A DNA stretch of 64,000 nucleotides from Advenella kashmirensis WT001. Lineage in GTDB: Bacteria; Pseudomonadota; Gammaproteobacteria; Burkholderiales; Burkholderiaceae_B. Where the stretch lies: assembly GCF_000219915.2 (NCBI RefSeq), contig NC_017964.1:4278001-4342000 (forward strand), written 5' to 3'. The notes beneath the pieces were generated by a model. It ran no database searches and was not told the DNA's origin. It was given only the letters and a program-made list of their open reading frames with translations. A program made the position numbers and the translations under genes. Position 1 is the stretch's first letter. Every line of letters starts with the position of its first letter. Below, piece after piece: positions 1 to 64,000 of the stretch.

Positions 1-157
1 ATCTCTGATAGGGCGTTTTTGACGACGGTTTATTGTAACCGCAAAAGTGCAAGATCCGAGACCGGCCATGACCGCAAAGTGACCTTGCCACAGCCCTGCC
101 GCTGCCTGTCGTAAACGACTGATCGGCACCACACTCTGATATTTTTACCAGCGGTTA

Positions 158-169
158 CTGTGATCACAC
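158..169. promoter_or_regulatory. Palindromic operator candidate upstream of the SDR gene
   Basis: The core tgtgatcaca (159-168) is a perfect 10-bp palindrome about 75 bp before the dehydrogenase start at 243. The same core, extended to ctgtgatcacag, recurs at 1792-1803 beside the GntR gene. Two copies at the two rightward promoters of one catabolic island suggest the binding site of the GntR regulator encoded between them. The remaining bases of 1-242 hold no gene that I recognise. Confidence 0.45.
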
Positions 170-242
170 TTTAATATTTTCGCTGTGCCAGTTATGATAC
201 TCGGCATAAAGTGACAATTTTCACCATAACCAGGAGACATAT

Positions 243-1013
243 ATGGATTTGCAGGGACGACGTGTATTGATCACAGCCGGTGGCAGCGGCATCGGGCTGG
301 CCATGGCGCATGTTTTCACCAAGGCAGGTGCATCGGTGTTTGTTACCGATATCAACGAAGCTGCGCTCAAAACCTTGAAGTCGCAGTTGCCGCAAGTACA
401 TGCCGTCACGGCGGACGCGGGCAATGAGCGCGATGTCGTGCGCAGTGTGGAGCAGGCCGTCCAGGCACTGGGCGGACTGGATATTCTGATCAACAACGCC
501 GGCATTGCCGGCCCGACCGGACCGGTAGAGGATATCACGCTTGCAGAATGGGAAAATACCCTGCGCATCAACATCACCGGCCAGTTTCTTTATGTGCAGA
601 ATGCGTTGCCGCATTTGCGCAAGGGAACCCACCCGGCCATTGTCAATCTGTCATCGGCAGCGGGCCGCCTGGGCTTTGCCGGCCGCACGCCCTATTCGGC
701 CTCCAAATGGGCCGTCATCGGCTTTACCCGCTCCCTGGCCAATGAACTGGGGCCCGACGGCATCCGCGTCAATGCGATTTGCCCCGGCGCCGTAGACGGC
801 CCGCGCATTCAGCAGGTCATCAGCGCCAAAGCCAAAATGCTGGGCAAACCCCACGCCGAGGTGGAAGATACCTACAAAGCCCAGTCGGCCATGCATACCA
901 TGGTCACCGCAGACGATATCGCCAACCAGGCGCTCTTCGTGTGCAGCGATCTAGCCCTGAATATTTCAGGACAGGCGCTGGCAGTGGATGGCCATACAGA
1001 AAAACTGTATTGA
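243..1013 (+). CDS. Short-chain dehydrogenase/reductase (SDR)
   Basis: A 256-residue cytoplasmic NAD(P)-dependent oxidoreductase of the classical SDR family. The Rossmann glycine motif GGSGIG lies near residue 15, NNAG near 85 and the catalytic YSASK near 150. The C-terminal AVDGH resembles the usual SDR ending. The ATG follows a good ribosome site (ccaggag) with normal spacing. It is the first gene of the beta-keto acid island, transcribed away from the palindrome at 158-169, and the GntR gene lies convergently behind it. The likely role is oxidation of a hydroxyl group on the island's substrate, which the sequence does not identify. Family assignment is secure; the substrate is unknown. Confidence 0.85.
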   Translation: MDLQGRRVLITAGGSGIGLAMAHVFTKAGASVFVTDINEAALKTLKSQLPQVHAVTADAGNERDVVRSVEQAVQALGGLDILINNAGIAGPTGPVEDITLAEWENTLRINITGQFLYVQNALPHLRKGTHPAIVNLSSAAGRLGFAGRTPYSASKWAVIGFTRSLANELGPDGIRVNAICPGAVDGPRIQQVISAKAKMLGKPHAEVEDTYKAQSAMHTMVTADDIANQALFVCSDLALNISGQALAVDGHTEKLY

Positions 1014-1049
1014 TCCGCCAGGGCTTCCGGCAAGCCCTGCGAGTTCACT

Positions 1050-1766
1050 TCAGTGGCCGGGGCTGCTGCCATCCGGCGGCAGAAACAGGCTGGGCATGCG
1101 CGTGGTCATATATTCGAAAGCTTCTCGGATGTCGGCAACCACGGCCCGCCGGGCTGCCTCGGCATCACCACGCTGCAATGCCCCGATCATGGCCCGATGA
1201 TGCGCCACGGCCACCTGCTCGCGGGTACGGGGCGAGCCCTGGCGCAGGTCGTAGTTCAGTATGGGGCCGATTCGCAGCCACATGCTCTCTATCATCTGGA
1301 ACAGCACCGGCATGGCTGCAGCCTCATAAATGGCAAAGTGAAACTGCTGATTCAGACTGACCAGTTCCTGCGTATCGGCCTGCGGCTTGGCCATTTCCCG
1401 TGACAACGTATCGTTGATCAGGGAAATGTCCGACAGCAGCGATGCAGTGACATTTCCCGTTGCTTCGGCCACCGCCATCCCTTCGATCTCAAAACGGATC
1501 CGGGTAATTTCCGTGAAAGTTCCCACACTCAGGACGGGCACTCGCACCGAGCGGTTTGGCGTCACTTCCAGCGCGTGATCGGCCACCAGCCGGGAAAAGG
1601 CGTCGCGCACCGGCATCATGCTCACACCCAGCGCCTCGGCGGTTTTCCGGATAGAGAGCTGTTCCCCAGGCATGACCCTGCCACTCCACAGCATCTGTTT
1701 GATCTGTTCCAGAACGGATGCGCTCAGGGTTTGCCGGCTGGAAGTGACTTCTCTTTCGTTTTTCAT
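1050..1766 (-). CDS. GntR family regulator, FadR/FCD subfamily
   Basis: A 238-residue regulator. An N-terminal winged helix (about residues 12-75, with LSIRKTAEALGVSMMPVRDA as the recognition region) is followed by an all-helical FCD ligand domain. The FCD domain shows the spaced His residues (QQFHFAIYEAA, VAHHRAM) that usually bind metal plus a small carboxylate. FCD regulators commonly act as local repressors released by a pathway carboxylic acid. It sits between the SDR gene and the binding-protein gene and is divergent from the latter. The palindrome ctgtgatcacag lies 26 bp upstream of its start, in the shared promoter region. Auto-control and control of both neighbours are inferred. Confidence 0.88.
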   Translation of the reverse strand: MKNEREVTSSRQTLSASVLEQIKQMLWSGRVMPGEQLSIRKTAEALGVSMMPVRDAFSRLVADHALEVTPNRSVRVPVLSVGTFTEITRIRFEIEGMAVAEATGNVTASLLSDISLINDTLSREMAKPQADTQELVSLNQQFHFAIYEAAAMPVLFQMIESMWLRIGPILNYDLRQGSPRTREQVAVAHHRAMIGALQRGDAEAARRAVVADIREAFEYMTTRMPSLFLPPDGSSPGH

Positions 1767-1791
1767 ATAAGGGTAATTACCAAGGTTTTTT

Positions 1792-1803
1792 CTGTGATCA
1801 CAG
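1792..1803. promoter_or_regulatory. Palindromic operator candidate in the GntR/binding-protein promoter region
   Basis: The perfect 12-bp palindrome ctgtgatcacag lies in the 100-bp gap between the divergent GntR gene (start 1766) and the binding-protein gene (start 1867). It repeats the core at 159-168. The position fits a repressor site controlling both directions. Confidence 0.5.
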
Positions 1804-1866
1804 TTGTTATAGTCTACTTATATCAACAACAACGACCTTCTGCAACCGCAGTGTATAGGAGACAGG

Positions 1867-3072
1867 ATGAAATCAACAACATTAGTGCTTGCCGGGTGCT
1901 GCGCGCTGGCTGCAACCCCGCTGGCACATGCCGCAGCCGGTATTTCGGATAAGGAAATCCGCATCGGCTTTATTACCGATATGTCCGGCGTGTACGCCGA
2001 TACCGACGGCCCGGGCGGCACCGTGGCCATCCAGATGGCGATTGACGAGGTAGGCGGCGCCATTGATGGTAGCAAAATCACGCTTGTGACGGCCGATCAC
2101 CAGAACCGCGCCGATCTGGCGGCCTCAAAAGCCCGCGCATGGATCGACCAGAATAAAATTGACGTGATCATCGGCGGCACCAATTCAGCCACCACCCTGG
2201 CCATCGCCACCGTGGCCGCCAAAAAACAAATCCCGCTCATTTCCGTGGGGGCCGGCGCCACCGCCATCACTAACGAATACTGCACTCCCTACACCGTGCA
2301 TTACGCCTACAATACCCGCGCGACGGCCTATGGTGTAGCATCCGCCGTGCTCAAGCAGGGGGGCAAAGACTGGTTCTTTATTACCGCAGATTATGCGTTC
2401 GGCCATGCCCTGCAGAAAACCGCATCCGAAGTGGTCAACCAGTCGGGCGGCAAAGTCATGGGCAGCGTCAAAGTACCGCTGAGTACGGCCGACTTTTCGT
2501 CCTACATGCTGCAGGCCCAGTCCTCGGGCGCCAAAATTCTGGGCCTGGCCAATTCAGGCAATGACTTCATCTCGGCAGTCAAGGCAGCCAACGACTTTGG
2601 CGTGACCTCCAGCATGCGGCTGGCCGGCCTGCAGGTGTACATCAGTGACATTCATGCGCTGGGGCTGGAGCCAACCCAGGGCATGTACCGCACTGCCCCC
2701 TGGTACTGGGATCAGGACGAAGCCTCCCGCACCTGGTCGCAGGCTTTCATGAAAAAACACGGCGCCATGCCAACCTTCAACCAGGGCGGCGACTATTCGG
2801 CGGTCAAAACCTACCTGAAAGCGGTGGCTGCCAGCGGCACTGACGATGGCAAGACCATCATGAACTGGTTCAAATCAAATCCGATTGCCGATTTTTATAT
2901 CAAAAACGGCAAAGTGCGGCCTAACGGCCTGCTGGTGCACGATATGTTCCTGTACGAGGTAAAGAAACCTTCTGAATCCAAAGGTGAGTGGGATTACTTC
3001 AAAGTGTCTGCCACCATTCCGGGTGAGGAAGCCTACGGCCCCGAGTCCGAATCGGCTGCGTGCAAGCTGTAA
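1867..3072 (+). CDS. ABC transporter periplasmic substrate-binding protein (LivK-like, Peripla_BP_6)
   Basis: A 401-residue precursor with a Sec signal peptide: MKSTTLVLAGCCALAATPLA, then HAAAG, with likely cleavage near residue 25. The mature part begins with the family motif IRIGFITDMSG and continues with the long type I bilobed fold of the branched-chain amino acid/amide binding family. The ATG has a strong ribosome site (taggagacagg). No permease or ATPase genes are nearby, so the partner transporter must be elsewhere, or the protein delivers to a shared permease. It leads the rightward operon with the dehydrogenase-like and BKACE genes, which suggests that it captures the island's carboxylate or amine substrate. 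Confidence 0.88.
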   Translation: MKSTTLVLAGCCALAATPLAHAAAGISDKEIRIGFITDMSGVYADTDGPGGTVAIQMAIDEVGGAIDGSKITLVTADHQNRADLAASKARAWIDQNKIDVIIGGTNSATTLAIATVAAKKQIPLISVGAGATAITNEYCTPYTVHYAYNTRATAYGVASAVLKQGGKDWFFITADYAFGHALQKTASEVVNQSGGKVMGSVKVPLSTADFSSYMLQAQSSGAKILGLANSGNDFISAVKAANDFGVTSSMRLAGLQVYISDIHALGLEPTQGMYRTAPWYWDQDEASRTWSQAFMKKHGAMPTFNQGGDYSAVKTYLKAVAASGTDDGKTIMNWFKSNPIADFYIKNGKVRPNGLLVHDMFLYEVKKPSESKGEWDYFKVSATIPGEEAYGPESESAACKL

Positions 3073-3174
3073 ACACGCGCTTTCATACCATTACGGGGGC
3101 AATCCAGTATGGCCACGGTCGATCACCGACATGAGCCATACCCTGCCCCCACTTCTTGCGGAAACCCTGTCATC

Positions 3175-4141
3175 GTGAATGCCCCTATTGCTTCAGTCAG
3201 TATTATCGGCACCGGCCTGATCGGCCAGGCCTGGGCGGTGGTCTTTGCCCGCGCCGGTTGCGTCACCACGCTATGGGACGGCAATGCCCAGGCTGCCCGT
3301 CAGGCAGTCACGCTGATCGAGCAGCAAATGCATACGCTGGCGCAGTACGGCCTGATTAACGATGTACCCGGCGCCATGGCGTGCATCCGGGTCGCAGATA
3401 GCCTGGAAGCGGCGGTTGCCGATGCCAGCTATGTGCAGGAGAATCTGCCCGAAGTGCTGGACATTAAACTGGATATTTTTGCCCGGCTGGATGCCGCCGC
3501 CCCACCAGAGGCCATTCTGGCCAGTTCCACTTCGGGTATTCCAGCCTCGGCGTTTACCGAGGGGCTGGCCGGTCGCGCCCGCTGTCTGGTTGCCCATCCG
3601 GTCAACCGCCGTCCCTGATTCCTGTGGTGGAACTGTGCGGTGCCCCATGGACCAGCGAACAAACGGTCGAGCGCGCCCGTGCTCTCATGGATGCCGTAAA
3701 CCAAAAACCAGTCACTGTATTGCGGGAGATCGACGGTTTCATTCTGAACCGGCTGCAGGGCGCGCTGCTGCGCGAGGCCTTCCGGCTAGTGGAGCAGGGT
3801 TATGTCTCGGTGCAGGATCTGGACACCACGGTCAGCAACGGCCTGGGGCTACGCTGGTCGTTTATGGGGCCGTTCGAAACCATCGACCTGAACGCGCCAC
3901 AGGCATCGGCGACTATGCCCAGCGCTATGGGCCGCTGTATCAGGAACTGGCCAAAACCCAGGTCGATACCCGACCCTGGTCAGGCGAGCTGATAGACAGC
4001 GTCACAACGGCCCGCCGGGCCGACCTGCCGGAAACAGAACTGGCCGCACGCCGGGCCTGGCGCGATCAGCGTCTGATGGCGCTGGCGGCCCACAAGCAGC
4101 ATGCCCAAGACACCGACAGCAATAAGCAGGACCCCTGCTGA
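3175..4141 (+). CDS. 3-hydroxyacyl-CoA dehydrogenase / carnitine dehydrogenase-like enzyme (frame broken twice)
   Basis: A protein of about 320 residues with an N-terminal NAD-binding Rossmann motif (SIIGTGLIGQAWAVVFARAG) and the second-domain motif DGFILNRLQGALLREAF typical of 3-hydroxyacyl-CoA/L-gulonate/L-carnitine dehydrogenases. Reading starts in one frame, moves at about 3610 (the HPVN-PP turn lacks one C), and moves again at about 3900 (one G missing before GIGDYAQRYG). Each break is repaired by one added base, so a sequencing error is more likely than decay. I prefer the GTG at 3175 because the family begins just before the Rossmann strand; an in-frame ATG lies at 3109. Followed by BKACE, it probably makes the beta-keto acid that BKACE cleaves. 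Confidence 0.75.
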
Positions 4142-4243
4142 CCCGCTACTGATCCGGTACCGACCACCAAGGGCTTGCACCATAGCCCCGCACTGCGTCA
4201 GCATCGGAACCGCAACTTATTTTCTGAAACTGGATAACACGTT

Positions 4244-5185
4244 ATGAGCACAAGCAAAAAACCACACAAAGTTATTATTACCTGCGCTGTCACCGGTGCG
4301 ATTCACACGCCCAGCATGTCCGCACATCTGCCGGTCACTGCCGACCAGATTGCCGATGACGCGATTGCCGCCGCCCGTGCCGGCGCCGCCATCCTGCACC
4401 TGCACGCGCGCGACCCCAAAGACGGTCGTCCCACTCAGGACCCTGAATTTTTCAAGCCATTTCTGGCCCGCATCAAAGCAGAAACCGATGCCGTCATAAA
4501 CATCACCACCGGCGGCAGCCCCCACATGACGGTGGAAGAACGCATGCGCCCGGCCACCACCTTCAAGCCTGAGCTGGCCTCCCTGAATATGGGCTCCATG
4601 AACTTCGGCCTGTACACCATGCTGGATCGCTTCAAAGAGTTCAAGCACGAATGGGAGCGCGAGCACCTGGAAAAAAGCCGCGATCTGGTGTTCAAAAACA
4701 CCTTCAAGGATATTGAAACCATCCTGCGCCTGGGCAACGACAACGGTACGCGCTTTGAATTTGAATGCTATGACATCAGCCATTTGTATAACCTGGCCCA
4801 CTTCATGGATCGCGGCTTGGTCAAATCGCCCCCTTTCATTCAGTCCGTATTCGGCTTGCTGGGCGGCATTGGCCCGCATCCGGAAGATCTGATGCATATG
4901 CGCCGCACCGCGGACCGTCTGTTCGGGCAGGATTACCAATGGTCGATCCTGGGTGCGGGGCGTAACCAGATCCCGCTGGCCTCCATGGGGGCGAGCATGG
5001 GCTCCAATGTGCGGGTTGGCCTGGAAGATTCGCTCTGGATTGCACCGAAACGGCTGGCCGAGTCTAACGCCGATCAGGTCTCGCAGATACGCCAGGTGCT
5101 CGAGGGCCTGAATCTGCAGATTGCCAGCCCCGACGAAGCGCGCGAGATCCTGCAATTGAAGGGTGCGGCTAATGTCAATTTCTAA
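4244..5185 (+). CDS. BKACE family beta-keto acid cleavage enzyme (DUF849)
   Basis: A 313-residue TIM-barrel enzyme of the Kce/BKACE family. It condenses a beta-keto acid with acetyl-CoA to give acetoacetate and a new CoA thioester, using a bound zinc. The family signature ITCAVTGAIHTP is at the N-terminus, the zinc ligands HLHARD near residue 50, and a barrel strand ITTGGSPHMTVEER follows. Full length for the family and unbroken. It overlaps the next SDR gene by 14 bp and lies 102 bp behind the dehydrogenase-like gene. The chemistry is well known for the family; which keto acid is used cannot be read from the sequence. Confidence 0.9.
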   Translation: MSTSKKPHKVIITCAVTGAIHTPSMSAHLPVTADQIADDAIAAARAGAAILHLHARDPKDGRPTQDPEFFKPFLARIKAETDAVINITTGGSPHMTVEERMRPATTFKPELASLNMGSMNFGLYTMLDRFKEFKHEWEREHLEKSRDLVFKNTFKDIETILRLGNDNGTRFEFECYDISHLYNLAHFMDRGLVKSPPFIQSVFGLLGGIGPHPEDLMHMRRTADRLFGQDYQWSILGAGRNQIPLASMGASMGSNVRVGLEDSLWIAPKRLAESNADQVSQIRQVLEGLNLQIASPDEAREILQLKGAANVNF

Positions 5186-5951
5186 GGGCGCGGCGCGATT
5201 CTCTCTGGACGGGCAGCTTGCTTTGGTGACCGGCTCCAGCCGGGGTATCGGACTGGCCAGTGCGCGTGCGCTGGCCGAGCAGGGCGCCAGGGTCATCATC
5301 AATGGCAGATCGGCGCAGACAGTATCGCAGGCCGCAGACACCCTGCGCCAGGCAGGGTTGGAGATTATCCAAGCGCCTTTTGATGCGGCAGATATCCAGC
5401 AGTCGGTCGCCGCCGTTGACCGACTGATCCAGGAACACGGCCCCATCCAGATTTTCATGGCCAATGCCGCCATGCAGCATCGTGAAAGCCTGCTGACTTT
5501 TCCCCAGGAAAAGTTCGAAGAAGTGCTCTGGCTCAATCTGACCGCACAATGGGCACTGGGCCGCCATCTGGCCACCCATATGGTGCAGCAAAAATACGGA
5601 CGCATTATTGTGACCGGTTCGGTCACGGGCCTGCAGGGACGCAAGGATATTTCCGCTTACACTGTCGCCAAGGCCGGCCTGCATGCGCTGGCCCGGCAAT
5701 GGGCCGTGGAACTGAGCCCGCATCACATTACCGTGAATGCGGTCGCGCCCGGCTACATTGCCACCGAGTTCAATGATGCGTTGCAAAACGACAAGGACTT
5801 TAACCAATGGCTGTTTGACCGCGTGCCCCAGCAAAAATGGGGCAGCCCCAACGACATTGCCAGCGCCGTATGCTACCTGGCTTCGCGGGAAGCCTCGTTT
5901 GTCACAGGCCAGACGCTGGCCGTGGATGGCGGCTTTACCATCGCGTTGTAG
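5172..5951 (+). CDS. SDR family oxidoreductase
   Basis: A 259-residue classical SDR similar in layout to gluconate 5-dehydrogenases. It has TGSSRGIGLASA near residue 20, MANAAMQHRE in place of the usual NNAG, the catalytic YTVAKAG near 160, and the C-terminal TGQTLAVDGGFTI. The ATG at 5172 lies inside the end of the BKACE gene, implying translational coupling. It is the last gene of the rightward island. A role as a second dehydrogenase of the same pathway is inferred from the operon. Confidence 0.85.
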   Translation: MSISKGAARFSLDGQLALVTGSSRGIGLASARALAEQGARVIINGRSAQTVSQAADTLRQAGLEIIQAPFDAADIQQSVAAVDRLIQEHGPIQIFMANAAMQHRESLLTFPQEKFEEVLWLNLTAQWALGRHLATHMVQQKYGRIIVTGSVTGLQGRKDISAYTVAKAGLHALARQWAVELSPHHITVNAVAPGYIATEFNDALQNDKDFNQWLFDRVPQQKWGSPNDIASAVCYLASREASFVTGQTLAVDGGFTIAL

Positions 5952-5962
5952 ACACGTGGCGC

Positions 5963-6406
5963 TCAGCGGACGATATCCCCCCTGAGGGCCACGCCCGTCA
6001 CGAAGGCGCCGGCATGACACTCATAATTGACCGTGCTCGAATTCACGTTCTTTTTGTAATAACTGACGATATTGCTCACGCCTGTGCCGCCCAGCTCCCT
6101 GGCCCGCTGCTGCAGTTGCTTATAGGCAGACAAAAAAGCCCAGGCGCAGGCTTTTTCATCGCTTCCCTTGCCGACCCGGCTGGTTTTCTTGTTGGTAACG
6201 GCATCGGCCTGGATTACCTGCCCCGGCCCGCTGCGTCCGAATGTCATTTTGATGGACGGATCCACGATGTTCGCCGCTTCCGGGGCGGCCAGCGCCTGGG
6301 CGATCGGCAGGTCATAGCGCGTATCACGGGCATGCGCCTGCATACTCGTCACACTTGCCGCTGCCAGAAGGGCGGTCAGACATACGATGGAAATTTTACC
6401 TGGCAT
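5963..6406 (-). CDS. Small secreted protein of unknown function
   Basis: A 147-residue protein with a signal peptide (MPGKISIVCLTALLAAASVT, cleavage near HAR) and a conserved tail containing SYYKKN, YECHAGA and ALRGDIV. I have seen this family carried in databases under a mistaken excinuclease name; nothing here resembles an excinuclease. The start at 6406 is chosen for its good ribosome site (aggag, 6412-6416) and for placing the signal peptide at the N-terminus; a longer reading to 6694 has neither. It is convergent with the SDR gene and divergent from the aryl polyene cluster. Its function is not known to me. Confidence 0.7.
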   Translation of the reverse strand: MPGKISIVCLTALLAAASVTSMQAHARDTRYDLPIAQALAAPEAANIVDPSIKMTFGRSGPGQVIQADAVTNKKTSRVGKGSDEKACAWAFLSAYKQLQQRARELGGTGVSNIVSYYKKNVNSSTVNYECHAGAFVTGVALRGDIVR

Positions 6407-6743
6407 TGCATTTCTCCTGAGCAAAATATTAGAAACCACTACACTGCCGTCAGGCAGGATGTAACAACCCCTGGCCGCCCTGAAACGATCTGAATTCAAC
6501 TGCGACATATGCAGACAGCACAACGCCGCAAGCAGCCAAATGTGTACTATATTTCTGAATCCCCCGATAAGCTGGGGCCACTGTATATGAACCAGAAGGT
6601 CGAACGGCCGGGACAGGGTTGTCCGACCGCGGCCATACCGTGGGTTTACGTTTCCAAGCCAAAATATGTTAACTATTGTAACATCAAGAAACATATTATA
6701 ATAATTTTTCGTTCAGCCGATACTCTGAGACCACTAACTTCAC
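6407..6743. other. Intergenic promoter region of the aryl polyene cluster
   Basis: A 337-bp gap between divergent genes. The right third is AT-rich and holds the candidate promoter at 6676-6702. I see no gene, tRNA or convincing hairpin in the remainder. Confidence 0.5.
6676..6702 (+). promoter_or_regulatory. Candidate promoter of the aryl polyene operon
   Basis: ttgtaa (6676-6681) and tataat (6697-6702) are separated by 15 bp, about 40 bp before the first gene of the cluster. The -10 element is perfect, but the spacer is shorter than ideal. Confidence 0.3.
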
Positions 6744-7489
6744 ATGCTCGCCTTTGAATTGACCATTTCCGAACAGATCGCGCTTGCTCCGGGTTTGTCC
6801 ACTGCATCGCAGTGGATACGGTGGCTGCAGGCAGGCGATGCGCAGGAAAAAGAGCATAGCCGGGCACAGAACCCGCAAGAGCCGCCGGTACTTGATTTTT
6901 TGCCGGCCATGCAACGCCGCCGCTTAAGCGCGCTGTCCCGGCTGGTCTTTGCGGCAGCCTGGCCCATTCTGAAGCAACATCCGCAATGCCCTGTGGTATT
7001 TTCATCCCGCAATGGGGAAATCAACCGCAGTTTTCAGTTACTGATTGAACTGGCCAAAGGCAATGGCGTTTCCCCTACCTCGTTCGGCTTGTCGGTACAT
7101 AATGCCATTGCCGGCCAGCTGGCCATCCATCATGCAATTACGCCGAACAGTCGGCCATTTCAGCCAACAGCAACGGCCTGGAAAACGCCATGCTGGATGC
7201 CTGGCTGATGCTGCAGGATGGCTCCGAGCGGGCGCTGGTCCTCTACGCCAACGATCCGCTGGACGCCCAATACGATGTCGACATAGATCGGGGGCCGTTT
7301 GCACTGGCCTGTGCCCTGCTCGTACATAAGGGGACAGATTGGCGTCTATGCCTGGACACCAACAGCAGTGCCCCGCTAAACGAAGATGGTAGCGCAGGGG
7401 TGTGCGCACGACTGCTTGGCGGCCATACCCAATGGGCAACGCTTACGAACCAGCCGCCTGCCCGCTGGACATGGACACGCCAGACATGA
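6744..7489 (+). CDS. Beta-ketoacyl synthase-like chain-length-factor protein (Ketoacyl-synt_2), frame broken
   Basis: A protein of about 248 residues resembling the small ketoacyl-synthase-like family found first in aryl polyene clusters. The motif GLSVHNAIAGQLAI replaces the catalytic cysteine region of true ketosynthases, so it probably assists or measures chain length and does not condense. Frame changes at about 7152 (one T missing in aacagt-tcggcc); the second part carries NSNGLENAMLDAWLML. Its end overlaps the next gene by ATGA. It opens a run of 17 genes spaced by only a few bases, so it is the head of the operon. Confidence 0.75.
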
Positions 7490-8262
7490 ACCGGGTCAGC
7501 ACATATCTTTGGCACAAATGGCGCTGGCTGGCCATCGCCAGCGGCTATGTCGTCTTTGGTCTGTTCGGCATCATCCTCAAAATAGTGCTGCTGCCCTTCA
7601 CCAGCAGGCTGCTGAACCCCTCCCTGCCGGCAAACCAGAAGCGGGCTCGCAGCATCATTCAATTTTTGTGGCGCCAGTTTCTGCGATACATCCGGCTCAT
7701 TGGCGGATTCAACTACCGCTTCCCCAACCAGGACCGGCTGGGCCGCCCCGGACAAGTCATTATTGCCAACCATCCCTCGCTGCTGGATGTGGTCTTCATG
7801 CTTGCGCATGCCAGGCAGTCCAATTGCATCGTCAAGCAAAGCCTGCTGGACAACCCCTTCCTGAACAGCGCCATCCGCGCCTGCGGCTTCATTCCCAACG
7901 ATGGGTCGCCCGATGTCATTGACCGGGCCGTCGCCGCCTTGCACAGCGGGCAGTCTGTCCTTATATTTCCCGAAGGCACGCGTACCGGCGAGGACGATGT
8001 TATCCGCTTTCACCGCGGCGCCTGCGCCATCGCCCTGCGCGGCGCTGCGGTGATCACCCCTGTTATAATCCGCATGCGCCCCCGTTGCTTTAAACGGAAT
8101 CAGCCGTGGTATCACATCCCGCATGAAAAAGTTAATTATGAATTCATCATCGGTGATGATATTGATCCGGCCCACTGGAAGTCGGGAAAGCATATGCCAG
8201 CGGCAACCCGACAACTGAATGCCCATCTACAGACTTATTTTGAACGAGAACTACAGAAATGA
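7486..8262 (+). CDS. PlsC-type acyltransferase of the aryl polyene cluster
   Basis: A 258-residue membrane-bound 1-acylglycerol-3-phosphate acyltransferase-like enzyme. An N-terminal hydrophobic segment (about residues 12-35) precedes the catalytic NHPSLLDVV (the family's HX4D) and the substrate motif FPEGTRTGED. In aryl polyene loci such enzymes are thought to help attach the polyene to a lipid anchor in the inner membrane. The ATG at 7486 overlaps the previous stop (ATGA); an in-frame ATG at 7471 is possible. Its end overlaps the first carrier protein by 4 bp. Confidence 0.85.
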   Translation: MNRVSTYLWHKWRWLAIASGYVVFGLFGIILKIVLLPFTSRLLNPSLPANQKRARSIIQFLWRQFLRYIRLIGGFNYRFPNQDRLGRPGQVIIANHPSLLDVVFMLAHARQSNCIVKQSLLDNPFLNSAIRACGFIPNDGSPDVIDRAVAALHSGQSVLIFPEGTRTGEDDVIRFHRGACAIALRGAAVITPVIIRMRPRCFKRNQPWYHIPHEKVNYEFIIGDDIDPAHWKSGKHMPAATRQLNAHLQTYFERELQK

Positions 8263-8531
8263 CCACAGCGCTCAATCTGGAAATCAAAGAATTAATTATC
8301 TCCAGCCTTGGACTCGAAGACATTGCGCCGGAAGATATAGATGACGCCGCCCCCCTGTTCGGCGAGGGGCTTGGCCTTGATTCGGTCGACGCTCTGGAAC
8401 TGGGGCTGGCGCTGCAAAAGCACTTTGGCATCCAGTTCAACACCAAGACACAGAATTTGCGGGAACATTTCACAGATATCAATACACTTGCTGCGTTTGT
8501 CAATGAACTGAAAAACAATCCACATACCTGA
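8259..8531 (+). CDS. Acyl carrier protein 1 of the aryl polyene cluster
   Basis: A 90-residue acyl carrier protein. The phosphopantetheine attachment serine is in GLGLDSVDALEL near residue 45, after an acidic helix. It would carry the growing aryl polyene and needs activation by the phosphopantetheinyl transferase at 21871-22739. Start overlaps the acyltransferase stop. A second carrier follows 8 bp later, as is usual for this type II polyketide system. Confidence 0.92.
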   Translation: MTTALNLEIKELIISSLGLEDIAPEDIDDAAPLFGEGLGLDSVDALELGLALQKHFGIQFNTKTQNLREHFTDINTLAAFVNELKNNPHT

Positions 8532-8539
8532 GGGCTACC

Positions 8540-8791
8540 ATGAATCCATCAGACCATATTTATCAGACGCTCAAGACTGCACTGGTAGAGCTGTTTGAAA
8601 TTGAACCCGAGCGTATCCGGCCTGATGCCGATCTGTACACTGATCTGAATATCGACAGCATCGACGCCATCGATCTGATAGACCATATCAAACGCGTCAC
8701 CGGCCACAAGCTGCTGGCAGAAGATTTCCGCAGCGTGCGCACAGTGCAGGATGTCGTTGATGCCGTAATTCGTAAACTTGCTCCTGCATAA
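8540..8791 (+). CDS. Acyl carrier protein 2 of the aryl polyene cluster
   Basis: An 83-residue acyl carrier protein with the attachment serine in LNIDSIDAIDLI near residue 38. It differs clearly from the carrier just upstream (NIDSID against GLDSVD), which suggests separate roles, for example starter loading versus elongation. In known APE systems two different carriers occur side by side. Confidence 0.92.
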   Translation: MNPSDHIYQTLKTALVELFEIEPERIRPDADLYTDLNIDSIDAIDLIDHIKRVTGHKLLAEDFRSVRTVQDVVDAVIRKLAPA

Positions 8792-8804
8792 AGGTAGCGG
8801 GCCG

Positions 8805-9376
8805 GTGTTGTTCCGATTGCCGCGCAGTGCGCTGCGCCTGTTCAATCTGCTGGTGGTATTGACTTTGGCCGCCTATCCGTTTTTAGTCTATTACGGCAAG
8901 GAACGAATCGGGGCGCTGTGGATTACTGCCGGGCTGTTGCTGCTCTGGGGCGTGAAAAGCTTGCTAAGCCGCCAGCGCTGGCAGCAGATCGTCGCCGTGG
9001 CGCTGCTGGTCTGCGTCGTGTTGTTTCAGTTGACCGACAAATCGGGTTTCCTTTATTTTTACCCGGTCGTCATCAATCTGGTGCTGCTGGTGGTCTTTGC
9101 CGGCAGCTGTTTACCTCCATGAGTGTCGTCGAACGCATCGCACGCAGCCAGGAACCTAACCTGCCCCAATCGGCCGTCCCATACACCCGAACGGTGACAA
9201 AGATCTGGATCGCCTTTTTCATCCTGAACGGCAGCACCACTTATCTATTGTGGCAATCAGGCTACTTCCACGCCTGGTCGCTTTATACCGGTTTTATTTC
9301 CTATGTATTGATGGGACTGCTGTTTGCCGGGGAATGGCTTTACCGTCGACATTACAAACGGAAGCATTCAGTATGA
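8805..9376 (+). CDS. Integral membrane protein of the aryl polyene cluster (COG4648-like), frame broken
   Basis: A protein of about 190 residues with five or six hydrophobic segments, including LLVVLTLAAYPFLVYYG, IVAVALLVCVVLFQL, VVINLVLLVVFAGS and IWIAFFILNGSTTYLL. Frame changes at about 9106 (one C missing in ggcagc-ctgttt), joining FAGS to LFTSMSVVERIAR. GTG at 8805 is preceded by aaaggt; an in-frame TTG at 8778 would overlap the carrier gene. It overlaps the ligase gene by ATGA. It is a conserved member of APE loci with no proven biochemical role that I know. Confidence 0.7.
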
Positions 9377-11145
9377 ACGAGGCTACCGACGGCATCCTGT
9401 TGCCTTTCCCCCATGCCGATTCGCTGGTCGCAACGCGCCCGGCCATGCGCCGCTCCCACTTCCAGGCCATTGTCAGTCAATTGCAACGGCAGTTGCAGAC
9501 CCGCGGTTGCACGCATGCCGCCCTGTGGTTCGAGGACACCGCCCTGTTCAGTTGTGCCCTGCTTGGTTGCTGGGCCGCAGGCGTTCAGGTGTTGCTGGCG
9601 CCCGATCTACTGGACGATACCCGTGCCTGGGCACAGGCTGAGGCTACCTTGTGGATCAGCGATCAGGCGCTACCCGATGCGACTATGCCGGTATTGCGAC
9701 TGGACGCCCTGGCACCGGCCACCCCTGATACGGCCCCCGATGTGTTCCAGGAACATGCAGATGGGCTGTTTTTGCCACTGCCAGCCGATGCCTGCGCCTT
9801 TTTGCGTACCTCGGGCTCCAGCGGCGCCCCCCGAGTGATCCGCAAGCGCTTTGCCCAATTGCACGCCGAAGCGCTTACCCTGATTCGTGCCTGGTCGCTG
9901 CATGCGCTGCCGGCCACGCTGATCGCCAGCGTCAGCCACCAGCATATGTACGGCCTGACATTCCGGGTCATGGTGCCTTTGCATGCCGGCCTGGTGCTGG
10001 ACCGAATCCCATCGCGCTACCCCGAAACGCTGGCCGAGCAGACGCAGATGTACGAGCAATGCATCTGGATCACCAGCCCTGCCTTGTTGCAGCGACTGCC
10101 CGACAGCCTGCCCTGGTCCGCAATACTGCCGCGCCTGTCCCGCGTGGTGTCAGCCGGAGGCGTGCTGGCAGAGACAACCCGCAAGCGCTTGCTGCAGTGT
10201 CAATGGCCGCTGCATGAGATTTACGGCAGTACCGAAACCGGCGTGATTGCCACAAGACACGAGCAATCTGGCTGGACGCCATTGCCCGGTGTCCGGCTGC
10301 AAACAGATAGCGAAAACCGGCTTGCTGTTTGCTCACCATGGACCGACGGCACCGAGCAAACGGCCGATGTCATCAGTCGCAGCGACGAACACAGCTTCAC
10401 GCTGCTGGGCCGCGCCGACCGCATTCTGAAGCTGGAAGACAAGCGCATTTCCCTGAACCGTGTGGAGCAGGCCGCCCTGGCCCATCTCTATGTCAGCGAC
10501 ATTCATTGCGCCCCCAGTCCGCTGGCCGGCCGGCTATGCGCGATGGTCGAACTCTCGGCCGAGGGCATCGCGGCCTTTCGGCAGCACGGGCGGCGTTATG
10601 TGATTCAGTCAGTTTCCGCCCTGGTGCGCAAGGCGGTAGATCCTCTGGCCGTGCCACGCCACTGGCGGTTTCCGCTGGCCTTGCCGCGCAATGCGCAATC
10701 GAAGATCACCCGGCAGCAGGTCCATGATTGCTTTACACAGCCGGTACGCGGCCCCCTGTGGGAACGCAGTGCAGCCGACGCATCGGCCAAGCCATCAGAA
10801 AACCCATCGGAGCGCCGCTTACCAACAGCGCCAAACACCGAATGGAGCCTGAGCGCCCGCATTCCCATGGATCTGGTCTATTTCCAGGGACATTTTCCGT
10901 CGTTTCCGCTAGTTCCCGGTGTGGTGCAACTGGGCTGGGCACTGGAGCAGGCCCGCGCCCGCAAACTGTGCCGCGGCGAAACCCAGCGCATTGAGAATCT
11001 GAAATTTCAGCATTTTTTACGCCCCGCCGATCCCTGCACAATGACGTTAAAATGGGATAATGACAAGCGTAAACTTTATTTCACCGTGCGCACCGGTGCG
11101 GCCATGACCGCGTCGGGACGCATTGCATTTGCCGATTCTGCCTGA
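9373..11145 (+). CDS. AMP-dependent ligase fused to a 3-hydroxyacyl-ACP dehydratase
   Basis: A 590-residue two-domain enzyme. Residues 1 to about 450 form an adenylate-forming ligase with the P-loop-like FLRTSGSSGAPRVIRK and the adenine motif EIYGSTETG; this half should activate the aryl starter acid and load it on a carrier protein. Residues from about 490 form a hotdog dehydratase with QGHFPSFPLVPGVVQLGWAL, the FabA/FabZ-type active-site segment. In the E. coli aryl polyene system as I recall it, these are two proteins (ApeH-like and ApeI-like); here they are one uninterrupted reading frame. Start overlaps the preceding stop by ATGA. Confidence 0.85.
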   Translation: MNEATDGILLPFPHADSLVATRPAMRRSHFQAIVSQLQRQLQTRGCTHAALWFEDTALFSCALLGCWAAGVQVLLAPDLLDDTRAWAQAEATLWISDQALPDATMPVLRLDALAPATPDTAPDVFQEHADGLFLPLPADACAFLRTSGSSGAPRVIRKRFAQLHAEALTLIRAWSLHALPATLIASVSHQHMYGLTFRVMVPLHAGLVLDRIPSRYPETLAEQTQMYEQCIWITSPALLQRLPDSLPWSAILPRLSRVVSAGGVLAETTRKRLLQCQWPLHEIYGSTETGVIATRHEQSGWTPLPGVRLQTDSENRLAVCSPWTDGTEQTADVISRSDEHSFTLLGRADRILKLEDKRISLNRVEQAALAHLYVSDIHCAPSPLAGRLCAMVELSAEGIAAFRQHGRRYVIQSVSALVRKAVDPLAVPRHWRFPLALPRNAQSKITRQQVHDCFTQPVRGPLWERSAADASAKPSENPSERRLPTAPNTEWSLSARIPMDLVYFQGHFPSFPLVPGVVQLGWALEQARARKLCRGETQRIENLKFQHFLRPADPCTMTLKWDNDKRKLYFTVRTGAAMTASGRIAFADSA

Positions 11146-11221
11146 TCCCGTGCCTATCTTTGGAACCGCTGCCATGACAACACGAAAAACAGCCAGTACA
11201 GACGTGCTACGGTAAATACTT

Positions 11222-11965
11222 ATGAATCGCACGATTGCCCTGATCCCCTTCTACAACCACCCGGACACCATCGAATCGGTGGTCGGGCAGTTGCGTGGCC
11301 ACGGATTGCCGGTGCTCATCATTGATGACGGCTCCGATGCGCCCTCGCAACGCGTACTGGACGCGCTCAAAGCCGAGCCGCAAGTACATGTCCATCACCA
11401 GCCGGCCAATGGGGGTAAGGGCAGCGCCGTCAAGACCGGTTTCAGACTGGCCGATGCAATGGGCTACACCCATGCACTGCAAGTAGATGCGGACGGCCAG
11501 CATAATCTGGATGACATCCCCGCCTTTCTGGCGCTATCGGAACAACATCCCGACGCCGCCATATGCGGGCAGCCGGTGTATGGCAATGATATCCCCCCAG
11601 CGCGACTGCACGGCCGCAAGGTGACCCTGTTCTGGGTACATCTGCAGACCCTGTCGCGTTCCATTCCAGATGCCCTTTGCGGCTTCCGACTGTATCCGCT
11701 GGCTGCGGTCCGGTTCGTCAGCGACACCCCCTACCTGGGCAACTGGATGGATTTTGATCCGGAAATCCTGATGCACCTGTACTGGCGTCAAACACCGCTG
11801 CGCTGGATCCCAACCCGCGTCTCCTATGCGGCCGACGGCATCTCGCACTATCGCATGGTGCGCGACAATGTACTTATTACGCGCATGCATACCCGCAGTT
11901 GCCTGCATATGCTGCCGTTTCTGCCCTCGCTGTTGCGACGCGCCTTTTCCAAAGGTGAATCATGA
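11222..11965 (+). CDS. Glycosyltransferase family 2 protein
   Basis: A 247-residue GT-A fold enzyme similar to dolichol-phosphate-mannose synthase-type GT2 proteins. The nucleotide-sugar motif IIDDGSD is near residue 38, NGGKGSAVKTGF near 65 and the metal motif VDADGQHN near 88. It probably transfers a sugar or similar group during assembly of the lipid anchor of the aryl polyene. A 76-bp gap precedes it, the largest within the operon; its end overlaps the next gene by ATGA. Confidence 0.88.
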   Translation: MNRTIALIPFYNHPDTIESVVGQLRGHGLPVLIIDDGSDAPSQRVLDALKAEPQVHVHHQPANGGKGSAVKTGFRLADAMGYTHALQVDADGQHNLDDIPAFLALSEQHPDAAICGQPVYGNDIPPARLHGRKVTLFWVHLQTLSRSIPDALCGFRLYPLAAVRFVSDTPYLGNWMDFDPEILMHLYWRQTPLRWIPTRVSYAADGISHYRMVRDNVLITRMHTRSCLHMLPFLPSLLRRAFSKGES

Positions 11966-12887
11966 GCGAACACTGGGCCGCCAAGCAGGAACGAGGCAAT
12001 CTCTTTGCGCTCAGGCTGGTTGCCCGGCTGATCCGGTACTGCCCCATGTGGCTGCTGGCTATTCTGTCGCGTATCGTTGTGCTGTACTTCTTTATGACAT
12101 CTCCCGCCGAGCGCCGCAATATTCGTGATTACCAGCAGCATTTACGGTCTTGGTCCGGCAGATCCGATTTGCTGCCCGCTTTTGCCCCGGTTTACCGGCA
12201 ATTTGTCGCTTTCGGACAGGCGCTGGTCGATCGCTTTGCCGTCTGGCAGCAACGCCTGCGCTACGAACATATCGTCATTGAAGACCCTGAAGGCATTCAC
12301 AGGGAAATGCTCTACGCGCAGGGGCGCGGGCAGATACTGATCTGCTCGCACCTGGCAACACAGAAATCAGCCGTGCACTGGTATCTCATCATAAGGGGCT
12401 GGTGCTCAATATCCTGATTCACAGCAAGCATGCTCAACGGTATAACGAAGTCATGGCAGACCTGGGGGCCGATAACGACATCCGCCTGCTGCAAGTGACC
12501 GAGCTGGACATCGACACCATGATGATGCTGCAACAACGGGTGGACAACGGGGAATGGATCGCCATTGCGGCAGACCGCGAGCCGGTGCGTGGCGAAAAGG
12601 TGGTTCCGGTCTCGTTCCTGGGCGACACGGTTGCCTTTCCACAGGGTCCCTGGCTGATGGCAGGCCTGCTCAAGGCCAGCGTCAATACATTGTTCTGCAC
12701 GCGTCAGCAAGGCCGCTACATCTTGCACATCGAGCGCATGAGCGATCGCATTCAATGGACACGCCAGGATCGCGATGAAGTGATTCAATCATGGGTGCAG
12801 CGTTACGCCCAGCGCCTGGAACAGGTCTGCATGAAAGCGCCGCTGCAGTGGTTCAATTTCTATGATTTCTGGAAGCACAATGACTAA
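11962..12887 (+). CDS. LpxL/HtrB-type lysophospholipid acyltransferase, frame broken
   Basis: A protein of about 308 residues with an N-terminal membrane segment (CPMWLLAILSRIVVLYFF) and the acyltransferase motif ICSHLGNTEISRAL, restored only when one G is added at about 12352. Downstream WIAIAADREPV and QGPWLMAGLLKA match the family. It likely acylates the glycolipid that carries the polyene. It overlaps the GT2 gene upstream and the thioesterase gene downstream, so translation is coupled on both sides. Confidence 0.8.
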
Positions 12888-13314
12888 GCATCCGGGCCTG
12901 AGTATTTGCGTGCCCATGACGATTCCGTTTTTTGACGTTGATGCGATGCATATCGTCTGGCATGGCCATTATGTGAAATATCTGGAAATCGCCCGCTGCG
13001 CCCTGCTCGACAAGTTGGGCTACAACTACGACGCCATGCGTGCCGCCGGCTATGTCTGGCCGATCGTGACCATGCAACTGAAGTATGTACGCCCCGCTGT
13101 CTTTGGCCAACAGGTGTTGGTTGACGCCCACATTCGCGAATGGGAGTCGCGCTTGCGCATCGTGTATGTCATTACCGACGCGGCCTCGGGCGAGCGTCTG
13201 ACACAGGCCGAAACCACTCAGGTGGCCGTATTGCTGGAGAATCGCGAAATGCAATTTGACACCCCGCAAGACTGGCAGGACATCATCCGCCGGGCGATGC
13301 AGTCGGAAGCCTGA
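12880..13314 (+). CDS. 4HBT family acyl-CoA/ACP thioesterase
   Basis: A 144-residue hotdog protein of the YbgC/FadM type. The conserved segment FDVDAMHIVWHGHYVKYLEI contains the catalytic aspartate and the family's HxxYxxxxE pattern. ATG at 12880 overlaps the previous gene by 8 bp. In aryl polyene clusters it may release stalled or finished chains from the carrier proteins. Confidence 0.88.
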   Translation: MTKHPGLSICVPMTIPFFDVDAMHIVWHGHYVKYLEIARCALLDKLGYNYDAMRAAGYVWPIVTMQLKYVRPAVFGQQVLVDAHIREWESRLRIVYVITDAASGERLTQAETTQVAVLLENREMQFDTPQDWQDIIRRAMQSEA

Positions 13315-13358
13315 AAATTTGTAGAGAGTATTTCTTTTATGCTATCATCAGATCCCTG

Positions 13359-13964
13359 TTGTCCCTATCGCACATGACTGCCGTACTGGCCCTGACCCTG
13401 CTTTGCACAGCCGCACAGGCCTTCTCGCTACAGGACTTGCAAAAGCAGCTGTCAGCCCATCAGACGGTGCAGGGCCACGTGCAGCAAAAACGTTACCTGC
13501 GATCACTTGAACAGCCACTACTAAGTCAGGGCCGATTCGTGATGGCAGCAGACAAGGGACTGCTTTGGGAAACACGCAGTCCGATAGCCAGCCTGATCCG
13601 TATTACGCCGGAGGGCATGATGCACCAGGATGGTGCGGGCCGCTGGCAACCACTGCAACAACAGGGAGCAGGCAGCCAGACCCAGATTCGGCTATTCATG
13701 GATCTGCTTTCGGGCAACACCCGCAGCCTGTCGGGACAATTTGCGCAAAGCCTGCAAGGCGATGCCCAAGGCTGGACCCTGACGCTGGACCCGGCATTGG
13801 CGGTATTGAAACAGATTTTCCAGCGCATTACGATCAAAGGCGCGCGCTCCATCGAGCAGGTGACCCTGGCCGAAACTCAGGGCGACAGGACCGAGATCCT
13901 GTTTTCGAACCTGCGCATCAACCAACCCCTGCCTGCCACAGATCAAGATGCGCTTGAACGCTGA
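13359..13964 (+). CDS. LolA-like outer-membrane lipoprotein carrier of the aryl polyene cluster
   Basis: About 200 residues with a short signal peptide (MTAVLALTLLCTAAQA) followed by a LolA-type beta fold (FSLQDLQKQLSAHQTVQGHV, LLWETRSP). It is presumed to carry the lipid-linked polyene through the periplasm after export by the MMPL protein encoded next. The start is uncertain: TTG at 13359 and ATG at 13374 are in frame, and an ATG at 13339 would be in frame if one base were missing near 13358. It overlaps the MMPL gene by 17 bp. Confidence 0.75.
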   Translation: MSLSHMTAVLALTLLCTAAQAFSLQDLQKQLSAHQTVQGHVQQKRYLRSLEQPLLSQGRFVMAADKGLLWETRSPIASLIRITPEGMMHQDGAGRWQPLQQQGAGSQTQIRLFMDLLSGNTRSLSGQFAQSLQGDAQGWTLTLDPALAVLKQIFQRITIKGARSIEQVTLAETQGDRTEILFSNLRINQPLPATDQDALER

Positions 13965-16291
13965 ACGAGGCTGGGCAGCGCTTTATATCCTGGGATTGCT
14001 GGGGCTGCTGCTGTACGCGGCCTGGCAGCTCGCGTTTCGCCAACCGGTGCATACCGACCTGTTGACGCTGCTGCCACCCGATGGCGCGCAGAGTGAAATA
14101 CAGACCAGGCGCAGGATAACATCCGACAGACACTGAACCGGCAGATTATTGTGCTGACCGGCGCCACCGAACCGGCCCGAGCCCTGGCTGCCGCGCAAAA
14201 ACAGGCGCAGCAATGGTCCGCCAGCGCCTTGTTCGAGCGTGTGGATCTGCATGTGGCCACCGATCTGGACCAGCTACGCCAGGAACTGCGCCGCATGGAC
14301 CAGGCGGGCCTGCCACCGCAGGCGCGGCAAGCATTGGCGCGCGACCCGCAGGCGTGGTTTGGCCAGCGTGCGCAGCGCATCATGTCGCCGCTGGGCGAGC
14401 AGACACTGATTGCCGCAGATCAGGACTGGCTGGGGTTTGCCGCCCAGTTGTCAGGCAAGCTGCAGGCAGGCGCTGCCGTTCATTACGACATTGCAAGCAA
14501 TACCATGCAAGTGCAGGCCGACAATCGCACCTGGTATCTGATGCGCGCGCAACTGACCGGCACCGATCAGCGTGGTCGCGATGAACAGTTACTGGCGCTC
14601 ATCGACCAGACCCAACAGCAGGCCGCACAGCAGGAAGTCCGCGTATTGATGGCCGGTGGCGCGATCTACAGCGCACAGGGTAAGGCCGAAGGCGGCCAGG
14701 AAAGCACCTGGATGAGTATCACCGGCAGTACACTAACCGTCCTGTTTCTGCTGCTGATGTTCCGCTCATCGCGCATTCTGCTGCTGGCGCTGCCGGTGGC
14801 GGCCGGTCTGCTGGCCGGCTTTGCCGCCTGCATTGCCCTGCTGGGCTCCATTCACATTCTCACGCTCATTATCGGCACCAGCCTGGTCGGCTGGTGGTTG
14901 ATTTTCCGCTGCATTGGCTCAGCCACGCCACGCTTGATGCCCGGTGGCAGCCCTGGCCAGCCGTCAGGCGCGTTGCGCGTCCCTTTATCATCAGTCTGGC
15001 CGTTACCGTTACCGGTTACCTGTTCCTGCTGCTAACACCCCTGCCGATCCTGCAACAGACTGCCGTCTTCTCGTCGGCCGCCGTCATCAGTACCTTTCTG
15101 TTTACGCGTCTGCTGCTGCCGGCCCTGTTCAATCACTGGCGACCGCGCCCAACCCCGGGATTGATGCCGCTTCTGGACAACCTGCGCCATGGTATACGTG
15201 GCGCAGGCGAGCGCATCCGGCATACACCCTTGCTCGCAATACTGCTGCTGGCCGTGGCCGGTAGCGGGCTGTATCTGAGCAACTGGCAGGACGATATCCG
15301 CAACTGGGTAAACACGCCGCAACCGCTGCTCACCCAGGCCATGGAAGTGGGCCGCCTGACCGGCATCGAACCCACCAGCCAGTACTTCATTGTGCAGGCC
15401 GCAGACCAGGAAAGCCTGCTGCAAACCGAACAGCGCCTGTCTGCCAGGCTGGACGCACTGATTGCCCAGGGGCAGTTGCGCAACTATCGCGCCATCAGTC
15501 AGTGGATCAACCCGCCGAGCGAACAGCAGGCCCTCAAAGCCACGCTGGCGACACTGTCGCAGCAGCCCCAGGCCTGGCGCGCGCTGCGTGCGCTGGGTGT
15601 ACCCGATAGCGCTTTGCGAGCCGAACTCAAGCGTCGCCAGGCGCAACCGGTGCTGACCATTGAACAGTCATTGCGCGGCACCCTGGCCGAACCCTGGCGC
15701 GCCCTATGGCTGGGACCGGACGAACAGGGCCGGCCCAGCAGCATGATCACCATGAACGGCCTGCAGGATCCCGCTGTGCTGGCGGCGCTCATGCAAAACA
15801 TGCCTGGTGTGACACTGGTGGACCAGCGCAGTCATATCAATACCCTCTTTGCCCAGACCCGCCTGGAAGCCATCATCCTGAAACTGCTCTCCTATACCGT
15901 CGGGTTTCTCATCCTGTATCGTGTATTCGGCACGCGACCTGCCTTGCGAATATTGCTGGTACCGCTATCGGCCTCGATCACGGTGATGAGCCTGTCGGGG
16001 CTGATCGGCATGCCCCTGAATCTGTTTTGCATTTTCGGGCTGCTGCTGGTGACCGCCATCGGCATCGACTATGCGGTTTACGCCTATACGCCTGCGTTGC
16101 CTGCCGAAGAAAAAGCCGCCGGAATCTTCATGACCTCGGTCACCACGATGATTACCTTTGGCCTGCTCTACTTCAGTTCCACGCCCGCCGTGGCCACGTT
16201 CGGCCTGAGTGTGGTGCTGGGAGTGCTATGCAACGTCATATATACTTTCTGGTATATGCGCGCATTTCTGACACCTGAATCTGAACCCTGA
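13948..16291 (+). CDS. MMPL/RND-type exporter of the aryl polyene cluster, frame broken twice
   Basis: A protein of about 780 residues with two RND-like halves, each a periplasmic domain followed by a membrane bundle (LTVLFLLLMFRSSRILLLAL; later FCIFGLLLVTAIGIDYAVY). Frame breaks at about 14106 (one C missing, restoring IQTQAQDNIRQTLNRQ) and 14892 (one C missing, restoring GTSLVG-LVVDFPLHWLSH). With those repairs the reading frame is continuous to 16291. It is the predicted inner-membrane pump that extracts the lipid-linked polyene and hands it to the LolA-like protein. Confidence 0.82.
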
Positions 16292-16305
16292 ATGAGTCAT
16301 TATTA

Positions 16306-17560
16306 ATGAAAACATCCAGCTTACCCACCAGTACCGACGTTGCCATCATCGGCGCCGGGCCTCCGGATCGGTTGCCGCCGCCCTGTTACGCCAGCGCGGC
16401 TGGCAAGTGTGCGTGCTCGAACGCCAGCATTTCCCGCGGTTTTCCATTGGCGAAAGCTGCTGCCCTATTGCATGGAAATCCTCAAGGAAGCCGATTTGTT
16501 GCAGGCCGTCAATGATGGCGGCTTCCAGATCAAAAATGGCGCTGCCTTCACCTGGGGAGATCGGGAGAGCGTGATTGATTTTCGTGACAAGTTCACGGCT
16601 GGGCCGGGCACGACCTTTCAGGTAGAGCGCGCGAAATTTGACCAGATTCTAATTCAGGAAGCGCAAAAAAAGGGGGTACAAGTCTGGTTCGGCCATACCG
16701 TCACTCATATGACAAGCACGCCAGAACACGCCACGCTCTCGGTCTCTACCGATCAGGATGAGTCCTATACACTGCAGGCCCGCTTCGTGCTTGACGCCAG
16801 CGGCTATGGGCGCGTGCTGCCACGCCTGCTGGATCTGGAACAACCGTCGACATTCCCCATGCGCGAAGCCTGGTTTACCCATATCCAGGACAATATCAGC
16901 GATCCGGCCTTCGACCGTGAAAAAATCGTCATCGCCACCCATCCGCAAGACCGTGCCATCTGGATGTGGCTGATTCCGTTCAGCCACGGCCGCTGCTCCA
17001 TCGGCGTCGTCGGCGAGCCCAGCCACCTGGCAATGAACGGACGGCAGCCGCTGCCCTTCCTGCAGGCCATGACAAATGAAATACCACGCCTGCGCCAGCT
17101 GCTGGCCGACGCCCAATGGGATACTCCGGTCAATCCGCTGCGCGGCTATTCGGCCAATGTAACAAGCCTGTATGGTCAGCGCTTTGCGCTGCTGGGCAAT
17201 GCTGCCGAATTTCTTGACCCGGTCTTCTCTTCGGGTGTCACCATTGCCATGCACTCGGCCAAACTGGCTACTGCGCTCATAGACAAAACCCTGCGCGGCC
17301 AGACAGCAGACTGGCAAACCGACTTTGCCGACGCTCTGCGCGTGGGCATCGACACCTTCAGGACCTACGTTGCCGGTTGGTACGACTGCAGTTTTCAGGA
17401 TGTTATATACTCCAGACAAATCAACCAGGATATCCGGCGCATGATTGCCGCCATCCTGGCCGGGTATGCGTGGGATACGCGCAACCCCTATGTTGAAAAA
17501 TCAAAACGGCGACTCAAAGCGCTGGCGGAGATATGTGGTGAAGCACAACTGGATACCTGA
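16306..17560 (+). CDS. FAD-dependent oxidoreductase (tryptophan-halogenase-like family), frame broken twice
   Basis: About 418 residues. The dinucleotide-binding motif GAGPSGSVAAALLRQRGW is legible only after one base is added near 16362; a second break near 16462 restores FSIGESLLPYCMEIL. The remainder is intact and includes the FAD motif ALLGNAAEFLDPVFSSG. The GES-LLP segment is shared by flavin monooxygenases and halogenases; I see no basis for claiming halogenation here. APE loci often hold such an enzyme; its step is not known to me. Confidence 0.78.
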
Positions 17561-18128
17561 TCGCAGCCTTGCCGGTGCCTGGCTGGGCATGCTGCTGATG
17601 CTGCTATTGGCCGGTTGCGCCACCACATCGATCCTGCCGCGCCCGTACAACGAACCCGCACAGCTGCAATCCTACAAACTGAGCCTGGTCACCGCGCCCG
17701 GCCAGACCGAGGATAGCCTGCTGATCGTGCAGCCAGAAGCCGCAGGCGCCAGCCGCTGGATTCAGACCAATGCATTGGGCGCGCCGCTGGCCCGCCTGTC
17801 GCTGCGCGACGGCCAATGGACGACCGATGGCTTTGCCCCGCCCAATCGGCGTGCTCGCCAGCTGTTCGAGGCCATTATTGCCGCGCAGGTTCCCCAGGCA
17901 CAATGGCCTGCCGCCTATCCCGGTATTGACATCAACAAGACAGAGGCCAGCACCGGACCGGTTTATACCTTCCGTGACCAGGGGACAATGCTCTGGTCGC
18001 TGCAACTGCCGTCCGCACGCAATACCACGGGAAAGCAGCCAACAGACACCACCGCTGCTGCGACCACCGGTATTACGCTACCGGACCGCAGCCAATGGAA
18101 TCTGACCCCTCTGCCAGCAAGATCATGA
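17538..18128 (+). CDS. DUF3261-type lipoprotein
   Basis: A lipoprotein of about 196 residues. The signal segment GAWLGMLLMLLLAGC ends in a clear lipobox (LAGC), so it is lipid-anchored, probably in the outer membrane. I read the GTG at 17538 as the start because ggag lies 7 bp upstream; GTG at 17535 is equally in frame. It overlaps the end of the FAD enzyme and the start of the ketosynthase. Similar lipoproteins accompany the MMPL and LolA proteins in APE loci and may help place the pigment in the outer membrane. Confidence 0.8.
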   Translation: MKHNWIPDRSLAGAWLGMLLMLLLAGCATTSILPRPYNEPAQLQSYKLSLVTAPGQTEDSLLIVQPEAAGASRWIQTNALGAPLARLSLRDGQWTTDGFAPPNRRARQLFEAIIAAQVPQAQWPAAYPGIDINKTEASTGPVYTFRDQGTMLWSLQLPSARNTTGKQPTDTTAAATTGITLPDRSQWNLTPLPARS

Positions 18129-19318
18129 GAAGTTACCTGAGTCCGCCCGCCACGGTCAGCGCATTGGGGCTGACCTTTGCAGACACCATGCAGGCCCTAT
18201 TCGACACCACCGTATCGCCATTGGTACCGGAAACCCAATGGGTTGCCGGCAAGACCATTTATACCGGTCGCCCGGCGGTGGCGCCCCCGCCGCTGCCTGT
18301 GGGCACCCCGGCGCATTTCAATACGCATAACAACCGCCTATTGTGGCAGGCAGCCAGTCAATTACAGGAGCCCATCGAACGCGCCCGCACTCAGTATGGC
18401 GGACAACGGATTGGCGTCATTATCGGCACCACCACCACGGGCGTCGACGATAACTACCCGGCCTTTCTTGCCTTTGCCCACGACGGGCACTGGGACAAAG
18501 ACCTGTACCGGCACGAGCGCCAACTGCTGTCGGCGCCGGCCGATTTCCTGGCTCATCATTTCGGCCTGGGCGGCCCGGTCTATAGCATTTCCACCGCCTG
18601 CACGTCCGGCGCCCGCGCCATTATTACGGCGCATCGCCTGCTGGCCAGCGGCCTGTGCGATGCCGTAGTCTGCGGCGGCGTAGATTCTCTGGCCCACCTC
18701 ACAATCAATGGCTTTGACTCCCTGCAGGCGCTGTCTGCCGGCGTTGCCAATCCGTTTTCGATCAACCGCGAGGGTATCAATATCGGCGAGGCAGCCGCCC
18801 TTTTTGTGATGACCCGGCAAGCGGCCGATGGCCTGCCCCTGCTGGGCTATGGCAATAGCGCCGACGCCTGGCATATGTCCTCGCCCGACCCCAAGGCCAC
18901 CGGCGCCATTCTTGCCATCCGCCAGGCGCTGGCGCAGGCCGGCTGCGCGGCAGACGATATCGGCTGGGTCAATCTGCACGGTACCGCGACCGAGCTGAAC
19001 GACAGCATGGAAAGCCTGGCCATGGCGACCTGCTTTCCAGAAGGTGTTCCCTGCACCAGCACCAAACCGCTCACCGGTCATACGCTGGGGGCGGCCGGCG
19101 CGCTGGAAGCGGCGCTGCTGTGGGGTGTCATCCACCCCGACTACAATAGAGGCGGACAGTTACCGGCGCAGCACTGGGACGGACAGGCAGACCCGGCGCT
19201 GCCTGCGATTGCGCTGACAGACAGCCAGTCCATTTGGCAAAAGCAGCCGCGCATCGGCATGAGCCTGTCCTTCGCCTTTGGCGGCAACAACGCCGTTCTG
19301 ATATTGGGAGAGGGCTGA
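18125..19318 (+). CDS. Beta-ketoacyl-ACP synthase of the aryl polyene cluster (ApeO-like)
   Basis: A 397-residue ketosynthase with the full catalytic set: Cys in ISTACTSGARAI, His in LHGTATELND and His in LTGHTLGAAG. It performs decarboxylative condensation of malonyl units onto the growing chain. The ATG overlaps the previous stop by ATGA; an in-frame ATG at 18095 would give a longer N-terminus without family support. It is followed within 3 bp by the dehydratase gene. Confidence 0.9.
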   Translation: MRSYLSPPATVSALGLTFADTMQALFDTTVSPLVPETQWVAGKTIYTGRPAVAPPPLPVGTPAHFNTHNNRLLWQAASQLQEPIERARTQYGGQRIGVIIGTTTTGVDDNYPAFLAFAHDGHWDKDLYRHERQLLSAPADFLAHHFGLGGPVYSISTACTSGARAIITAHRLLASGLCDAVVCGGVDSLAHLTINGFDSLQALSAGVANPFSINREGINIGEAAALFVMTRQAADGLPLLGYGNSADAWHMSSPDPKATGAILAIRQALAQAGCAADDIGWVNLHGTATELNDSMESLAMATCFPEGVPCTSTKPLTGHTLGAAGALEAALLWGVIHPDYNRGGQLPAQHWDGQADPALPAIALTDSQSIWQKQPRIGMSLSFAFGGNNAVLILGEG

Positions 19319-19320
19319 CA

Positions 19321-19815
19321 ATGCAGACGCCCATACGCCATCTTGCGCCGTTACTGCCGCATGCCGGCAGCATGATCCTGCTTGACGAAATCGTCGCCTA
19401 CTCCGATTCGCAGTTGCAGGCCCTGGCCCGCATTGGACCCGATCACCTATTCCTGGATGAGAACGGGCAGTTACCCATGTGGTGCGCCATTGAAATCATG
19501 GCGCAGGGCGTGGCCGCGTTGGCCGGCTGTCATGCACACGATGCCGGCCAGCCACCGAAGCTGGGCTTTCTGCTCGGCAGCCGCCAGATCGATATCCTGC
19601 GTCCTACCGTGGCGCAGGGCAGCCTGCTATGTGTACAGGTCGAGGCCTCAACGCGTGACGAGGCCAGCGGCTTTGGCGTGTTCGACTGTCGCCTGTCCCT
19701 GCTGCATGAACCTGGCGACGCAAACACCGACAGCGCAGAAACGGTTGCCACGGCCAGACTGAGCGTATTTAGTCCGCCAGATATTGAACACTATTTACAG
19801 GAGCAAATAGCATGA
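19321..19815 (+). CDS. 3-hydroxyacyl-ACP dehydratase (ApeP-like)
   Basis: A 164-residue hotdog dehydratase. It has LAPLLPHAGSMILLDEIV near the N-terminus and AIEIMAQGVAALAG in the hotdog helix, matching the APE dehydratase family. It removes water after each ketoreduction to create the conjugated double bonds. It is the second dehydratase of the cluster, the first being fused to the ligase. Its stop overlaps the ketoreductase start. Confidence 0.88.
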   Translation: MQTPIRHLAPLLPHAGSMILLDEIVAYSDSQLQALARIGPDHLFLDENGQLPMWCAIEIMAQGVAALAGCHAHDAGQPPKLGFLLGSRQIDILRPTVAQGSLLCVQVEASTRDEASGFGVFDCRLSLLHEPGDANTDSAETVATARLSVFSPPDIEHYLQEQIA

Positions 19816-20543
19816 CCGCTTCCCGTATTTTTGTCACCGGATCCAGCCGGGGTATCGGCAAAGCCATTGCCCTTGATCTGGCGCAGGCAGGCTTCGATAT
19901 CACCCTGCACTGCCGCCAGCGACGGCAAGAGGCCGAGCAGGTCGCCGAACAAATCCAGGCCCTGGGCCGGGCGGCAGACATACTTCAATTCGACGTATCT
20001 GATCGCCAGGCCTGCAGGCAGGCGCTGGAAACATACCTGGAAAGCCATGACGCATTCTATGGGGTTGTGCTGAATGCCGGGCTGACGCGCGATAACGCCT
20101 TTCCTGCCTTCACTGATGAAGACTGGGATCAGGTGCTCGATACCAACCTGGGCGGCTTTTATAATGTGCTGCACCCACTGATCATGCCCATGATTCGCCG
20201 GCGCAAACCGGGCCGCATCGTCTGCATGGCCTCGGTATCGGGGCTTATCGGCAACCGCGGACAGGTCAACTACAGCGCCTCCAAGGCCGGCCTGATCGGT
20301 GCAGCCAAGGCGCTGGCCGTGGAGCTGGCCAAACGTCGCATTACCGTCAATTGCGTGGCGCCCGGGCTGATTGATACGGATATGCTTGACCAGCAGGTGC
20401 CTGTTGAAGAAATCCTGAAAATGATTCCGGCCCAGCGCGCCGGCAATCCCGAAGAAGTGGCTGCGGCCGTCACCTTTCTGATGTCCGAAAAAGCGGGATA
20501 CATTACCCGCCAGGTGCTTTCGGTCAACGGAGGGTTGTGCTGA
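19812..20543 (+). CDS. 3-ketoacyl-ACP reductase, FabG-like (ApeQ-like)
   Basis: A 243-residue SDR with TGSSRGIGKAIA at residues 9-20, LNAGLTRDN, the catalytic YSASKAG near 150, and the terminal VNGGLC. It resembles FabG throughout. It reduces the keto group formed by the two ketosynthases. Start overlaps the dehydratase stop by ATGA and its stop overlaps the next ATG (TGATG). Confidence 0.9.
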   Translation: MTASRIFVTGSSRGIGKAIALDLAQAGFDITLHCRQRRQEAEQVAEQIQALGRAADILQFDVSDRQACRQALETYLESHDAFYGVVLNAGLTRDNAFPAFTDEDWDQVLDTNLGGFYNVLHPLIMPMIRRRKPGRIVCMASVSGLIGNRGQVNYSASKAGLIGAAKALAVELAKRRITVNCVAPGLIDTDMLDQQVPVEEILKMIPAQRAGNPEEVAAAVTFLMSEKAGYITRQVLSVNGGLC

Positions 20544-21769
20544 TGAAGCGTGTCGTTGTAACGGGCATCGGCGGCGTTACTGCGCTGGGCAACAGCTGGC
20601 CACAGATCCGGCAAGCCTTTACCGAGGGACGCAGCGCGATATGCGCCATGCCCGAATGGGATCGTTATACTGAACTGAACACCCGTCTGGCCGCTCCCAT
20701 TGTCAACTATCAATACCCAACGCACTGGCAACGCAAGCAGTTGCGCAGCCTGGGCAGGGTATCGCAGTTGTGCGTGGACGCCGCCGAACGCGCCCTGGCC
20801 GACGCCGGCCTGCTGGGCGATCCACTTATCCAGTCCGGCGCCATGGGCGTGGCCTGCGGGTCGTCCACGGGCAGTACCGAAGACGTCAGGGCCCTGGCGG
20901 CACTGCTCATGCATGGCCAATCGCATGGGGTCAATGCCAACACCTATGTGCGCATGATGCCGCACACCACGGCAGCCAACATTGGTATTTTCTTCGGCCT
21001 CAAGGGACGTATCATCCCCACCTCCAGTGCCTGCACGTCGGGCAGCCAGGGTATCGGCTACGCATACGAAGCCATCAAATACGGGCTGATTCCCTTGATG
21101 CTCGGCGGCGGTGGTGAAGAACTGTGCCCCAGCGAAGCCTACGTGTTCGATTCCCTGTACGCCACCAGCCAGCGTAACAGCGCGCCGCACACCTCACCAC
21201 GCCCCTACGACCGGGATCGCGACGGACTGGTGATTGGCGAAGGCGCCTGCATGTTCGTCCTGGAAGAGCGCGATCACGCCCTGGCGCGGGGCGCGCGCAT
21301 ATACGCAGAAATTGTCGGGTTCGGCAGCAATTCGGACGGTGCCCATATTACCCGTCCCCAGGCTGACACCATGCACCGGGCCATGACCCTTGCCATTGAA
21401 GACGCAGGCATACACGCCGAACAAATCGGCTATGTTAACGGTCACGGCACGGCAACCGAACAGGGTGATATCGCTGAATCACATGCTACGGCAGCATTGT
21501 TTGGCGAGCGCGCGGTCATCAGTTCGCAAAAAAGTTTCCTGGGCCACACCCTTGGCGCCTGCGGCGCACTGGAATCCTGGTTTTCCATTGCCATGATGCA
21601 CGACCGTGCGTTTGTGCCCACCCTGAATCTGGACAATGTGGATCCACGCTGCGCGCAACTGGACTACCTGCAGCATGACTGGCGCGAAATTGATACCGAA
21701 TATGTGATGAATAATAACTTTGCTTTCGGCGGCATTAATACTTCGCTGATATTTCGCAGGCAAGACTAA
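20543..21769 (+). CDS. Beta-ketoacyl-ACP synthase II-like (ApeR-like)
   Basis: A 408-residue FabF-type ketosynthase with Cys in TSSACTSGSQGI, His in NGHGTATEQGD and His in FLGHTLGACG. The N-terminus KRVVVTGIGGVTALG is typical of FabF. It is the last gene of the operon; the phosphopantetheinyl transferase gene faces it from the other strand 101 bp away. Two complete ketosynthases in one locus match known APE systems. Confidence 0.92.
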   Translation: MKRVVVTGIGGVTALGNSWPQIRQAFTEGRSAICAMPEWDRYTELNTRLAAPIVNYQYPTHWQRKQLRSLGRVSQLCVDAAERALADAGLLGDPLIQSGAMGVACGSSTGSTEDVRALAALLMHGQSHGVNANTYVRMMPHTTAANIGIFFGLKGRIIPTSSACTSGSQGIGYAYEAIKYGLIPLMLGGGGEELCPSEAYVFDSLYATSQRNSAPHTSPRPYDRDRDGLVIGEGACMFVLEERDHALARGARIYAEIVGFGSNSDGAHITRPQADTMHRAMTLAIEDAGIHAEQIGYVNGHGTATEQGDIAESHATAALFGERAVISSQKSFLGHTLGACGALESWFSIAMMHDRAFVPTLNLDNVDPRCAQLDYLQHDWREIDTEYVMNNNFAFGGINTSLIFRRQD

Positions 21770-21870
21770 AAAGACCAAAGGGAAAGGCTGAAGGGCCAAA
21801 ACCTGCAAGCTGCAAACAGCAATCACCACGCCGGAATTATCACAACGGACGCGTCAACAGAGCGCTGCCA

Positions 21871-22739
21871 TCAGCCCTGGGTCTGCGGCCCGACACCAAA
21901 AACCACGGGCTGTGCTAGCGGCAGGATACGCGCCTGGCCCGGCGTTGCCTGCCTGGCGAGCATTCTGATTGGCGTACATAGATCCTGAACAGGCCACACC
22001 ATCGCCATCATCCAATTGTCACCAATCATGGCCGATAAGCCGTGCCATTGCCGGTCTCCCAGGCCAATCAAACGCCAGGATTGCGCCCCCGCCGCGGATA
22101 CCCCTGATGCATCGTGCGCGTCATGTGCCTTACGCTGTGGCATCTGCAGGCACGGGCAACGTCCCCGGGCAATGATCCGGTTGTGGCGGCAGCAACGCCA
22201 CCTGTTGCCGGCGTGACGCATGCACCAGGCCTGATCCCTACCCGCAGCATGTCCGCTGGAAAATCGCCGCCCACTGCTTTGACCAGCGCTTCCTTGAGTG
22301 TCCATAGCCGGAAAAAAAAGCGGGTCCTGTCCTGTCCCTGCAGTGTGCGCAGCAACCGCATTTCATCCTCCTGGGCGACAAGCTCGCCCAGGGCCAGCTC
22401 ATCAATGACGCGTATCCGCTCCAGATCAACGCCCATCTGCTCATGCTGTGAAGATGCCGCCCACAGGGCGTGACCGGCACTGTGCGACAGGCTGGATGAC
22501 CGATAGGGATCAAGCAGACGGCGCTGCAAGGAACGACTGACACGCCATTCGTAGGCCTTGCGCGCACTCAGGCGAGCCGCCTCACGGGCGCGATCCTCTG
22601 GATTCAGCGCCAACGGGTCGTACTCTACCTGCAAGGCCGGACCGGCAAACCACAGTTGCAGCAGCGCCGGCTGATCTGAAACGGAAAATGGCATGAACAA
22701 CGTAACCGAAATGGCAATGGTCCCATTGTACGTATTCAT
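21871..22739 (-). CDS. 4'-phosphopantetheinyl transferase, frame broken
   Basis: An Sfp-type transferase that would prime the two carrier proteins of the cluster. The diagnostic motifs MGVDLERIR and FRLWTLKEALVKAVGG (metal and CoA binding) are intact. After GDVARA the frame moves near 22150 (one C missing), restoring LQMPQRKAHDAHDASG and IGLGDRQWHGLSAMIG, and reading runs to 21871. The last 40 residues look atypical, so the true end is uncertain. ATG at 22694 is an alternative start. It is convergent with the operon it serves. Confidence 0.7.
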
Positions 22740-22988
22740 GCCATTTGCAGGCGCATCTTTGATAAATGATTTTGATGGATTGCTGCCTCACACCCGGCTT
22801 TCGGGTTCAATGATGCCCTCTTGGCTAACCGCGACGGCGCACTTGACGTGAAACCAAGGCCCCGTAGTTTGCCTCCCGACACAGGGAAAGCATCCGGAAA
22901 ACCGTTTCAACATTTTCGCAACAAGCAGGTCAGACGCACCAGGAGTATGACTTATACCCATGATCGGGGTTTTTCATCGCCTATTTCT

Positions 22989-22998
22989 CACATATGTG
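22989..22998. promoter_or_regulatory. Palindrome upstream of the toxin-antitoxin operon
   Basis: cacatatgtg is a perfect 10-bp palindrome 37 bp before the antitoxin start. Together with the inverted repeat at 23007-23024 it makes a plausible autoregulatory region. The gap 22740-22988 holds no gene that I can identify. Confidence 0.3.
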
Positions 22999-23006
22999 TT
23001 AATGTG

Positions 23007-23024
23007 GGTTTGTGTAAACAAACC
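23007..23024. promoter_or_regulatory. Inverted repeat operator of the toxin-antitoxin operon
   Basis: ggtttgt and acaaacc form a perfect 7-bp inverted repeat around gtaa, ending 11 bp before the antitoxin ATG. ParD-type antitoxins usually bind such repeats at their own promoter. Confidence 0.45.
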
Positions 23025-23035
23025 AGCACTGCCCT

Positions 23036-23287
23036 ATGAGCCGCCTCACAATTGACCTATCTGACCAGCAACACCAAAGCCTGAAGGCGCTGGCCGCCTT
23101 GCAAGGTAAAACCATTAAGCAATACGCCCTTGAACGCTTGTTCCCCGGCGATACTACTGCCGAGCAGACATGGCAGGAACTAAAGGCCGTGCTGGGATCT
23201 CGCATCAATGATGGGCTTGCCGGGAAGGTATCTGCCAAGAACATCAGCCAAATCCTTGATGAAGAACTGGGCGAGGACCGCACTTGA
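23036..23287 (+). CDS. ParD-like antitoxin
   Basis: An 83-residue protein beginning with the ribbon-helix-helix pattern LTIDLSDQQHQSLKALAALQ, in which the beta strand binds DNA. A flexible charged C-terminal part (ISQILDEELGED) would wrap the toxin. It overlaps the toxin gene by 4 bp, the classic antitoxin-first order. It should neutralise the neighbouring ParE-like protein and repress its own operon through the repeats just upstream. Confidence 0.82.
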   Translation: MSRLTIDLSDQQHQSLKALAALQGKTIKQYALERLFPGDTTAEQTWQELKAVLGSRINDGLAGKVSAKNISQILDEELGEDRT

Positions 23288-23601
23288 GGGCTTACGTTCT
23301 TACAGAGGGGGCCGAAGCTGATTTGCGCGACATTATCCGATACACTCGTAAGCAATGGGGTGCCACGCAAGTGCGCCGCTATATGGGTAAACTGGAGCAG
23401 GGCATTATCAGTCTCGCCGCCGGAAAAGGTCCATTTACTGTTGTGAACGAACTTTATCCTGCGTTAAGAATGGCTCGTTTCGAGCATCACTATGTATTTT
23501 GCTTGCCGCGTGAAGACGGCCCCGCTTTGGTCGTGGCTATTTTTCATGAGCGTATGGATCTCATGACGCGACTGGCAGACCGGCTTAATAATGAAAATTA
23601 A
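23284..23601 (+). CDS. ParE/RelE-superfamily toxin
   Basis: A 105-residue protein with the ParE pattern: TEGAEADLRDIIRYTRKQWG at the N-terminus, then RRYMGKLEQGI, LRMARFEHHYVF and VVAIFHERMDL. ParE members poison DNA gyrase and RelE members cleave mRNA; the long paired helices with DIIRYT favour ParE. Translation starts at a TTG that overlaps the antitoxin stop, which keeps toxin production tied to antitoxin. Confidence 0.82.
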   Translation: MRAYVLTEGAEADLRDIIRYTRKQWGATQVRRYMGKLEQGIISLAAGKGPFTVVNELYPALRMARFEHHYVFCLPREDGPALVVAIFHERMDLMTRLADRLNNEN

Positions 23602-23700
23602 TCGATAAAAACGCGGATGCCATGTTGTTATACCAATAGCTTGGTTCAGTGGCAGCAGTCTGGCCATTTCTGCGGCCGGCGCAAGGCCGGCCCCGCCCAC

Positions 23701-24783
23701 TCAGGGTAATGCCGCAATCGGTTCAGCTTCCCTTTGGATCTGGCCGACACCCAGATAGGAGAACAGATCCTTCGGATCGGTCAGTTCGGGCACCAGCGAA
23801 ATAGGTTGCATCAGGCCCAGCTTTTGCGCCGTATCCCTCATATAGACCAGCGCCGAAAAGTCTTCCAGGGCGAAACCAACCGAATCGAACAGGGTGATTT
23901 GCGTATCAGTCTCACGGCCTTTGGCCTGGCCTCCAAAGACCTGCCATAAATGCCGGACAGGAAAGTCCGCGGCCACATTCTGCAATTCACCTTCCACCCG
24001 GGTTTGTGGCTCGAATTCGACAAACACGGTGGTCAGGGGCAGGATGTCGGGATGCAGCTCGGTCTTGCCCGGGCAATCGCCGCCAACCGCGTTGATATGC
24101 ATGCCTGGCTTGATCATTTCGGGGGTCAGGATATGTGCCCGCGAATACTCGGCGGTCACTGTTGTCACAATATCAGCGTCCCGAACGGCGTCGGCCACAC
24201 TGTCGGCGATGTCAACTGTCATAGCGGTGTGACGCAGATTATCGGCCAGCTTTTGTGATGCAGCACGATCAAGATCGTAAACGCTCAGGTGCTCGATTCC
24301 AAGCAGATAATGAAAGGCCAGCGCCTGAAATTCGCTTTGACAGCCATTGCCGATCAGGGCCATCCGGCGGCTGTTGCTGCGCGCCAGGTGCTTTGCCGCC
24401 AATGCAGACATGGCTGCAGTTCGAAGCGCAGTCGTCAATGTCAATTCACAAATCACCTCGGGCTTGCCGGTGCTGTTGTCCACCAGCGCGCCAAATGCCA
24501 GCACTGTGGACAAGCCTTCCTGAGGGTTATGTGGATGACAATTGACATACTTGAAAGAATAATTCTGTTTGTCTGCAATGGGCATCAGTTCCATCACGCC
24601 ATCCTGCACATATTTGGCAACACGGGATGACTTGTCAAATTCATCCCAGCGCAAATAGTCTGACAGGATATAGTTCATTACGCCGTCAAGCGTCTGCTTC
24701 ATGCCTTGCCGCTGCACGATGCGCGCCACGTCCTGGGGGCGGATCAGTCCGGTATTCAGATTCGTTTGTGTCAAATGACTCAT
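23701..24783 (-). CDS. Ornithine cyclodeaminase / mu-crystallin family protein
   Basis: A 360-residue NAD-dependent enzyme. It has MALIGNGCQSEFQALAFHYL (Rossmann glycines) near residue 145, TVTAEYSRAHIL, and the catalytic-loop segment HINAVGGDCPGKTELHPDIL, which matches the ornithine cyclodeaminase subgroup (Asp in GGD). Ornithine cyclodeaminase converts ornithine to proline and ammonia; other members handle imine or opine substrates. Start is taken at 24783, where ggag precedes the ATG; a longer reading to 24879 lacks one. It is divergent from an Lrp-type regulator. Confidence 0.82.
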   Translation of the reverse strand: MSHLTQTNLNTGLIRPQDVARIVQRQGMKQTLDGVMNYILSDYLRWDEFDKSSRVAKYVQDGVMELMPIADKQNYSFKYVNCHPHNPQEGLSTVLAFGALVDNSTGKPEVICELTLTTALRTAAMSALAAKHLARSNSRRMALIGNGCQSEFQALAFHYLLGIEHLSVYDLDRAASQKLADNLRHTAMTVDIADSVADAVRDADIVTTVTAEYSRAHILTPEMIKPGMHINAVGGDCPGKTELHPDILPLTTVFVEFEPQTRVEGELQNVAADFPVRHLWQVFGGQAKGRETDTQITLFDSVGFALEDFSALVYMRDTAQKLGLMQPISLVPELTDPKDLFSYLGVGQIQREAEPIAALP

Positions 24784-25101
24784 GGTTATCTCCGTTAATG
24801 CGTTGCCGGTGCCACTCACAAGGGGCAATGCCAAGGGGAAGCTCGCGCACCCCTGATGCAACCCGCCCCACCCTTTCATCCTGTCACCAACAGCCGTGGC
24901 TATCGAATGAAGTTTTTCCGCAAGCTGTTTTCAAAAACCGCCTAGCGGAACCTGGGGTGCCCAGCGCCGACACTATATTTATGGTTGTGTCTTTGTTACT
25001 TAAGTTTGCCGCATTCTCGTGGCAAAGCATATCGGCAATGTTGCACACTTTTGTCCATTCTTTTGCCATAATGGCAATACAAACTACCTTAATGAGCAAT
25101 T
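24784..25101. other. Intergenic region between the divergent cyclodeaminase and Lrp-type genes
   Basis: A 318-bp gap. Apart from the palindrome at 25063-25077 I find no gene or hairpin with a T run. Confidence 0.5.
25063..25077. promoter_or_regulatory. Candidate Lrp-type operator
   Basis: ttgccataatggcaa is a perfect 15-bp inverted repeat (7-bp arms around one A) 25 bp before the Lrp-type gene. Symmetric 15-bp sites are the usual size for Lrp/AsnC proteins. It could control the regulator itself and the divergent cyclodeaminase gene. Confidence 0.5.
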
Positions 25102-25521
25102 ATGGACTCAACTGACCAGGCACTTATCTCGTTGTTACGCCAAAATGCACGATATACGGTCGCCGATCTGGCAAAAAAACTCGGCGTGTCGCGCGGCACC
25201 ATACGCAACCGCATGCTGCGGCTGGAAGATGCCAGCGTAATCGTTGGCTACACGGTGCAATTGCGTCCGGACACGCAAACTCAAACCATCCGCGCATGGA
25301 TGAGCATTGCCATTGAAGGGAACATGAGCCGTCAGGTGATCGCCAGCCTGCTGGGCGAACCCTGCATTGTGGCCCTGCATGACACCAATGGCCGCTGGGA
25401 CCTGCTGGCGGAGCTGGAAGCCAGCACATTGGCCGATCTGGGTCAGGCGCTGGAACGGATCCGCCTGATCCGCAATATCAGCAACTCCGAAACCAGCATT
25501 CATTTGAAAAGCTATCGGTAG
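25102..25521 (+). CDS. Lrp/AsnC family transcriptional regulator
   Basis: A 139-residue regulator. An N-terminal helix-turn-helix (DLAKKLGVSRGTIRNRMLRL, residues 22-41) is followed by a C-terminal RAM-like ligand-binding domain. It lies divergently from the ornithine-cyclodeaminase-like gene, so an amino-acid-responsive activator or repressor of that gene is the natural inference. The perfect palindrome at 25063-25077 is a candidate site. Confidence 0.88.
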   Translation: MDSTDQALISLLRQNARYTVADLAKKLGVSRGTIRNRMLRLEDASVIVGYTVQLRPDTQTQTIRAWMSIAIEGNMSRQVIASLLGEPCIVALHDTNGRWDLLAELEASTLADLGQALERIRLIRNISNSETSIHLKSYR

Positions 25522-25608
25522 GGCCGACGGTTGCCGTTTCACATTGCCATTGCGCGGCGCCGCTAACACGACATATTGACTATTGCCGCTACCAATTACC
25601 GCTGCTCC

Positions 25609-26992
25609 CTAACCGTGGAGGGTTGGCGAATAGGAATGCCAGGCAGTCAGCGACTGAATCACACTGCCGATCTGCAACAGTCCTCGCTCGTCTTGCGGTT
25701 TGCCCACAAGCTGCGCACTTACCGGCATGTTGCCGGGGTCAAAGCCGGCCGGCAGTGCCAGCGCACAGCCGCCAGTCCAATTGGCAAGACGTGTAAAGAA
25801 GCCCGGGCTCGCGGCTTCATCCAGGTTCGTTAGTAACGGCGCGACCGCCGGCACGGTAGGCATCATGAATGCATCCTTGTCCGCCATCCAGGCCTGCCAT
25901 GTGCTCATGGCAGCCTGATGCGCCGCCAGCAGCGCTTCATATTGCGTTTGTGAAACCGCCTGGCCGGCCAGCATCCGCCTACGTACAAACGGGTCCATGG
26001 GCGCATTGTGGTCCTGCACCACGGCGCCATGCAAGCGCCAGGCACAGGCCGCCATCAGCAGCCCGCTCTGCTCGAAAATAGTATTAAACGATAGTGGCGG
26101 CCGCTCGCGCACAATATTGGCCCCGGCCATTTCCGCCATGCGCACCATGTCGCGCACTCCCAGCCGAACAGAACGCTGCACCTCCGTATCGTATTGCTCA
26201 TCCGGCATGACGCCCAGTGTCATGCCATCCAGACCGCTACCATCATCCAGCAGCCGATGACACGACTCATCCAGCACTTCGCCCGGTTCACAGGTAAGTG
26301 CCCGGTACAAAATGGCGGCGTCATCAGCCGTATGTGTAATCGGCCCCACGCTATCGAGCATAGGCGCCAGGGGCAAAATGCCGCTCATATCCATCTGCCC
26401 GGCGGTCATTTTCAGCCCGGTCAGACTGCAGAAAGCCGCTGGGATCCGCACCGAACCGCCGGTATCAGTACCAATGGCGCAGGGCACCAGGCCGGCAGCC
26501 ACGGCGACCGCTGAACCACTGGAAGAGCCGCCCGGCGCATGGGCGCGATTGGCATCCCAGGGGTTATGGGGCGTTCCCAGATGCGCATTGGTGCCCCAGC
26601 CGCCGAAGGCAAATTCCACAGTTTGGGTTTTGCCGATCACAATCGCGCCTGCGCCTGCAACCGTTGCACCAGCGCCGCCGTCTTGCTGCTGGCCTGACCA
26701 TCGTGTACGGCAGATCCCCCGGTAGTCACGACACCGGCAATATCAATCAGATCCTTGATCGCCACGGGAATACCGTCAAGCACCCCCAGCGACCTGCCCG
26801 CTTTCGCCTGGCATCGGAGGCCTTCGCATCCCGTATCGCCTGTTCGCCGAACACGACCGCAAAGGCATTGAGCATTGGATTGTATTTTTCAATTCGCCTG
26901 AGAAAAAATGTGGTCAACAGCTCCGACGTCAGGCCTTGCCCGCTCAGTTGGCTGGCCAGTCTGGCGACGGTGGAAAAAGCGTAATGTTCCAT
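25609..26992 (-). CDS. Amidase signature family enzyme, frame broken twice
   Basis: A protein of about 460 residues with the full Ser-cisSer-Lys triad of the amidase signature: Lys in PVAIKDLIDIAG, Ser in GGSSSGSAVAVAAG and Ser in GTDTGGSVRIPAAF. It hydrolyses a carboxamide; the substrate is unknown. Frame moves near 26790 (one C missing, restoring GRLGVLDGIPVAIKDL) and near 26665 (restoring IVIGKTQTVEFAF). The start MEHYAFSTVARL at 26992 fits the family. Not to be confused with GatA, since no gatC or gatB is present. Confidence 0.82.
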
Positions 26993-27519
26993 GACGTGTC
27001 TTTGCCTGCGTAGAGTCGAAAAAATCAATAACGTTAATGAACGAGTCAATATACTCATAGCAATAACCATGCCACTGCTTCGGCTTTGTCGTTGAATCCT
27101 GCTTTGTCGGTACGCGCAGCGCAACCCCAGCGAGCGTGAAGCATGATCCCCTCGTCGATTGCGACACGTCCTGCTTTCCTATCGCCCTTCTCTATCGCTC
27201 TTTGCTATCGAACTTTGCTCTCGGACTCTCCTGCTTCACATGTACTGATGGCGCCTGCAAACCATGATTCCGCGCTTTTCCCTGCATCGTCTGCGCAACG
27301 TCAGTGTACGCCCGCCCCCTCATACGGCTCATCGATTTTCAATTGTCATAAGCAACTTCTGCCAGTTGCACGCATATTCGTTTATATTCTAATCATCATT
27401 GTCATTCAGCCAGTTGTCATCTTCAAACTGTGTCTGTCACATACCTCTGGCCGGCATCGTGCTGCCGCATGGCAGTCGCCCGCCGGTACACCCATTGTCA
27501 CCCAGTCAAGGAGCTCAGT
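26993..27519. other. Intergenic region between divergent amidase and sugar dehydrogenase genes
   Basis: A 527-bp stretch with several stops in all frames. I see no tRNA, hairpin with T run or recognisable protein remnant. It must hold both divergent promoters, but none stands out. Confidence 0.4.
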
Positions 27520-28761
27520 ATGAAACCAGCCGTTCCAGCTACGTCGCGCTTACCATCCCTCCCCTTGTCGTTCGCATACCGGCCGGCCAGGCGCCTGCTG
27601 TCGCGCAGCACGTTTACCAATATTTTGATGGCAACCGTGATTGTCAGCGGCTTTCATGTAGCCACGGCACAGGCACAGGCGACCACTATGTCGCCGGGGG
27701 ACAAAGCGCCCGTTGCCCGGAACGTCACCACCGAGACGCTTCTTAAAGGGCTGGAGCATCCCTGGTCGATGGCCTTCTTGCCAGACAATGCCGGCATGCT
27801 CATTACCGAGCGCAGTGGTCGTCTCAATTACTGGAAACCGGGCAACGACAAGCCTGCCGTAGTCAGCGGCAGTCCCAAGGTCTGGGCCAGCGGCCAGGGC
27901 GGCCTGCTGGATGTGGTCCTGGCGCCGGATTTTGCCAAAACGCGCCATATTTATCTGAGTTATGCCGAAGAGGGCAAAGACGGTAAAGCGGGCACGGCCG
28001 TCGGCTTTGGGCGTCTGTCCGATGACAACACCAGGCTGGAAAACTTCCAGGTCATTTTCCGCCAGGAACCCAAGCTGTCTGTCGGCAATCATTTTGGCTC
28101 GCGCATTATCTTCGATCGCAAGGGCTACATGTTCATTGCGCTGGGCGAGAACGATCAACGCCCTACCTCCCAGGATTTGGACAAGTTGCAAGGCAAGATT
28201 GTGCGGCTGTTCCCTGACGGACGCATCCCCCAGGACAATCCATTCGTGGGCAAACAGGGCGTGCGTCCCGAGATCTGGTCTTACGGACATCGCAATCAGC
28301 AAGGCGCTGCGCTCAATCCCTGGACCGGCGCCTTGTGGACCAATGAACACGGCCCGCGCGGTGGAGATGAGGTCAATATTCCCGAGCCTGGCAAGAACTA
28401 TGGCTGGCCACTGGCCACCTATGGTATCAATTACTCCGGGTTGCCGATTCCCGAAGCCAAAGGCACCGACGGCGCCGGGCTGACTCAACCCATTTACGCC
28501 TGGAAAGTCTCACCGGCAATCAGCGGCATGGCCTTTTACGATCACGACCGTTTTGCGCCATGGAAGCAGTCTGTGTTTATCGGCGCGCTGGCGCAGCAAC
28601 GCCTGCTGAACCTGAAGGTGGACGGCACCGCTCTGAAGGACGAACAGGTAATCTTCGAAGGCGAGCGTATTCGTGATGTGAAGGTCGGTCCCGATGGCTA
28701 CGTCTATGTCCTGACCGATACCGGCGATGGCAAGCTGATTCGCCTCGGCCTGCAAAACTGA
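27520..28761 (+). CDS. PQQ-dependent soluble aldose sugar dehydrogenase (Asd/YliI-like)
   Basis: A 413-residue periplasmic beta-propeller enzyme of the soluble glucose dehydrogenase family. The N-terminal part has a long signal-like segment (TNILMATVIVSGFHVATAQA, cleavage after AQA). Family motifs are EHPWSMAFLP, GGLLDVVLAPDF, YGHRNQQGAALNP and TNEHGPRGGDEVN, the last two contributing to PQQ and calcium binding. The ATG is preceded by aaggag at proper spacing. It oxidises aldoses at the cell surface and passes electrons to the respiratory chain. No PQQ synthesis genes are in this window. Confidence 0.88.
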   Translation: MKPAVPATSRLPSLPLSFAYRPARRLLSRSTFTNILMATVIVSGFHVATAQAQATTMSPGDKAPVARNVTTETLLKGLEHPWSMAFLPDNAGMLITERSGRLNYWKPGNDKPAVVSGSPKVWASGQGGLLDVVLAPDFAKTRHIYLSYAEEGKDGKAGTAVGFGRLSDDNTRLENFQVIFRQEPKLSVGNHFGSRIIFDRKGYMFIALGENDQRPTSQDLDKLQGKIVRLFPDGRIPQDNPFVGKQGVRPEIWSYGHRNQQGAALNPWTGALWTNEHGPRGGDEVNIPEPGKNYGWPLATYGINYSGLPIPEAKGTDGAGLTQPIYAWKVSPAISGMAFYDHDRFAPWKQSVFIGALAQQRLLNLKVDGTALKDEQVIFEGERIRDVKVGPDGYVYVLTDTGDGKLIRLGLQN

Positions 28762-28764
28762 ACC

Positions 28765-28804
28765 CAAAAAAAAGGCCCGCCGCAGCGCAATGCTGTGACG
28801 GGCC
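28765..28804 (-). terminator. Rho-independent terminator of serA
   Basis: Read leftward, a GC-rich stem (ggcccgtcacagc pairing with gctgcggcgggcc, around attgc) is followed by a run of nine T. It lies 36 bp past the serA stop and also between the convergent sugar dehydrogenase and serA genes. Confidence 0.9.
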
Positions 28805-28839
28805 GGGCTCACTGTCGTAAATTGATCAGAACGGCAGGA

Positions 28840-30069
28840 TCAATACAGAACACGCGCCTTGATGGTGCCGGTAATCGCCTTGAGCTGCTCCAGCGCCTTG
28901 TCCACATCTGGCGTTTCCACGTCGATGACCACATAGCCATTTTGTGGATCAGTCTGCAGGTACTGACCCACAATATTGACGCCATCCTGCTGGAACACCT
29001 GGTTGATCGCCGTAAGCACGCCAGGACGGTTCTCGTGAATATGCAGGAAACGACGTGCGCTCTTGTTTTCCGGCAGCGACACTTCCGGGAAGTTCACGGC
29101 AGACAGCGTTGAACCATTGTCGGAATACTTGACCAGTTTGCTGGCCACTTCGATGCCGATGTTCTCCTGGGCTTCGGAAGTAGACCCACCGATATGCGGC
29201 GTCAGGATCACATTATCGAACTTGCGCAACGGTGAAACGAACTCTTCATTATTCGACTTGGGCTCTGACGGGAAAACGTCAATAGCCGCGCCGGCCACGC
29301 GTTTTTCTTCAAGTGCTAGGGCCAGTGCGTCGATATCGACCACCGTACCGCGCGACGCATTGATCAGATGCGCGCCCACTTTCATTTGCGCAATGCGTTC
29401 TGCGCTCATCAGGTTTTTGGTGCTGTCATTTTCGGGAACGTGCAACGAAACCACATCTGCAATATTCAGCAGATCTGTAAGCGAACTGACGGCACGGGCA
29501 TTGCCCAGCGGCAGCTTGCTTTCGATGTCATAGAAATAGATTTCCATGCCCAGCGCCTCGGCCAGGACCGACAACTGGGTGCCAATGTGGCCGTATCCGA
29601 TAATCCCCAGCTTCTTGCCACGCACCTCGTGGCTGCCCGCTGCCGATTTAACCCATTCACCACGGTGTACTTCGGCGTTGGCTGCCGGTACGCGGCGCAT
29701 CAGCAAAATAAGTTCGGCCAGGACCAGTTCTGCGACAGAACGGGTATTGGAAAAGGGTGCGTTGAACACGGGAATACCCAGGCGCTTGGCTTCCTGCAGG
29801 TCCACCTGGTTGGTGCCAATACAGAAACAGCCGACACCAACCAGTTTTCTGGCCGACTGCAATACGTCTGCGCTCAGTTGCGTGCGCGAGCGGATCCCTA
29901 CGAAATGTGCATCGGCAACGGCTTGCTTGAGCTGCTCGCCTTCCAATGCTTTCTTGTGATAATCAATATTGCTGTAGCCCGATGCATGCAGCACATCCAG
30001 CGCATTCTGATGAACGCCTTCGAGCAATACAATTTTGATCTTGTTCTTATCAAGGGACACTTTTTCCAT
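28840..30069 (-). CDS. serA: D-3-phosphoglycerate dehydrogenase
   Basis: A 409-residue enzyme matching the E. coli SerA length. It oxidises 3-phosphoglycerate in the first step of serine synthesis. The NAD-binding motif GIIGYGHIGTQL is near residue 160, the catalytic Arg is in INASRGTVVD, Glu in DVFPSEP and His in LTPHIGGSTSEAQ. A C-terminal ACT domain (HENRPGVLTAINQVF) implies feedback inhibition by serine. It stands alone between two terminators, downstream of the rpoBC operon. Confidence 0.95.
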   Translation of the reverse strand: MEKVSLDKNKIKIVLLEGVHQNALDVLHASGYSNIDYHKKALEGEQLKQAVADAHFVGIRSRTQLSADVLQSARKLVGVGCFCIGTNQVDLQEAKRLGIPVFNAPFSNTRSVAELVLAELILLMRRVPAANAEVHRGEWVKSAAGSHEVRGKKLGIIGYGHIGTQLSVLAEALGMEIYFYDIESKLPLGNARAVSSLTDLLNIADVVSLHVPENDSTKNLMSAERIAQMKVGAHLINASRGTVVDIDALALALEEKRVAGAAIDVFPSEPKSNNEEFVSPLRKFDNVILTPHIGGSTSEAQENIGIEVASKLVKYSDNGSTLSAVNFPEVSLPENKSARRFLHIHENRPGVLTAINQVFQQDGVNIVGQYLQTDPQNGYVVIDVETPDVDKALEQLKAITGTIKARVLY

Positions 30070-30222
30070 GGGTTTCTTCGCTTAGACAGTTGGGTGTGGG
30101 GGAGATTTATTGTATCGAAATGTGCTGGTGGCGTCTTGCAAAGCCACCGAACAGTTCAAATGTACTGCTTGCTCACTTAAATAGAGGTGAAATTTTTCAT
30201 GTCGTCATGAAATGCCCGCATG

Positions 30223-30260
30223 AAAAAAAGCGCCTTGCGTGACAGCTGCAAGGCGCTTTT
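30223..30260 (-). terminator. Terminator of the rpoBC operon
   Basis: Read leftward, gcgccttgc pairs with gcaaggcgc around a 9-base loop, followed by a run of seven T; T residues also precede the stem, so it may work in both directions. It lies 44 bp past the rpoC stop. Confidence 0.88.
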
Positions 30261-30303
30261 AGTTCCCGGCCGAAGCCGGGATGACAACAGATGACCTGTT
30301 CGC

Positions 30304-38673
<8,370 letters not shown>

Positions 38674-38805
38674 TCCGACTCGAGAGGGTTGTAAGAATTA
38701 TGGGGTTGTCCATAATCCATGGGGTTTTACGACTCCACGAAAAACGCCTTCTTTCAATTTATTCTGCCGACAAGACAGTGAAAAGGTCGTCTTTCCTAGA
38801 AACGC

Positions 38806-38837
38806 AAAAACCCGGAGGTGGCTAAAGCCACTCCGGG
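38806..38837 (-). terminator. Attenuator-like hairpin between rplL and rpoB
   Basis: Read leftward, cccggagtggc and gccacctccggg pair around a 4-base loop with one bulge and are followed by TTTTT. It lies 17 bp behind rplL and 133 bp before rpoB. A partial terminator at this place is known from E. coli, where it lowers rpoBC expression relative to the ribosomal proteins. Confidence 0.75.
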
Positions 38838-38853
38838 TATCATCGTTAGATGA

Positions 38854-39234
38854 TTACTTGAGTTCAGCTTTAGCGCCAGCGTCTTCAAGTTTTTTCTTCG
38901 CTTCTTCAGCTTCAGCTTTGGAAACGCCTTCTTTAACTGGTTTTGGTGCACCGTCAACCAGATCTTTCGCTTCTTTCAGGCCAAGACCTGTCAGTTCGCG
39001 AACGGCTTTAATGACGTTCACTTTCTGAGCACCGGTTTCAGTCAGAACGACTGTGAACTCAGTTTGTTCAGCGGCAGCAGCAGCTTCGCCACCGGCTGCA
39101 GGAGCAGCAACAGCAACAGCGGCAGCAGCAGCTGACACGCCGAATTTTTCTTCCATTTCTTTGATCAGCTCAGACAGTTCCAGCACAGTCATGCCGGCGA
39201 TAGCGTCGAGGATTTCTGCTTTGTTTAAAGCCAT
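38854..39234 (-). CDS. rplL: 50S ribosomal protein L7/L12
   Basis: A 126-residue stalk protein. The N-terminal dimerisation domain ([17 protein letters not shown]) is followed by an Ala/Val-rich hinge and the conserved C-terminal domain ([20 protein letters not shown]) that contacts translation factors. Full length and unbroken. It lies 77 bp downstream of rplJ. Confidence 0.97.
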
Positions 39235-39311
39235 TTTAGAACTCCGAATAAATTTAAATAATTGCCAGGGTTTTGTATCGCTTAGTCTTTAAGAAAGAAC
39301 CAACAGGTGCC

Positions 39312-39836
39312 TTAAGCGGCTTCCTTCTGATCGCGCACGGCAGCAAGGCCACGAACGAATTTGGTTGGAACTTCATTAAGCGTACGCACAAATTGTGTAA
39401 CAGGTGCCTGCATGGTACCCAACAGTTTGGACAACAGCTCTTCGCGAGAAGGCATAGTGGCCAGGGCTTTAACGCCGTTGGGATCAAGGATGCTGCCTGG
39501 AAGGGCACCACCTTTGAGTACGATCTTGTCATTCGTTTTAGCGAATGTAGACAGTACTTTTGATGCAGAAACAGGATCTTCACTGATTGCATAGATCAAT
39601 GGACCAGTCAGTTGATCGGACAAGCCTTCGAAAGGTGTGCCATTGATCGCGCGACGGGCCAGCGTGTTCTTCAGAACACGCAGATAAACACCTGATTCAC
39701 GTGCAGATTTGCGCAATACGGTGACAGAAGCAACGTCAATACCACGGTACTCAGCAACAATAATGGATTGTGCATTCGCTACTTGAGCGGATACTTCCTC
39801 GATTACTGCCGCTTTCTCATTACGATTGAGACTCAC
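39312..39836 (-). CDS. rplJ: 50S ribosomal protein L10
   Basis: A 174-residue protein that anchors the L7/L12 stalk. The start is the GTG at 39836, giving the family N-terminus [19 protein letters not shown]; an ORF reading to 39890 adds 18 residues from the leader. [20 protein letters not shown] and [12 protein letters not shown] are diagnostic. A leader of about 240 bases separates it from rplA and likely mediates feedback by L10 or the L10-L7/L12 complex. Confidence 0.95.
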
Positions 39837-40076
39837 GGTTTGAACACTCCATCTAAAGACGCGGCTGGGAACAGTTCCCAATTGCGTCAACCATATGCGG
39901 CGTACCTCTGGTCGAGCTCTGCTAAGAATTCTTCCATGGGACGCCGTCTACGCAGGATCCGGAAAACATCTCCGGTTTTAAGCAGCCGGGGCATCACAGG
40001 GTGATGATCAGGCCGCTCCAGCGGTCTTTGACAGCAATGCCTGATGCGCGATCAGGCACAGCCCAAAGTTCTGTTA
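39837..40076 (-). promoter_or_regulatory. rplJ leader, probable L10 autoregulatory element
   Basis: A 240-base untranslated stretch between rplA and rplJ. Features on the transcript are a 7-bp hairpin (gcctgat around gcgcg, 40039-40057), a small ccgga hairpin near 39960-39975, and a segment gaccagaggtacgc near 39908-39921 that resembles the conserved part of known L10 leaders. Feedback by L10 bound to its leader is established in other bacteria; here it is inferred from position and size. Confidence 0.55.
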
Positions 40077-40771
40077 TCAGGCTGCCAGAGAGGCAACCTC
40101 GATTTTCGCTCCGCCACCCATTGTGGATGAAACGGCCAGCTTGCGCAGGTAAACGCCTTTTGACGTAGCCGGACGGGCTTTGTTCAGGGCGTCAACCAGT
40201 GCAGCCAGGTTTGACTGAAGCTTGTCGATGTCGAAAGATGCACGACCGATAGTGGCGTGAATAATACCTGCCTTGTCGGTACGGTACTGAACCTGACCGG
40301 CTTGGCATTCTTCACTGCAGTAGCGACGTCTGGCGTCACGGTGCCCACTTTAGGGTTAGGCATCAGGCCGCGTGGGCCCAGGATCTGACCCAGAGTACCG
40401 ACGATACGCATTGTGTCAGGAGACGCAATGACGATGTCAAAGTTGAACTGGCCTGCCTTGATCTGGTCTGCCAGGTCTTCCATGCCAACGATATCGGCAC
40501 CGGCAGCCTTGGCGGCCTCGGCTTTCTCGCCCTGGGCAAATACAGCCACGCGAACGGATTTACCTGTACCAGCAGGCAGCACAACAGAGCCGCGAACCAA
40601 TTGGTCGGATTTCTTGGGATCAATACCCAGCTGAACGGCCACGTCGATAGACTCATCGAACTTGGCGGTTGCTGTTTCCTTGACCAGTGTCAGGGCTTCA
40701 GCAACAGGGTACAGCTTGTTACGATCGATTTTGGAAGCAATAGCTGCCGCGCGTTTGGATACTTTAGCCAT
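40077..40771 (-). CDS. rplA: 50S ribosomal protein L1, frame broken
   Basis: About 231 residues after repair. [20 protein letters not shown] opens the protein and [18 protein letters not shown] is the L1 signature. Near 40300 one G is missing; adding it restores [20 protein letters not shown] and reading continues to ASLAA and the stop at 40077. The ATG overlaps the rplK stop by one base. The frame break in a core ribosomal protein supports the error explanation. Confidence 0.95.
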
Positions 40772-41205
40772 TAGTTCACTCCTTCAACCGTAATACCCAT
40801 GCTGCGGGCACTGCCGGCAATCGTACGTACTGCTGCGTCAAGATCGGCAGCGGTCAGGTCCGGTTCTTTTGTTTTTGCGATTTCTTCAGCCTGAGCACGT
40901 GTCAGCGTGCCAACTTTGTCCGTGTGCGGACGTGCTGAACCTTTCTGGATACCGGCGGCTTTCTTGATCAGAATCGTGGCCGGTGGCGTTTTCATGATAA
41001 ATGTAAAAGATTTATCAGCAAACGCGGTAATCACAACAGGAATGGGCAGACCAGGTTCCATGCCTTGGGTTTTGGCATTGAAGGCCTTGCAGAATTCCAT
41101 GATATTCAGGCCGCGCTGACCCAGCGCAGGACCGATTGGGGGTGATGGGTTGGCTTTTCCTGCAGGTACCTGCAGTTTGATAAAGCCGACGATTTTCTTC
41201 GCCAT
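40771..41205 (-). CDS. rplK: 50S ribosomal protein L11
   Basis: A 144-residue protein, intact. [20 protein letters not shown] and [13 protein letters not shown] are the N-terminal domain motifs that bind the GTPase centre of 23S rRNA; the C-terminal domain ends [14 protein letters not shown]. First gene of the rplKA pair, following nusG after 65 bp. Confidence 0.97.
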
Positions 41206-41270
41206 GCTATGCTCCTTACGGGTTCAATCGCAGCTTGCGCTGCTCCCCGGGGTTAATGAAAAAGAACGGC

Positions 41271-41804
41271 TCAGGTTTTTTCAACCTGGCTGAAATCCAG
41301 CTCAACAGGGGTGGCACGACCAAAAATGGTCACATTGACACGCACCTTGCTTTTCTCGTAATTGACTTCTTCCACGTTGCCATTGAAATCAGCAAACGGA
41401 CCTTCCTTGACGCGCAGCATTTCGCCCACCTCAAAGAGGATTTTCGGACGGGGTTTCTCAACACCTTCTTCAATCTGCGAAAGAATTTTTTCCACTTCTT
41501 TCTCAGAGATAGGCGCCGGACGATTACCCGATCCACCCAGGAACCCGGTCACACGATTGGTGTTTTTGACCAGATGCCAGGTTTCGTCAGTCAGATCCAT
41601 TTCAACCAGCACATAGCCAGGAAAGATCCGACGTTCAGTAATGGCTTTTTGCCCGCCACGCATTTCGATCACTTCCTCGGAAGGAACCAGAATGCGACCA
41701 AAAGAGGTCTGCAGGCCAGCCCGCTCGATACGCTCGAGCAGCGCTTTATGAACACTTTTTTCCATGCCAGAAAAGACATGCACAACGTACCAACGTTTAC
41801 TCAT
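41271..41804 (-). CDS. nusG: Transcription termination/antitermination factor NusG
   Basis: A 177-residue protein with an N-terminal NGN domain ([31 protein letters not shown]) and a C-terminal KOW domain ([17 protein letters not shown]). It binds RNA polymerase and couples it to Rho or ribosomes. It follows secE by 10 bp, as in most bacteria, and precedes rplK. Confidence 0.97.
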
Positions 41805-41814
41805 CGCCTGTCCT

Positions 41815-42195
41815 TTAATTCCAGCCTAAAAACACGCCGTAGATGACCCACTCAATCAGCTTGTCAACAAGCCAGAGGAAAATGGCCATGACAATGACAA
41901 AGGCAAATACGATTCCGGTCATCTGGATGGTTTCGGCACGTGTTGGCCAAACTACCCGTTTGAGCTCCGAATAGGCGCCGGTCGCAAAATCGACTGAGCG
42001 GCGACCTGATTCGCTGAACCAGAAAATCAAAGCAGCAACAACCAGACTACCGACAAACATGCCAACGCGGGCATAGATATTCATATCGGAAAAATATGAA
42101 TATGCAAAAATGCCGATGGCAATAATGACCACCGCCAGTACGATCTTATACTTGTCTGACGGTGTTGTTACGGTTTCTACACTGCTATTTGACAT
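41815..42195 (-). CDS. secE: Preprotein translocase subunit SecE
   Basis: A 126-residue inner-membrane protein with three hydrophobic segments ([36 protein letters not shown] and [20 protein letters not shown]). The conserved cytoplasmic stretch [13 protein letters not shown] precedes the last one. The three-segment form is that of E. coli. It is the first protein gene after tRNA-Trp in the operon leading to nusG. Confidence 0.95.
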
Positions 42196-42229
42196 GTTAA
42201 ATTGAGCTGTTTACAGCCCCACAAATGGG

Positions 42230-42305
42230 TGGCAGGGGCAGTAGGAATCGAACCTACAACCTTCGGTTTTGGAGACCGACGCTCTGCCAATTGAGCTATA
42301 CCCCT
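42230..42305 (-). tRNA. tRNA-Trp (CCA)
   Basis: A complete cloverleaf read leftward: acceptor aggggta with tgcccct, anticodon loop ctccaaa (CCA), T stem gtagg with cctac, and an encoded 3' CCA (42230-42232). It lies between the tuf remnant and secE, the usual place of this gene in proteobacteria. Confidence 0.97.
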
Positions 42306-42338
42306 GTAAACCTGTCTTCTGCGCGGTTCAGAAGCGGA

Positions 42339-42368
42339 GGGTAGTGCATATATAACTATACACTACCC
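42339..42368. repeat. Inverted repeat behind the tuf remnant
   Basis: gggtagtg and cactaccc form a perfect 8-bp stem around an AT-rich 14-base loop. It lies between the tuf stop and tRNA-Trp, so it may be an RNA-processing or stabilising hairpin of the tuf transcript. No T run follows. Confidence 0.5.
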
Positions 42369-42404
42369 AGGCACCGCGTTGTACTGCAATGGCGATTACT
42401 GCAA

Positions 42405-42519
42405 TTACTTCGTGATTTTGGCAACCACGCCGGCGCCGACGGTACGGCCATTAAGCCGGTAATTGGGCGGTACCTACGTTTACGTGTGGTTTGGTACGTT
42501 CAAACTTACCTTTTGCCAT
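42405..42519 (-). pseudogene. tuf: Elongation factor Tu gene reduced to its two ends
   Basis: Reading leftward from 42519 gives MAKGKFERTKPHVNVGT, the exact EF-Tu start, then a few unrelated codons and a stop. About 45 bases before 42405 the EF-Tu ending GRTVGAGVVAKITK with its stop appears. Roughly 1.07 kb of the normal 1.19 kb gene is missing. The place, between tRNA-Thr and tRNA-Trp, is the standard tufB position. Either a real deletion (a second tuf elsewhere would cover the function) or collapse of the duplicated tuf genes during assembly. Confidence 0.9.
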
Positions 42520-42565
42520 TACCGACTCCTGAAGATTGGGGCTGGATAAATAATTAAAACGCTTG

Positions 42566-42640
<75 letters not shown>

Positions 42641-42719
42641 AAATTCTTTCTAACAACTTGTCCCGGCCATATAAAAATTAACGTACATATGGCCTGGACA
42701 AAAGGAAACCGGTGCGGGA

Positions 42720-42792
42720 TGGAGCGGGTGAAGGGAATCGAACCTCATCATCAGCTTGGAAGGCTGTTGCACTACCATTGTGCTACACCCGC
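42720..42792 (-). tRNA. tRNA-Gly (TCC), one base short in the T arm
   Basis: Read leftward: acceptor gcgggtg with cacccgc, anticodon TCC in cttccaag, and an encoded CCA at 42720-42722. The T arm reads gaggttcgattcccttc; the 5' stem has only two G where three are needed to pair with ccc. Adding one G near 42744 gives a normal 74-base tRNA. This fits the missing-base pattern in the window's proteins. Confidence 0.92.
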
Positions 42793-42979
42793 AGGATCCT
42801 GAAACGTTCCTGCATTCGCAATTTGTTATTGTTGAGGCGGTACTATTCGTATCCCAGTATCACCACTGTTACAGCAGGAGGGTGACCGGTTGCGGCAGAT
42901 GCATAACTGCAAATCTGGGCAAATCACTCACTCCGGCAGCCAATGACTAACAAAAGCCTTCACAAAGAACAAATTCGGC

Positions 42980-43065
42980 TGGTGGTGGAGGTTGGATTCG
43001 AACCAACGTAGGCGTAAGCCAACAGATTTACAGTCTGCCCCCTTTAGCCACTCGGGCACTCCACC
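42980..43065 (-). tRNA. tRNA-Tyr (GTA)
   Basis: An 86-base tRNA read leftward with a long variable arm, acceptor ggtggag with ctccacc, anticodon GTA in actgtaaat, T stem gttgg with ccaac, and an encoded CCA (42980-42982). It is the first gene behind the promoter at 43079-43107. Confidence 0.96.
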
Positions 43066-43078
43066 AAGAGAACTACGG

Positions 43079-43107
43079 ATTATGTAGTACTTGAGATTGG
43101 CTGTCAA
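43079..43107 (-). promoter_or_regulatory. Sigma-70 promoter of the tRNA-tuf-secE-nusG operon
   Basis: Read leftward: a perfect -35 ttgaca (43107-43102), a 17-base spacer, and -10 cataat (43084-43079), ending 13 bases before the tRNA-Tyr gene. It is the best promoter I can see in the window and suits a strong stable-RNA transcription unit. Confidence 0.8.
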
Positions 43108-43205
43108 GTACTAATTATCATCACAGCGATGATTAACCCGATTTACAGCAATTTTTTACCAAACTGTCGGAAAATTGCCGCAACCGGGCAACGAAACGGG
43201 CTTGT

Positions 43206-44212
43206 TCAACTTTCCAGAACATTGTTCAAACCCTGCTTTTCCAGTAGCGAGTTCAGGTGTTCCCAGCCATGGAAATCGATCAGCAGCTGGCCCTTGTCCT
43301 TGCTGCCCATTTTCAGGCTGACGCGGGTGCCAGATGGTCCGAGAGGGCCTCTTCAAGACGTTCCACATCCCGATTCACCGCTTTGGGCTTGGGCTGCGCC
43401 TTGCTCTGCCCTGCGCTGTTGACCAGCCTCTCGGTTTCACGAACGGACAGCTGGCGTGCCACGACCTGGTTGGCCAGAATGATCTGGGTTGCCGAATCTA
43501 CGGCCAGCAAGGCTCGTGCATGGCCCATGTCAAGCTGACCCTGCAGCAGGAAGTTCTGGACTGGCTGCGCCAGATTCAACAGACGCAGCAGATTGCTGGT
43601 CAGCGAGCGGGAACGACCAATTGCCTGGGCTGCCTGCTCATGGGTGAACTGAAAGTCGTCGATCAGCCGTTTTACGCCCTGGGCTTCTTCCAACGGGTTC
43701 AGGTCTTCACGCTGAATATTCTCGATCAGCGCCATGACAGCCGCATTTTCGTCTGCCACCTCGCGCACCAGCACCGGCACTTCAGCAAGGCCGGCCAGTT
43801 TGGCCGCCCGAAAGCGCCGTTCGCCGGCGATAATTTCGTATTTCTCCGGCTGGTCACCGACTATCGGGCGAATCAGGATTGGCTGCATGATGCCCTGGCT
43901 GCGTACCGACTCGGCCAGTTCGTTCAGGGCCGCCTCGTCCATTTGCGTCCGTGGCTGGTACTTACCGGCACGAATCTGGTTCAATGGCACGCTTGAGGGC
44001 AATTCCGGGCCCTTTTTCTCGTCCCGGGACAAATCCTCGATGACATTGATATCGTTACCCAACAGCGCAGACAAGCCGCGGCCCAGGCCCTTGGCTTTCT
44101 TGGCCGCTGCTGGCGCTGCCCTGGATACCGTTTTTGCAGCCGATTTTGCGGGCGATTTGCTAGTGCTTTTGGCTGCGGTTTTGCCGGCCGTTTTCGATGA
44201 CGCTGTTGCCAT
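43206..44212 (-). CDS. parB: Chromosome partition protein ParB, frame broken
   Basis: About 335 residues after repair. A Lys/Ala-rich N-terminal tail leads to AKGLGRGLSALLG, the ParA-contact motif; then the CTP-binding motif GERRFRAAKLAGL, the ENIQREDLNPLEEA box, and a helix-turn-helix (HEQAAQAIGRSRSLTSNLLR) that binds parS. Near 43330 one G is missing; adding it restores DHLGTRVSLKMG and the dimer domain up to NNVLES and the stop at 43206. It loads on the parS sites at 47670 and 47750. Confidence 0.93.
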
Positions 44213-44223
44213 GATTTCCTCTG

Positions 44224-45020
44224 TTATTCCTTATCCATTGCTTTGACGCGCTTGATGACTTCGGCTCCGAATTCCCGATAGGCCTTGGCCCCGCGCGACG
44301 ACTTATCGTACAGCACACCGGGCACGCCATGGCTGGGGCTTCCGCCAGCCGCACATTGCGCGGCACGACAGCTTTGAACACATTGTCGCCAAAGTGCTCC
44401 ATGAGCTGTTCCGATACCTGCTGCTGCAATGTCACGCGAGAATCATACATCACGCGCAGTAGCCAGATCATTTTCAGATCCGGGTTAATGTTCTTGTGCA
44501 CCCGCTTGATGGTGTTGACCAGGTCCGAGAGCCCCTCCAGCGCAAAATACTCGCACTGCATCGGAATGATGACGCCATTGGAGCAGGCCAACCCGTTCAG
44601 GGTCAGCAGTGACAACGTAGGCGGACAATCGATTAGAACGAAATCATAATCACTCGCGACCTGGGCAATCGCATTTTTCAGCTGATGCTCACGATTTTCC
44701 AGTTCGAAAAGATCGAAGTCTGCGCCCGACAGCTCACGGTTGCCGGGCAAGACATCGTAGCCGCCGGTTTCCGAGCGTACACGTACATCAGCGATCGTGG
44801 CTTCACCGATCAGCACCTGATAAATGTTTAAGCTTAAACTATTTTTATCAATGCCGCTGCCCATGGTTGCATTGCCCTGCGGATCCAGGTCCACCAGCAA
44901 CACCCGTTTTTTGTGTAACGCCAGACTGGCAGCCAGATTAATTGCCGTCGTCGTTTTACCTACCCCCCCCTTCTGGTTTGCAATACAGAATACGCGAGGT
45001 GATTTTATTTCATTTGTCAT
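44224..45020 (-). CDS. parA: Chromosome partition ATPase ParA (Soj), frame broken
   Basis: About 265 residues after repair. The deviant Walker A motif KGGVGKTTTAINLAA is near residue 18, and LIDCPPTLSLLTLNGL is the Walker B region. Near 44335 one C is missing; adding it restores EAPSHGVPGVLYDKSSRGAKA and the ending RVKAMDKE at 44224. It overlaps rsmG by 11 bp and precedes parB by 11 bp, so mnmG-rsmG-parA-parB form one transcription unit beside the origin. Confidence 0.94.
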
Positions 45021-45691
45021 ATTTTCCTACTTGCTGCAACCATACAAGACAACGCTCGGCATCCAGTTCCGGCACATTCAGTTTCTGAACCTGCGCAACC
45101 GACCACGCGCCCTTTTCTTCCAGCTGTGACACCTCTTCTGATGCCAACCGCCCTTTCATTGCTACCAGGTGCCCGTGGCTCCCTACATGCATGCCGGACC
45201 AGTCACTGAAATCCACCAGTGAAGCAAACGCCCGTGAAATAACCAGGTCGGCCTGCGCCGGCGGCTTTCGTTCAATACGGATATGCTCGGATACCAGATT
45301 CGGCAACTTGAGTACGCCTGCAGCCTGCCGGATAAACGCCGTTTTCTTTTCGACGGCATCTACGCAGCACACCTGCCAGTCAGTCCTCATTATAGCCAAG
45401 ACTGCCCCCGGCAAACCACCACCGGAGCCCACGTCCAGTACGGAAATTGTCCGCCCTGTAGCAAACTTGTCACCCAGGGGACCAATCACTGACAAGCTGT
45501 CAAAAACATGCTGAATCAGCACCTTGTCCGGGTCCCTCAGGGCCGTCAGGTTATATACTTTATTCCAACGCAGCAACTGATCCTGATAGCCGATCAACTG
45601 CTGGATCTGGCCATCGGTAATGGACAGTCTCCAGGCTGGCGGCTGCTCTTGCTATCCGGTCATGCCGCCCTGCTCTCTCATGCTCGTTCAT
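45010..45691 (-). CDS. rsmG: 16S rRNA (guanine-N7) methyltransferase RsmG, one frame break near the start
   Basis: About 226 residues. The methyltransferase motif SVLDVGSGGGLPGAVLAI and the early LLRWNKVYNLTALRDP are diagnostic. The ORF begins in frame only at about 45597; upstream, MNEHERAGRHDRIARAAASL from an ATG at 45691 continues into LSITDGQIQQLIGY if one A is removed near 45628. That start gives the family's normal length. It methylates G527 of 16S rRNA. Its stop overlaps the parA start. Confidence 0.9.
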
Positions 45692-45701
45692 GCCCACCTG
45701 C

Positions 45702-47639
45702 TCATTCTTCGGCCGTGATGGGTGCTGTTTTGCGCAACGTCTTTGCCGACAGCTGCAAACGTTTCAGGTGGATTAGCAAAATGGAAATAGCGGCCGGGGT
45801 GACCCCTGAAATTCTGCGCGCCTGACCAACAGTCTCGGGGCGCGCATCTTTCAGCTTCTGCCGCACTTCAAATGACAGGCTGGCCACCGAGTCATAGTCC
45901 AGGTCGGCAGGAATTTTCTGTTCTTCAAGATGGCTCTGGCGTGTCACTTCTTCCTGCTGGCGCGCTATATAGCCAGCGTACTTCACCTGTATTTCAACCT
46001 GTTCTTTGACCGCATCGGACAAAACATCAACAGGCGCCAGCACCGAACCATCTTCGGTGGCTGCAGTCGTTAGCGTGGCATACGTCACGGATGGACGCTT
46101 CAACAAATCAGCAAGCGAATAATCCCGCTCCAATAGCGTACCCAGAAGCTTTTCGGATGTATCATTATTGAATGTCCGGGGTGATACGCGGGTACCGGCA
46201 AGTCTGGAAATTTCCCGTTGAACCGCATCACGCTTATTACTGAAGAAGTCCCAACGTGCATCGTCGACCAGTCCTAACTGTCGCCCCATTTCTGTTAAAC
46301 GAAAATCTGCATTATCTTCACGCAGGCTTAGTCTATATTCTGCCCGCGAGGTAAACATTCGATACGGCTCGGTCACGCCTCGCGTCACCAGATCGTCTAC
46401 CAATACACCCAGATACGCTTCATCTCGTTTCGGCGTCCAGGACTCAAGCCTTTCGCCTGTCGGGACGCATTAAGCCCCGCAAGCAAACCTTGAGCCGCAG
46501 CTTCTTCGTAGCCAGTAGTACCATTTATTTGACCCGCGAAGAACAGACCGGAAATCACTTTTGTTTCCAGACTGCGTTTGAGTCCACGTGGATCAAAATA
46601 GTCATATTCAATGGCATAACCTGGGCGCAGCACGTGGGCGCGCTCCAGACCCGGCAGAGTGTGAATCAGTTCCAGCTGCACATCAAAGGGCAAACTGGTC
46701 GAAATCCCATTAGGATAGATTTCATTCGTCAGCAAACCCTCTGGTTCCAGAAATATCTGGTGAGAGTCTTTGTCAGCAAAGCGATTTATTTTATCTTCGA
46801 TAGATGGACAATACCTGGGCCCTATCCCGTCAATTACACCCGTATACATGGGCGATCGATCCAGCCCATTTCTGATAATATCGTGCGTTCGGCTATTGGT
46901 ATGTGTAATCCAGCAAGACACCTGGCGTGGATGCATCTGCACCGACCCCATATAGGAAAATACCGGCATAGGGTCTGTATCGCCAGGTTGCTCTTCCAAT
47001 TTACCGAAATCAATACTACGGGCATCTATACGTGGTGGCGTGCCGGTCTTAAGTCGCCCTTGTGGGAGATTCATTTCCTTAAGACGCTGACCAAGACTAA
47101 TAGCTGGAGGATCCCCCGCCCTGCCCGCAGAATAATTATTCAATCCCACGTGAATCAGGCCGTTCAGGAAGGTCCCGGCAGTCAACACAACTGTTTTTGA
47201 ACGAAATACCACCCCAATTTGTTCTTGCGCCAACTACCCTATCCCCTTCAAGAACAAGATCATCCACCGCTTGTTGAAACAACCATAAATTCTCCTGGTT
47301 TTCCAGCCGAGAACGGATCGCCTGCTTATACAACACCCGATCAGCCTGCACACGCGTTGCTCTTACTGCCGGGCCTTTTGAACTATTCAATATTCTGAAT
47401 TGAATCCCCGCCTCGTCGGCAGCAATGGCCATCGCACCACCCAAAGCGTCAATCTCTTTAACCAAATGTCCCTTCCCTATTCCACCAATGGACGGATTGC
47501 AGGACATCTGCCCCAAGGTTTCAATATTATGGGTTAACAAGAGGGTTTTGGATCCGGAGCGCGCAGCGGCAAGCGCCGCTTCAGTACCGGCGTGACCTCC
47601 ACCAACAACAATGACGTCAAATTCGTCTGGGTAGTTCAT
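45702..47639 (-). CDS. mnmG: tRNA uridine-5-carboxymethylaminomethyl modification enzyme MnmG (GidA), frame broken twice
   Basis: About 645 residues in three frame segments. The FAD motif [20 protein letters not shown] and the [20 protein letters not shown] signature are in the first; [14 protein letters not shown] and [20 protein letters not shown] in the second; [20 protein letters not shown] in the third. Breaks fall near 47225 (net -2 or +1) and 46447 (one G missing). With MnmE it modifies wobble uridines of certain tRNAs. It is the first gene of the leftward origin-side operon. Confidence 0.95.
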
Positions 47640-47669
47640 TTTGTTCTTTCAATCGTAGGAATAGCGAAA

Positions 47670-47685
47670 TGTTCCACGTGGAACA
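47670..47685. promoter_or_regulatory. parS centromere site 1
   Basis: tgttccacgtggaaca is a perfect 16-bp palindrome equal to the parS consensus of Gram-negative ParB proteins. It lies 30 bp upstream of mnmG in the operon that ends with parA-parB. Confidence 0.92.
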
Positions 47686-47749
47686 TTAAAAGGCGTTTTA
47701 TGGAAATGCTATTTTAAACGCAATAGCACATAAAAGATATTATCTAAAT

Positions 47750-47765
47750 TGTTCCACGTGGAACA
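47750..47765. promoter_or_regulatory. parS centromere site 2
   Basis: A second identical tgttccacgtggaaca, exactly 80 bp from the first, extended to 18 bp of symmetry by flanking T and A. The first DnaA box begins 3 bp further on. Confidence 0.92.
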
Positions 47766-47904
47766 ATTGTGGATAAGTATGTTGATAACACGGTGAATAT
47801 GCTGTGAATATATAGGTATTGTTTGTGTATAAGATCATCAACATTCAGGCATAATAAGAATTATAGCCCTGTTGATAAAATTAATACAGTAAGAGACGCA
47901 AAAA

Positions 47905-49080
47905 GTGAATACAAGCATTTCATCAAAACTTCCCGCTGTTGGAACCACAATTTTTACCGTTATGACCAAAATGGCGGCCGATTTTAAGGCAACAAACCTT
48001 GGTCAAGGCTTTCCGGACTTCGATCCAGACCCAAAACTCATTGATCTGGTTACCCAGGCAATGAAAACCGGCCACAATCAATACCCCTATATGCCTGGTG
48101 ACCAGCAGTTGCGCAGCAACATCGCAAAAAAGGTCGCAACACTCTATGGCCACCAATATGACGAAAACACCGAAGTGACCGTTACAAGTGGTGCAACCGA
48201 AGCGCTAATGGCAGCAATTCTCGCTGTGGTTAATTCCGGAGATGAAGTTATTGTGCTGGAACCAAGCTACGACTCTTACGTACCCGCAATCCGTCTTGCT
48301 GGCGGAGTCCCTGTTTTTGTACCGCTGGTGGCTCCGAAAGGGGGGCAAAGCAGTTATTCAGTGGATTGGGACAGGGTAGGGGAGGCGATCACCTCCAAAA
48401 CCAGATTAATAATATTGAATTTTCCCCACAATCCTACGGGAATCACCCTGGCTGACTGCGATCTGGATGCACTGGAAACCATAATTGCTGACACAAACGT
48501 GCTTTTGCTGGCAGACGAGGTCTATGAACACATCGTTTTTGATGGAAAACCGTTTCTAAGTCTCAGTACGCGTCCCGCTCTGGCTGCTCGGACTTTTCAT
48601 ATCTCTTCATTTGGGAAAACCTATCACACGACCGGCTGGAAAATAGGGTATTGCTGCGCGCCAGCGAGCTTGACTGCTGAATTACGAAAAGTACATCAGT
48701 TCATGGTGTTTACAGTGAGTTCTCCCATGCAGGTAGCGTTGGGCATTTACACAGCAGACCCGTCTACTTATCTTAATTTGCCCGCTTTTTACCAGGAAAA
48801 GCACGATTTTCTCTATGAAGGTCTGAAAAACACTCGATTTAAACCAATACGTAGTCAGGGAACGTTTTTCCTATTGGCAGATTATTCAGAAATTTCGCAG
48901 GACAAGGAACTTGCTTTTGCAAAGTGGTTAACCCAGGAAAAGAAAGTGACTGTCATTCCAGTGTCTGCTTTTTACCGTAATCCTGATGATATTGAATCAA
49001 ATCATAAGCTGGTTCGTTTCTGTTTTGCAAAAAAACAGCAAACCCTGGAACAGGCACTTTCGGTGCTTAAGCACCTCTAG
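47905..49080 (+). CDS. PLP-dependent aminotransferase (methionine aminotransferase-like, YbdL type)
   Basis: A 391-residue fold-type I aminotransferase. NLGQGFPDFDPDPKLIDL opens the fold, VTSGATEALMAAI binds the cofactor phosphate, LNFPHNPTG and LLADEVYEH follow, and the PLP lysine is in SFGKTYHTTGWKIGY. The closest type I know is the methionine/kynurenine aminotransferase YbdL. It starts with GTG at 47905 right beside the origin and is AT-richer than most genes in the window. The in vivo substrate cannot be told from the sequence. Confidence 0.85.
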   Translation: MNTSISSKLPAVGTTIFTVMTKMAADFKATNLGQGFPDFDPDPKLIDLVTQAMKTGHNQYPYMPGDQQLRSNIAKKVATLYGHQYDENTEVTVTSGATEALMAAILAVVNSGDEVIVLEPSYDSYVPAIRLAGGVPVFVPLVAPKGGQSSYSVDWDRVGEAITSKTRLIILNFPHNPTGITLADCDLDALETIIADTNVLLLADEVYEHIVFDGKPFLSLSTRPALAARTFHISSFGKTYHTTGWKIGYCCAPASLTAELRKVHQFMVFTVSSPMQVALGIYTADPSTYLNLPAFYQEKHDFLYEGLKNTRFKPIRSQGTFFLLADYSEISQDKELAFAKWLTQEKKVTVIPVSAFYRNPDDIESNHKLVRFCFAKKQQTLEQALSVLKHL

Positions 49081-50154
49081 TTATTAATCTGTTTGAATAT
49101 ATAAAAGATTAAGAGATAGATACTCTGTGGATATGTTGAAACGAATGAATTTACGCCAATATTCATGGACTTAGCGGGAAATTTGCTTGGTGAATACCGG
49201 GCTTTTGTCCGGTGTATAAAAATGAACAACTTTGTCACCTCGCAGTTTCCCGCTATTTATCAAGTTTTGATACAGAAGTTATTCACAATATCGCTCCCAG
49301 AGCTTATCCACAGGCCAAAATCGAACAAAAACACGGATTTGGACGCCTTTTATCTGGTTTCTATATGCCATTGTGCCGACCAACGTGGCATGGATAGGAA
49401 ATTCTGCCCTGGAGATCGGGGTAGGGCAGAACCGTCGCAGGCGTAGTTATCGCGGAAATATTGGCGGAGGTTAGGATCTCCGAAAGCGATTTGCGTTGTT
49501 ACGGGAGGGGCAAGGAACGGGCGAACAGGACCGGATTTTGAAAAAGATGAGTACGGAAAGACTGATTTAAGGGACGGCCGACATTGGGAGTCTGCTGACC
49601 TCAGCGGTAACCAGATACGCTCACTGCTGGTCCTATGGCCGTAGCAGGGCAGGGCATCTGCATATTTTTGCCGTTGGTTATGTTGATAATCCTTCAAAAA
49701 ATGCAGGCAATAGCACGCCGGATAGGCGCATGCAGAGCGCTATTTGCGGAAGAACCAGCGCAGTTTGCTTAAAAAGAGGGTATGCAACGAAACTAGCGCT
49801 GCACTGCACGGGAGAACAGGTAAGGATGTAGTAAATTTTCCGAATAAAAGGATCTGACACCTCTCAGGGAGAGCGTAATACCTCGTTTTTATCGTTGTTT
49901 TTCGGAGCTCTTTCGGTCCGGCCACGGCATATTCCACACTCTTTGGTCATTAACAGGAACTTCGTGAATAAGACGTTTCTATCGTTGTAGACACTAATTG
50001 CATTTTCCCAATAGCTTCAATCACGTTGTTCACAATTCCTGCTTATAATTCGAGATAGTCTGGCGCGGTCGCAAATTGTGCCGCGACGCAGCAATATCCA
50101 GGCCCCAGTTGACGGGACCGCATCCGTTTTCAATCAGGCGATAGAGGAGCAAAG
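49081..50154. other. Long non-coding region next to the origin with further DnaA boxes
   Basis: A stretch of 1,074 bp with no convincing gene: all open frames are short and lack family motifs or ribosome sites. Its left third holds TTATTCACA at 49279-49287, TTATCCACA at 49304-49312 (both perfect on the plus strand) and tgtggatat at 49126-49134. The right two thirds hold nothing that I recognise. It could be part of an extended origin or a decayed gene. Confidence 0.5.
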
Positions 50155-50573
50155 ATGGCCTACGATAGTCAGAATATTTCGCGAAAATTCTCCGGGCAGA
50201 GGCACCGTCGTTCAAAATATATGAAGACGAGAAGACCTATGCAATGATGGACATCATGCCGCAAACGCGGGGACACTTGCTTATTCTGACCAAGGAAGAG
50301 GCTGAAACGCTACTGGATTTGTCCGTAGAGGGTGCCCAGGCATGTGTTGCTACGGCAAAAAAAATCGCGCCAGCGCTGCTGGAAGTAACCAAAGCGGATG
50401 GCTTTATCCTGTCGCAGTTCAATAACGAAATTGCGGGTCAAACCGTTTACCATGTGCATTTTCATCTTGTTCCCCGATACATAGGGGAAAAAGTGGAACG
50501 TCACGGTCGTGTAAAAGGGGACATGGACGAGATCGCGGAACTTGCCAGGAAAATTGCCGCAGCCATCAAGTAA
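50155..50573 (+). CDS. HIT family protein (histidine triad hydrolase), frame broken
   Basis: About 139 residues. The histidine triad is HVHFHLVPRY near the C-terminus. ATG at 50155 has the ribosome site aggag; the first 8 codons run MAYDSQNI, then one T is missing near 50178. Restoring it gives FAKILRAEAPSFKIYEDEKT, the usual HIT start. Such proteins hydrolyse nucleoside phosphoramidates or related compounds. It stands alone between non-coding regions. Confidence 0.85.
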
Positions 50574-50647
50574 ATTGTCCGGCCCGGGCGTTAAGTAATG
50601 AACGGGTCGGGGCGACGCCCTTTGGACAGACTTTGGGGTATGGCGAC

Positions 50648-50676
50648 AAAAACCATTACAAAAACCATTACAAAAC
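50648..50676. repeat. Short tandem repeat
   Basis: The 12-base unit aaaaaccattac occurs twice in tandem, followed by a partial third copy, in the gap between the HIT and phospholipase D genes. It lies outside coding sequence and I see no function. Confidence 0.6.
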
Positions 50677-50753
50677 CCATGACCCGACACAGAAGATCCG
50701 ACCCGTCAAATATATGACCGCTACGAGTCATAAACACTCATAAGTTTTCACTA

Positions 50754-52307
50754 TTACAGCAGCCACTCAATAGGCAATAGTGATAGAAACCAGACGACGG
50801 CGCGTTTGAGCAGGCCCGTTTCGGGTTCCGAATCGTAGCGGATCAGATTGCCGCTACGGTGTTCGAGCCAATACACATTTCCCGCTTCAGACAGCCGAAC
50901 TTCGTAAGATGCTTTGATGATCTCGTTATCAAAATACTGTTCGATCTGCAATGCAAGGTTGGGGCTCTCGATGACAAATCCCATTTCTGTATTCAAATGG
51001 GTTGACCGGGGATCGAAATTGAACGAGCCGACAAATACGCGTTTATGATCAACAGCAAATGTTTTTGCATGAAGGCTGGATCCGGAACTGCCAAAAGGTC
51101 CCGCGCTTTCATTGCGTTTGTCGTTGGTCGACACACGCCGCAACTCGTAGAGCTCGACACCTGCGGCCAGGAGATCTTTACGGCGTTTGGCGTAACCTGC
51201 ATGGACGGCAGCAACGTCCGTGGCATCCAGTGAATTGGTCAAAACCCGCAACTTCACGCCGTTGTGCGCCATTTTTGTAAACACCTCGACGCCGGCGGCG
51301 GTAGGTACAAAATACGGGGATATCAAGTCAACATTACCGGTGGGGCGTCCGAGAATATCAGCCAGTTGATGGATCAGCAAGCTGTCTGACGTTGCCTTGC
51401 CCAGGCCTTTGGCAGGATCGTCGCTGACCATCCGAACATCGGCCCATTCGAAATTAAGATTACCCTTGAGCATTTTCGAGATAAATGGCGAGGTTCTGAT
51501 CGCTTGCGTATATTGGGCAGCAGCGGGGGACCGTATCAAGCTCTCGGCCCTGGCTTTGAGCTGTGGCAGGATCGTGGCATCAACCTTTGGCAAGATCAGG
51601 TTCACGGGATAAGATGACTTGCTTTCCCAATAACGATCGAAATCAACTGACACATCGCTGGCCGCCTTGCCGATAGCCAGAACATCCAGATCAGCAAACA
51701 AAACGGCTTCACCCGCCCCGAAGTACTCGTCACCCACATTGCGGCCACCAATAATCGTTGCCTGGTTGTCCGCGGTAAACGATTTGTTGTGCATGCGACG
51801 ATTTGCGCGCATAAAATCGGTAACGAAGCCTATGGATTTGGGCCAGCGTACGATAAATGGATTGAACAGCCGAATTTCAATATTAGGATGGTTGTTAAGC
51901 GCAGCAAGCTCGTCATCCAGACCAGCGGTACCATTATCATCTAGCAGCAGGCGGACCCGAACGCCTCTGTTGGCCGCTGTGCGCAATTCTTCAAGAAGCA
52001 GGGTTCCTGTGATGTCGTCATGCCAGATGTAATATTGAATATCCAGTGTTTTTTGTGCGGCGCGCGCCAGCAGAGTGCGTGCGGCAAAGGCCTCCTGGGC
52101 GTCGGCCAGTGCATAAATACCGCTTTTGCCCGGATGCGCCACAACCAGGGGCAATATCGCCTGGCCCAAAGTGGTGTTGCTGGCCTGTGCTTGGCTCAGC
52201 GCCTTGCTGCTTGTTCGACCGTCCAGGGAAGGCAGGGAGCAGCCTGCCAGCAGGCAGGCGAGCACGCAAAGAAAGAAAGGTCTGGACAATGAAAGAATGC
52301 TGTTCAT
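50754..52307 (-). CDS. Phospholipase D family lipoprotein (cardiolipin synthase C-like)
   Basis: About 517 residues. The signal FFLCVLACLLAGC ends in a lipobox, so it is membrane-anchored from outside the cytoplasm. Two HKD active-site motifs are present: MHNKSFTADNQATIIGGRN near residue 175 and LHAKTFAVDHKRVFVGSFN near 410. This matches the ClsC/YmdC branch that makes cardiolipin from phospholipids. ATG at 52307 is used; a GTG at 52319 is in frame and neither has a strong ribosome site. It follows a gap that holds a large palindrome. Confidence 0.85.
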   Translation of the reverse strand: MNSILSLSRPFFLCVLACLLAGCSLPSLDGRTSSKALSQAQASNTTLGQAILPLVVAHPGKSGIYALADAQEAFAARTLLARAAQKTLDIQYYIWHDDITGTLLLEELRTAANRGVRVRLLLDDNGTAGLDDELAALNNHPNIEIRLFNPFIVRWPKSIGFVTDFMRANRRMHNKSFTADNQATIIGGRNVGDEYFGAGEAVLFADLDVLAIGKAASDVSVDFDRYWESKSSYPVNLILPKVDATILPQLKARAESLIRSPAAAQYTQAIRTSPFISKMLKGNLNFEWADVRMVSDDPAKGLGKATSDSLLIHQLADILGRPTGNVDLISPYFVPTAAGVEVFTKMAHNGVKLRVLTNSLDATDVAAVHAGYAKRRKDLLAAGVELYELRRVSTNDKRNESAGPFGSSGSSLHAKTFAVDHKRVFVGSFNFDPRSTHLNTEMGFVIESPNLALQIEQYFDNEIIKASYEVRLSEAGNVYWLEHRSGNLIRYDSEPETGLLKRAVVWFLSLLPIEWLL

Positions 52308-52704
52308 AAGGGACGACACCGGGCTGTTGATAGCGTACTTTGGAATGGACAGTGTGGTTTAGCATAAAAGGTTTGGCTCACTGAGCTTGGTATCTCGGAT
52401 TGCCAAGTTTGCCAACAGTGTATCCGCCTTGTACCGGGTTCTGCTGTGCTTTGATGCATTTGGCCTTTGACGACGCAGGATATGTGGCCAAAGAGCAACT
52501 GGGGTGCTGGAGCGCCGCTCCATGTTGTTCATAATATTTCAATTGAAATATTATGAACATAGCCACATGTTTGCCAAGCCTGTTCCCTGAATGAATAAAC
52601 GGGTTGATCAGTTGGAAAGATGAGGAAAAAGCGAACTGGCGGGCCGGGGACCAATTGAGTGGGTCAACATTTGGCAATTGTTCCCGTGCGCTTGTCTACT
52701 GCGT
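52308..52704. other. Intergenic region with a 34-bp palindrome
   Basis: A 397-bp gap between the end of the MFS gene and the start of the phospholipase D gene. Besides the palindrome at 52526-52559 I see no gene, terminator or repeat in it. Confidence 0.5.
52526..52559. repeat. Perfect 34-bp palindrome
   Basis: The left arm tgttcataatatttcaa is followed immediately by its exact reverse complement, with no loop and no mismatch over 34 bp. It is AT-rich and lacks a T run, so it is not a typical terminator. It lies 219 bp upstream of the phospholipase D gene and 146 bp downstream of the MFS gene. An operator for a dimeric or tetrameric regulator is possible. Confidence 0.7.
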
Positions 52705-54216
52705 CTACGACTTTATATTGTTGCTCTGTGCTGGTTTCGTTTGTGATTGGCGATCCGATACCGTGGCCGGTTTGCGCCGGCGTCTGAACCTGACCCGGTT
52801 CTTTCGTTCCTTGTGTACGGTAATTCCTTCACCGGCCTTGGGATCCAGTTTATAAAACCAGTAGGCGGCGACAATGGACAGCAGCCCGATTACCCAGAAC
52901 CCGTTATGGATATCGCCGATTGAAACCTGGCTGGCCCCTCGCAATTGCATGCTCAGGTCCAGCGTAACAGTGGCAATACCCATGCCCAGACTGATGCCAA
53001 TCTGTTGTGCAGTGGCTGAAAACGAGCTTGCCTGGCTCATCTGTTCCGGCTCAATGTCAGCAAAGGCCAGACTGTTTACACCGGTGAACTGCAATGAGCG
53101 GAAAAAACCACCTATCAAAAGCACTGTCCCCATAAGCAGAACGGGCGTACTTTCAATGAAAAATGCATTTGTGATTGTCATTAACCCGGTAAGCGTGCCA
53201 TTGATCAGAAGCACCTTGCGAAACCCCCACCGTCCGAATACCGCTGTCGCAATGAATTTCATCATCAGCGCCCCTATGGCCATCGAAAAAGTGATCATCC
53301 CACTGGCCAGCGCCGAGTAGCCAAAACCGACCTGCAGCAGAAGGGTGAGCAGAAAGGGCATGGCGCCAACCGACAGGCGCGTCATATTGCCGCCAATCAC
53401 TGCAGCCGAAAAGGTGGGGATTTTCAGAAGCGACAGATCGATAATGGGTTCCGGGTGGCGCCTGGCATGGCGTATATAGAGAAACGTGCATACCAACCCG
53501 GTGGTCAGCAACAACAGCGGATACAGATAGCCATGCGTATGGTTGCCGATGGCTTCAATGCCGATTACAAACGTTGCCATACCCACGCCGCTGAGCAGGA
53601 AGCCGAGCCAGTCCAGCCGGGGTTTTTTCTCGCTGCGATACTCAAGCACGTATCTGAGTACAAGTGCAATGCCGACAATAGCAATTGGAATATTGATAAG
53701 AAATATCCAGTGCCAGGAGGCATAGGTCACAAGAAAGCCGCCCAGGGGCGGGCCCAGAATCGGACCGAGCAGGGCGGGGATGGAGAGAAAAGAGGTCGCT
53801 TTCAGTATCTGGTTACGCGGTATCGTCCGCAGCATGATGATACGGCCTACCGGTACCATCATTGCACCTGCAATACCCTGAATGAATCTGGACACCGTCA
53901 GGGAAGTCAGATCCCACGACAACGCGCAGGTCAGCGACGTTAGTGCAAACAGGCTGATGGCAAAGAGAAACAGGCGTTTTGCCCCGAACCGGTCGGCAGC
54001 CCAGCCGCAGATCGGCACAAACACCGCCACCGCCAGCAAATAGGAGGTAATGGCTACGTTCATACGAACCGGGGTGGACTGCAGCGACACGGCCATCATC
54101 GGAAGGGCAGTCGCCACCACAGTTGCGTCGAGCATTTGCATGAATAATGCGCAGCCGACGATGAATGGTATTAATTTGACGGCAATATCTTGCTGTACGG
54201 GAGCGCGGTTTTTCAT
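52705..54216 (-). CDS. MFS drug exporter, DHA2 (14-helix) family
   Basis: A 503-residue inner-membrane transporter with about 14 hydrophobic segments. Motifs are FMQMLDATVVATALPMMA (helix 1), WAADRFGAKRLFLFAI (motif A) and LLGPILGPPLGGFLVTYASW (motif C of drug:H+ antiporters). The C-terminal tail is basic and hydrophilic. Start ATG at 54216 overlaps the stop of the AbrB-type gene upstream (ATGA), so the two are co-translated. Exported substrate unknown. Confidence 0.9.
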   Translation of the reverse strand: MKNRAPVQQDIAVKLIPFIVGCALFMQMLDATVVATALPMMAVSLQSTPVRMNVAITSYLLAVAVFVPICGWAADRFGAKRLFLFAISLFALTSLTCALSWDLTSLTVSRFIQGIAGAMMVPVGRIIMLRTIPRNQILKATSFLSIPALLGPILGPPLGGFLVTYASWHWIFLINIPIAIVGIALVLRYVLEYRSEKKPRLDWLGFLLSGVGMATFVIGIEAIGNHTHGYLYPLLLLTTGLVCTFLYIRHARRHPEPIIDLSLLKIPTFSAAVIGGNMTRLSVGAMPFLLTLLLQVGFGYSALASGMITFSMAIGALMMKFIATAVFGRWGFRKVLLINGTLTGLMTITNAFFIESTPVLLMGTVLLIGGFFRSLQFTGVNSLAFADIEPEQMSQASSFSATAQQIGISLGMGIATVTLDLSMQLRGASQVSIGDIHNGFWVIGLLSIVAAYWFYKLDPKAGEGITVHKERKNRVRFRRRRKPATVSDRQSQTKPAQSNNIKS

Positions 54217-55241
54217 GTGAGTTGATATTTTTTTGAAAGTAACCGATATAGCGGGCCGGTAACGAGGAGAACAAATACCATTCGTGATACATGGAAGGCC
54301 GTGACAACCGGCGGGCCCAGTTGCAGTACCTTTGCCGTAATGGTCATTTCTGCAATGCCCCCCGGGCTGTTTGCCAGATACAGTGTTGCCAGCGGAATAT
54401 TGGAAATCAGTGTCAGCAGGGCGCAAAAAACCAGTGCCAGACACAGGGAGCCGACGCAGACCAGCGCCACCACACCCAGGTATCGTGGCGCCCGCCTGAA
54501 GAAATCCGGTCCGAATTTGTCACCAAGCGACCAGCCGATGAACATCTGCCCAGCGTGCTGGACTTCCGGGGGAATGACGGACAGCTCAATATGATTGCTT
54601 GTCAGCACTGTCATGATGAACAATGGACCAAGCACCCAGGGATTGGGAATGCGCAGCTTGCCGAACGCAAAACCAAATGCGCAGGTAATGGCGATCATTT
54701 GAAAAAAGCCGCTGTAGGAAAATGCAATTGCTGCTGTTGTATTCACAGTCAGGCCATGCAGCCCAAGAAACTTATACACAAAGGGAATGGTCACCACGAC
54801 AAGCAATACACGCAGGCTGTGGGCCGAAGCTACCCGGTCTATTCGCGCATTATTGCGTTCGGCAAGGTTGGCCATTTCGCTGGCGCCGCCGATAGCCGAA
54901 GCGAACCAGGCGGTTTTGAAATCCACATCGGCCCAGCGGCGCAGGACAAGCGCGCCGGCGCTACCCAGAAACAGGGCGAACAACATGCCCAGCACAATGG
55001 CAACTGTGTTATCCAGCACAATGTGCAGCACTTCTTCGGTGAAATACAGGCCCAGGGAGGTACCGATTACCCATTGGCCCATGCTGCGGAAGGCGACATG
55101 CGACTGTGTGCGTGCACCGCGCAACTTGCTTATCGCAGTGACAAGCAACGGCCCGATCATCCATGGCAGAGGCAGATGCAGCCAGTTCGCCAGCAAAGCA
55201 CCAGCAAGTGCGAACAGAAACCCGGCTAAATAGCGCTGCAT
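54213..55241 (-). CDS. AbrB family membrane protein (PF05145)
   Basis: A 342-residue protein with about ten hydrophobic segments in two internal repeats; LPLPWMIGPLL in the first half and IPNPWVLGPLFIM in the second are the paired family motifs. Despite the old names (AbrB, ammonia monooxygenase) it looks like a transporter. ATG at 55241 follows cggaa. First gene of a two-gene unit with the DHA2 exporter, an unusual pairing that suggests a shared substrate or stress. Confidence 0.82.
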   Translation of the reverse strand: MQRYLAGFLFALAGALLANWLHLPLPWMIGPLLVTAISKLRGARTQSHVAFRSMGQWVIGTSLGLYFTEEVLHIVLDNTVAIVLGMLFALFLGSAGALVLRRWADVDFKTAWFASAIGGASEMANLAERNNARIDRVASAHSLRVLLVVVTIPFVYKFLGLHGLTVNTTAAIAFSYSGFFQMIAITCAFGFAFGKLRIPNPWVLGPLFIMTVLTSNHIELSVIPPEVQHAGQMFIGWSLGDKFGPDFFRRAPRYLGVVALVCVGSLCLALVFCALLTLISNIPLATLYLANSPGGIAEMTITAKVLQLGPPVVTAFHVSRMVFVLLVTGPLYRLLSKKYQLT

Positions 55242-55328
55242 TATATTCCGAAGATAATTGACATATTTTAAGCGTTCATTGTACGTTTTCAAATGAAAAA
55301 ATGCGAAGGAAAACTGTTTATATTTAAA

Positions 55329-55344
55329 AGTCTTATATAAGACT
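55329..55344. promoter_or_regulatory. Palindrome upstream of the AbrB-MFS operon
   Basis: agtcttatataagact is a perfect 16-bp palindrome 88 bp before the AbrB-type start, in the promoter region of the two-gene transport unit. The LysR regulator encoded just upstream is a candidate ligand. Confidence 0.4.
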
Positions 55345-55540
55345 CATGACATAACGTCGTTTACATGCCATGAACAAGACGGTTCAAAACCAGATCCGTC
55401 TGGGTCAGTGAATATGATCAGTGAGTACATCCAATGAAGAGCTATGCTTCATAGTTCTTTTAATTATTGTGATCTGTCGGGTAGTGATGATGCTATTGGT
55501 GTGGCGTAATGGCATAGTCCAGGGATAGTTCCATGGCCAG

Positions 55541-56455
55541 TCACATTGATGAGCTTGGCGTGGGCCGGGACGCACCCGTGAGTTGCTGGCTTTGTGAACG
55601 CTTCATGATAAATTGAATAAGCTGACGTACCGGTTCGGCCAGACCTTGTTCCTGTCGATGAAGCAATCCTGTCTCGCGATAGAAAGTATGGACGCCTAAG
55701 TCAATGGCGCGAACCCGAGCAGGCCAGCGCACGAAAGCGGCCGTTTGCGGAAACAGGGCGACACCAGCACCGTTAGCCACGAGCCTGACGATTGTTTCAA
55801 GTTCATCACATTCGCAAATTTCATGTACTCCGACATGCATTTGCCGCAGGAAACGATCAACCAGCCGTCCGCCGAAAGAAGCACGATCGTAGCGGATAAA
55901 CGGCTGCTCCGAGAGCAATTGGGCCCAATCGCTATCAGTGACACGTGAAGGAACGATAAGCCTGAAGGGCTCGCGCGCCAGTGTTTGCCATTGAAGTTCG
56001 CCCTGCAACTGAAAAGGGGGACGGATAATGGCCGCCAGGTCTACGTCACCTGCATCCACCAGGTTCACCATGTCCATGGATACACCGGGAATGATGCGGG
56101 TATGGCTACCCGGGCAGGTTTTGTGAAAGTCTGCAAGCGCATCCGGCAACATTGTTCGCTGCAGCGTTGCGATGGCGCCCACATTGATATGCATGGTCTT
56201 GGCGCTAGCGACAGGCGTGGCACCCAGGTTGCTGTATAGATTGATCAATTCCTGTGCCTGCAAAAGCAACTGCGCCCCTTTTGCATTGATTTTCGCCGAC
56301 CGCCCTTGTCGGTCAAACAGCGTAAATCCCAACTCACCTTCCAGGCGCTGCATCTGGGCGCTTACTGCTGCCTGCGTCAAGCCTATTTTCTGAGCGGCTG
56401 CCGCAAACGTGCCTTCGCGGGATACCGCAATAAATGTTTTGAGTTCCCGGATCAT
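55541..56455 (-). CDS. LysR family transcriptional regulator
   Basis: A 304-residue regulator. The N-terminal helix-turn-helix lies in FAAAAQKIGLTQAAVSAQMQ (about residues 17-36), followed by LEGELGFTLFDRQGR and a two-lobed effector domain from about residue 90. ATG at 56455 gives the standard LysR start MIRELKTFIAVSREG; the longer ORF has no support. It is upstream of and codirectional with the AbrB-MFS pair and divergent from the VOC gene, so either may be its target. Confidence 0.9.
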   Translation of the reverse strand: MIRELKTFIAVSREGTFAAAAQKIGLTQAAVSAQMQRLEGELGFTLFDRQGRSAKINAKGAQLLLQAQELINLYSNLGATPVASAKTMHINVGAIATLQRTMLPDALADFHKTCPGSHTRIIPGVSMDMVNLVDAGDVDLAAIIRPPFQLQGELQWQTLAREPFRLIVPSRVTDSDWAQLLSEQPFIRYDRASFGGRLVDRFLRQMHVGVHEICECDELETIVRLVANGAGVALFPQTAAFVRWPARVRAIDLGVHTFYRETGLLHRQEQGLAEPVRQLIQFIMKRSQSQQLTGASRPTPSSSM

Positions 56456-56476
56456 TGCGCTCTCAATATATAAATA

Positions 56477-56499
56477 ATATTTGTGTATATTACAAATAT
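56477..56499. promoter_or_regulatory. Inverted repeat in the LysR/VOC promoter region
   Basis: atatttgt and acaaatat form a perfect 8-bp inverted repeat around 7 bases, 22 bp upstream of the LysR start in the gap to the divergent VOC gene. It contains the T-N11-A pattern of LysR-type sites. Confidence 0.45.
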
Positions 56500-56655
56500 A
56501 TATTGATTTTATTTTTTTAATGCCAGTACTACAATAAAAATATTGATTACCGAGCCAAATGTGCCGGTACTCCCCAAAGCGTATGGCATTTGCAATAAAT
56601 GTTGCCAGCAGCGATAGTACTGAACCCAATTCACTTGTATTAACCAGGAAAACCA

Positions 56656-57081
56656 ATGAGCCTGTCACCTTTCCATTTAGCCATCCCCGTCTATGACCTG
56701 ACAGCTGCCCGCAATTTTTATGGCGACGTGTTCGGCCTGTCCGAAGGGCGTTCCAGCGAGCAGTGGGTAGATTTTGATTTTTACGGCCACCAATTGGTGA
56801 TTCATGAACATCCGCAAACGGCGAGCCAGCAACAGGCGCATACCAATGCCGTAGACGGCCATAACGTGCCGGTGCCGCACTTTGGCGTCGTGCTTGAATG
56901 GGATCAGTGGGAAACCCTGGCAGAGCGTCTGAAGGCGCGTAATACCAAGTTTGTGATCGAACCAGGCATTCGCTTCAAAGGCCAGGTTGGCGAGCAGGCC
57001 ACCATGTTTCTGTTTGACCCCTGTGGTAACGCACTGGAATTCAAGGCATTCAGGGATATGAGCCAGTTGTTTGCCAAGTAA
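56656..57081 (+). CDS. VOC family (glyoxalase/dioxygenase-like) protein
   Basis: A 141-residue protein with two beta-alpha-beta-beta-beta units. [20 protein letters not shown] opens it (metal His), QLVIHEHP and HFGVVLEWD follow, and [15 protein letters not shown] closes it with the second metal Glu. It is most like uncharacterised VOC proteins annotated as dioxygenase-related. It is divergent from the LysR gene, which may control it. Reaction unknown. Confidence 0.85.
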
Positions 57082-57611
57082 AAATTGAAGCCCCGGCGCT
57101 GGGCCGGGATATATGCAGGCGTGGATTGGTCCTATAGTGTCAAAACGTATCAAAAAAAGGAAAGAAAAGGGGCGGGCCCATTGAATGGAGGGTCTTTTAA
57201 GAGTGGATTTGCCGCTGCAGGATTCGCACTTATGAGAAACGGCGCGGTTGGCATTCTGCGGTGCCGACATTCGGGCCACGCAGAATCCGTACTGCAGTGA
57301 TGGCCAAAACAGCGTACGAGTGATGCTGTAGCCTGCCACAAGCTATGAACTAGCGACAGGCGAAAAAAATGCCCGCACAGTGTGCGGGCAAGTGGCTGAG
57401 ATTTAATTCTATCACTATTTGCAAAAAAGTCTACGGTTCACCGTCATAAACCTGTTTCAGTCGCGAAAGCAACCTGATTGTAGCGGGAGGACTGGATGGT
57501 ATTTTTCAGCGCATTGTTTCTTCGCCGGGACAGCTGTTCCTTGCGCTCAAATTTCAGGATAAGCCCCGGAAATAACCGATATAATAGGCTAACTTCACTG
57601 ATGTTTCGCCT
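57082..57611. other. Intergenic region before mnmE
   Basis: A 530-bp gap. It holds the leftward terminator-like hairpin at 57363-57389 and, near 57578-57583, tataat that may be the mnmE -10 box, but no -35 at proper spacing. No gene is recognised. Confidence 0.4.
57363..57389 (-). terminator. Rho-independent terminator without an assigned gene
   Basis: Read leftward, gcccgcac pairs perfectly with gtgcgggc around a 3-base loop and is followed by a T-rich run (ATTTTTTT). No leftward gene is found immediately upstream of it, that is between 57390 and 57611, so the transcript that it would stop is unknown. Confidence 0.75.
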
Positions 57612-59017
57612 ATGTCTGCTCCTGCCAACGATCCTATTGCTGCTATTGCAACCGCGCCGGGGCGCGGCGGTATAGGCGTCATCCGTATTTCGGGACCCGA
57701 TCTGACCGCGCTGATATCGCAGTTGTTTGGCCGGGAACTGGCGGCGCGCCATGCCTATTATCTGCCATTTTGCGATAGCAAAGGCGAGCCTATTGATGAA
57801 GGCATCGTACTCTATTTTCGGGCGCCGCATTCATATACCGGCGAAGATGTGCTGGAATTGCAGGGCCACGGCGGCCCGGCAGTATTGAAAAGAATACTCG
57901 ATCGTTGTCTGCAAGTGGGCGCGCCATCGCGCATGCGCCACGCCGAGCCCGGTGAATTCACTCAGCGCGCCTTTCTGAATAACCGCCTGGATCTGGCGCA
58001 GGCCGAAGCCGTAGCTGACTTGATCGACGCTTCCTCGGAGGCAGCAGCACGTAGCGCCATGGCTTCGTTGAGTGGTTCCTTTTCCGCGCAGGTGAACAAT
58101 CTGGCGGATCAAATCATTCATTTGCGCATGTTAGTGGAGGCCACGCTGGACTTTCCTGAAGAAGAAATCGAATTTCTGGAAAAATACCAGGCGCGCGAAA
58201 CACTGGGTGGCCTGATTGGCGATATGGCAGAACTGGTGCGTCAGGCACGTCAGGGCATGATTCTTCGCGAAGGCTTGCACGTTGTGCTGGCCGGTCAGCC
58301 GAACGTAGGTAAATCCAGTCTGCTTAATGCATTGGCAGGCGATGATATTGCAATTGTCACTCCGATTGCCGGCACCACGCGTGATAAAGTCACGCAGCAG
58401 ATTCACATCGAAGGCGTGCCCATCCATATCGTGGATACGGCCGGCCTGCGAGACACGGACGACACCGTGGAAAGTATCGGCATCGCGCGCAGCTGGGCGG
58501 AAATTGCCAAGGCAAATGTGATTATTCACTTGCAGGATGCACGTACGCCAAACGACGAGCTGGATGCTGGTATTACACGCAGCTGCCGCAACGTACGCCG
58601 GTGCTGGAAGTATTCAACAAAATTGATCTGCTTGATGAGACCGCGCTCAAGGCGTTGATTGCGCGACCCGCGGCAAACGGCAATACAGCCAGCACACATG
58701 AGGTTTCGCGCATTCTGATCTCTGCCGTTCACGAAACCGGCCTGGATGTACTGCGCAGCAAACTGTTGCAGATTGCGGGCTGGAACCCGGGTGCCGAATC
58801 ACCGTGGCTTGCCCGCGAACGGCATCTGGAAGCATTGCAAAAAGCCGCACAACACCTGCTTAATGCCAAGGAACATGCTGCGCAAAACGATCGCGTGCTG
58901 GACCTTTTCGCCGAAGAGTTGCGACTTGCACATGAGTCGCTGTGGAGTATTACCGGCCAGTTTTCCAGCGATGATTTGCTGGGTGAAATATTTTCGAATT
59001 TCTGTATTGGGAAGTGA
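57612..59017 (+). CDS. mnmE: tRNA modification GTPase MnmE (TrmE), one frame break
   Basis: About 469 residues after repair. The N-terminal domain starts [20 protein letters not shown]. The G domain shows [16 protein letters not shown] (Walker A), [10 protein letters not shown] (switch I) and [10 protein letters not shown], with NKIDLLDE as the guanine motif. The protein ends in the hallmark FCIGK, whose Cys is catalytic. Near 58580 one base is missing between DELDAGIT and [11 protein letters not shown]. It works with MnmG on tRNA wobble uridines. No yidC, rnpA or rpmH is beside it. Confidence 0.95.
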
Positions 59018-59326
59018 TGAAGTGTTCCCAAGATGGGACGCTTCTGCAAGGTAGCAGGCGTACTGCCAGTAATGGGTGGCAAGGCCCAGGTGTTGCCGCC
59101 GAGCTCCGATCATGGGAAAGGTATCGCGGGCTCTGCGTCAGCACAGCTGAATTTGCCAAAGATGCTCAATAGGACGCTGATCAGACTTCTCCTGTTCTGG
59201 GATGTAGACGTTGGATCAGGTCGCCCGGGCACTGATTGAGCTTTACGATGTGACGCATGCCATACTAAACAGATTGTGCTGCTCAAGCGTCTGTATTGGT
59301 CGGCTTGAGCATACGGAGAAACGAAC
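59018..59326. other. Region between mnmE and the Kiwa operon
   Basis: A 309-bp stretch with no recognisable gene, tRNA or terminator. It must hold the promoter of the defence operon, but I cannot point to a convincing one. Confidence 0.4.
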
Positions 59327-59494
59327 TTGGAACACCATTTGACACGTTATCAAAACCCGTTTTTTGCTCGGTGGCTTACGGGGCAGGTTGAGCGTGACGT
59401 ATCGCGTCATTCACTGTTCGAAATGCTTGCTGCTCGGTGTGATTTGCGGGTTTTGGAAAAGATGTGGCCCAACGTGAAACGAGTGCTGCGATGA
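59327..59494 (+). CDS. Small ORF of 55 codons coupled to kwaA, function unknown
   Basis: A TTG start with the ribosome site cggag at good spacing opens a 55-residue reading frame (EHHLTRYQNPFFARWLTGQV... ending WPNVKRVLR). Its stop overlaps the kwaA ATG as ATGA, which is the coupling style of real operons. The sequence is basic and helical in character with no membrane segment, and I do not recognise a family. It may be an extra Kiwa component, a leader peptide that controls kwaA, or the tail of a lost gene. Confidence 0.5.
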   Translation: MEHHLTRYQNPFFARWLTGQVERDVSRHSLFEMLAARCDLRVLEKMWPNVKRVLR

Positions 59495-60078
59495 GTGATC
59501 CATCTCTGAGGCTACGCCCGCTGGTGTCGTTATTGTTGTTCCTGAGCGCATATTCACCTTTGTTGATTATCTTAGTCATCAAGGATATTGATCTTCACAG
59601 CCCAATATTTTTCCGATCTCCGGTCCTTAGCGGCATCTTCCTCTTGATAGCAGTGGGCAGTAGTGTGATTACACTCAGGGCCGTGAAGGAAATCGATGGA
59701 GGACTTCCGGTTGTCATTACCAAGGCGGCGAACAGGTCCGGTGATATGTTTGGGTATACGATTCCCTATATGTTGACGTTCATGCGTATCGACCTGGGAG
59801 ATTGGCAAACCGTGCTTAGCCTTGCCATTCTCCTGAGTATTTTGTTCATCATGGCTTATCGTACGCAGACTGTGTTTATTAATCCAATTCTTGCGATAGC
59901 CGGATACATGCTGATCGATTGCACATTTAAACGGGGCGAGAAAGAAACCCAGGCCATGGTGATCACGCGGGCGCCGATCAGCGCGGGGGACTCATGTCGA
60001 TTGGAGCGTCTTTCGCACTATCTTTACATCGCCGCACAACCAGAGCCCAAACAGTCGGGGGAACAGGATGAGCAGTAA
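59491..60078 (+). CDS. kwaA: Kiwa anti-phage defence protein KwaA, membrane component
   Basis: A 195-residue protein with four hydrophobic segments: LVSLLLFLSAYSPLLIILVI, PVLSGIFLLIAVGSSVITL, VLSLAILLSILFIMAYR and FINPILAIAGYMLI. Size, topology, the N-terminal FLSAYSPL segment and the following DUF4868 gene identify KwaA of the two-gene Kiwa system. KwaA acts in the inner membrane as the infection-sensing partner of KwaB. ATG at 59491 is used; an in-frame GTG at 59464 with ggaaaag before it is an alternative. It overlaps kwaB by 11 bp. Confidence 0.85.
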   Translation: MSDPSLRLRPLVSLLLFLSAYSPLLIILVIKDIDLHSPIFFRSPVLSGIFLLIAVGSSVITLRAVKEIDGGLPVVITKAANRSGDMFGYTIPYMLTFMRIDLGDWQTVLSLAILLSILFIMAYRTQTVFINPILAIAGYMLIDCTFKRGEKETQAMVITRAPISAGDSCRLERLSHYLYIAAQPEPKQSGEQDEQ

Positions 60079-61018
60079 TAAGGCCAAAAGACAACTAGCA
60101 GAGATAAAATCTTTCGACTTTAGCAAGTGGTCAGTAACCTTTTGGTTAGTCAAAAGAAAGATCGTTCAGAAGGAGGCAAGTTATGCAGTGCTTCGCGTTA
60201 ATATCGACGTGAAACTGCAGCAGCGTTTCCGAGGATATCTGAAGGTGCAATTGCAAGACAAGGAGTTCCATGTCTCGGCGTACGACTTCAACAATGCGGA
60301 TGGCGACGACGTGCTGTTCACTATAGCGACAGAAACTACCGACTTTGTGAAGGTCGCCGCGATGATTAACGATGACTTTAACAACCCACATGCCAAGAAC
60401 TACGAAGAACTGCTCAATTCCTGGGCCTACATCGTATTGTTCGAGAAAGACGGAAAGCGATTTTTCACTTGGCGGAAAATTAATGCTGACACGCAACCAA
60501 AGAAAGTGAAGTCAAAGAATGCGACGTTTTTTCAGGACCACAAACTGGTAGATCTCGAAGACAAGGAAGTATTCCTGATCGATCCGCAATACGATTTCTT
60601 TGTTTACGAAGGCATTACTTTCATTGCCAACAAAAGGCAATTTGAAAGCGCCATGAATTTTCGAGAAGGGATGAAAGCAAACGGCGCTGAGGTGCTGGCT
60701 GACTTCGAGAAACTAAATATCTTTGACAATGTGGAGATCATCAAGGAGTTCGTTGGTTCAAATCTGCACCATCTGAGAAAACTCTCATCCATCCGCAAAT
60801 CTGGGTACTACAAGCAACCCGACTATATGCAGAAGCTGATTGAGGTTAATAATACCGAAAAATGGGAGCTGCAGATCGTCAAGAATAAGATTATTGTTGA
60901 GAAGGAAACGGTCGAATTGCTGCTTAAACTACTGAATAATGACAGGTTGCGTTCTCCCATCAACCATGAGCTATTTGACTCTGCCGCAAAGGCTCCCGTG
61001 GCGCAGGGGGGCGAGTAA
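60068..61018 (+). CDS. kwaB: Kiwa anti-phage defence protein KwaB (DUF4868)
   Basis: A 316-residue soluble protein of the DUF4868 family, the effector of Kiwa. Stretches such as FWLVKRKIVQKEASYAVLRV, VFLIDPQYDFFVYEGITFIA and NKRQFESAMNFREGM lie in the order that I expect for the family, and the length matches known KwaB. The gene is visibly AT-richer than mnmE before it, consistent with acquisition by transfer. It overlaps kwaA by 11 bp. Together the pair is thought to detect infection at the membrane and block phage DNA functions. Confidence 0.88.
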   Translation: MSSNKAKRQLAEIKSFDFSKWSVTFWLVKRKIVQKEASYAVLRVNIDVKLQQRFRGYLKVQLQDKEFHVSAYDFNNADGDDVLFTIATETTDFVKVAAMINDDFNNPHAKNYEELLNSWAYIVLFEKDGKRFFTWRKINADTQPKKVKSKNATFFQDHKLVDLEDKEVFLIDPQYDFFVYEGITFIANKRQFESAMNFREGMKANGAEVLADFEKLNIFDNVEIIKEFVGSNLHHLRKLSSIRKSGYYKQPDYMQKLIEVNNTEKWELQIVKNKIIVEKETVELLLKLLNNDRLRSPINHELFDSAAKAPVAQGGE

Positions 61019-61105
61019 GGACGGCGCCGGAATCACTTTGCAGCATACCGCTAGTGTCCGGCATCCACAGCGCACCATCATCATAAAATTCAATATGAAG
61101 GTCTG

Positions 61106-61732
61106 CTACAGCGCGGACATAAACACATTCTCCGTCACACGATTTACCGCAGCCAGCCTGCCGGCCTTCACCGTATCACCATCCAGCGCCATTCCTTGAG
61201 CCGAAAAAAAGCGCAGATCATGTAATCCAATCGTTGCCAGAATGGCTTTCAGATAAGGCGTCAGAAAATCGGGTTGGCGACTGTGTTCGCTGCCGAAAAA
61301 ACCACCGGATGCAATCGCGATATAAACGGGTTTGCTGTCCAGCGTACCCACTTTGCCTGCCGGCGTGATATTGAAACTGCGATTGACACGCACGACAAGA
61401 TCTATCCAGGTCTTGAGCGAGGCGGGTACGGTGAAATTGTGCATTGGCGTGCCAATGACAACCATGTCTGCTTCTTCAAGTTCGCATATCAGCCTTTCTG
61501 ATTGCTCCAGCGATCCTTCATACGACAGCGTATCAGCGTAGTTGCGGGCGGCATTGGCCAATGCATTGGCATAGTCTGCATCAATGGCAGAGGAGGCGTG
61601 CAAGCGCCAGTCGCGCCTGACGATACTACTTATTGAGTGTTGGCTGCAGAGCCGATCCACAATCGCCTGGGACAGTCGGGTGCTTTCCGATTCTTCACCA
61701 CGTGGACTGAATGTCAAATGCAATAATTTCAT
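61106..61732 (-). CDS. FMN-dependent NADH-azoreductase (AzoR family)
   Basis: A 208-residue flavodoxin-fold enzyme. FSPRGEESESTRLSQAIVDR at the N-terminus takes the phosphate-loop position, VVIGTPMHNFTVPASLKTWI binds the flavin, and IASGGFFG follows. The pattern PMHNFTVPASLK is typical of AzoR. It reduces quinones and azo compounds. It is convergent with kwaB, 87 bp apart, and marks the right edge of the defence insert. Confidence 0.88.
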   Translation of the reverse strand: MKLLHLTFSPRGEESESTRLSQAIVDRLCSQHSISSIVRRDWRLHASSAIDADYANALANAARNYADTLSYEGSLEQSERLICELEEADMVVIGTPMHNFTVPASLKTWIDLVVRVNRSFNITPAGKVGTLDSKPVYIAIASGGFFGSEHSRQPDFLTPYLKAILATIGLHDLRFFSAQGMALDGDTVKAGRLAAVNRVTENVFMSAL

Positions 61733-61861
61733 TGGTGTTCCGTGTTCAATGCTTATCTGTCCGGTTGCAACAGAGATAATGATTAATACTAATACTGGTT
61801 ATTACAGTTGTGATTCATCGAATCTAAGATTTCATGTCATATTGCCTATTTCCCGCAGGCA

Positions 61862-62374
61862 TTAGTTGATCGCCGGTAGCGTCATGCCAAAATGCAGACC
61901 GGTGCTCAGCAGGCCTTGGCGAAAATAAAAGCGCTGTGCCAGCGAGTTGGCCAGGCCGGTATCCAGTATAAGGCGTGCACACCCGGCATCCATGCCTATG
62001 GTTTGCAGCGCTTTCAGTAGCTTTGCGCCGCAGCGCTGGCCTCTGGCTGTATCCAGTGTAATCAGATCGTCGACATACAGAAACGGTCCGTAGATGAGAT
62101 TTTCCTGCAGGCGATAGCCAGCGATTGCAATCACGTCTGTGTTATTCCACATGGCAAGCATGCGATAGCCAGCAGTTTGCTGCATGCGCCGCACACGTTC
62201 AAGCATATCGTCCGCGCTTGTCAGGTGCGGACGTAATTGTTGCATGACCGCAAAGGCGGTGCGGATCTGGGTTTCATTTTCCAGGTGCGCCAATATGATG
62301 GTATCTGATTTTTCCGGTATTTCGTTGCCATTGGGCTCACCGGTAGCGCCAGCGCGTCGGGCTGCTTGTGTCAT
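61862..62374 (-). CDS. GNAT family N-acetyltransferase
   Basis: A 170-residue acetyltransferase. VDDLITLDTARGQRCGAKLL contains the acetyl-CoA-binding loop (the R/Q-x-x-G-x-G/A pattern) near residue 115, and RLILDTGLANSLAQRFYFRQ follows as in the family. ATG at 62374 has the ribosome site aaggaaa. It is divergent from the MocR-type gene 99 bp away, which may regulate it. Substrate unknown. Confidence 0.82.
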   Translation of the reverse strand: MTQAARRAGATGEPNGNEIPEKSDTIILAHLENETQIRTAFAVMQQLRPHLTSADDMLERVRRMQQTAGYRMLAMWNNTDVIAIAGYRLQENLIYGPFLYVDDLITLDTARGQRCGAKLLKALQTIGMDAGCARLILDTGLANSLAQRFYFRQGLLSTGLHFGMTLPAIN

Positions 62375-62473
62375 CTACGGTTTCCTTTTCAAATGTGATC
62401 GCTCTTCAAGGAAAAATGGTAATGCCGTTATGCCATAATCTGAAGAGCCAAGAACCAAGATACGGACTAGTCC

Positions 62474-63895
62474 ATGAATCAGACACAGCGCTATGGTTTA
62501 TCGTCTCTGGATCCCCAGGCCGGCATGCCTTTGTATCAGCAGATTTATCTGCGCCTGCGTAATGCCATCACTGACGGTTTGATATCGCCGGGTCAGCGAA
62601 TTCCCGCAGCGCGTGCGCTGGCTAAGGAGCTGGGCCTGGCGCGCGGCACGATTGAGTCGGCCTATAGTTTGCTGGCTTCAGAAGGTTACGTACAGGCGCG
62701 AGGGCAGGCCGGAACGGTGGTCATGCCCGGACTGGAGCATATCGGTGGGACGCCATTGCCGGTCGAACCTGCTTCTGCGTCAATACCTGCCTTGCCGCAA
62801 ACTCAGCCGGTTGCGCCGTTTCAGATGGGACTGCCCGCACTGGATGCGTTCCCACGCAAAATCTGGCACGTCTGGCTGCCCGTTGTGCGCGCAGTACTCA
62901 GATCCAGGATATGTTTATCCGCCCCTTGCCGGCGTGACGATATTGCGCGAGGCCATTGCCGGATATTTACGGGTGTCGCGTGGCATTAATTGCGTTCCGC
63001 AACAGGTATTTATTACATCAGGTTATCGAGACACCATTGAACTGGTGTCGCGCACGTTGCTGGCGGCTGGTGACAAGGCGTGGGTGGAAGATCCTGGCTA
63101 CGGGCCGACCAAAGATATGCTCGCAAGCATGGGAATGGCGCTGGTTCCGGTATCTGTAGATGACGAGGGTATCTGCGTTGAGCAGGGTAAAGAGCGTGCA
63201 GCGGATGCCCGGCTGGCGATCGTTACGCCCGCGCATCAGAGTCCGTTGAGTGTGTCGCTGTCGCTGGCGCGGCGCCTGGCATTGCTGGATTGGGCTGCAC
63301 ACAGCAACGCGTGGATTGTCGAAGATGATTACGACGGTGAATATCGTTATCTGGGGCGTCCATTGCCCGCGCTTAAAAGCCTGGACGGCGAGGGCAGGGT
63401 GATTTATTCCGGCACATTCAGCAAGGTCATGTTTCCTGGCCTTCGTCTGGCCTACTGTGTTGTTCCTCAAGGACTGGTGACGCGGTTCGACGATGCTGTC
63501 CAGATACATGGCAGTGGGGCACCGGCATTAGTGCAGGCGATTGTGACTGCCTTTATGAAAGAAGGCCATTTCAGTCGCCATATTCAGCGGATGCGCCGCT
63601 TGTATGCAGAGCGCCGTGTAGCGGTGGCTGCAGGCTTGATGGACGTATTGGGAGAGCGGTTGCATGTGGAGCTGCAGCCAGGCGGCATGCACCTGATTTT
63701 GCGTCCCCGGGAGGCGCGGGTATGGATGACGTGGCGATTGCACGCAGAATGTGCGAGCAGGGCATGTTTGCGCATGGTCTTTCCTCATGGTATCTGAAGC
63801 CGCCTGTCACGCATGGCCTGTTGATAAGTTTTACCAATGTCGTCTCGCGCGATATGGCTCGACAGTTGGGTGAACGCATCCTGCCGTTGTTATAG
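62474..63895 (+). CDS. MocR-type (GntR/aminotransferase fusion) regulator, frame broken three times
   Basis: About 475 residues. An N-terminal GntR winged helix (GMPLYQQIYLRLRNAITDGL; ARALAKELGLARGTIESAYS) is joined to an aminotransferase-like domain with VEDPGYGPTKDML, VEDDYDGEYRY and the PLP lysine in YSGTFSKVMFPGLRLAY. Frame breaks near 62868 (one G), 62915 (one T) and 63712 (one G) are each repaired by one base, restoring ARLAARCARSTQIQD, YPPLAGVTILREAI and GMDDVAIARRMCEQG. MocR proteins sense PLP or amino compounds, often for a divergent gene. Confidence 0.85.
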
Positions 63896-64000
63896 GTTGG
63901 CGTGCGAACTATTGGTGGTGCAGGGCAATGCAGGACAGAATTAAATATAAGCGTCTGCTGTCGTGCAGTTGAGCATGCGATGTTGCCCAGGCTCATTTAT

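Follow-up and report, generated by a model that had tools for sequence, protein, structure and literature searches.

Kiwa is described in PMC12904381 as a lattice of KwaA tetramers, seated in the inner membrane, and KwaB dimers, which gathers at phage injection sites; KwaB is reported there to bind DNA and to stop replication and late transcription without cutting. Genomic islands of the SGI1 family are described as integrating at the 3′ end of trmE/mnmE. According to PMC9035990, some SGI1-related elements carry restriction genes. In Pseudomonas aeruginosa, cDHS1 and cDHS2 are presented as fixed chromosomal defence hotspots holding exchangeable systems (PMC10250203), and DarTG2 is described as embedded in a type I R-M system (PMC12255303). 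Kiwa, island integration at the trmE/mnmE end, defence hotspots and the nesting of a defence module in a restriction operon are already known. No report of an mnmE defence hotspot, or of Kiwa within an SNF2/type III operon, was found among the matches listed, which came mainly from open-access literature. The useful part of the present locus is its setting: what appears to be a decaying defence island, caught with one module kept under purifying selection.

The window, i.e., the whole 64,000-nucleotide stretch of Advenella kashmirensis WT001 that was analyzed, was the subject of an earlier note, which had proposed a Kiwa pair at 59327..61018 as a small acquired defence insert between mnmE and an azoreductase gene. 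Both neighbours were confirmed, mnmE lying in two frames in the assembly. The features of the locus, in window coordinates, are the following.

57612..59017, + strand: mnmE, left flank; two overlapping frames in the assembly (57612-58658 and 58601-59017)
59000..59017, + strand: last 18 bp of mnmE, the site beside which related islands begin; single copy in the window
59046..59306 (limits approximate), + strand: what is left of a Mrr_cat/PDC-S02 restriction endonuclease gene: fragments covering residues about 214-241 and 280-332, interrupted by stops and changes of frame
59327..59493, + strand: 55-codon open frame, SNF2 helicase remnant; the gene start joined to its last codons
59491-60078, + strand: kwaA, membrane protein of Kiwa; 195 aa from ATG
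60068-61018, + strand: kwaB, DUF4868 protein of Kiwa; 316 aa
61019..61180, no strand: right junction; no convincing match to A. vinelandii DNA after KwaB
61106..61732, − strand: azoR-like gene, right flank; from the ORF list and comparison with relatives

The claimed Kiwa pair was borne out by the profile searches that the earlier note had suggested. KwaA matched the PADLOC KwaA model PDLC00215 at 1.3e-57 and KwaB matched the KwaB model PDLC00235 at 1.9e-144; in addition, KwaB scored 163.1 bits against Pfam PF16162 (DUF4868/KwaB; cut-off 26.3, E = 9.7e-48). The ORF coordinates agreed with the claimed 11-bp overlap of kwaA and kwaB and with the absence of frame breaks in either gene. An alternative kwaA start, a GTG at 59464, lies upstream and gives 204 aa. 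The start at 59327 that had been assigned to the pair did not hold, being out of the KwaA frame and corresponding to the TTG of the separate 55-codon frame. Used as a single sequence, KwaA found the solved KwaA (PDB 9o0i chain G, 1.4e-05). The solved KwaB (PDB 9o0i chain H) was found at 1.7e-05 with a profile built from 15 clade KwaB members; with the single KwaB sequence as query, no match to the solved KwaB was obtained in the PDB. A hydropathy scan called four hydrophobic segments in the KwaA proteins of Azotobacter vinelandii and of genome G465; in the window protein the second segment was called as two overlapping ones, and with this reporting of the second segment the claim of a four-helix membrane protein stood. 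The features by which Kiwa is recognized were thus all found: a KwaA homologue with hydrophobic segments, a DUF4868 KwaB homologue, and kwaA directly before kwaB. Both proteins scored below the NCBI equivalog cut-offs (NF041622, NF041623 pair), KwaA with 52.2 of 100 bits and KwaB with 42.4 of 200 bits, which points to a divergent Kiwa clade, related to the narrower NCBI equivalog class yet outside it. KwaB residues 284-298 (window 60917-60961) read LLLKLLNNDRLRSPI, a C-terminal block that was invariant in 15/15 aligned clade KwaB proteins and of which the solved KwaB has a looser counterpart.

The interval of 473 bp from the mnmE stop (59017) to KwaA contains fragments of two genes whose complete copies lie in A. 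vinelandii CA (L012), the best of eight loci in a genome-contig scan. The intact endonuclease copy matches Mrr_cat PF04471 and PADLOC PDC-S02, and its relic in the window was detected by tblastn at 6e-10, with matches in more than one frame. Alignment of the endonuclease relic plus helicase start with L012 DNA gave a score of 233.5, the top of 200 shuffles being 83.5. The intact L012 helicase matches PADLOC DrmD at 2.9e-197. As a protein alone, the helicase start in the window gave a weak tblastn match (E = 0.063), and the DNA alignments carry the identification; the missing middle of the helicase amounts to about 2.7-2.8 kb. The 55-codon frame keeps a ribosome-site-like GGAGA and the TTG, as in L012 and in the island of G526 (L132), and its stop overlaps the KwaA start (ATGA). 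That this in-frame remnant may act as a translational-coupling leader for kwaA is put forward as no more than a suggestion, since open frames of 55 codons are not rare by chance. A simple scan of the + strand from 59000 to 61300 gave no promoter-like site, its single hit being under the chance level. At E ≤ 1e-8, no SNF2 relative was found in the window's genome or in G465, and Kiwa, if working there, therefore works without its carrier. Likewise, Mod had no match at 1e-100 in the window's genome.

In A. vinelandii, mnmE is followed on its 3′ side by a frame-shifted integrase, then by HTH, endonuclease, SNF2 helicase, KwaA, KwaB, a protein of 665 aa, type III Mod (match at 3e-225), RhuM and type III Res (1.5e-204). 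The 665-aa protein was found in two operons (L012 9016-11013 and L019 14646-16643; 69% identical), inside the slot in the former and after Res on the opposite strand in the latter. It had no match in Pfam (E 0.01) or PADLOC (E 0.001); we regard it as a candidate defence gene that, in our own reading of its sequence, may be HATPase-like.

The island of G526 is closely related to that of L012: identity is 96% for the endonuclease and 97% for both helicase and Res, and the integrase, present as two pieces, reaches 84% and 96%. Between helicase and Mod, the G526 island has a DSR2-type SIR2 protein of 1189 aa (PADLOC 1.1e-143) in place of Kiwa. The DNA of the two islands is 93% identical from 2173 to 7415, ending 12 bp before the last base of the helicase ORF, and identity resumes at 11026, which is the ATG of Mod. 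Further to the right it is patchy within Mod and RhuM (pieces of 82% and 89%) and reaches 95% in Res. These boundaries at the helicase end and the Mod ATG, together with DSR2 standing for Kiwa, argue that Kiwa sat in an exchangeable slot, and the window pair would thus once have stood in this slot, within an mnmE-site island that carried a helicase/type III restriction operon. Codon-level boundaries refer to this one pair (L012, L132), which was compared base by base.

A Mod protein search of 369 genomes of the class gave 25 matches at 1e-100, in 22 genomes; KwaB lay directly upstream of Mod in the 1.5-kb flanks of one of them (G338). Longer stretches were taken for 18/25 matches (18 genomes), and SNF2 was located upstream of Mod in 10/18, while five of the other eight stretches end at contig ends. 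The slot contents of these ten are given below, followed in the last four lines by those of the Kiwa-bearing loci.

L147 and L149: IetA-IetS (plus further genes)
L152: HEC-01A/B
L145: PDC-S06 ATPase
L144 and L158: other AAA ATPases
L153: AIPR and an AAA ATPase
L154: two Schlafen-AlbA_2 proteins
L151: a 359-aa protein without a match
L157: empty
L016, L017 and L019: Kiwa alone
L013: Kiwa with ImmA-like and DUF4411 genes
L015: Kiwa with a KilA-N gene
L012: Kiwa with the 665-aa protein

In the class sample, most of the carriers found thus contain something else than Kiwa. A broader proposal, to which we give an even chance, is that the SNF2/type III Mod-Res operon would serve as a carrier in which entire defence systems (Kiwa, DSR2, IetAS, HEC-01, others or none) are exchanged at a single fixed helicase-methylase slot and which rides mnmE-site islands between betaproteobacteria and Azotobacter, that the cassette could outlive its carrier, and that the 55-codon remnant in the window would be the translational leader of kwaA.

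The Kiwa clade was defined as the 12 loci with a KwaB of at least 52% identity (the window, L012-L019, L044, L045 and L046). SNF2 lies upstream in 6/12 and is present as a relic in two (the window and L046); Mod lies downstream in 9/12 (complete, incomplete or truncated at a contig end); and Kiwa is without either open neighbour in three (the window, L018 and L045). Among the 11 related clade loci, kwaA stands directly before kwaB in ten, and the 11th (G590) has a kwaA fragment only. In that genome (L046 9081-10265) clade Kiwa is decaying in the reverse manner, KwaB having a stop and KwaA being a C-terminal piece; the helicase start remains, and Mod and RhuM are still there. When mnmE was sought in all clade loci except L016 and L017, which are on short contigs, it adjoined Kiwa in the window, in A. 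vinelandii and in G465, a second lone clade Kiwa, located ~170 bp downstream of mnmE. In seven Kiwa loci from other clades, neither mnmE nor the SNF2/type III operon was present in the stretch taken. At E ≤ 1e-10, KwaB was found in 5/268 family genomes, the window's own included. No match to clade Kiwa was obtained in protein searches of plasmids (E ≤ 1e-20) and phages, in a DNA-level search of E. coli genomes, or in viral contigs; counter to the E. coli result stands a 76% identical protein (P0011) that a source labels Escherichia coli.

A search of nine further genomes of the genus found KwaB in none. The mnmE gene lies beside azoR in five genus relatives. Their mnmE-azoR interval, which the earlier note had proposed to compare to see whether it is empty, is short and free of marker hits in three (stop-to-stop distances of 131 bp in G003, 75 bp in G004 and 489 bp in G007), and holds other or decayed defence DNA in two: 1555 bp with a RhuM relic in G006, and 12956 bp with a full island in G008. 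The latter island opens with the same HTH gene (95%), and its cargo includes a type I specificity subunit, a nuclease of the DUF1016/YhcG kind and a reverse transcriptase of the UG5-nitrilase type. This last defence gene, in the mnmE-azoR interval of a close relative, lies at L035 10645-13686. An exact 13-bp direct repeat, TTGGGAAGTGAGG, flanks the G008 island at the mnmE site; in a looser control the 20 surrounding bases match at 15 of 20, a value reached by 2/500 shuffles. A flanking repeat was demonstrated in G008 only. Genome-wide searches of seven genomes, A. vinelandii and the window's included, gave no second 18-bp mnmE end beside an island at ≤2 mismatches.

Beyond the genus, HTH, integrase or endonuclease markers were found 3′ of mnmE in 4/19 further family genomes (G568, G442, G494 and G486), the 19 being a hand-chosen, non-random set. 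The island HTH gene was detected in 35/268 family genomes (E ≤ 1e-15). It is represented by 18 copies of at least 86% identity (one partial), 12 of which lie within 3 kb downstream of mnmE, nine as judged by tblastn in the locus and three (G480, G490 and G447) by coordinates. Five copies (G473, G463, G450, G488 and G462) are far from mnmE or on another contig, and for the remaining copy (G472) the place of mnmE is not listed. At the mnmE site, the cargo observed includes IetS (G447), QatA (G002), HEC-01 (G442) and a type I methyltransferase (G490). The HTH protein matches Pfam HVO_A0114; RptR was considered for it and dropped, as the term HVO does not occur in the RptR paper.

Host and gene similarities to the window are discordant. 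For A. vinelandii, MnmE is 52-58% and KwaB 86% identical to the window protein; for G465, the values are 72-77% and 70%. The genes have thus had a history other than that of their hosts, which is what transfer would produce, and horizontal acquisition of Kiwa at the window locus is supported. A protein labelled Pseudomonas aeruginosa by a source is 87% identical to the window KwaB. Compared with the A. vinelandii island integrase, the mnmE-adjoining integrase of G486 is 94-96% identical, the G490 integrase 95% and the G447 integrase 86%, and the two pieces in G526 are 84% and 96% identical, while MnmE of Azotobacter and G465 is 57% identical; these data are consistent with one island type that would have spread across distant hosts. 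Integrases lying beside mnmE and 84-96% identical (L012 1783-3001; L143 404-1642; L134; L135; L132) are shared by Azotobacter and several genera in the family to which the window belongs.

At the left of the window locus, the C-terminal piece of MnmE is 95-99% identical to 476-aa single frames in five same-genus genomes, and the split of the gene is either a sequencing error or a real break. A second copy of the 18-bp mnmE end was not found in the window within three mismatches, and the best right-end attachment-site match in the window was 10 of 20. No later island genes were seen 3′ of KwaB in the window. Homology to relatives resumes at ~61180, inside azoR. The last ~25 residues of AzoR (window 61106-61180) are unlike those of five relatives, which differ mutually as well, and the right edge of the island event may fall inside azoR. 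The 7.5-kb stretch around the locus (L036) contains no integrase, and the island HTH gene had no match in the window's genome at 1e-15. Of the features of an mnmE-site island, the window thus shows the position directly 3′ of mnmE and lacks integrase, HTH gene and flanking repeat. With integrase, HTH and a second site copy absent, the locus appears to be derived from the mnmE-site defence island type rather than to be a present member of it. Of the SNF2-slot-type III R-M operon, there is a helicase relic on the left and nothing on the right. Only Kiwa is still open, probably as the last intact piece of a mostly deleted island.

The lower GC content that had been noted by eye was partly upheld. 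GC is 49% in KwaA and 44% in KwaB, against 55% for the window, the deficit being mostly at codon positions 1 and 2; GC3 is 0.585 and 0.573, respectively, with a mean of 0.634 (sd 0.068) over the 38 other window ORFs of ≥200 aa. In the codon-usage comparison that had also been suggested, both genes are near the low end of the range, 4/38 ORFs scoring under KwaA and 1/38 under KwaB. Low GC as proof of recent arrival is weakened by the GC3 values.

We consider it very probable that a composite defence island brought this Kiwa pair, of the PDLC00215/PDLC00235 clade, to the 3′ site of mnmE and that the rest was deleted or decayed while kwaAB were kept. The composite island would have comprised integrase, HTH gene, PDC-S02 endonuclease, SNF2 helicase, a Kiwa-holding slot and type III Mod-Res, and would have inserted 3′ of mnmE, as its relatives indicate, the window itself having no integrase and no second attachment copy. 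The remaining island genes would then have been lost or have decayed, this order of events being our reconstruction. That Kiwa was instead acquired alone, as a small insert next to unrelated older island debris, would accord with the lone Kiwa without a relic beside mnmE in G465 and with another away from mnmE in Caldimonas caldifontis (L018). The relics in the window, however, share order and orientation with A. vinelandii, and DNA homology is unbroken from the last helicase codons into kwaA (window 59446-61002 against L012 7379-8935, 81%), which largely refutes an insert of this kind and leaves it improbable. Of the earlier description as a small acquired defence insert, acquisition is upheld by the absence of KwaB from the nine genus genomes and the 86% identity to A. 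vinelandii; the self-contained nature is not, as the pair adjoins endonuclease and helicase fragments of a larger island.

Another alternative is that kwaAB are a non-functional relic, simply the last part not yet decayed: every other island gene is gone or broken in the window, and in G590, of the same clade, most of kwaA is lost and kwaB has a stop. Against this, both frames are open, and comparison with A. vinelandii gave dN 0.073, dS 1.02 and dN/dS 0.072 for KwaA and dN 0.074, dS 1.20 and dN/dS 0.062 for KwaB, values that indicate purifying selection on both genes but cover the whole path to A. vinelandii, so that a very recent loss of function is compatible with them. DNA identity to A. 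vinelandii is 69% over 249 aligned positions in the adjoining relic and 81% over 1557 in kwaAB, and together with the low dN/dS this indicates that kwaAB were constrained while the relic drifted. A database cluster representative 98% identical to the window KwaB is also full length. We therefore rate loss of function as unlikely, if somewhat less so than arrival as a lone insert. Synonymous sites of kwaAB are ~40-44% identical (pS 0.56-0.60) and the relic is far more similar, which suggests that the deletion may have happened after the A. vinelandii lineage had split off. A membrane/DNA-binding pair repurposed, after loss of the restriction genes, for a function outside defence might be read from the scores below the equivalog cut-offs, yet the patchy distribution among family genomes and the location in a defence slot point to defence, and this reading we consider highly improbable. 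For the retained kwaAB pair, the mechanism is likely that of published Kiwa: by homology, KwaA in the inner membrane would sense the phage at its injection site and hold KwaB dimers there, and KwaB would bind the incoming DNA and block replication and late transcription without cutting. As both proteins score under the equivalog cut-offs, the mechanism known in detail from E. coli Kiwa cannot be securely carried over to this pair; current expression and activity of kwaAB are inferred.

The relatives show a slot in a restriction operon where complete defence systems appear to replace each other. The locus raises the questions of whether carrier and slot cooperate and why the slot system is the part kept, and it illustrates how defence systems may travel, swap places and survive the loss of their carriers. 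In the window's bacterial family, the mnmE 3′ end is a place to seek new defence systems.

Compared with Kiwa of known structure (9mrg, 9mrx, 9o0i), the window pair is alike in gene order, overlap, four-segment membrane protein and KwaB/DUF4868 protein, and has a detectable sequence relation to both solved proteins. It differs in that its clade falls below the NCBI equivalog cut-offs, keeps the block LLLKLLNNDRLRSPI invariant in 15 KwaB members, and is often embedded in an SNF2/type III restriction operon. The L012 island shares with the window the site, Kiwa (86-88%), and the endonuclease and helicase, which are relics in the window; its operon is open except for the frame-shifted integrase, whereas the window has only Kiwa open. 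The comparison with the SGI1 family covers the attachment gene end, which is shared; the islands found here carry varied defence cargo. With cDHS1/cDHS2 and the nested DarTG2 they have in common a fixed place with exchangeable systems and a defence module inside a restriction operon. The P. aeruginosa hotspots are excluded as the same site, being placed at a proline tRNA or ssrA, whereas the islands described here lie at mnmE; and unlike DarTG2 within its type I system, the nested modules here (Kiwa, DSR2, IetAS or others) occupy an SNF2/type III operon.
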